This document shows positions 1-35,872 of a stretch of 35,872 nt of DNA, piece by piece. The notes under the pieces were generated by a model. The model ran no database searches and was not told the DNA's origin. It was given only the letters and a program-made list of their open reading frames with translations. Position numbers and translations under genes: made by a program. The stretch's first letter is position 1; each line of letters starts with the position of its first letter. Source of the stretch: Thermodesulfobacteriota bacterium (GTDB taxonomy: Bacteria; Desulfobacterota; Thermodesulfobacteria; Thermodesulfobacteriales; Thermodesulfobacteriaceae); contig JAUQPD010000041.1 of assembly GCA_030550555.1 (NCBI GenBank), positions 1 through 35,872 of the forward strand. Reading direction: 5' to 3'.

Positions 1-1
1 A

Positions 2-1057
2 GCTCCAACTTTTAGATATGACTATGTTCAGAGAACAATTACAACAACACGCACACCATATGTATTTTATGAACTAACAGAGATTAAGGGCAAATATGAT
101 ATAATGTTAGGTTTTCGTTTTGCAAATACCAAGAGAGATTTCAAAAGCTTCAATCGCAATGGTACTCGTACATTTTCCTCTGCAGTAACTGGTATTCCAT
201 ACTATCCAAAAAGTGGAGTTTTTAAAGATCCTGAATTAGGAGTTAATCCTGCCTTGAGTTATGAAAAAACCTATACGAAAGTTCTCCCAAGCTTAGGGTT
301 TGGTGTAAAACTTACTAATAATCTAAGTGCATTCTTTGCCTATGCTAAAAATTTTAGGGTTCCACCTAACTTTTTGGGAAGCCTTAACAACGCAACCGCA
401 CAATTTGTAGTTGATCAGCTGAAACCAGAAGAGGCTGATAATTTTGATATAGGGGTACGTCTTGAAGGGAAGAATTACTATCTCGCACCATCACTGTATT
501 ATGTAAATTACAAAAACAGACTTATTAGAACGACTGATCCAACTGATCCTAACTTAGTCTATTTGAGAAATGCTGGAAAGGTTAAAGGATACGGATTTGA
601 AGTAGAAAGTGGATATGTTTTTGACAGAAGTCTGCGAGTATATGCTTCTTACTCCTATAATGTAGCTGAATTTAGAGATGATTGTATAAGGATAGATGCT
701 TCAGGAAATCCTCAAGTTTGTGGTCTGAGAGGCAATCAAGTGCCAGATACTCCTAAACATATGTTTAAAGTAGGTCTACATCTTAGACTGTTTGAGACTA
801 ATATAAAACCAAGTCTACAGTTTATTGGCTCAAGATATGGAACTTTTGATAACGAAGAAAAAGTTAGTTCTTATGCCTTAATTAATCTATCTCTTGATAG
901 AAAATTGACGAAAAATTTTGATCTGTATATTGATGTGATTAATTTAACAGATAAAAAGTATATCGGAAGAATTTCTCCTGGAGAAACTGCTGGTCGTGCA
1001 TCATATAGAGTTGGTGCTCCATTTACACTCTCAACAGGAATTAGAGGGAGGTTTTAA
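2..1057 (+). CDS. TonB-dependent receptor, C-terminal part (5' end outside window)
   Basis: The frame is open from the first bases of the window, so this is the C-terminal about 350 residues of a longer gene. The protein has alternating aromatic/polar strands typical of an outer-membrane beta-barrel and ends in Phe, the usual BAM recognition residue. Stretches such as YTKVLPSLGFGVKL, YAKNFRVPP and LKPEEADNFDIGVR match the barrel of TonB-dependent receptors, in which these strands precede the closing part of the barrel. The plug domain and TonB box lie outside the window, so the ligand cannot be read. Two bases after its stop an ExbB-like gene starts, followed by ExbD and TonB genes, so the receptor probably has its own dedicated energising complex. 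An internal ATG at 104 is not a credible start because coding continues upstream of it. Confidence 0.85.
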   Translation, partial: APTFRYDYVQRTITTTRTPYVFYELTEIKGKYDIMLGFRFANTKRDFKSFNRNGTRTFSSAVTGIPYYPKSGVFKDPELGVNPALSYEKTYTKVLPSLGFGVKLTNNLSAFFAYAKNFRVPPNFLGSLNNATAQFVVDQLKPEEADNFDIGVRLEGKNYYLAPSLYYVNYKNRLIRTTDPTDPNLVYLRNAGKVKGYGFEVESGYVFDRSLRVYASYSYNVAEFRDDCIRIDASGNPQVCGLRGNQVPDTPKHMFKVGLHLRLFETNIKPSLQFIGSRYGTFDNEEKVSSYALINLSLDRKLTKNFDLYIDVINLTDKKYIGRISPGETAGRASYRVGAPFTLSTGIRGRF

Positions 1058-1059
1058 AT

Positions 1060-1494
1060 ATGTTGCTCGATATAATTCATAAAGGTGTTTTTGCTTTAAT
1101 GTTAATAATGTTTACATATGGTAATTATATTGTTGTATTAAAGTTTTTGCAACTAAGAAAGAGTGTAAATTATCAACTAATTGATGCTTTAGAGAACGCT
1201 GAATCACTGCGAAAAGGGCTCTGGTATCTTGACTTTGCTGCCACTGTCTCTCCAATAGTTGGCCTTCTTGGCACAGTTCTTGCATTAATAATTGCTTTTA
1301 AGAGCTTAGGAGCAAAGGGCGTAAGTGGCGCAGGAGAGATAAGTTCAGCTATTGGTACTGCCCTCTGGGCTACAGCTGCAGGAATTGCTATGTCCCTTTG
1401 GTTCTACCTCTTTTTCAAATACTTTGCTTCTAAAGTCAGCTCTCTCAAGGAACAAGCTAAAATTGAACTCCTTAGAAAGTTTGAGCAGAGTTAG
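1060..1494 (+). CDS. ExbB/TolQ-type proton channel subunit
   Basis: MotA/TolQ/ExbB-family inner-membrane protein that with ExbD uses the proton motive force to energise TonB. Three hydrophobic segments are visible, at about residues 8-30, 58-80 and 100-122. The conserved ExbB core is present: SPIVGLLGTVLALIIAF, then a short loop and AIGTALWATAAGIAMSLW. At 144 residues it is shorter than E. coli ExbB, mainly through a small N-terminal and cytoplasmic region, as in many minimal ExbB proteins. The ATG is 2 bases after the receptor stop and is preceded by GGGAGG, so translation is probably coupled. TolQ is the alternative, but the adjacent receptor and TonB genes favour ExbB. Confidence 0.85.
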   Translation: MLLDIIHKGVFALMLIMFTYGNYIVVLKFLQLRKSVNYQLIDALENAESLRKGLWYLDFAATVSPIVGLLGTVLALIIAFKSLGAKGVSGAGEISSAIGTALWATAAGIAMSLWFYLFFKYFASKVSSLKEQAKIELLRKFEQS

Positions 1495-1513
1495 TAAAAA
1501 TTAAGGAGGCAAA

Positions 1514-1936
1514 ATGAAACTCTGTAAACTTCTAATACTCTTTCATGAGGATGAACACACCAAGGAAGAAATTCAAATTGTTCCAATGATAGATGTAATG
1601 CTCTTCCTCCTTGTGTTCTTTATGGTTTATACAATAAATGTCATACCCATGCTTGTTCAAGAACTCAAAATTCCTGTGTCTTCAACTGTTGAAAAAATAG
1701 AAAAGAAAGAGCCAATAAGAGTTTACATAGATAAACAAGGTTCAATTATTTTGGATAATAAAAATATTGGTGAAGAAGCGCTCAGAGCCCTTCTAAGTGC
1801 AATAGATAATAAAGATGAGACATCAATCCTTCTAATTGCAGATAGAGAAGTTAGTGTTCAAAAAATAATGGATGTTATTGATATTATAAAAGAAGCCGGT
1901 ATTTATAAAATAGGTATATCCGGAGAAAAGAAATGA
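1514..1936 (+). CDS. ExbD/TolR-type accessory protein
   Basis: ExbD/TolR family, the single-pass partner of ExbB that carries the proton-binding Asp in its transmembrane helix. The family signature IQIVPMIDVMLFLLVFFMVY sits at about residues 21-40, with the Asp inside PMIDVM, followed by a periplasmic domain of about 95 residues. The gene has an AAGGAGG ribosome site just upstream of the ATG at 1514 and overlaps the next gene by 4 bases (ATGA), which is typical of translational coupling. The N-terminal cytoplasmic part (KLLILFHEDEHTKEE) is slightly longer than usual. Function is assigned from the motif and the operon. Confidence 0.85.
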   Translation: MKLCKLLILFHEDEHTKEEIQIVPMIDVMLFLLVFFMVYTINVIPMLVQELKIPVSSTVEKIEKKEPIRVYIDKQGSIILDNKNIGEEALRALLSAIDNKDETSILLIADREVSVQKIMDVIDIIKEAGIYKIGISGEKK

Positions 1937-2700
1937 ATTATTATAATGAAAACTTCAGAGCTTGGGTTTTATCAATAATAATATCTGCAACGCTTTCTTT
2001 AATATCATATATGATATCTAAATCTACAGACACCTATGCTATAACAAAAAAAGAAGCTTCTACAAATATTATAGAAATCGTTCTCCCTGAAAGACAAGTT
2101 GAGCCACAAAATTTTCCTCTAAGACGACAAGACAGTATAAAAAGGACTGCCATTAAACAAAGAGAAATCGCAAATTATGACAAAGAAGAAACTTCCAAAA
2201 ATTTACACGAACATGCCTTAGTTGAGGAGGAATTAGTCCTTGATAAGAGCAGAGTAGAATCTCCTGAGTCTACCCAAATCGCAACACCTCCCTCTGAGAC
2301 TGTTTTAAGTAGAAAACAGAGCGAGATAACCCAACAAAAAATTGAATCGCCTCCTCCCAAATATGCCTATTCTTCCACCCAAAAGGCTTTAGAGACACCA
2401 AAAGCTCAAACAAAAGATCCTTTAATTGAATACTTTCAGAGGCTTAAAGAGCTTATAAAACAGCACAAGAGATATCCTGAGGAGGCAAAGAGGCGCGGGC
2501 AGGAAGGAACTGTGGTTGTCAGAATAAGAATTAATGAGTCAGGAAAGATTGAAAAAGTTGAAGTCGTTAGAAGTAGCGGTGTAGTATCTATTGATAGGGA
2601 AACACTTCGGGCAATAAGAAGTTTAGGAAGCTTACCTCCTCCGCCAACTCAGAGCTCTCTTGAGTTCAACGTGGAAGTAGAATATAAATTAGGAGGTTAG
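1933..2700 (+). CDS. TonB-like energy transducer
   Basis: TonB-family protein of 255 residues: an N-terminal membrane anchor at about residues 8-29, a long periplasmic linker rich in Pro, Lys, Glu and Ser (about 40-165), and a C-terminal TonB domain from about 170 to the end. That domain shows the YPEEAKRRGQEGTVVVRIRI motif followed by the GKIEKVEVVRSSG strand and a closing PPP segment. The domain binds the TonB box of outer-membrane receptors. The ATG overlaps the exbD-like stop (ATGA). Receptor, ExbB, ExbD and TonB together make a self-contained import unit. The linker is a low-complexity spacer, so its exact sequence is not expected to be conserved. Confidence 0.85.
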   Translation: MNYYNENFRAWVLSIIISATLSLISYMISKSTDTYAITKKEASTNIIEIVLPERQVEPQNFPLRRQDSIKRTAIKQREIANYDKEETSKNLHEHALVEEELVLDKSRVESPESTQIATPPSETVLSRKQSEITQQKIESPPPKYAYSSTQKALETPKAQTKDPLIEYFQRLKELIKQHKRYPEEAKRRGQEGTVVVRIRINESGKIEKVEVVRSSGVVSIDRETLRAIRSLGSLPPPPTQSSLEFNVEVEYKLGG

Positions 2701-2702
2701 AT

Positions 2703-4292
2703 GTGTTTTCAAGGCGAGACTTCCTAAGAACATCAGTAATGGTTGCTGTCCTACTCGAAAAAAATCTCTTATGTTTTGGCAGTGCATCTGAAGAGGTGTT
2801 TCCACAGGGTGTAGCAAGTGGTGATCCTACAACAGATGGAATTATCCTTTGGACACGCATAAACCCAGAAGTCCTGAAAATATTAAAAAGAGACCTTGTT
2901 CTTCAGATCTCAGAGTCGCCTGAATTCAAAAATGCATTTACAGGTAAGATCTCCTACGATCAAATTAGTGAAAAAGATGATTTTACTGTCAGAATTGACC
3001 TGAAAGGACGACTTAAACCAAATACACTTTATTTTTATAGGTTTTTGTATGCAGATATTCCCTCATTAACCGGTAAATTTAAAACGCTTCCTCTATCCAC
3101 TGATAAGTTGAGTTTTGCAACTGTTGTATGTCAAAATTATCCAGATGGGTATTATACTGCTTTTAGATATTTATCTAACGAAGATATTGCCTTTATAATC
3201 CATCTTGGTGATTTTATTTATGAAAAAATTTATGGAAAACCTAGAGTTCCAGATAGAGCTATTAAACTACCATCAGGATCTGACATTTGTTTAGATATTA
3301 ATGATTATAGATATCTATATAGAATGTATATTTCAGATCCAGACCTAAAGCTTGCAAGAGCGATGCATCCTTTTATATACACATGGGATGATCATGAATT
3401 TCTTAACGACTATTACTATGACTATGAAAGAAAAGTATGGGGCTATTTTACATCTCATCCATATGGAAGGGATAGAGAAAAAATATTAAACCTAAGAAAA
3501 GATGCCATAAAGGCATGGCTTGAGTATATCCCATCAAGAGTTGTTTTTAATCTTCGTGACCGAGATCCACTAAGCTGGATACGACTCTATCGTGCTCTTA
3601 GTGTGGGCAATCTTTGTGATTTTTTGATCACAGACCTTAGGACCTACAGGGACAAGCAACCTTGCAAGGGAAGGTATGGAGTCCCTGGATGCCCTGATCA
3701 AAATAAGACTTCCATCCTTGGCAAGGATCAGAGAACTTGGTTGCTAAGAAAGTTGGCTAATTCTAAGGCCTCTTGGATTATTCTTGTGAGCTCCGTTCAA
3801 TTTTCACAATCCCTTACTGATGGCAAGTTTGGCTCCCTTGATGCCTGGGATGGCTACAGAAAAGAACGGGATCTTTTACTAAGAACAATAAAGGAGAAAG
3901 GAAGTAAAAATTTAATAGTTGTCAGTGGTGACAGACATGCAAGTTTAGTTGCTGAGATCGTTGATAATTATGAAATGCCTAAGGAGGTTTTAGGTGCTGA
4001 GTTTATGACTCCTGCAATCTCATCAATAAATGCAAGAGAGGGGGGTTGGTGGAAAAGAAATTGGCCCCAGTACTCCACCTTGGAGGATTTTCAAAGAGCT
4101 GAAATGACCCAAAATCCCTGGATAAAACACATAAATTCAATTAACTGTTGGGGATATACTGTAGTTAATATCTCTGATAAAAAAGTTGTGACAATCATCT
4201 ATTCAGTTGATAAGTATAGTAAAGATTCTGAAAAAACAATTGATGGTAAATTTGTTTATTCTCAAGGAAAACTTATTTCTGAAATTTCATAA
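2703..4292 (+). CDS. phoD: PhoD-type alkaline phosphatase/phosphodiesterase, Tat-exported
   Basis: Secreted PhoD family phosphatase (529 aa, close to the usual length), a calcium/iron metalloenzyme acting on phosphomonoesters or diesters outside the cytoplasm. It begins with a twin-arginine signal, SRRDFL at residues 3-8. The PhoD N-terminal module follows (GVASGDPTTDGIILWTRI), then the metal-site blocks HLGDFIYE, TWDDHEFLNDY and VVSGDRHASLVAEI; the Cys of ATVVCQNY matches the conserved PhoD metal-ligand cysteine. The start is GTG at 2703: AGGAGG lies 6 bases upstream and the ATG at 2701 is out of frame and stops after 8 codons. It follows the tonB-like stop by 2 bases, so phosphate-ester scavenging may be the job of the whole operon; that link is inferred. 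Confidence 0.85.
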   Translation: MFSRRDFLRTSVMVAVLLEKNLLCFGSASEEVFPQGVASGDPTTDGIILWTRINPEVLKILKRDLVLQISESPEFKNAFTGKISYDQISEKDDFTVRIDLKGRLKPNTLYFYRFLYADIPSLTGKFKTLPLSTDKLSFATVVCQNYPDGYYTAFRYLSNEDIAFIIHLGDFIYEKIYGKPRVPDRAIKLPSGSDICLDINDYRYLYRMYISDPDLKLARAMHPFIYTWDDHEFLNDYYYDYERKVWGYFTSHPYGRDREKILNLRKDAIKAWLEYIPSRVVFNLRDRDPLSWIRLYRALSVGNLCDFLITDLRTYRDKQPCKGRYGVPGCPDQNKTSILGKDQRTWLLRKLANSKASWIILVSSVQFSQSLTDGKFGSLDAWDGYRKERDLLLRTIKEKGSKNLIVVSGDRHASLVAEIVDNYEMPKEVLGAEFMTPAISSINAREGGWWKRNWPQYSTLEDFQRAEMTQNPWIKHINSINCWGYTVVNISDKKVVTIIYSVDKYSKDSEKTIDGKFVYSQGKLISEIS

Positions 4293-4579
4293 ATGTTGTC
4301 AAAATAAAGTATATAATATACCAATTTTCCCAAATTGCACACAATTAGAAGGTCACATATACTTGCTAAACTAAAGTATCATCCTGAGCTGTTTCTATCT
4401 CCAAAATAGAAAGCTTTTCGAGGCTCTGTAAATACTAAATGGACCCTTGTATGAATGGACTTCACCAAAAAGAATTATGCGAAGCAAAAAGAGATAGAAT
4501 TTTATGAGGATTATAGGAGATGCAGAGCTCGTGTTTTTTATTGACATAGTTTTTAGAGCAGGTTAAACTTATTTTAACT
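4293..4579. other. Intergenic region between phoD and the M16 peptidase gene
   Basis: A 287-base stretch with no credible reading frame on either strand. It holds the predicted M16 promoter at its right end (4541-4569). I see no clear rho-independent terminator after phoD. Confidence 0.5.
4541..4569 (+). promoter_or_regulatory. Sigma70-type promoter of the M16 peptidase gene
   Basis: TTGACA at 4541-4546, a 17-base spacer and TAAACT at 4564-4569. The predicted transcription start falls only a few bases before the ATG at 4580, so the message would be almost leaderless. Confidence 0.55.
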
Positions 4580-7177
4580 ATGAAGTCCCTAACTCTGCTC
4601 ATTTTGGTCTCTATTCTTTTTGGAGGATTGATTATGGTGGAGGATCTCCGTGGGGAAAGAGCTTTGGTAGAGAAAGTTTTTGAAAGGACCCTTCCTTCTG
4701 GATTAAAGGTTCTCTTTATTCCCTATATGAGGGAGAAGGTGGTTTCAGTCTATCTCTGTGCGAAGGTTGGAAGTAAATATGAGTGGGATGAGGTTGCAGG
4801 TATTACCCATTTAATCGAGCATATGATTTTTAAGGGAGGTGAAGGACAAAAGCCTGGAGAGGTTGCAGGAAAAGTTGAGGCTCAAGGTGGCTATATAAAT
4901 GCTTTTACCTCCTATGATCAGACCTGTTATTACGTGATAGGTCCTATAGAGGTCTTCGAAACTGCTCTTGACGTTCTCTCACAGGCAGTCTTTAAGCCCT
5001 ACTTTGATCCCCTTGAGTTGGAAAGGGAGAAGGAAGTAGTGGTTGAAGAAATGAAAATGCGTCTAGATAATCCCATGATAGTCCTTTTTGAAGAACTTAT
5101 GAAGGCTTCCTACACCTCCTATCCTTATAAAAGACCAATTATTGGTTTTGAAAATACGGTAAGGAATATTAAGAGGGAAGACCTATTTTATTTTATTGAT
5201 CACTTCTACACGCCAGAAAACATGGTCCTTGTCATTGCAGGAAATTTTGAATACAACCAGATTGAACCGCTTCTCCTTCGTTATTTCGGTGATCTTCCGA
5301 AGAGGATTCTCAAAAAAGTCTCTTTTCCTGAGGAGACCTATGTATCTTCTCCTAAGCTTGTATGGATTGAGAGACCAGTAAAGGAATCCTATTTTGCCAT
5401 TTCTTTTCCAGGACCTTCAATTAGGAGTGATGAAGCTCCGATTGCTAAGCTTCTTGCAGAAATCTTAGGAGGTGGCGAGTCTTCAAGACTATATCTTAGA
5501 CTAAAGAGGGATCTAAATCTTGTGAAGACCATATCTGCTGATGCCCTAACTCCTGACGGACCAGGTCTAATTAAATTTATAGGGACTGCTGAGCCCCATA
5601 ATTTTAAAGAAATTCTAAAGGTCTTCGTAGAAGAACTTGAGAAACTAAAGAGAGAGGGGCCTAGCCCCCAGGAACTTGAAAAAGCAAAAATCCAAATCCT
5701 TTCCTCCTTCATATACTCTCAAGAGACATCAGAGGGGCTTGCAAGACAGATCGCTAGTTTTCAAATATTGAGAGACTCCTATAGGGATATCCTCTGGTAT
5801 AAAGACCGAATTGAGAAAGCAACAGTAGAGGACCTTAGGACCATAGCAAAAAAGTATTTAACGCTTGAGAAGATGGTCACCGTATTTCTCTCAGAGAAAG
5901 CTCTTTTTGAAGAGGAAGAATATAGGAAACTCTTATTGGATAGACCGAAAACTCCAAGTCCAGAGATTTTTGCTTTAGATAACGGATTGAAAGTAATTCT
6001 CCATCCTATAAGAGACATTCCAACAGTTGGAATGGCTCTTGTATTTCCTGGAGGAACTCGCTTTGAAAATCCTCAGAATAATGGTCTCTTTCAGGCCCTT
6101 ACCCTTCTTTGGACTAGAGGCACAAAAAACTATTCAGCCGAAGCCATAGCAGAAAAGTTAGAATCTCTTGGAGCCTCAATTAAAGGCTTTTCAGGAAGAA
6201 ATACCTTTGGACTTAAGGCCATTTCACTCTCCGATAAGTTCTCAGAAACTTTAAAACTCTTTTCGGATATAATTAATAATCCCACCTTTGACCAGGCGGA
6301 AATAGAAAAAGCTAGACCAGAGCTTATCTCTTTGGTCTTGATGCAGGAAGATCAACCTCTCTCACTTGCCCTTAGAGAATTTTTGAAATCTATGTTCCCT
6401 GACCATCCCTATGGCTTAAACCAAGCTGGTTCAAAGGAATTTTATTTGACCGTTGATTCTAAAACCCTAAGAGAGGCCTATGAGAGGTTTGTCTTACCTC
6501 AACACGGAGTCCTGGTAATTACAGGGGACTTTGATAAAGAAGAGCTCAAGAAAAAACTCAAAGAGTTTTTGGGGAGTCTGCCTAGGAGGGAGCTTAGTCT
6601 TCCTGAGGAGCCTCTCCCAACATTACCTCAGGAGAGAAGACGACGTGTCCACAGAGAGAGTTTTCAGAGCCAGATATTACTTGGTTTTTCCACACCAGGT
6701 TTACTCTCTTCAGAGAGAGTAGCCTTAGAGATCCTCAATAGTGCACTATCTGGTCAAGATGGTCGGCTATTTAGAATTTTGAGAGATGAAAGGTCCCTTG
6801 CATATGCGGTAACATCTTTTCTTGTGTTCTATCCAAAGGCCTCGGTCCTGAGTTTTTATATAGGCTGTTCTCCAGAGAAGGAGACCCAAGCAATTGAGGG
6901 CTTTTTTGAAATCCTTGAAGAGATAAGAAAAAATGGACTTTCCCCTGAGGAACTTGAAAGGGCGAAGAGACGTCTTCTTGGGAGACAACGCATGGCCCTC
7001 CAGAGTAATCTCGCAAAGGCTGAAGATATGGCCATTAATGAAGCCCTTGGTCTCGGCTGGAACTTTTCATCTCGTTACGAGGAGCTTGTTCGCGCAACAA
7101 ACCAAGACGATATAAAGAACTTAATTGAAAAATATCTACACAAAGATAGGGCCTTTTTACTAATTCTTGGAAGGTGA
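4580..7177 (+). CDS. M16-family zinc metallopeptidase, two-domain
   Basis: Pitrilysin/insulinase (M16) peptidase of 865 residues with two tandem M16 halves, each an N-lobe plus a C-lobe. The first half carries the inverted zinc motif HLIEH at 77-81 and the third ligand Glu157 in VVVEEMKMRL. The second half, from about residue 455 (PEIFALDNGLKVILHP), lacks HxxEH and is the usual inactive partner. Starting at 4580 gives a hydrophobic N-terminus (MKSLTLLILVSILFGG) that could be a signal peptide and fits the promoter at 4541. An in-frame ATG at 4634 has a better ribosome site (GGAGG 7 bases upstream) and would give a cytoplasmic protein without the signal. Which start is used, or whether both are, is unresolved. 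It probably degrades peptides in the periplasm. tsaE follows immediately. Confidence 0.85.
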   Translation: MKSLTLLILVSILFGGLIMVEDLRGERALVEKVFERTLPSGLKVLFIPYMREKVVSVYLCAKVGSKYEWDEVAGITHLIEHMIFKGGEGQKPGEVAGKVEAQGGYINAFTSYDQTCYYVIGPIEVFETALDVLSQAVFKPYFDPLELEREKEVVVEEMKMRLDNPMIVLFEELMKASYTSYPYKRPIIGFENTVRNIKREDLFYFIDHFYTPENMVLVIAGNFEYNQIEPLLLRYFGDLPKRILKKVSFPEETYVSSPKLVWIERPVKESYFAISFPGPSIRSDEAPIAKLLAEILGGGESSRLYLRLKRDLNLVKTISADALTPDGPGLIKFIGTAEPHNFKEILKVFVEELEKLKREGPSPQELEKAKIQILSSFIYSQETSEGLARQIASFQILRDSYRDILWYKDRIEKATVEDLRTIAKKYLTLEKMVTVFLSEKALFEEEEYRKLLLDRPKTPSPEIFALDNGLKVILHPIRDIPTVGMALVFPGGTRFENPQNNGLFQALTLLWTRGTKNYSAEAIAEKLESLGASIKGFSGRNTFGLKAISLSDKFSETLKLFSDIINNPTFDQAEIEKARPELISLVLMQEDQPLSLALREFLKSMFPDHPYGLNQAGSKEFYLTVDSKTLREAYERFVLPQHGVLVITGDFDKEELKKKLKEFLGSLPRRELSLPEEPLPTLPQERRRRVHRESFQSQILLGFSTPGLLSSERVALEILNSALSGQDGRLFRILRDERSLAYAVTSFLVFYPKASVLSFYIGCSPEKETQAIEGFFEILEEIRKNGLSPEELERAKRRLLGRQRMALQSNLAKAEDMAINEALGLGWNFSSRYEELVRATNQDDIKNLIEKYLHKDRAFLLILGR

Positions 7178-7181
7178 GCAC

Positions 7182-7661
7182 TTGGAGATAAAACTCCTCA
7201 GTAAATCTTCTGAAGAAACTCGGCTAATTGGAAAAGTATTAGCAAAGTATTTAAAACCGGGTGACCTTGTTCTCTTTTATGGTGATCTTGGTGCTGGAAA
7301 GACAACTCTCATCCAGGGCATCTCTGAGGGACTGGATGTAGATCCAGACACCTATGTAACGAGCCCCACTTTTGCTATCCTCAACATTTACGAAGGAAAG
7401 TATCCAATCTATCATATTGATTTATACCGACTTGAGGGCCATGAACTTGAGGAACTCGGAATTTGGGAATACCTCTCATCAGGAATTCTCTTAATAGAAT
7501 GGGCAGACAGACTTTTAGAAATACCTACGAAAGACTTTTTAGAGATCCAAATGAGACATTTGGATACCTTTGTAAGAGAGATCACTTTGACTGGATATGG
7601 ACAATGGTCTGAACTCCTAAGAGTCCTGGATGCGGATGAAGAATTAAAAAAATTGGAATAG
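7182..7661 (+). CDS. tsaE: tRNA threonylcarbamoyladenosine biosynthesis protein TsaE
   Basis: P-loop ATPase that works with TsaB, TsaC and TsaD to make t6A37 in tRNAs reading ANN codons. Family motifs appear in order: Walker A GDLGAGKTTL, TSPTFAILNIY, the HIDLYRL strand and LIEWADRL. I choose TTG at 7182 because GGAAGGTGAG lies just upstream and the N-terminus (MEIKLLSKSSEET) fits the family; TTG at 7167 would add 5 residues and has no ribosome site. The ribosome site overlaps the M16 stop, so translation is probably coupled. The last 80 bases overlap the 3' end of glk on the opposite strand, although both proteins are of normal length. Confidence 0.9.
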   Translation: MEIKLLSKSSEETRLIGKVLAKYLKPGDLVLFYGDLGAGKTTLIQGISEGLDVDPDTYVTSPTFAILNIYEGKYPIYHIDLYRLEGHELEELGIWEYLSSGILLIEWADRLLEIPTKDFLEIQMRHLDTFVREITLTGYGQWSELLRVLDADEELKKLE

Positions 7662-8535
7662 CACTGAGTAGTTCCTTTAGCTTTTCATTGCAAAAATAAC
7701 CAGAAAAGAATTCCCTTCTCATCTCCTCCTTTTCAAGAAAGGTCTTCATAGCAAGGATAAGACCTCCTGCAAGGAAAATCCCTCCAAAGGGTTCAAAACT
7801 TAGAGCAATTTCGTAACTCTTCCTTCCAAGTAAGCCCAGATATTTGGCTACTATTTTTCTTGCCTGATAGTCTCCTTTCATCGCGAAAGAGACGATCTCT
7901 TCTGGTGAAAGTTGTTTCTTGTAAAAGAATTCAAAGAGATTGGAAAGACCACGCCCTGAGAGAACCTCTTCCCAAACTGGTAAAATCCCTTTATCTCTTA
8001 AAAACTGAGAAAAGCCCCATTCTTCATCGTCTAAAGGAGTAAAAAGGACATGGCCTGCTTCAGTTGCCATAACTCTAAGGGGATTCCTTGAGACTAAAAC
8101 TGAAACTCCGAGTCCTGTTCCAGGAGCCATGAATGCCTTCGGATACTTTCTTATTGATTCAACAACTCTTGCAGGAAAAAGGTCCTGGTCACTCAAGAGG
8201 AAAATAGAACAGGCAATTGCCTGCAAATCATTAATAAGAGTGACTTTTTTGAATTTGAAATTTTTTTTTAAGGCCTTTGAGTCTACTTTCCAGCCAAGAT
8301 TAGTCATAGTAACCTTCCCTTTTATCACAGGACCAGCAAGAGCCAAGATTGCATATTCGGGCCTACTGGACACAGACTTAAGAAAGGAAGTCAACAGATG
8401 ATCAATCGAAGAAAACTCTCTACTCTGAAAAATCCTCTGGATTTTTATTTGTGACTCAACTGGATCATAGATAGCAAGTCTTGCCTTAGTTCCGCCTATA
8501 TCTCCAAGGAGAAAGAGATGCTCTCTCTGAGGCAA
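7582..8535 (-). CDS. glk: Glucokinase (Glk family)
   Basis: ATP-dependent glucokinase of the E. coli Glk type (317 aa; E. coli enzyme 321). Visible motifs are the phosphate-binding LLGDIGGTKARLAIYD near the N-terminus, ALAGPV, the catalytic Asp in LINDLQAIA, APGTGLGVS, TEAGHVLFTP and SGRGLSN, ending with GGIFLAGG. It lacks the CxCGxxGC zinc motif of ROK kinases, so ROK is rejected. It is the last gene of a minus-strand operon (Cys-cluster protein, pal, skp-like, glk), starting 4 bases after the skp-like stop. It converts glucose to glucose-6-phosphate in the cytoplasm. Its 3' end runs antisense through the last 80 bases of tsaE. Confidence 0.9.
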   Translation of the reverse strand: MPQREHLFLLGDIGGTKARLAIYDPVESQIKIQRIFQSREFSSIDHLLTSFLKSVSSRPEYAILALAGPVIKGKVTMTNLGWKVDSKALKKNFKFKKVTLINDLQAIACSIFLLSDQDLFPARVVESIRKYPKAFMAPGTGLGVSVLVSRNPLRVMATEAGHVLFTPLDDEEWGFSQFLRDKGILPVWEEVLSGRGLSNLFEFFYKKQLSPEEIVSFAMKGDYQARKIVAKYLGLLGRKSYEIALSFEPFGGIFLAGGLILAMKTFLEKEEMRREFFSGYFCNEKLKELLSAIPIFLILHPHPGLLGVQTIVHIQSK

Positions 8536-8539
8536 AGAG

Positions 8540-9163
8540 CTATCTTCTCTGTTGTACAGGAGTTACTTGTCTCTGAGGTTCTCTTTGTGTATCTCTTGTC
8601 TTTGGTGTTTCAAGGGCTCTTTTTGCTTTCAATTCTTCGTAATGCTTATCAAAAAGTTCCACTATCTTAGCAGAGATATCTATTCTTGCTGAGGCAAAGT
8701 AGATTCCTGGCTGAGTCTTTTCCATCACGAGGTCAAATCTTTCCCTCTCTACGAAGTTTCTTATAACAATCTCAAGTTCCTTAAAAACTGGATCGAGCAG
8801 TTTTCTCTCATATTCCTGCATTTCAAACTGTGCGTCTTCCTGTAGAGTTCTCAGTTCTCTCAATTTTCTCTGATACTCAGCCTGTTTTCTTTCTCTCATC
8901 TCCTGAGACCAGAGATGACTTTTCTTTTCTATTTCATCTTTTAGGGCTTCAACTTCTTTTACTTTGGCTTCAAGTTTTGCTTGAAGTTCCTCATATTTCT
9001 TTTGCAGTTGGTCCATGACTTCAAGACCATACTTTGAAGTATTGATTACTCTCTTGATATCAATTACCCCTATTTTTAAAGGCTCCTGAGCACTTATTCC
9101 GCTTCTTGAAGTAAGACCAAAAATGAGAACAGAGATGATGAGGATTATGAAGTGTTTTCTCAT
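8540..9163 (-). CDS. OmpH/Skp-family periplasmic chaperone
   Basis: Exported protein of 207 residues with a signal peptide (about 1-25, ending SGISA before QEP). The start of the mature domain, KIGVIDIKRVINTSKYG, is the conserved first strand of Skp. A long Lys/Glu-rich coiled coil spans about 50-125, followed by the returning C-terminal strands (FDLVMEKTQPGIYFASARIDIS). Skp trimers hold unfolded outer-membrane proteins in the periplasm. The C-terminal tail (about 185-207, Arg/Gln-rich) is longer than in E. coli. It sits between pal and glk in a minus-strand operon. Confidence 0.85.
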   Translation of the reverse strand: MRKHFIILIISVLIFGLTSRSGISAQEPLKIGVIDIKRVINTSKYGLEVMDQLQKKYEELQAKLEAKVKEVEALKDEIEKKSHLWSQEMRERKQAEYQRKLRELRTLQEDAQFEMQEYERKLLDPVFKELEIVIRNFVERERFDLVMEKTQPGIYFASARIDISAKIVELFDKHYEELKAKRALETPKTRDTQREPQRQVTPVQQRR

Positions 9164-9194
9164 ATCTACCCATCCTCCTATTAATTAAAATATT

Positions 9195-9788
9195 TTATTT
9201 TATTACGAAGTCTACTCTTCTATTTATTGCCCAGCAGGACTCGTCACTTATTCTACAAAGGGGCCTCTCCTCACCAAAACTGACAACAGAGATACGTTTT
9301 TCGTCAACCCCTAATTTAATTAAAACTTTTTTAACCTCAAGAGCCCTTTTCATACCAAGAGCCATATTGTATTCATTCGTTCCTCTCTCATCGCAGTTTC
9401 CCTGTAATTCTATTCTAACATGGGGATTTTCAAGAAGATATCTTACATTTCTACGTATTCTATCCCACATATCCTCTCTGATGCTGAAATCGTCATAGTC
9501 AAAAAAGATAGCTAGAAGTGGTGGAGTTGATCTTCCATAAAGACGCCATCTCTCCCAATCTTCTCTCTCCTGTCTCTGATCTCTTTTGTGCTCTTCCCTT
9601 TCTTCCCTCAGAACCCTTGCTAACTCTTGATCATCAACCCTTGCTTGTGGTGGTGCCATATCTCTTCGCTCTTCGACGCGAGGCGGTATCACCGTAGGAA
9701 CTTCCACAACAGGGGGAACTTCCTTTTTAGCACACCCTGTTACTCCTCCCAAAAGGAGCAAAATAAGTAATATTTTCTTCTTTAGCAT
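9195..9788 (-). CDS. pal: Peptidoglycan-associated lipoprotein (Pal, OmpA-like)
   Basis: Outer-membrane lipoprotein that anchors the membrane to peptidoglycan. A lipoprotein signal ends with VTGC near residue 20. A Pro/Val-rich and charged linker (RREERE-like runs of Arg and Glu) follows, then an OmpA_C-like domain from about 95: ATP-independent peptidoglycan-binding motifs IFFDYDDFSI, ELQGNCDERGTNEYN and RRVDFVIK. The start is ATG at 9788, which has GGAGG 8 bases upstream; GTG at 9794 would be only 2 bases from that site. No tolB gene is adjacent, unlike the common tol-pal order; instead the downstream neighbour is a Skp-like chaperone. Confidence 0.9.
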   Translation of the reverse strand: MLKKKILLILLLLGGVTGCAKKEVPPVVEVPTVIPPRVEERRDMAPPQARVDDQELARVLREEREEHKRDQRQEREDWERWRLYGRSTPPLLAIFFDYDDFSIREDMWDRIRRNVRYLLENPHVRIELQGNCDERGTNEYNMALGMKRALEVKKVLIKLGVDEKRISVVSFGEERPLCRISDESCWAINRRVDFVIK

Positions 9789-9809
9789 ACTCACAGCCTC
9801 CTCTGTTAT

Positions 9810-10397
9810 CTAACTATATCCTGTTATATCTATTTCCAAAAGATATTCACCCAGAATAAATTGAAGTTCTTTTTTAATATACTCACACAGTTTATAAAGT
9901 AAAGTTAACTCCTCAGCAATTGCTTGAGATATTTCAACATAGTCTTCGTGACTAAATCTATTCATCAATCTCTTGCAAAAAAACTCCCTACATAAATAAG
10001 GCCTTGCAAAGATCTTACAACCCCTCTCACCCACAAAAAAACACCGACCCTTTACCTCTCTCTCAGAAGGAATAGTATACCCAAGAAACCAATTCAAAAG
10101 AATTATATTAACTGTAACTTCATTCTCAAGCCCCTCCTTACAACAGCCCTTTCTCTCCTCCACAGAACAGATAAAACACTCCTTGAAACTCTCCTTTCTC
10201 TCCATGAGGTCATTTGATTTGATGATTGCAGACTTATAGGCTTTAAGGAGATCCCTAAATTCTGACTGAGCCTTAAAATATTCCCCGTAGTTCTCATAAA
10301 GCTCCATTGCAACCTTTATCTTCTCAAAGAGGAGTTCTTCTGGAGTTCTGTATTCTCTTCTGAATAGTTCTGCTAATCGAGACCTCATACTCAGCAT
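9810..10397 (-). CDS. YkgJ-like cysteine-cluster protein
   Basis: Protein of 195 residues with a cysteine pattern like the YkgJ (putative Zn/Fe-chelating) family: CFIC, then GCC in the middle, then C-x6-C ending in the ARPYLCREFFCKR block. The first about 60 residues are helical and charged, and the C-terminal about 50 residues (AIAEELTLLYKLCEYIKKEL) are also helical. This makes it a longer, divergent member compared with the 124-residue YkgJ protein at 34750. It is first in the operon with pal, the skp-like gene and glk, with an extended -10 promoter upstream. The bound metal and function are unknown. The start ATG at 10397 has only a weak ribosome site; ATG at 10388 is possible. Confidence 0.65.
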   Translation of the reverse strand: MLSMRSRLAELFRREYRTPEELLFEKIKVAMELYENYGEYFKAQSEFRDLLKAYKSAIIKSNDLMERKESFKECFICSVEERKGCCKEGLENEVTVNIILLNWFLGYTIPSEREVKGRCFFVGERGCKIFARPYLCREFFCKRLMNRFSHEDYVEISQAIAEELTLLYKLCEYIKKELQFILGEYLLEIDITGYS

Positions 10398-10449
10398 ATT
10401 TTATCATCTCTTCTCCAATAAAAAAGAACCTACATCCCTACTTAGCCCT

Positions 10450-10458
10450 ATCATAACA
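10450..10458 (-). promoter_or_regulatory. Extended -10 element for the Cys-cluster/pal/skp/glk operon
   Basis: On the minus strand TGTTATGAT matches the TGnTATAAT extended -10 consensus at one mismatch; no good -35 box accompanies it. Transcription would start about 45 bases before the ATG at 10397. Confidence 0.35.
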
Positions 10459-10465
10459 GTAATAC

Positions 10466-10487
10466 GATAAATTTTTAAAGGTTTATC
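10466..10487. promoter_or_regulatory. Inverted repeat between divergent promoters (candidate operator)
   Basis: GATAAA at 10466-10471 and its complement TTTATC at 10482-10487 are separated by 10 bases. It lies next to the -35 box of the copper gene promoter, a position suitable for a regulator. The regulator is unknown. Confidence 0.3.
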
Positions 10488-10488
10488 A

Positions 10489-10517
10489 TAGACAAATTTA
10501 AAATTCCGGAATAAGAT
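10489..10517 (+). promoter_or_regulatory. Promoter of the copper locus
   Basis: TAGACA at 10489-10494, a 17-base spacer and TAAGAT at 10512-10517. The leader to the TTG at 10562 is about 38 bases and very A+T rich. Confidence 0.4.
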
Positions 10518-10561
10518 TTTTAGAAAATATATAAATTTTTTTGGCTTTTAGGGAGGAACCA

Positions 10562-10798
10562 TTGGAGAAGCTTAAACTGAGAGTTGAAGGGATGACTTGT
10601 GTAAACTGTGCAAAGGCAATAGAACGGGCCCTTAGGAGATATAGAGGAGTAAAAGAGGTAGAGGTCTCCTTTGAGTTGGGACTGGTCTCAGTTGAATATG
10701 AAGAAGAATTTCTTAATCCTGAAATGATTGCCAAGGTGATCAATGATCTTGGCTACAAAGTAATTTCAGAACATAAAAAAAAAGAACCTCTGAAATAA
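10562..10798 (+). CDS. CopZ-like heavy-metal-binding domain (0-frame product of copA)
   Basis: Single HMA ferredoxin-like domain of 78 residues with the metal motif GMTCVNCAKAIERAL (Cys13 and Cys16). The family fold is complete: strand, helix, strand VEVSFELGLVSVEYEEE, then the second helix and NDLGYKVISE. The start is TTG at 10562, because GGGAGG lies 5 bases upstream; the TTG at 10541 would come before that site. The frame ends TAA shortly after a run of nine A (10775-10783). In the -1 frame the sequence continues straight into the first membrane helix of a copper ATPase. The short protein would therefore be a free cytoplasmic copper chaperone, and the shifted one the N-terminal domain of CopA. 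Frameshift or assembly error are the alternatives. Confidence 0.85.
   Translation: MEKLKLRVEGMTCVNCAKAIERALRRYRGVKEVEVSFELGLVSVEYEEEFLNPEMIAKVINDLGYKVISEHKKKEPLK
10775..10783 (+). promoter_or_regulatory. Slippery A9 run, proposed -1 frameshift (or transcriptional slippage) site
   Basis: Nine A followed by G, read as three Lys codons (AAA AAA AAA) in the CopZ-like frame. A -1 slip here changes the downstream reading from the KEPLK-stop tail to RTSEIKLILLFFSLS, which is the normal linker and first helix of a CopA. The 0-frame stop is 12 bases past the run. I see no strong hairpin directly downstream; only 4-bp stems are present. Confidence 0.65.
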
Positions 10799-12588
10799 AG
10801 CTAATCCTTCTCTTCTTTTCCTTGAGTTTTTCAATAATGATCCTCATGTTCCTACATCACCCATATTCTCTTTATATCCAAGCGTTTTTGAGCCTACTTG
10901 TCCAGGTTTTGGGAGGACCAAAGTTTTACAAAGGTGCTATTGCGGGCCTAAAGATGAGGACAGGCAATATGGACCTTTTGATTTCAATAGGAACAACTTC
11001 AGCGTTAATCTACAGTTTCTTAGCTCTCTTCAAGGTAATTCCTGGTGAACCCTTTTTTGAAACTAATGCATTCTTAATATCCTTCGTAAGACTTGGAAAA
11101 TTTATCGAGGAGAGAACAAAAACAAGGGCTCTCTCACTTCTTAAGGAACTTTTTGCCCTCCAATCCTCTCGTGTCAAAGTATGGACTTCAAGTGGGGAAA
11201 TTGAAATAAATGTATCTGACCTATTTCCTGGAGACATAATTGTTGTTAAAACTGGAGACTTAGTTCCTGTTGATGGTAAAATTGTTGAGGGTTTGGTTGA
11301 AGTAGATGAATCTCTGATTTCTGGGGAAAGTGTCCCTATTCTCAAGAAAAAAGGTGATAATCTCATCTCTGGTAGCATTATTGTTAATGGCTATGCCAAA
11401 GTTGAGGTAACATCTCAGGTCGAAAGTAGTTATATTGGAGTTCTTATAAGACTAATTGAAGAGGCATTACAACGAAAACCGAAAATTCAAAGACTTGCAG
11501 ACAGAGTTTCTCACTATTTCGTGCAAATTATTCTTTTGCTATCTGTTGCTGTATTTCTAATTTGGTTCATTAAAACTCAAGAACTCTCCTTAAGTTTTAA
11601 TTTTGCTCTAGCTCTTCTTGTTATTTCTTGCCCCTGTGCTTTTGGTCTTGCAGTTCCCCTTGCTATATTTGTAGGGCTTACAAGAACCTATAAGAGGGGA
11701 ATATTGGTTAAAGATCCTGGAGGCTTTGAAAGGGCAGGGCAAATTGATATACTGATTTTAGATAAAACAGGCACAATTACAGTTGGAAAACCTAAAGTAA
11801 TAGAATTCAACAGTCTAGACGACAAAGCCATTGAGATAGCCTTTAGTCTTGCCTTAACATCTCAACATCCCTATTCAAAGGCTATTGTGGAATATGCAAA
11901 GCAATTTAATCTCTCCCCTATTCAGCTGGGTGAGTGTAGAGAAGTACCTGGTGTTGGAATCTTCTGTGGTGATTATTTCCTTGGAAGAAATCCGTCTGGA
12001 AAGGGACTTATACTGAGAGATAGGGAACAAATTCTTGCAGAAATAGATGTGGAAGATGAAATAAGAATTGAGGCAAAAGAGGTCTTAGAAGACATTCGAA
12101 AAAGAGGTTTGGGGATTATTCTTGCAACAGGGGATACCAGAGAGAGGGCTTCGACTGTTGCAGAGAAATTGGGGATTGAGACCATCTACGCAGAAATTAA
12201 ACCACAAGACAAATTGAAACTAATAGAGGATTTTCAGAAGAGGGGATTGAAAGTTGCCATAGTGGGTGATGGGGTAAACGATGCTCCAGCTATGGCAAGA
12301 GCAGATCTATCCTTTGTTATGGCAGAAGGTGTTGATATTGCCAAGAGAGTTGGCGATGTCATTCTCCTATCTGGATTAAGGGGAATAGTATATTTCTTCG
12401 ATATTGCAGACAAAACAAGAAAGAGAATTTGGCAAAATCTTTTCTGGGCTTTCATATACAACATAATCTCAATCCCGATCGCAGGCGGAATCCTTTATCA
12501 TAAGGGAATTGTCCTCAAACCAGAATTTGCTGGCCTAATGATGGCGCTCTCTTCAGTAAGCGTAGTTATCAATTCAATAAGAAGGTAA
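10783..12588 (+). CDS. copA: Copper-exporting P1B-type ATPase body, reached by -1 frameshift from 10562
   Basis: The -1 frame is open from the A9 run to 12588 and encodes a CopA without its own N-terminal HMA domain. With the domain at 10562 the composite is about 675 residues. Motifs in composite numbering: helices from about 80, the actuator loop ISGES, Cu(I) channel CPC at 357-359, phosphorylation site DKTGT with Asp401, the P1B-specific SQHP, then GDGVND, and C-terminal NLFWAFIYN and MALSSVSVV membrane motifs of Cu(I) pumps. An independent start would have to be TTG 10822, but that has no ribosome site (only pyrimidines upstream) and cuts into the first helix. The pump exports Cu(I) from the cytoplasm. 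A true interruption or a one-base assembly error at the homopolymer cannot be excluded. Confidence 0.88.
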   Translation, partial: RTSEIKLILLFFSLSFSIMILMFLHHPYSLYIQAFLSLLVQVLGGPKFYKGAIAGLKMRTGNMDLLISIGTTSALIYSFLALFKVIPGEPFFETNAFLISFVRLGKFIEERTKTRALSLLKELFALQSSRVKVWTSSGEIEINVSDLFPGDIIVVKTGDLVPVDGKIVEGLVEVDESLISGESVPILKKKGDNLISGSIIVNGYAKVEVTSQVESSYIGVLIRLIEEALQRKPKIQRLADRVSHYFVQIILLLSVAVFLIWFIKTQELSLSFNFALALLVISCPCAFGLAVPLAIFVGLTRTYKRGILVKDPGGFERAGQIDILILDKTGTITVGKPKVIEFNSLDDKAIEIAFSLALTSQHPYSKAIVEYAKQFNLSPIQLGECREVPGVGIFCGDYFLGRNPSGKGLILRDREQILAEIDVEDEIRIEAKEVLEDIRKRGLGIILATGDTRERASTVAEKLGIETIYAEIKPQDKLKLIEDFQKRGLKVAIVGDGVNDAPAMARADLSFVMAEGVDIAKRVGDVILLSGLRGIVYFFDIADKTRKRIWQNLFWAFIYNIISIPIAGGILYHKGIVLKPEFAGLMMALSSVSVVINSIRR

Positions 12589-12822
12589 ACCTGATAAAGT
12601 TTAAAATCTTGTATAATTCCTGCTCACAGTCCTATTCAAAAGTATGTTCAAAACTCCTTTCAATTTCTACAAAGTTTTCAACATAATTCTGGCAGAATTT
12701 TCAACACGATTTTCTCCTCTTTTGATGCTCAAATATAAAGGGCACAGAGAGTACATTTCAAATGAACTAATTTTCTACTGCTACAATTCATTAAAGAAAA
12801 TTAATAGTATTGAATATAAATA
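12589..12822. other. A+T-rich intergenic region between convergent copA and DUF190 gene
   Basis: About 234 bases between two converging genes. One 60-codon frame at 12644 has a composition unlike its neighbours and no ribosome site. No clear terminator is seen. Confidence 0.4.
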
Positions 12823-13158
12823 TTAGGGAAGGTTTTTGACGATTTGAACTTGTTGAACTGTTATAAGGCCGTGCTTTACAATTTTTTCAATTTCTTTAAT
12901 AAACTTTTCTATTTTTTCCTCAGTATCTACGATTTCAAGTAGTATAGGTAAATTGGAAGAGATGTCAGCAAAAGAAAGGGTTCTAATTTTTTTAGAGGGC
13001 CCATATCCCATTATTGCTCGAAAAACAGTTACCCCAGCAATTCCCCTTTCCATTGCAAGTTCAAGAATTTTCTTATATAGAAGTTTACCCTCAATGCGAT
13101 CATCTTCTCGAATGTAAATTCTCAATAATATTCCTCTTTGTTCCCTTAATTCCATCAA
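12823..13158 (-). CDS. DUF190 protein (PII-like fold)
   Basis: Small protein of 111 residues of the DUF190 family, whose members share the PII-like ferredoxin fold and are often encoded beside crcB. Typical stretches are LLRIYIREDDRIEGKLLYKK at the start, MERGIAGVTVFRAIMGYG in the middle and SSNLPILLEIVDTEEKIEKF after it. Its ATG overlaps the crcB stop by 4 bases, so the two are translationally coupled. The biochemical role is not established; genomic pairing suggests that it modulates or senses something linked to the fluoride channel. It is the last gene of the ftsY operon. Confidence 0.85.
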   Translation of the reverse strand: MMELREQRGILLRIYIREDDRIEGKLLYKKILELAMERGIAGVTVFRAIMGYGPSKKIRTLSFADISSNLPILLEIVDTEEKIEKFIKEIEKIVKHGLITVQQVQIVKNLP

Positions 13159-13538
13159 CTCCCTCTAATAAACACTATTTTTCCGAGAATAAGCCCACCA
13201 AAACCAGCTAAAAGGGAGAGAAAAAAATTTAGAGCTAAATTCAGAAAAGCAAGAAAATAGGCTCCTGATTTTAATAGCAGTATTGTATCATAAGTGATTG
13301 CTGAAAGGGTTGTAAAGGAGCCGAGGAATCCAACTACAAAAAATAATCTATAAATTGGATCAAGGGCGGAGAAGGTAAAATAGGTCATAAAAAGAGTTAT
13401 CAGAAAAGAGCCAAGGACGTTGACGAAGAGCGTTCCGCAAGGAAAAGTTGAACATATGTGGTGAGAAAAAAGACTTGCAATAAAGTATCTTAGGAGAGCT
13501 CCAATAGCACCACCCAAAGCTATGATAAGATAGGTCAT
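13155..13538 (-). CDS. crcB: Fluoride-specific ion channel CrcB/Fluc
   Basis: Inner-membrane fluoride channel that works as an antiparallel dimer. The 127-residue protein has four helices and the family motifs GGAIGALLRYF, GTLFVNVLGSFLITLF and GFLGSFTTLSAITYDT, which carry the pore Asn and the Phe box. I take ATG 13538, which overlaps the stop of the preceding kinase gene (ATGA), over GTG 13550 further upstream; MTYLIIALGGAIGALLRY is the usual CrcB N-terminus. One gene copy is enough for a homodimer. It is co-transcribed with ftsY and the kinase-like gene, and followed by DUF190. No fluoride riboswitch is visible in front of the operon. Confidence 0.9.
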   Translation of the reverse strand: MTYLIIALGGAIGALLRYFIASLFSHHICSTFPCGTLFVNVLGSFLITLFMTYFTFSALDPIYRLFFVVGFLGSFTTLSAITYDTILLLKSGAYFLAFLNLALNFFLSLLAGFGGLILGKIVFIRGS

Positions 13539-14149
13539 GGTCCTAAGCACTTAAGAAGTTTGGCATAAAGACTGCTTCCAGTATCCTCAACATCTACATG
13601 TATTTTAATAATCTCAGTTCGCATCTTTTGTAAATATTCTAACATCGGAAGTGTCTCACTTTGAAACCACTTAAGTTTCTTTATGAGATATTCTTCACTA
13701 TCATCTATTCTTTCTTTTCTGTCTCCTGCAGGATCAAGAATCAGTCTTTGTCTTAGGACCTCGACTTCTATTGAAAGAAACACTACTATGTCAATACGAA
13801 TTTTTTTTAGCAGTCTTTGTGCTTGATAGAGGTTTCTCGGAAGACCATTCAATATTAGAAGATCTCTTGATGAACAATTTCTGTCTTCAAGAAAGGCAAG
13901 AAGTATTTTTTCTGCGAGAAAAAACTCATCAGGCTTTAAAAGACGGCCTTCTGAGAGGATTTGTCTAATGAGAATTGTCTCTCTTTCGGGAAAAGGAAGT
14001 TGATTGTTGGCGACTGCTCGAAGATTTGCTCCAAAATCGAAGTGATGAGCCTTTCTCTCAAAGAGACCTCTTTTTTCAATTTCATTACCAAGTGGGGTCT
14101 TTCCAGATCCAGTTGGTCCAACTAACAAGAGAGCTTCAATTTCTTTCAT
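13535..14149 (-). CDS. Adenylate-kinase-like nucleoside monophosphate kinase
   Basis: P-loop protein of 204 residues. It starts with a Walker A loop, GPTGSGKTPLG, and has the NMP-binding and core features LNGLPRNLYQAQRLL and a lid-like region DPAGDRKERIDDSEEY. The C-terminal part (KKLKWFQSETLPMLEYL) resembles adenylate kinase. The classical adenylate-kinase lid is short, so the substrate could be another nucleoside monophosphate. Its start lies 2 bases after the ftsY stop and its stop overlaps the crcB start. I cannot tell whether it is the main adenylate kinase of the cell or a paralog. Confidence 0.7.
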   Translation of the reverse strand: MKEIEALLLVGPTGSGKTPLGNEIEKRGLFERKAHHFDFGANLRAVANNQLPFPERETILIRQILSEGRLLKPDEFFLAEKILLAFLEDRNCSSRDLLILNGLPRNLYQAQRLLKKIRIDIVVFLSIEVEVLRQRLILDPAGDRKERIDDSEEYLIKKLKWFQSETLPMLEYLQKMRTEIIKIHVDVEDTGSSLYAKLLKCLGP

Positions 14150-14151
14150 AA

Positions 14152-15120
14152 TTAGTCTGGTAGGATAGCAGACACAAAGGCCTCTTTGTCAAAAGGAAGA
14201 AGATCTTCAGGTTTCTCACCAAGGCCGATAAAAAGAATTGGGAGATTGAATTTATGAGATACCGCAAGGGCTATTCCACCTTTTGCGGTGCCATCCATTT
14301 TGGTGATTATTAAGGCATCGATAGGAATCGCCTTTGAAAAGTGTTCAGCCTGAGAGATAGCATTTTGGCCTGTTGTTGCATCTAAAACAAGAATATTTAC
14401 TCTATTTTCCTTGGGAACTAATTTATCCATGACTCTGTGCATTTTCTTGAGCTCTTCAATTAGATTATATTTGGTGTGGAGTCTACCTGCGGTATCAACC
14501 AGGACGACATCAAAGGAATCTTTTATGGCCTTTTCAAGGCCCTGATAGATAACTGCTGAAGCATCACTACCCTCTTTCTGGGCAACAACAGGAGCTCCAA
14601 CTCTTTCACCCCACTTCACTAACTGATCTATAGCAGCTGCTCTAAAGGTATCACCAGCAACAAGTAAGACTTTATAGCCTTCACACTTTAAGTGCTGAGC
14701 AAGTTTTGCTATTGTTGTTGTTTTACCGACACCATTAACTCCAATGAAAAAGAGGACAGCTGGTCTTCCTTCTGGTGGAAAAGGTCTATCGTAATCTTTA
14801 ATCAAGCTTAGGGCCTGTTTCTTGAGTTCTCTTTTTAGTTCTGAAGTTGTAACAGGCTCTCCCTTTAAAAGTCTAGTTCTAAAGGGCTCAAGAAGGGCCT
14901 GAGTGGTCTCAACACCGATATCCGCAAGAATAAGTTTTTCCTCTATTTCTTCTAAAAACTGGAGGTCAATTAATTTTTCAACAACAAAGATTTCACCTAA
15001 AGCTGAGCTAATTTTTTCTTTTGTCTTTGAGAGCCCCTCTTTGAAACGCTCAAAGAGACCTTTTTTTTCTTCCTGAGGGAGCTCTTCTTTTTGAGATTTT
15101 CGTCTGAAGAAATTGAACAT
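14152..15120 (-). CDS. ftsY: Signal recognition particle receptor FtsY
   Basis: SRP GTPase at the inner membrane that docks ribosome-SRP complexes at the Sec translocon. A short charged N-terminal region (about 1-40, FFRRKSQKEELPQEEKKG) takes the place of the long acidic domain of E. coli. It is followed by the four-helix N domain and the G domain with GVNGVGKTTTIAKLA, DTFRAAAIDQL, DTAGRLHTKYN and ITKMDGTAKGG. The end, GLGEKPEDLLPFDKEAFV, is the usual FtsY closing helix. At 322 residues it is a compact version. It leads the minus-strand run with the kinase-like gene, crcB and DUF190; tRNA-Ser is immediately upstream. Confidence 0.93.
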   Translation of the reverse strand: MFNFFRRKSQKEELPQEEKKGLFERFKEGLSKTKEKISSALGEIFVVEKLIDLQFLEEIEEKLILADIGVETTQALLEPFRTRLLKGEPVTTSELKRELKKQALSLIKDYDRPFPPEGRPAVLFFIGVNGVGKTTTIAKLAQHLKCEGYKVLLVAGDTFRAAAIDQLVKWGERVGAPVVAQKEGSDASAVIYQGLEKAIKDSFDVVLVDTAGRLHTKYNLIEELKKMHRVMDKLVPKENRVNILVLDATTGQNAISQAEHFSKAIPIDALIITKMDGTAKGGIALAVSHKFNLPILFIGLGEKPEDLLPFDKEAFVSAILPD

Positions 15121-15135
15121 GATAGAACTAAATTA

Positions 15136-15226
15136 CGGAGGGGGAGGGATTCGAACCCCCGGAGGGAGAGCAAGCTCCCTCAACGGCTTTCAAGGCCGCC
15201 CCCTTCGTCCACTCGGGCACCCCTCC
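15136..15226 (-). tRNA. tRNA-Ser (anticodon UGA)
   Basis: The minus strand folds as a class II tRNA of about 91 nt: acceptor GGAGGGG pairing with CCCCTCC, D-loop GCCCGAGTGG, anticodon loop CTTGAAA with UGA, a long variable arm (GAGGGAGCTTGCTCTCCCTC) and the TTCGAAT T-loop. Discriminator is G. CCA is not encoded. Read by eye without a covariance search. Confidence 0.9.
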
Positions 15227-15244
15227 TAAAACATCTCATCCTAA

Positions 15245-15272
15245 AATATAACACAAATTTGTGCCTTGAAAA
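15245..15272 (-). promoter_or_regulatory. Promoter of tRNA-Ser
   Basis: On the minus strand TTTTCA, a 16-base spacer and TATATT lie just upstream of the tRNA-Ser 5' end. The -35 box is two bases off consensus. Confidence 0.4.
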
Positions 15273-15300
15273 CCACTATTCAAGAAACCACTATTCAAGA
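15271..15300. repeat. 15-bp tandem repeat, two copies
   Basis: AACCACTATTCAAGA occurs twice in a row, with a further partial AAAC after it. The first copy also completes an inverted repeat CTTGAA-N8-TTCAAG at 15265-15284. It sits between tRNA-Ser and the oppositely directed FlgO/CsgG-like gene. Confidence 0.75.
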
Positions 15301-15313
15301 AAACTTCCTTACA

Positions 15314-15341
15314 TTGCTTTTTCCTATCAATGATTTATTAT
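15314..15341 (+). promoter_or_regulatory. Promoter of the FlgO/CsgG-like gene
   Basis: TTGCTT at 15314-15319, a 16-base spacer and TATTAT at 15336-15341. The ATG at 15373 follows with GAGG 7 bases before it. Confidence 0.45.
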
Positions 15342-15372
15342 AAGATCTAAAAGAACTTTGCGAGGTTGAAAC

Positions 15373-16506
15373 ATGAAAACCAGTATGAAAATAGGCCTTG
15401 TTTTAAAATTGTTAATTTGTCTTTTCCTGAGTCCTACGCTCCTTAGAGCACAAGAGCCCTATAAGGTGCTTGTTCTTCCCTTTGAGGTATTTGCAGGTCA
15501 GGACCTATCCTATCTAAAAAAAGCTATTCCAGAGATGCTTTCAACAAGGCTCTTTACTCCTGGAAAAATAGTTGCTATTGAACAAGAAAGAGTTGAGAGG
15601 GAGCTCAGCAAATTACCCAAACTCGATAGGAATGCAATAAAGGAACTCGGGAGGACCTTAGGAGCTGACTATGTAATCTGGGGAAGTATCACACAAGTTG
15701 GAGAACTAATAAGTATAGATGCCCAAATAATGGATCTACAGGACAAAAAGAAAGAGGTCCGCTTTTTCCAAGAGGTTCGTTCCCTCTCAGAAGTCATACC
15801 TCAGCTTACCCGTTTTTCCAGAAAGGCAAGAAAATACATAGAAGGTAAGGAAGAGGATTTCTACCAGGAAGACCTTGCCCTCTATCCTTCACCTCAGGCT
15901 TTTCTTCCAGGGAGAATGCATCCAGAGAGAGGTTTCCTTCCCTATGGAGCACCTTTCCCAAGACCCATCAGTGAGGAATCTGTCGTTGAGAGAGCAAAGC
16001 CACGTTTTGGTGATCATGGAGATCCAGCCTACGAAGGTCTAACTAAGGACCTGGTAATAGATCTATCTGGACCACAACCAAGGGTGGGTTTTGCAAAAGG
16101 GGAAAGGGATAATGCTACACAGGCACGAGCTCAACAGGCTCAGACACTACCCCCTTATTATTACTACTACCCTCCTCAACCAAACTATAACTATTCCCCC
16201 CCACCCCATTATTTCTATCAACAGCAGACAGAAGAGGGAATCTTCTCAAGGATCAAGCGGGCCCTCTGGCCTTTTGGTAAAAAGGAAACACCTATGAGAC
16301 CGATGCCTCACCCCATCCCTGTGCATCCTCAGGCAATTCAACCTCAAATTACTCCTCAACAAACTCCTCAGCCCCAACCAACACAAATGCCTACTCATCA
16401 GAAACAAGACCTAATCGGTCCCCCAAATCAGGGAATCCTTTCACCTTCTACTCCAGCTACACAGACTCAACAGCCCCGTTCCCCCAACCCCTGGCGCTGG
16501 GAGTAG
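15373..16506 (+). CDS. Exported FlgO/CsgG-like protein with low-complexity tail
   Basis: Secreted protein of 377 residues. The signal peptide (1 to about 26, ending LRA before QEP) precedes a domain of about 130 residues resembling the FlgO/CsgG/TolB-N-like fold: KVLVLPFEVF at the start, SYLKKAIPEMLSTRL, and LGADYVIWGSITQVGELISI, whose order suits periplasmic beta-alpha domains. The second half is low complexity: Pro, Gln and Tyr, with a run of Tyr/Pro (PPYYYYYPPQPNYNYSPPPH) at about 257-277, and many Gln-Pro pairs to the end (PNPWRWE). The function is unknown; such domains often sit on outer-membrane assemblies. It stands alone between tRNA-Ser and the DUF2914 gene. Confidence 0.6.
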   Translation: MKTSMKIGLVLKLLICLFLSPTLLRAQEPYKVLVLPFEVFAGQDLSYLKKAIPEMLSTRLFTPGKIVAIEQERVERELSKLPKLDRNAIKELGRTLGADYVIWGSITQVGELISIDAQIMDLQDKKKEVRFFQEVRSLSEVIPQLTRFSRKARKYIEGKEEDFYQEDLALYPSPQAFLPGRMHPERGFLPYGAPFPRPISEESVVERAKPRFGDHGDPAYEGLTKDLVIDLSGPQPRVGFAKGERDNATQARAQQAQTLPPYYYYYPPQPNYNYSPPPHYFYQQQTEEGIFSRIKRALWPFGKKETPMRPMPHPIPVHPQAIQPQITPQQTPQPQPTQMPTHQKQDLIGPPNQGILSPSTPATQTQQPRSPNPWRWE

Positions 16507-16525
16507 AGATCATCTAATAAAGGTA

Positions 16526-17632
16526 CTATTTATATTGATAAACCTTTAGGGGAATTTCTTTTTTGGGATCCTTTATTGCTACCCTAAATTGAATTCTTCC
16601 TACTAAATGCCCTTCCTCGGTTTCTACGTCAACTCGCCAAAGACCAGGACTAATTCCTGTTTTGTAGGTATAACCCCTGAATCCCCGCTCTCTTCCACCA
16701 ATGATCTCAAATCCAATTCTGCCTGCGGAAATCCAACCACGCTCAGGAGAGTTATAATGCCAATGGTGATAGATTCTTTTAGTTAATTGAGTTGGAGCAA
16801 AAATTGCAGAAAAGCAAAAAACCTTTTCACCTGGAGATATATGAATGGGGTCACTATGTTTTTTCCAAAATTTATACCATGGAGGATTTTCGTAGTGTAA
16901 TAGAAATACATTACCAGTTCGTGTGATGTTGTTATATATACCTATAAATTTTAAAGATAAAGGAACAGGAGGAATGATGTTTGTGAAATATAGTATATTA
17001 ATACCTAGAAAAACAGAAAAAACTATAGAAAGAGTTTTTATTAAGAGTAATTTGGTATTCAAGATGCTAAATTTATATAAAATATAAATCAAAAGTAAAG
17101 TGATTGACAAGCTTATTAAGCCTGCAGAGATGAAAGTAGAGTGTCCCATTTTTTTTAGGATAACAGGAATAAAAAAGATGAAAAAGGAAAAGGAAAGGAA
17201 TTGAAAAACAGCTAATTGGAGATAAAGATTATGTAATTTTTTCTCCCAAAACTCATTGATAATGAGTAGGGATACTAAAATAGTCAAAAATATTGCAGTT
17301 TTTGTCAAAGAGGCACTATGAAAATAGAAAACGACATAACTACTGAAGAGACCACCAAAGAAAAACTGTAAAATAAGTGGATACCATGGAGAAAATTTTA
17401 AAATAACTTGATTAGTGATTTTTTCTGAGACAACTAGATTAATGAGAATAATTAGAATGCCTGAGGCTATTAGATAACCCAAGAGAATTAAATTATCAGT
17501 TAAGTTGTCTATCCGAGTAAGTGTAAAATAGTCCCAAAGAAAACCACCAATGAAAAAAAGTGGAGGAAGAAATTTTCGATATTCAGTATAAAGAAGTTTT
17601 AATTTTTCAATTAGAGAGGAAGTAGTAGTCAT
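16526..17632 (-). CDS. Polytopic membrane protein with C-terminal DUF2914
   Basis: Membrane protein of 368 residues. The first two thirds are mainly hydrophobic, with about eight membrane helices, and the last about 75 residues form a soluble DUF2914-type domain (YHHWHYNSPERGWISAGRIG, then GLWRVDVETEEGHLVGRIQF). The domain probably faces the periplasm. The codon use is markedly A+T rich compared with neighbouring genes, as is common for hydrophobic proteins. It lies downstream of the Mth938-like gene in the rpmE-prfA run, but has no obvious ribosome site. No function is known. Confidence 0.7.
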   Translation of the reverse strand: MTTTSSLIEKLKLLYTEYRKFLPPLFFIGGFLWDYFTLTRIDNLTDNLILLGYLIASGILIILINLVVSEKITNQVILKFSPWYPLILQFFFGGLFSSYVVFYFHSASLTKTAIFLTILVSLLIINEFWEKKLHNLYLQLAVFQFLSFSFFIFFIPVILKKMGHSTFISAGLISLSITLLLIYILYKFSILNTKLLLIKTLSIVFSVFLGINILYFTNIIPPVPLSLKFIGIYNNITRTGNVFLLHYENPPWYKFWKKHSDPIHISPGEKVFCFSAIFAPTQLTKRIYHHWHYNSPERGWISAGRIGFEIIGGRERGFRGYTYKTGISPGLWRVDVETEEGHLVGRIQFRVAIKDPKKEIPLKVYQYK

Positions 17633-17662
17633 ATAGGAATTTGTAGGAAGGTAGAGATGAGA

Positions 17663-18016
17663 TTAGCAGGTAAGGTGAAAGGCACCTGCAATGGCCTTTC
17701 CTGATGAGAGGAGTTCATTGAAACGCCTGACAGCTTCACTGGTGTTGTAAGCTTCAAGGGTTATACCCAGTGCCTTTGCCTTTTCCTCAACTGCCCTGTC
17801 AATTCTCATCACTCCGTTTGCCCCAGTTCCCACTATTAAATAGTCTGGCTGAAAGACAAAGACCTCTTCCAGGTCCTCTACCTGCAGAAGGTGTCCCTCT
17901 TTTCTCCACCAGTTGGGGAGGACCTTTTCTTCTCCTCCTCTAATAAGAATTATGAGGTCTTTTGTGTAGGTCTCCCCTTTATATGTGAGCCTTCCGAAAC
18001 TATAATGAGAAATCAT
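17663..18016 (-). CDS. Mth938-like domain protein (DUF498 family)
   Basis: Protein of 117 residues of the Mth938/NDUFAF3 family. The hallmark block is FQPDYLIVGTGANGVMRIDR in the middle, followed by the helix VEEKAKALGITLEAYNTSEA and the closing ELLSSGKAIAGAFHLTC strand. The eukaryotic relative is a complex I assembly factor, but the bacterial function is not established. The gene starts 10 bases after the prfA stop and probably shares its transcript. Confidence 0.8.
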   Translation of the reverse strand: MISHYSFGRLTYKGETYTKDLIILIRGGEEKVLPNWWRKEGHLLQVEDLEEVFVFQPDYLIVGTGANGVMRIDRAVEEKAKALGITLEAYNTSEAVRRFNELLSSGKAIAGAFHLTC

Positions 18017-18026
18017 AGCATTTTGC

Positions 18027-19133
18027 TTAGGCTGCGAGGCTTAGAGTTTCTTCTTCTCTCTTCAAAGCTTCTGTGCGAAAATGAGTTATAAGGGCATCCA
18101 TGAACTCATCAAGCTCTCCGTCAAGGACTTCAGGGAGGTTGTAGACTGTTAATCCAATGCGATGGTCTGTTACTCTGTTTTGTGGAAAGTTGTAAGTGCG
18201 GATTTTTTCGCTTCTTTCACCTGTTCCAACCTGAGAACGTCTTTCCTTTTGTATCTTCTCCATCTGTTCTTTTTGTGCAAGTTCATAGAGTTTGGCTCTT
18301 AGGATTTTCAATGCGGTTGCCTTATTTTGATGTTGACTCCTTTCATTTTGGCAGGTAACTACGATACCCGTGGGAATATGAGTGATACGAACAGCACTCT
18401 CTGTCTTATTTACATGTTGTCCACCATGACCACTTGCCCTCATGGTTTCAATACGAAGATCCTCAGGCCTAATCTCCACCTCAACTTCATCTACTTCTGG
18501 AAGCACTGCCACCGTAACAGTGGAGGTATGAATCCTTCCTCCAGACTCAGTGATTGGAACCCTCTGCACCCGATGGACTCCACTTTCATATTTTAACCTA
18601 CTATAGGCTCCCTTGCCGTCAATTCGAGCAATAACCTCCTTATAACCTCCAAGCCCGGTCTCGTTAGCATCCAGGATTTCAAATTTCCATCCCCTTTTTT
18701 CTGCATAACGCTGATACATCCTGAGAAGCTCTCCAGCAAATAACGCAGCTTCCTCTCCGCCAGCACCTGCTCTTATCTCAATAATGACGCTCTTTTCATC
18801 ATTTGGATCCTTAGGAAGTAACATAAGAGGCAGGGTCTTCTCAAGGACCTCAATCTTACTCTCAAGGTTTTTAATCTCCTCTCTAGCAAGACTCTTTAAC
18901 TCCTCATCTCTCTCCTCTTCAAGAATCTGCTTATTTTCCTCTATTTCCTTAAGAGCCCTTTTATAGTCTCTAAAAGCTCTCACTATTTCCTCAAGAGAGG
19001 CATGTTCTTTAGCCAAACGTGCATAGAGCTCAGGATCAGACATGACTTGTGGATCGGATAATTTCTGTGAAATCTCCTCAAAACGAGCTTCTATTGTCTG
19101 CAATTTTTGAAGATAGAATTTAGAGAGGCTCAT
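18027..19133 (-). CDS. prfA: Peptide chain release factor 1
   Basis: Class I release factor (368 aa) that hydrolyses peptidyl-tRNA at UAA and UAG. The catalytic GGQ is at 237-239 in [15 protein letters not shown]. The codon-recognition tripeptide is PIT at 193-195, which is the PxT type of RF1 and not the SPF of RF2. The N-terminal helical domain is complete (about 1-105). It lies between rpmE and the Mth938-like gene on the minus strand, an order seen in many bacteria with rpmE upstream of prfA. Confidence 0.95.
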
Positions 19134-19147
19134 ACTTTATGTGAGTA

Positions 19148-19372
19148 TTACTGATTGCCCTTTTTCTCGTAATATTGAGAATATTTTTTCATAAATTTTT
19201 CAATTTTACCTTCTGTATCTACAAAACGGGACTCACCTGTAAAAAAGGGATGACAATTTGAACAGACCTCAACACGGATTTCTTTGCGGGTTGCCCCTAC
19301 TCTAATCTCATTACCGCAGGCACATCTGATTACCGCATCTTCATAATACTCAGGATGTATTCCCTTTTTCAT
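19148..19372 (-). CDS. rpmE: Ribosomal protein L31, zinc-binding type
   Basis: 74-residue L31 of the large ribosomal subunit. It has the zinc-type cysteines (CAC near residue 18 and CSNC near 37), and the hallmark CSNCHPFFTG. It is therefore the C+ form used when zinc is sufficient. AAAGGAG is 8 bases before the ATG, and a promoter at 19405-19432 precedes it. prfA follows directly. Confidence 0.95.
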   Translation of the reverse strand: MKKGIHPEYYEDAVIRCACGNEIRVGATRKEIRVEVCSNCHPFFTGESRFVDTEGKIEKFMKKYSQYYEKKGNQ

Positions 19373-19404
19373 AGCGCTCGCTCCTTTAAGAGATTTTGGG
19401 TTTT

Positions 19405-19432
19405 AATATATTACCAAATTTCGAATTTACAA
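19405..19432 (-). promoter_or_regulatory. Promoter of the rpmE-prfA run
   Basis: On the minus strand TTGTAA, a 16-base spacer and TATATT, about 33 bases before the rpmE ATG. Read-through from tRNA-Arg is possible too. Confidence 0.45.
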
Positions 19433-19477
19433 GAAGTGAAGCGAGAAGTTTTTATAAGATCAGTGTAGTTGAAGGTG

Positions 19478-19551
19478 CGCCCCCGGAGGGACTCGAACCC
19501 CCAACCTGCGGATTAGAAGTCCGCTGCTCTATCCTGTTGAGCTACAGGGGC
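19478..19551 (-). tRNA. tRNA-Arg (anticodon UCU)
   Basis: The minus strand folds as a 74-nt class I tRNA: acceptor GCCCCTG with CGGGGGC, D-arm GCTC/GAGC, anticodon stem GCGGA/TCCGC with loop CTTCTAA (UCU), and TTCGAGT T-loop. CCA is not encoded. It reads AGA/AGG, the codons used most in this window for Arg. Confidence 0.9.
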
Positions 19552-19561
19552 TTTTGGCTTT

Positions 19562-19589
19562 ATTTTAATACAAATTTTTGTTTTGACAA
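19562..19589 (-). promoter_or_regulatory. Promoter of tRNA-Arg
   Basis: On the minus strand TTGTCA, a 16-base spacer and TAAAAT, ending about 11 bases before the tRNA 5' end. Its -35 box is the same seven bases as the -35 of the plus-strand promoter at 19583. Confidence 0.5.
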
Positions 19590-19611
19590 GTCCAAACTGA
19601 GGGAGTATAAT
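19583..19611 (+). promoter_or_regulatory. Consensus sigma70 promoter of the nine-gene operon
   Basis: TTGACA at 19583-19588, a 17-base spacer and TATAAT at 19606-19611, a perfect match to both hexamers. The ATG at 19639 follows after about 27 bases. Confidence 0.75.
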
Positions 19612-19638
19612 GTCTCTGTATAGACTGGTGGTTGAATT

Positions 19639-20430
19639 ATGAATCTTTCCTGGCAAGAGCTCATACAAGACTTTTTTGAAAATCCACAGAAAGAGAGAAT
19701 TGGAAGTCTTCTCGGAAGTTTTTTCCCTTGGGATCTCTTAAAAAATCTAAAAGCCTATCTCTATGACCTTGTTGGTGAGCTTCCAAAGCTGATTCCAACA
19801 GGTGAACCACTTAGGGAATCACTCTTTATAACCACTGAAGGAGAGATTATCCCCTTCAAAGAGATAAAACAAGAAGAGGGGAGATACCTATTTAGGGGAG
19901 ATGAGGTGCGAGGGGCAATAATTCAGACAGGAGCTATACTTCTTGGACGAAGAATTAAAATTGAAGAGGGAGTAGTAATTGAACCAACTGCTCTAATTGA
20001 AGAGCCTGCATACTTTTCAAGAAATAGCAAGGTGAGACATGGTGCCTATGTGAGAGGTTCTGTATATGTAGGTGAAGAAGGCCTCATTGGTCATACTACA
20101 GAGATAAAGAATAGTATTTTATTTGCTAAAGCCAAGGCTCCTCATTTTGCCTATGTGGGAGATAGCATTCTTGGGCAAGATGTCAACCTTGGGGCTGGCA
20201 CTAAGCTTGCAAACTTGAAATTTCATAAGAAAGAGATTACCTTTGAAATCCAGGGGGTTAAAGTAGCAACTGGTCTTAAAAAGATGGGAGCTATACTTGG
20301 TGATAGGGTTCAAACAGGCTGTAACTCAGTCCTTTCACCCGGTACCCTCCTTGGAAAGGACTCCATAGTCTATCCAGGGGTAACAGTTCCGTCAGGCTAC
20401 TTTTCCCCAAAAACAAAAATCAAGGCATAA
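19639..20430 (+). CDS. GlmU C-terminal-like left-handed beta-helix acyltransferase
   Basis: Protein of 263 residues with an N-terminal helical segment (about 1-60) followed by hexapeptide repeats from about 95 to the end, of the [LIV]GxxxxI kind. The block HFAYVGDSILGQDVNLGAGT, with His169, matches the active-site histidine region of the acetyltransferase half of GlmU, and GVKVATGLKKMGAILGDRVQTG follows. The nucleotidyltransferase (pyrophosphorylase) half of GlmU is absent. It could acetylate glucosamine-1-phosphate or another amino sugar. It opens the operon with ppiC- and htrA-type genes behind a perfect-consensus promoter. Substrate assignment is inference. Confidence 0.75.
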   Translation: MNLSWQELIQDFFENPQKERIGSLLGSFFPWDLLKNLKAYLYDLVGELPKLIPTGEPLRESLFITTEGEIIPFKEIKQEEGRYLFRGDEVRGAIIQTGAILLGRRIKIEEGVVIEPTALIEEPAYFSRNSKVRHGAYVRGSVYVGEEGLIGHTTEIKNSILFAKAKAPHFAYVGDSILGQDVNLGAGTKLANLKFHKKEITFEIQGVKVATGLKKMGAILGDRVQTGCNSVLSPGTLLGKDSIVYPGVTVPSGYFSPKTKIKA

Positions 20431-20444
20431 TATGAGGAGGCTTT

Positions 20445-21332
20445 ATGAAAAAAGTTAAGGTTCTTTTACTCTTCTTAGTTCTTAGTATTTTTTTTCCAAG
20501 GATTGTCCTTGCTGATAGGGTTGTAGCTGAAGTAGGTCCCTATAAACTTTATGAGAAAGATTTGGAGGAGATCTTAGCAAATGATCCCCAGATTAGAGAG
20601 ATCCTCAAACAGATGCCTCAACTCAGATCCCAGGTCGAACGGTCAGTTATTGATAGATGGTTAAGTATTAGTCTTCTAGCACTTGGTGCAAAAGAGGCAG
20701 GAATTCCTCAGAGCCCTTCTTTTAAGCGAAAACTGGAAGAGACTGAGAAGATGCTTCTTGCAGAGGAACTTCTTCAAAGAGAGCTTAAAAACATCGAAAT
20801 AACAGAGAAAGACTTGAGAGAATTTTATGAAAAAAACAGAAATCAATATAAGGAACCTGAGGGGGTAAAATTAAGACATATCTTGATTTATGTGCCTAAA
20901 GATGCGGACAATAAGACAAAGGAGAGGGCTCTAACAAGAGCAAAGCAGATAAGAGCTCAGCTCTTAAAAGGAGTCAAATTTGAAGAGCTCGCCAAAATTC
21001 ACTCCGATGACACTGCGTCTAAGGAAAAGGGAGGAGACCTCGGCATAATAAGACGAGGAGAGACTGTACCAGAATTTGAAGACAAGGTCTTTAAACTCAA
21101 GCCAGGAGAGATTAGCGAACCAATTCTTTCTCCCTATGGTTATCACATTGTAAGAGTAGAGAGGAGGATTCCTGAGGAGATCTTGCCCTATGAAAAAGTA
21201 AAAGATCGTGTAAGGGAGGATTTACTTAGAGAGAAGGAAAGAGAACTCTTGGTAAAGCTTATTGAGAGACTAAGGGAAAAGCATCCACCCAAGATATATA
21301 TTGAAGGGCAGGGCTCAGAAGGTGGAAGATAA
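20445..21332 (+). CDS. Exported PpiC/parvulin-type peptidyl-prolyl isomerase
   Basis: Protein of 295 residues, with a signal peptide (about 1-23, ending VLA before DRVV) and a helical N-terminal region like the SurA/PrsA chaperone lobe. The parvulin domain is at about 140-240: VKLRHILIYVP, FEELAKIHSDDTASKEKGGD, LGIIRRGETVPEFEDKVF and SPYGYHIVRV are the family landmarks. It folds outer-membrane or exported proteins in the periplasm. GAGGAGG stands 5 bases before the ATG. Its 3' end overlaps the next gene. Together with the HtrA and SurA-like genes, it forms an envelope folding-and-quality-control set. Confidence 0.88.
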   Translation: MKKVKVLLLFLVLSIFFPRIVLADRVVAEVGPYKLYEKDLEEILANDPQIREILKQMPQLRSQVERSVIDRWLSISLLALGAKEAGIPQSPSFKRKLEETEKMLLAEELLQRELKNIEITEKDLREFYEKNRNQYKEPEGVKLRHILIYVPKDADNKTKERALTRAKQIRAQLLKGVKFEELAKIHSDDTASKEKGGDLGIIRRGETVPEFEDKVFKLKPGEISEPILSPYGYHIVRVERRIPEEILPYEKVKDRVREDLLREKERELLVKLIERLREKHPPKIYIEGQGSEGGR

Positions 21333-21858
21333 GAAGGAGCTTCTTAAGAGATATCTTAACAATCCAAATGAAGCTCTCTTTCTTGATATAGAAACTGAAG
21401 GGCTTTCTCGCGAGAAAGACGGAATAACTCTTATTGGAATATATAGAGATAACAAATATTTGCCCTTTATTAAGGGATTTAATCTGGAAAAGGTCCTTGT
21501 TCACTTAGCGACAAGTCCAATTTGGATAACCTTTGGTGGAGAAAACTTTGATTTACCCTTTATTAAAAGGGCCTTTAGAGGGAGAGTCTATCCTCTCATT
21601 CACATAGATCTCTATCATTATACTAACCTTATAGGGCTACGGGGAGGGCTCAAGAGTATAGAAAAGGCCTTGGGATTGTCAAGAAAGACTGAAGGAATGA
21701 CCGGGTATGATGCAGTCAAACTGTGGAAGAGATGGGTTGAGGAAGGGGACAGATCCGCCCTGAGGACACTAATTCTTTACAATAGAGAGGATGTGATTAA
21801 CTTAAAATTAATCTTAGAGCATGTCATTGAGGTCCTTTTTAGGGGGGAATGGGAATGA
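21322..21858 (+). CDS. RNase H-like DEDD 3'-5' exonuclease-type protein (YprB family)
   Basis: Protein of about 178 residues with the DEDDy nuclease motifs: LFLDIETEG (Exo I), the WITFGGENFDLPFIKR strand-helix (Exo II), and YNREDVINLKLI (Exo III, ending Tyr/Asp-type). This matches the YprB-type RNase H-like family. GTG at 21322 has a GGGCAGGG region 8 bases upstream; TTG at 21301 has none and would add 7 residues. The stop TGA overlaps the htrA ATG (ATGA). The substrate (RNA or DNA) is not known. No reason for its place between periplasmic chaperones can be read beyond operon packing. Confidence 0.75.
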   Translation: MEDKKELLKRYLNNPNEALFLDIETEGLSREKDGITLIGIYRDNKYLPFIKGFNLEKVLVHLATSPIWITFGGENFDLPFIKRAFRGRVYPLIHIDLYHYTNLIGLRGGLKSIEKALGLSRKTEGMTGYDAVKLWKRWVEEGDRSALRTLILYNREDVINLKLILEHVIEVLFRGEWE

Positions 21859-23339
21859 AAGTTTGGAATAGAACGAAGTTAATAATTCTGCTTCTAATTG
21901 TGTTTGTGCTTGGTCTTTCTGCCAGAGAGATTAGTCAACATTTAAATCTAAATCTTTTTAGAGCAAAGGGACTCATAGCTGAGGATGGAAGGATTATCCA
22001 GGATGAGAATATACAACTTGCCCAGAAGATATCTCAAGCCTTTTCAATAATAGCAGAGCGATCTGCCCCAGCGGTAGTTTATATTGAGACCGAAAGGGTA
22101 GTGACTCGTGTGCATCCGCCTCTTCCCTTTGATTTCTTTGGGGACGAGTTTTTTAGAAGATTTTTTTCACCTCCTCGTTATCGTGAGAGAGGAGCGGGGT
22201 CTGGATTCATAATCTCTAAGGATGGTTATATAGTAACCAATAATCATGTAATCGAGGGGGCCCAAAAGATTACAGTTAAACTCCTTGATGGGAGGACCTT
22301 TTCAGGGAAGGTCGTTGGGTCTGATCCCTTTTCAGATATAGCGGTAATAAAAGTTGATGGGCAGAATCTTCCAACCTTACCCCTTGGTAACTCAGATCTC
22401 ATAAGAACAGGCGAATGGGTAATAGCTATAGGTAATCCCTTTGGTCTAACTCACACTGTCACAGTAGGAGTGATAAGTGCCAAAGGAAGAACAGGTATTG
22501 GCCTTACTGACATAGAGGATTTTATTCAGACCGATGCAGCCATAAATCCTGGCAATTCTGGTGGCCCTCTTCTTAATATGCGGGGAGAAGTTATTGGAAT
22601 GAATACCGCTATTTTCACAAGATCAGGTGGATATATGGGAATAGGATTTGCAATACCCATAAATATCGTCAAAAATGTTGTAGAACAGATCAAAACCAAG
22701 GGTAAAGTAGAGAGAGGTTGGCTGGGAGTAGTCATTCAGGATCTGAACCCTGCTCTTGCGGAAGAACTTAAATTAAAGGTTACAGAAGGAGTTCTTGTTA
22801 CTGAGGTTATACCTGACTCTCCAGCATATAAGGCAGGTCTAAAAGAGAAAGATGTAATTATTGGCCTAAATGGAAGACCTATAAGGAATTCTGCTGAGCT
22901 CAGAAGTCAAATACTCCTTATTCGTCCTGGGACAGAGGTTGAACTGGAAATCCTAAGAGGCGGAGAACGAAAGAAAATAAAGGCAATTATTGAAACTCCT
23001 AAAAAAGGAGTTCTCACCTCCAAGGCAGAGAGGGATCAATTAGAGGAACTTCTTGAGGAATTTGGACTGGTAATTGGAGATATAACTCCAGAAATAGTTA
23101 GACGCTTCGGGATTCCAGCTAACACGAAAGGTGTAGTAATTCTCCAAGTTATTCCTGGCACCCCTGCTGAAATTGCCAATCTCAAACCAGGAATGATAAT
23201 AGAGGAAGTTAATAACAAAAGAATAAGAAATAGCTTAGAATTTTTTGATGCCTTAAAACCAAGTAGAGAAAAAAGATCAGTGCTACTTGGACTAAGGACT
23301 CAAAGAGGTAGGTTTTATGTAACACTCAGTCTGCGGTAA
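21855..23339 (+). CDS. HtrA/DegP-family periplasmic serine protease
   Basis: Do-like protease of 494 residues. An N-terminal hydrophobic segment (about 8-22) is a signal or anchor. The trypsin-like domain carries His131 (VTNNHVIEGA), Asp161 (SDIAVIKV) and Ser235 (NPGNSGGPL), giving the full triad. Two PDZ domains follow, at about 280-370 and 395-490; the first has the GWLGVVIQ start. The start is ATG 21855: it overlaps the previous stop (ATGA) and has GGGGGG 7 bases upstream, while ATG 21849 would be only 1 base from that site. It degrades misfolded envelope proteins and sits between two PPIase-type chaperones. Confidence 0.92.
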   Translation: MKVWNRTKLIILLLIVFVLGLSAREISQHLNLNLFRAKGLIAEDGRIIQDENIQLAQKISQAFSIIAERSAPAVVYIETERVVTRVHPPLPFDFFGDEFFRRFFSPPRYRERGAGSGFIISKDGYIVTNNHVIEGAQKITVKLLDGRTFSGKVVGSDPFSDIAVIKVDGQNLPTLPLGNSDLIRTGEWVIAIGNPFGLTHTVTVGVISAKGRTGIGLTDIEDFIQTDAAINPGNSGGPLLNMRGEVIGMNTAIFTRSGGYMGIGFAIPINIVKNVVEQIKTKGKVERGWLGVVIQDLNPALAEELKLKVTEGVLVTEVIPDSPAYKAGLKEKDVIIGLNGRPIRNSAELRSQILLIRPGTEVELEILRGGERKKIKAIIETPKKGVLTSKAERDQLEELLEEFGLVIGDITPEIVRRFGIPANTKGVVILQVIPGTPAEIANLKPGMIIEEVNNKRIRNSLEFFDALKPSREKRSVLLGLRTQRGRFYVTLSLR

Positions 23340-23345
23340 AAGTAT

Positions 23346-24254
23346 ATGGTGAGACTATACACATTTAAAATTCTGTCTATTTTAATAATCCTTAGTATCT
23401 TTTCTTTTGTGCGAGCTTTTGCCATTGAGGGTCAAAGGTTAGTTAATAAAATAGTTGCTGTTATTGGAGATGAAATTCTCACTCTTTATGAGCTTGAGGA
23501 GATGGCTCAGCCATTCTATCAGACCTATATTCCTAAGGGTATATCTCAGGCTGATCAAGAAAAGCTTAAAGAGAGAATAAGAAAGGAGATCCTTGATCAA
23601 TGGATCGAAGACACTTTGATTGGACTTGAGGCAAAAAGGTATGGAATTAAGGTGAGTGATGAAGAACTTGAAGAGTTTCTTAAAATGGAGGCAAAGAGAC
23701 AGAACCATCTCACACTAAGTGGAGAAGAACGGGAGAAACTCAGAGAAAGACTCAAGAAAATCAAGTTTGTTCAGATTTTAGTAAGAGACAAGATTGCAAT
23801 TCCAGATGAGGAAATTAAAAAGGCCTATCAGGAGAGAATCAAGAGTCATGTGGGAGTTCCCAGGTATCATCTTGAGGTCTTGCTATTGAGGAGAGATATT
23901 CCAGTTGAAGAGCTCTATAATGCCCTTCTTCGCGGTAAAACTTTTGAAGAGATAGCAAGGGAAAAACCTGCGGACGTAATTTATTTTAGAGAGATCTTCA
24001 AGGAAGAAGAACTAGATCAGGAGATCTTGGCCAAGATCAGAGACCTTAGAGTTGGAGAGGTATCCTCACCCATTTTTAGAGGAGAGACTGTCCAGATTAT
24101 AAGGGTCCTGAGAATAGAGTCACCAACTCCCCCATCTCTTGAAGAGCTAAGAGAAGAGCTCTATGAGGAACTTTTTCAAAAAAGGGCGCAAGAGTATTTA
24201 GAAAAATGGATCAGAGAATTGAGAGAGAATAGGCTTATAAAGATTTATCTCTGA
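23346..24254 (+). CDS. SurA-like periplasmic chaperone with degenerate PPIase domain
   Basis: Exported protein of 302 residues. The signal peptide (about 1-27) is followed by a SurA N-terminal lobe: LVNKIVAVIGDEILTLYELE and QWIEDTLIGLEAKRYGIKVSD. The region after about 165 resembles a rotamase fold (YHLEVLLLRRDIPVEELYNA) but lacks the normal parvulin active-site block with its histidine and DLGW-type turn, so catalysis is doubtful. It probably acts as a holdase for outer-membrane proteins. The start is ATG 23346, 7 bases past the htrA stop. Confidence 0.8.
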   Translation: MVRLYTFKILSILIILSIFSFVRAFAIEGQRLVNKIVAVIGDEILTLYELEEMAQPFYQTYIPKGISQADQEKLKERIRKEILDQWIEDTLIGLEAKRYGIKVSDEELEEFLKMEAKRQNHLTLSGEEREKLRERLKKIKFVQILVRDKIAIPDEEIKKAYQERIKSHVGVPRYHLEVLLLRRDIPVEELYNALLRGKTFEEIAREKPADVIYFREIFKEEELDQEILAKIRDLRVGEVSSPIFRGETVQIIRVLRIESPTPPSLEELREELYEELFQKRAQEYLEKWIRELRENRLIKIYL

Positions 24255-24260
24255 TGGAAT

Positions 24261-25007
24261 GTGTTTTCAGTCCATCATGCTTTGGTACTTGACAAAAGAA
24301 AGACAAACGAGATAGATTTTCTTGTTGATCTTTTAACACCTCAAGGAAGACTTCGGGTTCTTGCAAAGGGTGCTCAAAAGTCACGAAGACGTTTCTTAAA
24401 TCTTCTTGAAGATTTGACCTATTTGAGGGTTCATCTTAGGAAGCCCTTTAAAGGAATCTATCCCATTTTAGAGTCCGCAGATTTACTTTTTATCTCTGAA
24501 CAGTGTCGAGTGGATCTTCTCAAATTTTATTTTTTTTCCTATGTTGCTGAGATATTGCAGGAGACTGCCTATGGACCACTTGGTTTAAGGGATTTCTATT
24601 TTTTAGTCAGGGTTCTCAAGGAGATTGATGAGAGGCCCTTGAAACTTGTTTATAAAACCTTTTTTGAATATCACTGGTTAAGGATTCAGGGCTTAAAGCC
24701 CTATTTGGAAAGTTGTGTCATCTGTGGGACCCAACCAAAGAGGATTTTTTACTTTCATGTGCCAGCAGGGGGAGTAGTTTGCATTAATTGTGCTCCAGAA
24801 GGTGCAAGGATCTTAGAACGAGAACAAATTGACCTTTTGAGAAAGCTTGTTAGAATAGACAGCTTAAAGAGTATGGAAGAGTTGAATATTGAGCCCCTCA
24901 TAAAGGAGGAAGTAACTAATTTAATTGAAGAGTTTTTTCTATATCATTTGGACATAGAGTCAAAGGCTCTTCCAATTCTGAAAGAGCAATTGTGTAGTTA
25001 TGGATGA
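24261..25007 (+). CDS. recO: DNA repair protein RecO
   Basis: RecO (248 aa), which loads RecA at gaps with RecR. The N-terminal OB fold is recognisable in ALVLDKRKTNEIDFLVDLLT and GRLRVLAKGAQKSRRRF. The zinc site near the C-terminal half is CVICG ... CINCAPEG. The start is GTG 24261; an ATG at 24259 is out of frame. It begins 7 bases after the SurA-like stop and overlaps the LOG-family gene by 8 bases. Confidence 0.88.
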   Translation: MFSVHHALVLDKRKTNEIDFLVDLLTPQGRLRVLAKGAQKSRRRFLNLLEDLTYLRVHLRKPFKGIYPILESADLLFISEQCRVDLLKFYFFSYVAEILQETAYGPLGLRDFYFLVRVLKEIDERPLKLVYKTFFEYHWLRIQGLKPYLESCVICGTQPKRIFYFHVPAGGVVCINCAPEGARILEREQIDLLRKLVRIDSLKSMEELNIEPLIKEEVTNLIEEFFLYHLDIESKALPILKEQLCSYG

Positions 25008-25680
25008 GGGCTTCAAGAGTCGTTTGATCGAAGAGAAACAATATGTTCTTGAGGGACTCCAAGCAAAGGAGTCCTGGCGACTATTTAGGATCCTTGCTGA
25101 GTTTGTGGATGGCTTTGAAGTTCTACCAAAGGTATATCCAGGTGTAACCATATTTGGCTCAGCAAGGACAAGGCCAGAGGAACCAGACTATCAAAAGGCA
25201 GAAGCCTTAGGAAGACTTCTTGTTAAAGCAGGTTTTTCTGTCATTACTGGTGGTGGTCCTGGAATTATGGAAGCTGCAAATAAGGGAGCATCTGAAGCAG
25301 GAGGCTACTCAGTTGGTCTCAATATAAAACTTCCCATGGAACAAGAACCCAATCTCTATGCCAATGTGAAATTAGAGTTTAGATATTTCTTTATTAGGAA
25401 AGTTATGTTAGCCAAGTATTCCGTCGCCTTTGTCTTTTTTCCTGGTGGTTTTGGAACAATGGATGAGATGTTTGAGATATTGACCCTTGTGCAAACTAAG
25501 AAAATTCGCCCAGTACCTATAGTTCTTGTGGATAGGAACTTTTGGAAACCACTATATAACTGGTTTGTCAAATCTTTGATCCCCCAAAATAAGATAAGTC
25601 CATCTGATGTGGAACTATTTAAGATCCTTGATGAGCCTGAAGAGATCGTAAACTATATCAAAGAAAAACTCTGGATCTAA
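25000..25680 (+). CDS. LOG-family Rossmann protein (nucleotide 5'-monophosphate phosphoribohydrolase type)
   Basis: Protein of 226 residues of the LOG/TIGR00730 family, often misannotated as lysine decarboxylase. Motifs are GGGPGIMEAANKGASEAGG and PGGFGTMDEMFEIL, the second containing the conserved PGGxGTxxE. Bacterial and plant relatives cleave the N-glycosidic bond of 5'-monophosphate nucleotides. A specific substrate cannot be read here. The ATG overlaps recO by 8 bases, and pyrB starts 2 bases after its stop, so it is co-transcribed with nucleotide biosynthesis genes. Confidence 0.85.
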   Translation: MDEGFKSRLIEEKQYVLEGLQAKESWRLFRILAEFVDGFEVLPKVYPGVTIFGSARTRPEEPDYQKAEALGRLLVKAGFSVITGGGPGIMEAANKGASEAGGYSVGLNIKLPMEQEPNLYANVKLEFRYFFIRKVMLAKYSVAFVFFPGGFGTMDEMFEILTLVQTKKIRPVPIVLVDRNFWKPLYNWFVKSLIPQNKISPSDVELFKILDEPEEIVNYIKEKLWI

Positions 25681-25682
25681 AT

Positions 25683-26612
25683 ATGCGCCATCTTCTTGAT
25701 ATTTATCACTTAAATAGGGAAGATATAGAGGAAATACTGCTTCTTGCAGAAAACTTGAGAGAGATCCTTCATCGTCCTATACCTAAGGTTCCCACCCTTA
25801 GGGGAAAGTCAGTTCTTCTTCTCTTTTATGAACCCTCAACAAGAACGAAGTTCTCCTTTGAAAAGGCCTGCAAGGTTCTCTCTGCAGATACCCTTAGTTT
25901 TTCTGCAAAAGGAAGTAGTCTTGAGAAAGGAGAAACCCTTCTTGATACAGTTAAGAACCTTCGAGCCTTAGGTGTTGATCTCCTTGTTATAAGGCACTCC
26001 TTCTCAGGAACTCCCCATTTTTTGGCAAACCATTTAGATATACCTGTTGTCAATGCAGGGGATGGAACTCATGAGCATCCCACCCAGGCTCTACTTGATC
26101 TTTTGACCGTAAAGGACAAACTGGGAACTCTTGAAGGATTGAAGGTTGCCATAGTGGGTGACATTAAGCATAGTAGGGTTGCCCATTCGGATATTTTTGG
26201 CTTTCAGAAAATGGGTTCTCGAGTCTTTGTAGCAGGCCCGGCCTATCTCTTGCCTGAAGATAGAGAGATCCCCCTTTACGAATTAAGAAAAGGATATTTT
26301 AGGGTGTGTCTCAATCTCAGGGAGGCCCTTGAGGATGCAGATGTTGTAATTGCTCTTAGAGTTCAGAAGGAAAGACATGGAGATCCTCTTATACCTTCCT
26401 ACAATGAATATGCAGAGTTCTTTGGGCTCAGTCCTCGAATTCTTGAATGGATAAAGGAGGGGGCCCTTCTCATGCATCCTGGTCCTATAAATTGGGGAGT
26501 AGAGCTTTCCCATGAGATGGAACGATATCCCTTTCAGGTCATTCTAGATCAGGTGGAAAATGGAGTAGCTGTAAGGATGGCAGTTCTTCTGAGACTACTT
26601 AGTGGAGAATAG
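25683..26612 (+). CDS. pyrB: Aspartate carbamoyltransferase catalytic subunit
   Basis: Catalytic ATCase (309 aa), making carbamoyl-aspartate from carbamoyl phosphate and aspartate. The carbamoyl-phosphate loop STRTKFSFE lies at 52-60, and the HPTQALLDLLT signature follows in the middle. Other family blocks are VGDIKHSRVAHSDIF and LMHPGPINWGVELS. The regulatory subunit PyrI is not in the window. pyrC follows after 3 bases. In organisms such as Aquifex, the class I dihydroorotase next to PyrB forms a dodecamer with it; that is possible here but is inference. Confidence 0.93.
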   Translation: MRHLLDIYHLNREDIEEILLLAENLREILHRPIPKVPTLRGKSVLLLFYEPSTRTKFSFEKACKVLSADTLSFSAKGSSLEKGETLLDTVKNLRALGVDLLVIRHSFSGTPHFLANHLDIPVVNAGDGTHEHPTQALLDLLTVKDKLGTLEGLKVAIVGDIKHSRVAHSDIFGFQKMGSRVFVAGPAYLLPEDREIPLYELRKGYFRVCLNLREALEDADVVIALRVQKERHGDPLIPSYNEYAEFFGLSPRILEWIKEGALLMHPGPINWGVELSHEMERYPFQVILDQVENGVAVRMAVLLRLLSGE

Positions 26613-26615
26613 GTT

Positions 26616-27887
26616 ATGAGAGTGCTCATAAAGGGTGCTAGACTACTTGATCCTACCTTGAATTTGGACATGACAGGAGATCTTCTTGTTGAGGAAGGCC
26701 ACATTAAGGCTATCTCAAGAAAAATAGAAACTTCAGAAGCGGTAGAACTTATCTCTGGGGAAGGGCTCTATGTTTTTCCAGGTATAGTAGATATCCATGT
26801 TCATTTAAGGGAGCCAGGCGAAGAGTGGAAAGAGGACATAGAAAGTGGCACAAGAGCTGCTCTCCATGGCGGAATAACAAGAGTTGCCTGTATGCCTAAT
26901 ACGAAGCCACCAAATGATAGACCTGAGGTAACTACATATATCCTTGAGCAGGCAAGAGAAAAGGCCTGGGTAAAAGTATACCCCATAGCTTGTATAACTA
27001 AGGGCCAAGAGGGAAAAGAACTTACTGAATTTGGAAGACTAAAGAGAGCTGGAGCTTGTGGAGTGTCTGATGACGGTAAATGGGTTTCTGATTCCTCTAT
27101 CATGAAAAGAGCATTACTTTATGCTAAACAGTTGGACTTGCCTGTGATCTCTCATTGTGAGGATCACTCCCTAAGTAGGGGTGGACAGATAAATGAGGGG
27201 ATTCTATCTGCTAAACTTGGGCTTCGAGGAGTTTCCTTTTCTTCTGAAACTATAGCGGTAGTTAGAGATCTTCTCCTTGCCAAAGAGACAAAGGCACCCC
27301 TTCATCTTGCCCATCTTTCTGTAAAAGAGAATATTCCCTTTCTACGCTGGGCAAAGGAAGAGGGTATTCCCTTTTCCGCAGAGACCTGTCCCCACTATTT
27401 CACCTTTACTGAGAAAGAGGTGGATGGATACAATACAAGTGCCAAGGTCAATCCACCTCTCCGGACAGATGAGGATGTAATTGCTATTAAGGAGGCCCTT
27501 AAGGAGGGACTCATTGAGGTCATCGCAAGTGATCATGCACCCCACAGTCCATTAGAAAAGGATATAGAGTTTGAATTAGCTAGTTTCGGAATGATAGGAC
27601 TTGAGTTTCTGCTTCCCTTAAGTTTTAATCTTGTTAGAGAAGGGCTTCTAACCCCTCTAACGCTTCTAAGCTACCTAATTACCAATCCTTCAAAGGTTCT
27701 TCGAATTGAGCCTCCTATGCTCAAAGAAGGCAGTCTTGCAGAGTTTGTTCTCTTTGATCCTGAAGAGGAATGGGAAGTGACAGAAGAAAAGATTCAATCA
27801 AAAAGCAAAAACACCCCTCTTCTTGGAAGGAGACTGAAGGGAAAAGTAAAAGGTGTTTTCCTCGGAAACAAACGATACCTCTTTTAG
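26616..27887 (+). CDS. pyrC: Dihydroorotase (class I)
   Basis: Amidohydrolase of 423 residues catalysing ring closure of carbamoyl-aspartate. The metal-binding HxH is in DIHVHLREPGEEWKED (near residues 60-70), then GVSDDGKW supplies the Asp found in the class I enzymes, SHCEDHSLS and HLAHLSVKE carry further ligands, and SDHAPHSPLEKD ends with the catalytic Asp. Long length and the SDDG block favour class I (Aquifex/Bacillus type) over the E. coli type. It is the last gene of the operon from 19639; a weak CCCT/AGGG inverted repeat lies downstream at about 27974-27984. Confidence 0.93.
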   Translation: MRVLIKGARLLDPTLNLDMTGDLLVEEGHIKAISRKIETSEAVELISGEGLYVFPGIVDIHVHLREPGEEWKEDIESGTRAALHGGITRVACMPNTKPPNDRPEVTTYILEQAREKAWVKVYPIACITKGQEGKELTEFGRLKRAGACGVSDDGKWVSDSSIMKRALLYAKQLDLPVISHCEDHSLSRGGQINEGILSAKLGLRGVSFSSETIAVVRDLLLAKETKAPLHLAHLSVKENIPFLRWAKEEGIPFSAETCPHYFTFTEKEVDGYNTSAKVNPPLRTDEDVIAIKEALKEGLIEVIASDHAPHSPLEKDIEFELASFGMIGLEFLLPLSFNLVREGLLTPLTLLSYLITNPSKVLRIEPPMLKEGSLAEFVLFDPEEEWEVTEEKIQSKSKNTPLLGRRLKGKVKGVFLGNKRYLF

Positions 27888-28079
27888 TTAATCTCCTTCA
27901 ATAGTGTCTTTTTTCATGCAGTGTATAAAAAAAAAACAACAAACTTTGATAACACCCCCTTCTTTAAACTCCCCTCAGTCAGGGATTTAGCTGTCCTTTT
28001 TCATTGGCATAAATTTTGATATTACAATTTATAAAAGATTTGATGGGAGATCAAGGGAGAGATCTTGAGGGGTATGCTT
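27888..28079. other. Spacer between pyrC and lpxC with promoter signals
   Basis: 192 bases with a 10-A run near 27930 and no gene. A weak promoter TTGGCA at 28004-28009 and TTTATA at 28028-28033 (18-base spacer) lies ahead of lpxC. Confidence 0.3.
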
Positions 28080-28979
28080 ATGGAGTATCAGAGGACGGTA
28101 GCTGAGAGAGTTTGTTTTGAAGGTGAGGGCATTTTTACTGGTCAAGAAATTCGGGTTGAGATATGTCCTTTGCGGGAGAATGAGGGAATTGTTTTTGAGA
28201 GGGCAGATCTCCCAGGAAAGCCAAGGATTAAGCTATCTCCAGAGGTAGTCTATGGTCTTGACGGTGCGGTTTTAATTTCAGATGGAGACATCACCATAAC
28301 CTTAATTGAGCATCTTCTATCAGCCCTTCATGGTCTTGCAATAGATAATGCCCTTATTAGGGTTTATGGTGAAGAGATTCCCCTACTTGATGGCTCAGCC
28401 TTTCCAATAGTTAGAAAGATTCAAGAGAAGGGTTATCTCTATTTACCAGCCTTGAGAAAAAGATATAGATTGAAAAGGCCTTTTGAGATGATTAATGGTG
28501 TGGGAAAAATTCAGTTTTTTCCCGCAAATCAATTGAAGATTTTTGCCAAAATTAATTTTGATCATCCAATAATAGGTGAACAGAGCTATGCTTTTACTAT
28601 GAGTCAGATCGAATATTTAAGGGAGATTTCCTTTGCAAGGACCTTTGGATTTAAGACACTTCTTGAGGAGCGGAGACAAAAGGGAATCCTAAAGGGAGGA
28701 AGTCTTTCAAATGCCATTGTGATAGATGAAAAGGGAGTTTTGAATGAGGAGGGCCTGAGGACACCTGATGAATTTGTCAGACATAAGATCCTCGACATAA
28801 TCGGTGATCTCTACTGCCTTGGCAAAGGTTTGATTGCAGAAGTTCAAGCAGAGGCTTCTGGACATAAACTTCATATAGATGCGATAAAGACCCTTTATAG
28901 AGGCGGATATTTAGAGGAGGTTGAGACAAGAGCCCTAACTTTTTTCTGGGTAAAGATGAGAAAGCGAGTTAATCGATAA
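28080..28979 (+). CDS. lpxC: UDP-3-O-acyl-N-acetylglucosamine deacetylase
   Basis: Zinc deacetylase committing to lipid A synthesis (299 aa). The first zinc His is in LIEHLLSALHGL, the other two ligands are in RHKILDIIGDLYCLG (His and Asp), and the catalytic SGHKLHID follows. I use ATG 28080 because GAGGGG is 7 bases upstream, and MEYQRTVAERVCFEGEGIFT aligns with the usual LpxC N-terminus; ATG 28074 and TTG 28065 are less likely. The 3' end overlaps the L,D-transpeptidase gene by 11 bases in convergent orientation. Presence of lpxC is strong evidence for a lipid-A outer membrane. Confidence 0.93.
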   Translation: MEYQRTVAERVCFEGEGIFTGQEIRVEICPLRENEGIVFERADLPGKPRIKLSPEVVYGLDGAVLISDGDITITLIEHLLSALHGLAIDNALIRVYGEEIPLLDGSAFPIVRKIQEKGYLYLPALRKRYRLKRPFEMINGVGKIQFFPANQLKIFAKINFDHPIIGEQSYAFTMSQIEYLREISFARTFGFKTLLEERRQKGILKGGSLSNAIVIDEKGVLNEEGLRTPDEFVRHKILDIIGDLYCLGKGLIAEVQAEASGHKLHIDAIKTLYRGGYLEEVETRALTFFWVKMRKRVNR

Positions 28980-29892
28980 TTCTACCAATTTCATAGATCC
29001 TCCCGTCTAATTTTTCTAAGGCAAGATCTAATTTAAGAAGGTCAATCTGGTATTTCTTCTCCTCTTTTGCTAAGAGAGTGTCGAGACGATTAAGGATATA
29101 TCTTAGGGGATTGGTTATGCGATTTTCTACATCAGGATAGGGTTGAAGAAAGATTTTACTATCTTGGATTCCGATCTTAAGAGGGTCATACACGATATAG
29201 ACAGGAGTTTTAATGGGGACAGAGCGAAAAAGGAATTCTATATGTTCGTCATAGAGTCTAAAACAGCCGTGAGTAGTTCTTCTTCCCACACTTGGTGGTT
29301 TATTGGTGCCATGAATAGCATATAAGCCTCTATCAAGGTAAAGGGCATAGTTTCCCAAAGGATTATCTGGTCCTGGGGGAACTACCTTTGGAAGAGTGGG
29401 GTCTTCTGCCCTTATTGACTCAGTGGGATACCAGGTAGGACGTGCTCTTTTTGCCTTTATAAAGTATTTTCCTTCAGGAGGAAGTTTTCCTGGAACTCCT
29501 ATTCCAATTGGGAAGACCCAAAGAGATCCTCTTCTGAAATAGTATAATCGCATTTCAGGAAGATTAATTACGATATACTCGGGATGAGGAAAATGGTAGT
29601 AGAGAGGAAAGAGGACCTTGTGTGGAATAGTTATTTCAGTTCCTGCCTTTGGAATCCAAGGATCAATTCCAGGGTTTGCAAGTAAAAGATTCTGATAACC
29701 TACTCTAAATCTCACTGCAATTTCAACTAGTGTCTCGTTCTCCTGAAGAGTATAGCGGTGATCATTGAAATAAATTACCTTTCTCGGGAGAACCTTTGTA
29801 GAAAGAAGCTCAGTTCTGCCTTGTGAGACCGCTAAACTAAGATAGAATAATAGGAATACCGTAAGGGGGGAAAATATATGAGATTTCCGCAT
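28969..29892 (-). CDS. LysM-L,D-transpeptidase (YkuD family)
   Basis: Exported protein of 307 residues. A signal peptide (about 1-24) precedes a LysM-type peptidoglycan-binding domain at about 45-95 (ENETLVEIAVRFRVGYQNLL). The YkuD catalytic domain follows, with IHGTNKPPS and the nucleophile block THGCFRLYD, in place of the more common SHGC. It makes 3-3 cross-links or attaches proteins to peptidoglycan. The ATG at 29892 lies inside the coding start of the divergent cysteine-synthase fusion gene: the two start codons overlap by 15 bases. The ribosome site (AAGG) is unusually close to the ATG. Confidence 0.88.
   Translation of the reverse strand: MRKSHIFSPLTVFLLFYLSLAVSQGRTELLSTKVLPRKVIYFNDHRYTLQENETLVEIAVRFRVGYQNLLLANPGIDPWIPKAGTEITIPHKVLFPLYYHFPHPEYIVINLPEMRLYYFRRGSLWVFPIGIGVPGKLPPEGKYFIKAKRARPTWYPTESIRAEDPTLPKVVPPGPDNPLGNYALYLDRGLYAIHGTNKPPSVGRRTTHGCFRLYDEHIEFLFRSVPIKTPVYIVYDPLKIGIQDSKIFLQPYPDVENRITNPLRYILNRLDTLLAKEEKKYQIDLLKLDLALEKLDGRIYEIGRIID
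29821..29848 (+). promoter_or_regulatory. Promoter of the cysteine synthase fusion gene
   Basis: TTGTGA at 29821-29826, a 16-base spacer and TAGAAT at 29843-29848. It is located within the first codons of the L,D-transpeptidase gene on the other strand. AAGGGGGG precedes the ATG at 29878 by 7 bases. Confidence 0.45.
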
Positions 29893-32202
29893 ATCCTTGC
29901 CAAAATAGGTAATACTCCAATTGTTAAACTAAATAAGTTAAAAGTCAAGAGTGGAGTTGAGATCTGGGGAAAACTTGAGGGACAAAATCCTGGCGGATCA
30001 ATAAAGGACCGAATTGCTCTTTCAATGATTGAGGATGCTGAAAAAAGAGGTCTTCTCACTCCAGAAAAGATAGTGATTGAGGCATCAAGTGGTAACACAG
30101 GGATAGGCCTTGCCATGGTCTGTTCAGCTAAGGGTTATAGATGTGTCATAGCGATGCCCGAGTCAGTTTCAGTTGAAAGAAGAAAGGTTATGAAGGCCTT
30201 TGGAGCAGAAATCATTCTTACACCTGCCCATAAGGGAACTGATGGTGCTATAGAATTTGTCTATGATCTTGTAAGAGCAGAACCAGAAAAATACTTTTGC
30301 CCTGATCAGTTCAATAATCCTGCAAATTGGAGGACCCATTATCTCACAACTGGTCCAGAGATCTGGAGACAAACAGAGGGTAAAGTAAGTTATGTGGTTT
30401 GCGGGCTTGGCACAACGGGAACTGCTATGGGGATTGCAAGGTTTGCCTTAGAAAAGGGTTTACCCTTTAAAGTCGTAGGTATTGAACCCTATCCAGGCCA
30501 TAGAATTCAGGGTCTAAAGAATATGAAAGAGTCTTTTCCTCCTGGGATCTTTGATCGTAAGCTTTTGCATAAGATAATTAATGTTGATGATGAGTCTGCC
30601 TATGAGATGGCAAGATGGCTTGCCAGAAAAGAGGGAATTTTTGTAGGAATAAGTTCTGGGGCAGCCCTTGCAGGGGCCCTCGAGTTGGCAAAGGAACTCG
30701 ATGAAGGACTTATCGTAGTTATCTTTCCTGATCATGGAGAACGTTATCTTTCTACACCCCTTTGGACCTTTGAAGAGGAAAGGAAACAGAGTGAACTTAT
30801 CCTCTATAACACATTAACCCAGAAGAAAGAGCCCTTCATTCCTAAGGAACCACCTGTTGTTAAGATCTATACCTGTGGACCTACTCTAAACAGAAGGCCT
30901 CACCTTGGCCTTTATCGGAGGCTTCTAACTGTTGATATACTTAAGAGATTTCTAAAACTAAAGGGCTATAGGCCCTATCATGTAGTCAATCTTACTGATT
31001 TTGATGACAAAACCATTCAGACTGCCCTTGAACTAGAGAAAAGCTTAAAAGACCTCACCAATGAGGTAGAAAGACAATTTAGAGAGGATCTTGCCTTCTT
31101 GAGGATAGAAGAGGCAGATCTATTTCCGAGGGTTAGCGAACATTTGGAAGAGATGAAGGATCTTGCCTTTAGACTTTTTGAACAGCATAAGGCCTATGAG
31201 CGATTCTCTGCACTCTACTTTGATGTTTCCAGGTTTCCTGACTATGGTAGACTCACAAAGATTGATCTTAAGGCTCTCAAAAGTGGATATGTAGTGGATC
31301 AAGAGGACTATGAGAAAGAAGAACCCTATGACTTTGCTCTTCTAAAAAGGGTGCATATTTTAGAGATGAAGGCAGGATATTTTTTGGATACCCCTATTGG
31401 CAGAGTAAGACCTACGTGGCATATTCATTGTGCTTGCCTTGCATTAAAATACTTAGGTGAAAACTTTGATATCTACACAAGTGGTAAAGATCTTCTCTTT
31501 CCCCATCATGAAAACACAAGGGCAGTTGCCAAGGCCCTAACTGGTAAGGAACTTGCTAATTATTGGATCCATACCGAACTCACTTATTATGAGGGAAAAA
31601 AACTCTCTTCAGAAAGGAGAATAACAATTGAAGAGATAAAAGACCGCAGATTTGACGGAAGGGCTCTTCGTCTTTATATGCTTCAGTGTCACTACAGCAG
31701 TCCCTTCAATTTCTGTTGGAAAGCCCTTGAAGATGCCAAAAGAGTTCTCGACAGAGTAGAAACCTATCTCGCCTATTTAATGATAGCACCAGAGAAAATG
31801 CTTTCAGAAGGAGACAGAGAGGAGCTCTGGAAAAAACTTGAAAAAACTGAACAGATTTTTTATCAGGCTTTGGGAGATAACCTAAATACTCCTCTTGCAA
31901 TATCAGAATTAATCGGATTTTTGAAGGAACTCTATAGGAGAGCAGAGAAGGGTTTTCCTGCTGGGTTTAAAGAAAAACTCTTTGAAAAACTAAGGGAGTT
32001 CAATAGTGTTTTGCAAATCTTTCTCTTTCCAAGAGAAATGGAGAGTGAGGAAGTCACAAGCCTTGCTCAAAAGAGAGATGAGGCAAAACGAAGAGGAGAC
32101 TTTGAGACCGCAGATAAGATCAGAGAAGAACTTCAAAATAGAGGATTTAAGGTCTATGACACTCAAGAAGGCACAAAAGTTCTCCTCTTTTCTGAAGATT
32201 GA
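29878..32202 (+). CDS. Fusion: CysM-like cysteine synthase + cysteinyl-tRNA-synthetase-like domain
   Basis: A single 774-residue frame. Residues 1 to about 300 are a PLP cysteine synthase: GQNPGGSIKDR with Lys43, EASSGNTGIGLA, and GLGTTGTAMGIARF, closest to CysM-type enzymes. Residues about 305-774 are a full CysRS fold: LYNTLTQKKEPF, YTCGPT with Cys333, NLTDFDDKTI, WHIHCAC with Cys518, FPHHEN with His543, and a C-terminal helix (FETADKIREELQNRG). The CysRS catalytic signatures are altered: HIGH reads HLGL (342-345), KMSKS reads KLSSE (575-579), the fourth zinc ligand (E. coli Glu238) is Thr547, and E. coli His224 is Tyr533. It could be a true but odd CysRS or a repurposed cysteine ligase. 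Strong ribosome site AAGGGGGG. Confidence 0.88.
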   Translation: MRFPHILAKIGNTPIVKLNKLKVKSGVEIWGKLEGQNPGGSIKDRIALSMIEDAEKRGLLTPEKIVIEASSGNTGIGLAMVCSAKGYRCVIAMPESVSVERRKVMKAFGAEIILTPAHKGTDGAIEFVYDLVRAEPEKYFCPDQFNNPANWRTHYLTTGPEIWRQTEGKVSYVVCGLGTTGTAMGIARFALEKGLPFKVVGIEPYPGHRIQGLKNMKESFPPGIFDRKLLHKIINVDDESAYEMARWLARKEGIFVGISSGAALAGALELAKELDEGLIVVIFPDHGERYLSTPLWTFEEERKQSELILYNTLTQKKEPFIPKEPPVVKIYTCGPTLNRRPHLGLYRRLLTVDILKRFLKLKGYRPYHVVNLTDFDDKTIQTALELEKSLKDLTNEVERQFREDLAFLRIEEADLFPRVSEHLEEMKDLAFRLFEQHKAYERFSALYFDVSRFPDYGRLTKIDLKALKSGYVVDQEDYEKEEPYDFALLKRVHILEMKAGYFLDTPIGRVRPTWHIHCACLALKYLGENFDIYTSGKDLLFPHHENTRAVAKALTGKELANYWIHTELTYYEGKKLSSERRITIEEIKDRRFDGRALRLYMLQCHYSSPFNFCWKALEDAKRVLDRVETYLAYLMIAPEKMLSEGDREELWKKLEKTEQIFYQALGDNLNTPLAISELIGFLKELYRRAEKGFPAGFKEKLFEKLREFNSVLQIFLFPREMESEEVTSLAQKRDEAKRRGDFETADKIREELQNRGFKVYDTQEGTKVLLFSED
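29920..29948 (-). promoter_or_regulatory. Promoter of the L,D-transpeptidase gene
   Basis: On the minus strand TTGACT, a 17-base spacer and AACAAT, located within the 5' coding part of the fusion gene. Confidence 0.4.
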
Positions 32203-32842
32203 TCAACTTCTTTTAGAAATCTATGAAAAACTATTCAAAGCATTTGGGCCTCAAGGTTGGTGGCCTGCAGAAACTCCCTTTGAAGTATGTATCGGAGCAA
32301 TCCTAACACAGAACACAAACTGGCAAAACGTAGAAAAAGCTATCAGGAACCTAAAGCAAATGAACCTTCTTGAGCCAGTAAAGCTCTATCAACTTCCCCT
32401 TGATGAACTTGCTCAAATTATTCGCCCTTGCGGCTATTACAATATAAAAGCAAAAAGACTTAAGAATTTTCTTACCTTTCTTTTTAAAGAATATAAGGGA
32501 GAGCTCTTTAAAATGGCAGAGGAGGAAACTCAGGTCCTGAGAGAGAAACTACTTTCTGTCAAAGGCTTAGGACCTGAGACCGTTGATTCGATCCTCCTAT
32601 ATGCCCTGGAGAGACCTGTATTTGTTGTAGATGCTTATACTTACAGAATTTTTTTTAGACATCACTTTATCCCCGAAGAGATATCTTATGAAGAGCTAAG
32701 GTCCTTTTTTGAGACAAACCTCCCACCTGATGTAGCCCTTTTTAAAGAGTATCACGCACTGATTGTTGCCTGTGGTAAAACCTACTGCAAAAAAGCAACT
32801 CCCCTCTGCTCTACTTGCCCCCTTCAGGGAATCAGTAGATAG
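32156..32842 (+). CDS. HhH-GPD DNA glycosylase of the endonuclease III superfamily (MagIII-like)
   Basis: Base-excision repair protein of 228 residues. The HhH region is VKGLGPETVDSILLYALERP, and the catalytic Asp is in FVVDAYTYR. At the position of the EndoIII lyase Lys there is Glu (GPET), so the enzyme is probably a monofunctional glycosylase of the MagIII type and not a lyase. Four Cys at the C-terminus (C-x4-C-x6-C-x2-C in ACGKTYCKKATPLCSTCPL) would bind an iron-sulfur cluster. I choose ATG 32156, inside the previous gene (47-base overlap); an upstream 32006 frame start lies fully in the fusion gene. The overlap suggests coupling. Confidence 0.8.
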   Translation: MTLKKAQKFSSFLKIDQLLLEIYEKLFKAFGPQGWWPAETPFEVCIGAILTQNTNWQNVEKAIRNLKQMNLLEPVKLYQLPLDELAQIIRPCGYYNIKAKRLKNFLTFLFKEYKGELFKMAEEETQVLREKLLSVKGLGPETVDSILLYALERPVFVVDAYTYRIFFRHHFIPEEISYEELRSFFETNLPPDVALFKEYHALIVACGKTYCKKATPLCSTCPLQGISR

Positions 32843-32843
32843 G

Positions 32844-33728
32844 ATGCTTTGGATACCCCTTTCAATATCTGCAGGATTCTTTGTTGCTTTGAGCGATGCT
32901 CTAAATAAGCGATCATTCGGAGAAGCAGGATTTGTCACTATGGCCCTTGCGAGATCTCTCGGTGTTCTTCCTTTCCTTCTTCCACCACTTATCTATTATA
33001 TCATAGTAGAAAGTAAGTTCGTCTATTTCACCTTTCCATTCCTATTTAATACTTTTCTTCTACTTACTCTTGAGGTAATAGCTACTCTATTTTATATGAG
33101 AGGCTTACAGATATCTCCACTTTCAGTAAGCCTTCCTTATCTTTCATTTACACCAGCTTTTATAATTTTAACTGGTTATTTAATTCTTGATGAAAAAATA
33201 TCCACTCACGGAGTAATAGGTGTTTTTCTAATTACAATAGGTGGTTATCTTGTCCATTTGCCAAGAATAAGACGTGGACTTCTTGGACCTATAATGGGAA
33301 TTTGGGAAGAAAGAGGTTCTTTTTATTTACTAATTACCGCACTTATCTACAGTGTGACCTCAGTCCTTGGCAAGAGAGGGGTTCTCCTTTCTGATCCTCT
33401 TTTCTTTGCCCTGTTTTATTTTTCAGCTCTATCGGTAATCACTACAGTTTTGCTTGTGCTTCTTGGTGGAAAGAGAACAATCTCTACCCTCTTTCAAAAA
33501 AGATCAGAGCTACTTTACGTAGGAGGAACTCAGGCTCTCATGTGTCTTTGCCATATGTGGGCACTAAGTCTTGTTGAAACTGCCTATATGATAGCTTTAA
33601 AGAGGACGAGCATAATTTTTAGTGTTATTCTAGGCTGGCTACTCTTCAGAGAGGGCCATGTTAAATTGCGACTTTCTGCAGTTCTCCTTATGTTTCTTGG
33701 AATTCTTATCATTTCTTTTCAGAAGTAA
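32844..33728 (+). CDS. EamA/DMT-type membrane transporter
   Basis: Polytopic inner-membrane protein of 295 residues with about ten helices in two repeats, typical of the drug/metabolite transporter superfamily: a first half ending PRIRRG and a second with TSVLGKRGVLLSDP, and ETAYMIALKRTSIIFSVILG, the usual last-repeat signature. The ATG 32844 follows the glycosylase stop by one base; an earlier in-frame 32763 start would overlap it. Substrate unknown. EamA of E. coli exports O-acetylserine and cysteine, so a link with the upstream cysteine synthase is conceivable but unproved. Confidence 0.8.
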   Translation: MLWIPLSISAGFFVALSDALNKRSFGEAGFVTMALARSLGVLPFLLPPLIYYIIVESKFVYFTFPFLFNTFLLLTLEVIATLFYMRGLQISPLSVSLPYLSFTPAFIILTGYLILDEKISTHGVIGVFLITIGGYLVHLPRIRRGLLGPIMGIWEERGSFYLLITALIYSVTSVLGKRGVLLSDPLFFALFYFSALSVITTVLLVLLGGKRTISTLFQKRSELLYVGGTQALMCLCHMWALSLVETAYMIALKRTSIIFSVILGWLLFREGHVKLRLSAVLLMFLGILIISFQK

Positions 33729-33779
33729 GATTCCTCCATATAAGGCTTTAACCTTATTCTTAAGGAATTTAGACTAAAC

Positions 33780-33817
33780 TTGCAGATTAACTTTGCAAAG
33801 TCTTGCAAAAATTGCAA
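33780..33817. repeat. Cluster of four TTGCA(A/G) boxes
   Basis: TTGCAG at 33780 and TTGCAA at 33793, 33803 and 33812, spaced 13, 10 and 9 bases. TTGCAA is its own reverse complement, and the second copy sits in the longer palindrome ACTTTGCAAAGT. Possible multi-site protein binding region; not tied to a known regulator. Confidence 0.4.
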
Positions 33818-33907
33818 TGCCTTTGTTACGCCATAACAGGACAAGAAATATAGTGTCTCTTTATTAAAGGATTTGTGGGCAAGAAAAGAGGATAAAAGCT
33901 TGAGAGT

Positions 33908-33935
33908 TTGGGCATGAGATTTGATAAGGTATTAT
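33908..33935 (+). promoter_or_regulatory. Promoter of the small Gln-rich protein gene
   Basis: TTGGGC at 33908-33913, a 16-base spacer and TATTAT at 33930-33935. The -10 box is one base off consensus. Confidence 0.4.
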
Positions 33936-33959
33936 AGAAAAAAATAGGAGGTGGGTGAT

Positions 33960-34211
33960 ATGTTTAAGAAGGTCTTAGGTTTAGTGATGGCTGGGATGTT
34001 GATGTTGGGAGCAGTTGAGGTTATGGCTAAGGGTCAAGGTGCAGGCTCTGCAGGCCAGGGCCAAGGAAAGATGCACAGGTATCAGGGAGGCAAGGGGAAT
34101 GAGCAGGCTGTGAAGGAGCAGTATCAGCAAAAACAGCAGAAAAGGGATCAGCAAAGACAGCGTTTAAGAGATCCTCAGCTCCATCAGCAGACTCAGCCAT
34201 CAACTCAATAG
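33960..34211 (+). CDS. Small secreted Gln-rich protein, unknown family
   Basis: Protein of 83 residues that I do not recognise. The signal peptide (about 1-23, MFKKVLGLVMAGML then ending EVMA) leaves a mature part of about 60 residues. About 30 percent of that part is Gln, with many Gly, Lys and Arg in its first half and QQKQQKRDQQRQRLRD in the middle. No Cys is present, and no fold is expected; it looks intrinsically disordered and basic. AGGAGG is 8 bases before ATG 33960, better than the GTG 33951. The strong ribosome site, own promoter and GC-rich hairpin at 34235 support a real, well-expressed gene that stands alone. Confidence 0.75.
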   Translation: MFKKVLGLVMAGMLMLGAVEVMAKGQGAGSAGQGQGKMHRYQGGKGNEQAVKEQYQQKQQKRDQQRQRLRDPQLHQQTQPSTQ

Positions 34212-34234
34212 ATGAGGCTGGGAAGCTAAACCTT

Positions 34235-34258
34235 AGGGCCCCTTCACATAGGGGCCCT
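34235..34258. terminator. GC-rich hairpin between convergent genes (possible bidirectional terminator)
   Basis: Perfect 9-bp stem AGGGCCCCT/AGGGGCCCT with a 6-base loop TCACAT, between the Gln-rich gene and the perR-like gene. No T-run follows on either strand, so it is not a classical rho-independent terminator. Confidence 0.5.
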
Positions 34259-34280
34259 CCTCTAGTTCGTTATGAATTCA

Positions 34281-34697
34281 TCAATCTGTCTTTTTACAGT
34301 CCCGACAAAGTCCTTCAAAGACTACCTGGAAATTGGTGACTTCACAGTCACTGAGCTCAGCAGGAATAGTAATATCAAAGTTCCGCTCAACATCTAAGAT
34401 CTTTCCACATTTTCTACAAATGAAGTGATGATGTGGATGGGTGAAGGAGTCAAATCTTTTCTTTGAGGGATCAATCCCGAGTTCTTTGACAAGCCCACGC
34501 TCTACAAGGACTTCAAGGGTGTTATAAACGGTGGCAAACGACATGCTGGGAAATCTCTCTTTTAGAGCGTTATATATGTCCTCTGCTGAAGGATGCTCTC
34601 TTGTATTCTCAAGATACTCAAGGATAGCAAGCCTCTGGGGAGTTAGTTTTAACCCCAGCTTCCTATATGTTTCTAACCTTCTCTTGAGTTCATCCAT
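34281..34697 (-). CDS. PerR-like Fur-family regulator
   Basis: DNA-binding repressor of 138 residues. The winged helix contains LTPQRLAILEYLE and SMSFATVYNTLEVLVERGLV. The regulatory metal site resembles PerR: His35 (HPSAEDIY), Asp83 in KKRFDSF where Fur usually has Glu, and THPHHHF at 87-92; Asp102 follows. Structural zinc is held by C94-x2-C97 and C131-x2-C134. This supports a peroxide-sensing role, but Fe versus Zn or Mn sensing cannot be fixed by eye. The start is ATG 34697 with GAGGTGA 5 bases upstream; GTG 34706 would put that site inside the gene. A palindrome over its own promoter suggests autorepression. Confidence 0.88.
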   Translation of the reverse strand: MDELKRRLETYRKLGLKLTPQRLAILEYLENTREHPSAEDIYNALKERFPSMSFATVYNTLEVLVERGLVKELGIDPSKKRFDSFTHPHHHFICRKCGKILDVERNFDITIPAELSDCEVTNFQVVFEGLCRDCKKTD

Positions 34698-34718
34698 TTT
34701 TATCACCTCACCTGCAAT

Positions 34719-34735
34719 TTTAACATTTGGTTAAA
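34719..34735. promoter_or_regulatory. Inverted repeat over the perR-like promoter (candidate operator)
   Basis: TTTAAC-N5-GTTAAA, a perfect 6-bp inverted repeat overlapping the -10 box and expected transcription start. The position suits an autorepressor. Confidence 0.45.
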
Positions 34736-34761
34736 TATAAAAACTCCTTTTATTTTGTCAA
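34734..34761 (-). promoter_or_regulatory. Promoter of the perR-like gene
   Basis: On the minus strand TTGACA, a 16-base spacer and TATATT. The -35 box falls in the last codons of the YkgJ-type gene. Confidence 0.6.
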
Positions 34762-35124
34762 GTTTTTAAGAAATTTAATATCCTCGAAAGAGAAATTTTC
34801 TAAACCAAGACAGGAGTTTTTAATAATGTGAAAGTTTTCCTCATCAGTAAAGATGGCCCTCGGGAAAGGCCACTCTTTACATCTATCAGGTTTCACAGGG
34901 TGAATTCTACAGATCCTCTTTTCTTGGTCAAAGAAGATGCAAAATCCATTAACTGTTTTCATCTCAATCCTACCTTTACAGACAATTTTTGCATAGTTTT
35001 TGAGAAACACGTCTTTTGAGATATGTAGAAAGTCCGCAATCCTGAGGACCTCTTCTTCAGATAGACTAACCGTGCTTTCTCCCTGGCAACAAAAGCCACA
35101 TCTCTTGCACTGAAAGCTCTTCAT
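34750..35124 (-). CDS. YkgJ-family cysteine-cluster protein
   Basis: Protein of 124 residues of the YkgJ family (putative zinc- or iron-chelating). The pattern is CKRCGFCCQG at the N-terminus, then CKGR, CIFF, CRIHPVKPDRCKEWPF in the middle and CLGL near the end, which together match the family's CxxCxxCC...C..HP..C..WPF blocks. Function unproved; such proteins often lie near metal- or oxidation-related genes, and here it is between queC and a PerR-like regulator. It starts 5 bases after the queC stop. The ribosome site is weak. A second, longer Cys-cluster protein lies at 9810. Confidence 0.82.
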   Translation of the reverse strand: MKSFQCKRCGFCCQGESTVSLSEEEVLRIADFLHISKDVFLKNYAKIVCKGRIEMKTVNGFCIFFDQEKRICRIHPVKPDRCKEWPFPRAIFTDEENFHIIKNSCLGLENFSFEDIKFLKNLTK

Positions 35125-35129
35125 AAGAG

Positions 35130-35810
35130 CTATATAGTCTGATTGAAAATCTGATAGGTAATTGGATCTGTGAGACCTGCTTCTTCAAAAGCTCTGAGTC
35201 GAAGCTTACAAGAACTACATTTCCCACAGGCAAGGTCTTCATTTTTGTAGCATGACCAAGTGAGATGAAAGGGTGTTCCGAGGGTTATGCCCAATTTGAC
35301 TATTTCTTTTTTTGAAAGGTTCAAGAGGGGAGCTACAATTTCGATTGAAGTCTCAGGTTTGGTGCCTTCATTTATTGCCTGTTGAAAGGCCTTTATGAAG
35401 GCTTCTCTACAATCAGGATAGCCCGAAAAATCTACCTGATTCACACCTATAAAGATCTTTTTTGCTCCGATGGCTTCTGCCCAAGCGGTGGCAATACTCA
35501 GGAATAGCCCATTTCGGAAAGGAACATAGGTAGAGGGAATTCCCTCCTCATTTTCCTCTGGAATCGGTAGCCTTTCGTCTGTAAGACTTGAGGCTCCGAT
35601 CTCTTTTAAGAAAGGTGCATTGGCAATTAGGATTTTTTCCGGTCTAAAAAACTCGCAGAGCTTCAAAAAACAGTCAAGTTCTTTCTTTGCGGATCTTTGC
35701 CCGTATTGGACATGGAGAAAAGCAAGGTTAAAATCTTTCTGGGCGATGGATGCACAAACCGCACTATCCATGCCACTACTTAGCAAAACCACAGCAAGCT
35801 CTCTTTCCAT
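35130..35810 (-). CDS. queC: 7-cyano-7-deazaguanine synthase
   Basis: QueC (226 aa), which makes preQ0 from carboxy-deazaguanine for queuosine. The PP-loop motif VVLLSSGMDSAVC is at the N-terminus; FRNGLFLSIATAWAEAIGAK and VNQVDFSGYPDCREAFI are family blocks, and the zinc site at the end is CYKNEDLACGKCSSCKLRL. I use ATG 35810, because its N-terminus (MERELAVVLLSSGMDS) fits QueC; the TTG at 35849 coincides with the -35 box. The -10 box ends 10 bases before this ATG, so the transcript may be almost leaderless. First gene of the set with the YkgJ-type and perR-like genes. Confidence 0.9.
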   Translation of the reverse strand: MERELAVVLLSSGMDSAVCASIAQKDFNLAFLHVQYGQRSAKKELDCFLKLCEFFRPEKILIANAPFLKEIGASSLTDERLPIPEENEEGIPSTYVPFRNGLFLSIATAWAEAIGAKKIFIGVNQVDFSGYPDCREAFIKAFQQAINEGTKPETSIEIVAPLLNLSKKEIVKLGITLGTPFHLTWSCYKNEDLACGKCSSCKLRLRAFEEAGLTDPITYQIFNQTI

Positions 35811-35820
35811 AGACTTTCCT

Positions 35821-35849
35821 ATTTTAAAACCTTCTTGAAAAAATGTCAA
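35821..35849 (-). promoter_or_regulatory. Promoter of queC
   Basis: On the minus strand TTGACA, a 17-base spacer and TAAAAT. The layout (10 bases from -10 end to ATG) is identical to that before the M16 peptidase gene at 4580. Confidence 0.6.
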
Positions 35850-35872
35850 AACCGAATAATCTTTATCTAGTC

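Follow-up and report, generated by a model that had tools for sequence, protein, structure and literature searches.

The copper pump gene copA of one Thermodesulfobacteriota genome reads, from its sequence, in two frames that meet at a run of nine A, with a small copper-binding protein encoded first. The question raised by this locus is whether one gene serves two products or whether an ordinary pump gene has been altered, or misread, by one base. The gene lies in a stretch of 35,872 nucleotides (contig JAUQPD010000041.1), called here the window, and all of its features are on the plus strand. A strong ribosome-binding site, GGGAGG (positions 10551-10556), stands five bases before a TTG start. 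The zero frame opened by this TTG (10562-10798) encodes 78 amino acids with a complete HMA domain (GMTCVNC) and may represent a CopZ-like short product. Codons 72-74 of this frame, AAA AAA AAA, form the A9 run at which the frame changes (10775-10783) and are followed by GAA CCT CTG AAA and, four codons past the run, the closing TAA (10796-10798). From 10777 as far as a stop at 12586-12588 the -1 frame is uninterrupted; it reads on as RTSEIKLILLFF, with AGA at 10783, and encodes a linker and the entire core of a P1B-1 Cu(I) ATPase (CopA). Its product across the junction, HKKKRTSEIK, is like that of relatives. The earliest possible start in the ATPase frame is a TTG (10822-10824), which is probably unused, having no ribosome site and lying within the first hydrophobic helix. 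When the run length was varied by computation, A10 gave a CopA of 675 aa and A7 one of 674 aa, the length found in relatives; A8, A9 and A11 led to a stop at 76-78 aa. Promoter and terminator scans yielded no more than in shuffles.

The 78-aa frame matched PF00403 over positions 2-62 of 62 (56.3 bits) and is thus a stand-alone, complete HMA domain with the MxCxxC motif. It scored below the NCBIfam cut-offs for CopZ (best NF033795, 64.2 bits against 91) and is a CopA metal-binding domain by descent. Solved structures matching the HMA part are metal-binding domains of copper ATPases and CopZ, and those matching the ATPase part are CopA-type copper ATPases. The latter part scored 515.8 bits with TIGR01511 (cut-off 397), as a Cu(I)-exporting P1B-1 ATPase does, and retains the motifs CPC, DKTGT, HP, GDGVNDAPA, YN and MxxSS. 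Its actuator motif (11323-11334) reads SGES where relatives have TGES; five sequences in the copA-type sample of 66 share the SGE(S) variant. Together with the matches to PF00403 and TIGR01511, the sequence confirmed what the initial annotation had described, namely an HMA frame ending just past the A run, a complete CopA in the -1 frame and a single frame if the run were A10 or A7. Its view that the ATPase has no start with a ribosome site and that TTG 10822 would cut a helix was likewise borne out, the helix being kept in relatives.

The genus set consisted of seven genomes including that of the window, and five of the other six carry a copA orthologue; none was found in the sixth, which is 72 % complete. 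In all five orthologues the HMA domain and the ATPase share a single 675-codon frame without A9, with linkers such as HKKKRDYQ, HKKKKDYQ, GVKKKDYQ, YAKKSYDK and SVRKSFEK. The two halves in the window belong together on this comparison, since they form one gene within the same genus. The copA of genome G006 carries an in-frame A8 run with G as the next base. Codons 72-74 of that gene (L003) include an in-frame A_AAA_AAG, where a -1 slip would give the HMA domain with a 28-aa tail.

A wider sample of 66 copA-type genes with an upstream HMA domain, taken as distant copA genes from a GTDB sample, contained 64 genes in one frame. The exceptions were L123 and L125. In L123, from a bacterium, the HMA domain and the ATPase look like two ordinary genes, the ATPase having its own ribosome site and ATG. 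In L125 (Clostridioides mangenotii, about 3390-3578), the copA HMA domain and ATPase occupy different, overlapping frames near an A6. Whether this break reflects error, decay or recoding is undecided, and its site is of another kind than the A9 of the window. A scan of viral contigs found no relatives. Given the single frame in five congeners and in 64 of the 66 sampled genes, the copA split is, as far as this sampling goes, specific to this lineage and no conserved programme; the lack of conservation in relatives counts against the slippage reading.

As the assembly is a 58-contig draft, we asked how far its long homopolymers could be trusted. Own-genome stretches including the window (about 704 kb) were compared with the proteins of the congener G001, giving 761 good query-subject pairs. 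Five apparent frame switches were observed, two of them at RNA genes as judged from sequence, and in this set no protein gene except copA was interrupted at a homopolymer. The genome has 41 distinct A/T runs of at least nine; G001 proteins cross 11 of these, including two A10 runs, without a change of frame. On the strength of these 11 orthologue-confirmed runs and of the absence of another homopolymer break in the set, the assembly is thus reliable at long A/T runs, with a single error possible. Other irregular genes were seen in the same genome. L174 (contig C54, about 1174-2692) holds a decayed gene related to 516-aa G001 proteins, with several stops and frame breaks, beside a scaffold gap; one of its breaks is at an A9, but it was rejected as a parallel to copA on account of its many other lesions. 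On the minus strand of contig C36, an ABC-type ATPase-like gene (L258, about 3069-3393) has an apparent frameshift away from homopolymers, and on contig C4 (L256, about 3507-3862) a 120-aa G001 protein matches in two frames, again an apparent frameshift with no homopolymer nearby.

Long runs were also analyzed in 622 orthologue-confirmed genes of the own genome (193,044 codons), with expectations taken from synonymous shuffles. Six runs of at least nine A were observed within genes against 18-40 (about 28) in the shuffles, and three of at least nine T against 15-26. Runs of A5 to A8 were undepleted (A8, 55 observed and 57 expected), and T7 and T8 were mildly depleted. G001 showed the same pattern, with four runs of at least nine A against about 54 and three of at least nine T against about 56, while A8 runs numbered 141 with 112 expected. 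Baranov et al. used such avoidance to judge which genomes slip at nine A or T (PMC1088944), and runs of nine or more are avoided within genes in both genomes. Quite apart from copA, the sharp avoidance of A/T runs of at least nine in this genus is a trait that can be measured. It is consistent with RNA slippage at copA and supports it, short of proof; however, replication slippage also contributes to avoidance of nines (PMC1088944), and the pattern may stem from that process as well. An A run can also arise here easily by chance, because three lysines would all be encoded by AAA in about 21 % of cases given this codon usage, and this too weighs against a slippage role for the run.

In a PF00403 search of the own genome, the HMA domain of the split copA was the only one found. 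Five congeners (G001, G002, G003, G004 and G006) have an additional HMA protein of 68-70 aa (MTCEHC), in the gene order nusB-like, methyltransferase-like, HMA, cmk and HNH-like (named by recognisable sequence). The same order, with the HMA gene, occurs in the sister-genus genome G007, so the separate HMA gene beside cmk is old. When the corresponding locus of the own genome (L243, contig C47, 29527-31851) was compared with L188, L297, L298, L300, L301 and L328, the HMA gene was missing between the methyltransferase-like gene and cmk, with no assembly gap. The four neighbour genes are on one contig, and the methyltransferase stop is within a few bases of the cmk start. The draft G005 (83 % complete) is also without a separate HMA gene, but its cmk region is absent too and it is uninformative. 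The co-occurrence of the A9 split with loss of the CopZ-like gene is suggestive and favours slippage, though it is seen in a single genome.

The explanation that we consider best, at a probability of roughly 0.4, is a copA split specific to this lineage, with polymerase slippage at A9 yielding a CopZ-like HMA protein together with some full-length CopA. An ordinary copA would have changed by one base in its lysine-rich linker, which left A9 and put the ATPase out of frame with the HMA domain. The run has nine A between compatible frames, and RNA polymerase would slip on it. Unslipped mRNA would yield the 78-aa CopZ-like HMA protein, which may replace the lost separate CopZ-like gene; mRNA with one A more or two A fewer would yield full-length CopA. 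With the same caution we infer that A9 is present in the cell, that slippage takes place at copA and that the cell makes and benefits from both products. This explanation was ranked first because it requires only the A run, because an added base gives the longer product in Citrobacter rodentium tssM (added A, about 20-25 %; PMC4256274) and Shigella mxiE (PMC1088944), and because no stimulator was seen for the ribosomal route. Behind it came an error or minority variant, then an inactivating or phase-variable indel, and then ribosomal frameshifting.

The most credible of the rivals, if a minority reading, is that A9 comes from a mistake in the assembly or its consensus, or from a minority variant; most cells would then have an ordinary copA in one frame, with A10 (or A7). 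All relatives with copA are single-frame, the ATPase has no other lesion, and a long homopolymer in a draft of this kind is the likeliest site of an error. Against this reading stand the other long runs kept in frame in orthologue-confirmed genes and the want of a second homopolymer-linked break in a protein gene across the 704 kb; it would also leave the missing CopZ-like gene without a reason. It seems unlikely that a hypermutable run has recently undergone a genuine indel, in a gene that is being lost or serves as a phase-variable on/off switch and has no useful second product. Replication slippage does mutate long A runs (PMC1088944, PMC3711429), and three genomes of the same family that are at least 99 % complete (G017, G021 and G044) lack HMA domains altogether. 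At conserved columns, private changes amount to 13 % in the window copA against 2-6 % in relatives, which could point to relaxed selection, though no other species in the genus set is as divergent as that of the window, close relatives are absent and the comparison is limited accordingly. However, no further lesion was found across 600 ATPase codons, and the identity of 61 % to the G001 protein is ordinary divergence for a genome with a median of 66 % and 37 % of genes lower. Phase-variable genes are known mostly for surface proteins (PMC3711429), and RNA-level slippage at A9 would be expected even without selection.

Ribosomal -1 frameshifting is improbable as the source of CopA from the A9 mRNA, even though E. 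coli copA relies on ribosomal frameshifting (PMC5009743). A slippery heptamer of the form X_XXY_YYZ is present in the zero frame as A_AAA_AAA inside A9, correctly placed to give the relative-like -1 product. The 90 nt 3' of the run folded no better than shuffles (z 0.09) in a model of stem-loops, none of which rose above chance, and no Shine-Dalgarno-like sequence was seen by inspection just 5' of A9. The shift is unconserved, and its geometry is opposite to that of E. coli copA. Lysine tRNAs bear on ribosomal slippage, and they were not among the tRNAs in the own-genome stretches examined (about 704 kb). Conserved programmed ribosomal frameshifting was rejected, as the relatives are single-frame. 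The initial annotation had proposed a programmed -1 shift and had made its conservation in relatives the test; none of the five same-genus orthologues is shifted, and the proposal fails in that form. It had rightly named transcriptional slippage as a candidate. It is very improbable that ribosomes re-initiate past the HMA stop and start the ATPase on its own, at TTG 10822 or a later ATG. Although this TTG is only 24 nt past the HMA stop and the two domains are separate genes in L123, the candidate was rejected since no ribosome site is present and residues of the first hydrophobic helix, which relatives keep, would be lost.

The locus is either a young split copA read by slippage or a one-base artefact, and its main appeal lies in the missing CopZ-like gene and the avoided nines. 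If A9 is an assembly error, this is an ordinary copA locus. It is rather doubtful that one base turned copA into a slippage-driven dual gene for chaperone and pump that replaced the lost CopZ-like gene, as a counterpart of E. coli CopA(Z) that arose independently and acts at the level of transcription. If so, it would be a second, independent route to a copper chaperone and a pump from one gene, by way of transcription and not translation, which arose in a lineage without a separate chaperone gene. It would also serve as a natural experiment on whether a frame-broken transporter can be sustained by RNA slippage.

Among known systems, Thermus thermophilus dnaX is like the copA described here in having exactly nine A on the coding strand, where slippage would give short and long products (PMC1088944). 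The long product of dnaX comes from unslipped mRNA, and about 50 % is slipped, short product (PMC1088944), whereas unslipped copA mRNA would give the short one; slippage was measured in dnaX and is inferred in copA. Citrobacter rodentium tssM1 and Shigella mxiE share with copA a break just past a homopolymer that one added base restores (PMC4256274, PMC1088944). Their runs are A11 in tssM1 and U in mxiE, against A9 here, their products are secretion parts, and their slippage was shown by experiment. In Buchnera and Blochmannia, in cases cited in PMC5009743, a one-base poly(A) indel likewise interrupts an otherwise intact gene with possible rescue by slippage; a difference is that runs of this kind are avoided in the genome of the window, where hardly any gene is broken in the part that was analyzed. 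E. coli, which lacks a separate copZ gene, obtains the chaperone from frameshifting in copA (PMC5009743, PMC7558416). The parallel with CopA(Z) drawn in the initial annotation thus applies to the gene family, to the product pair of N-terminal metal-binding domain and pump and to the lack of a separate copZ (PMC5009743, PMC7558416). It does not extend to the frames, as the zero frame of E. coli copA gives the pump and the -1 frame the short form (PMC5009743), the reverse of the window copA. For its shift, E. coli copA also depends on a slippery sequence together with a pseudoknot and the nascent chain, whereas the window has a pure A run at which no structure was found.
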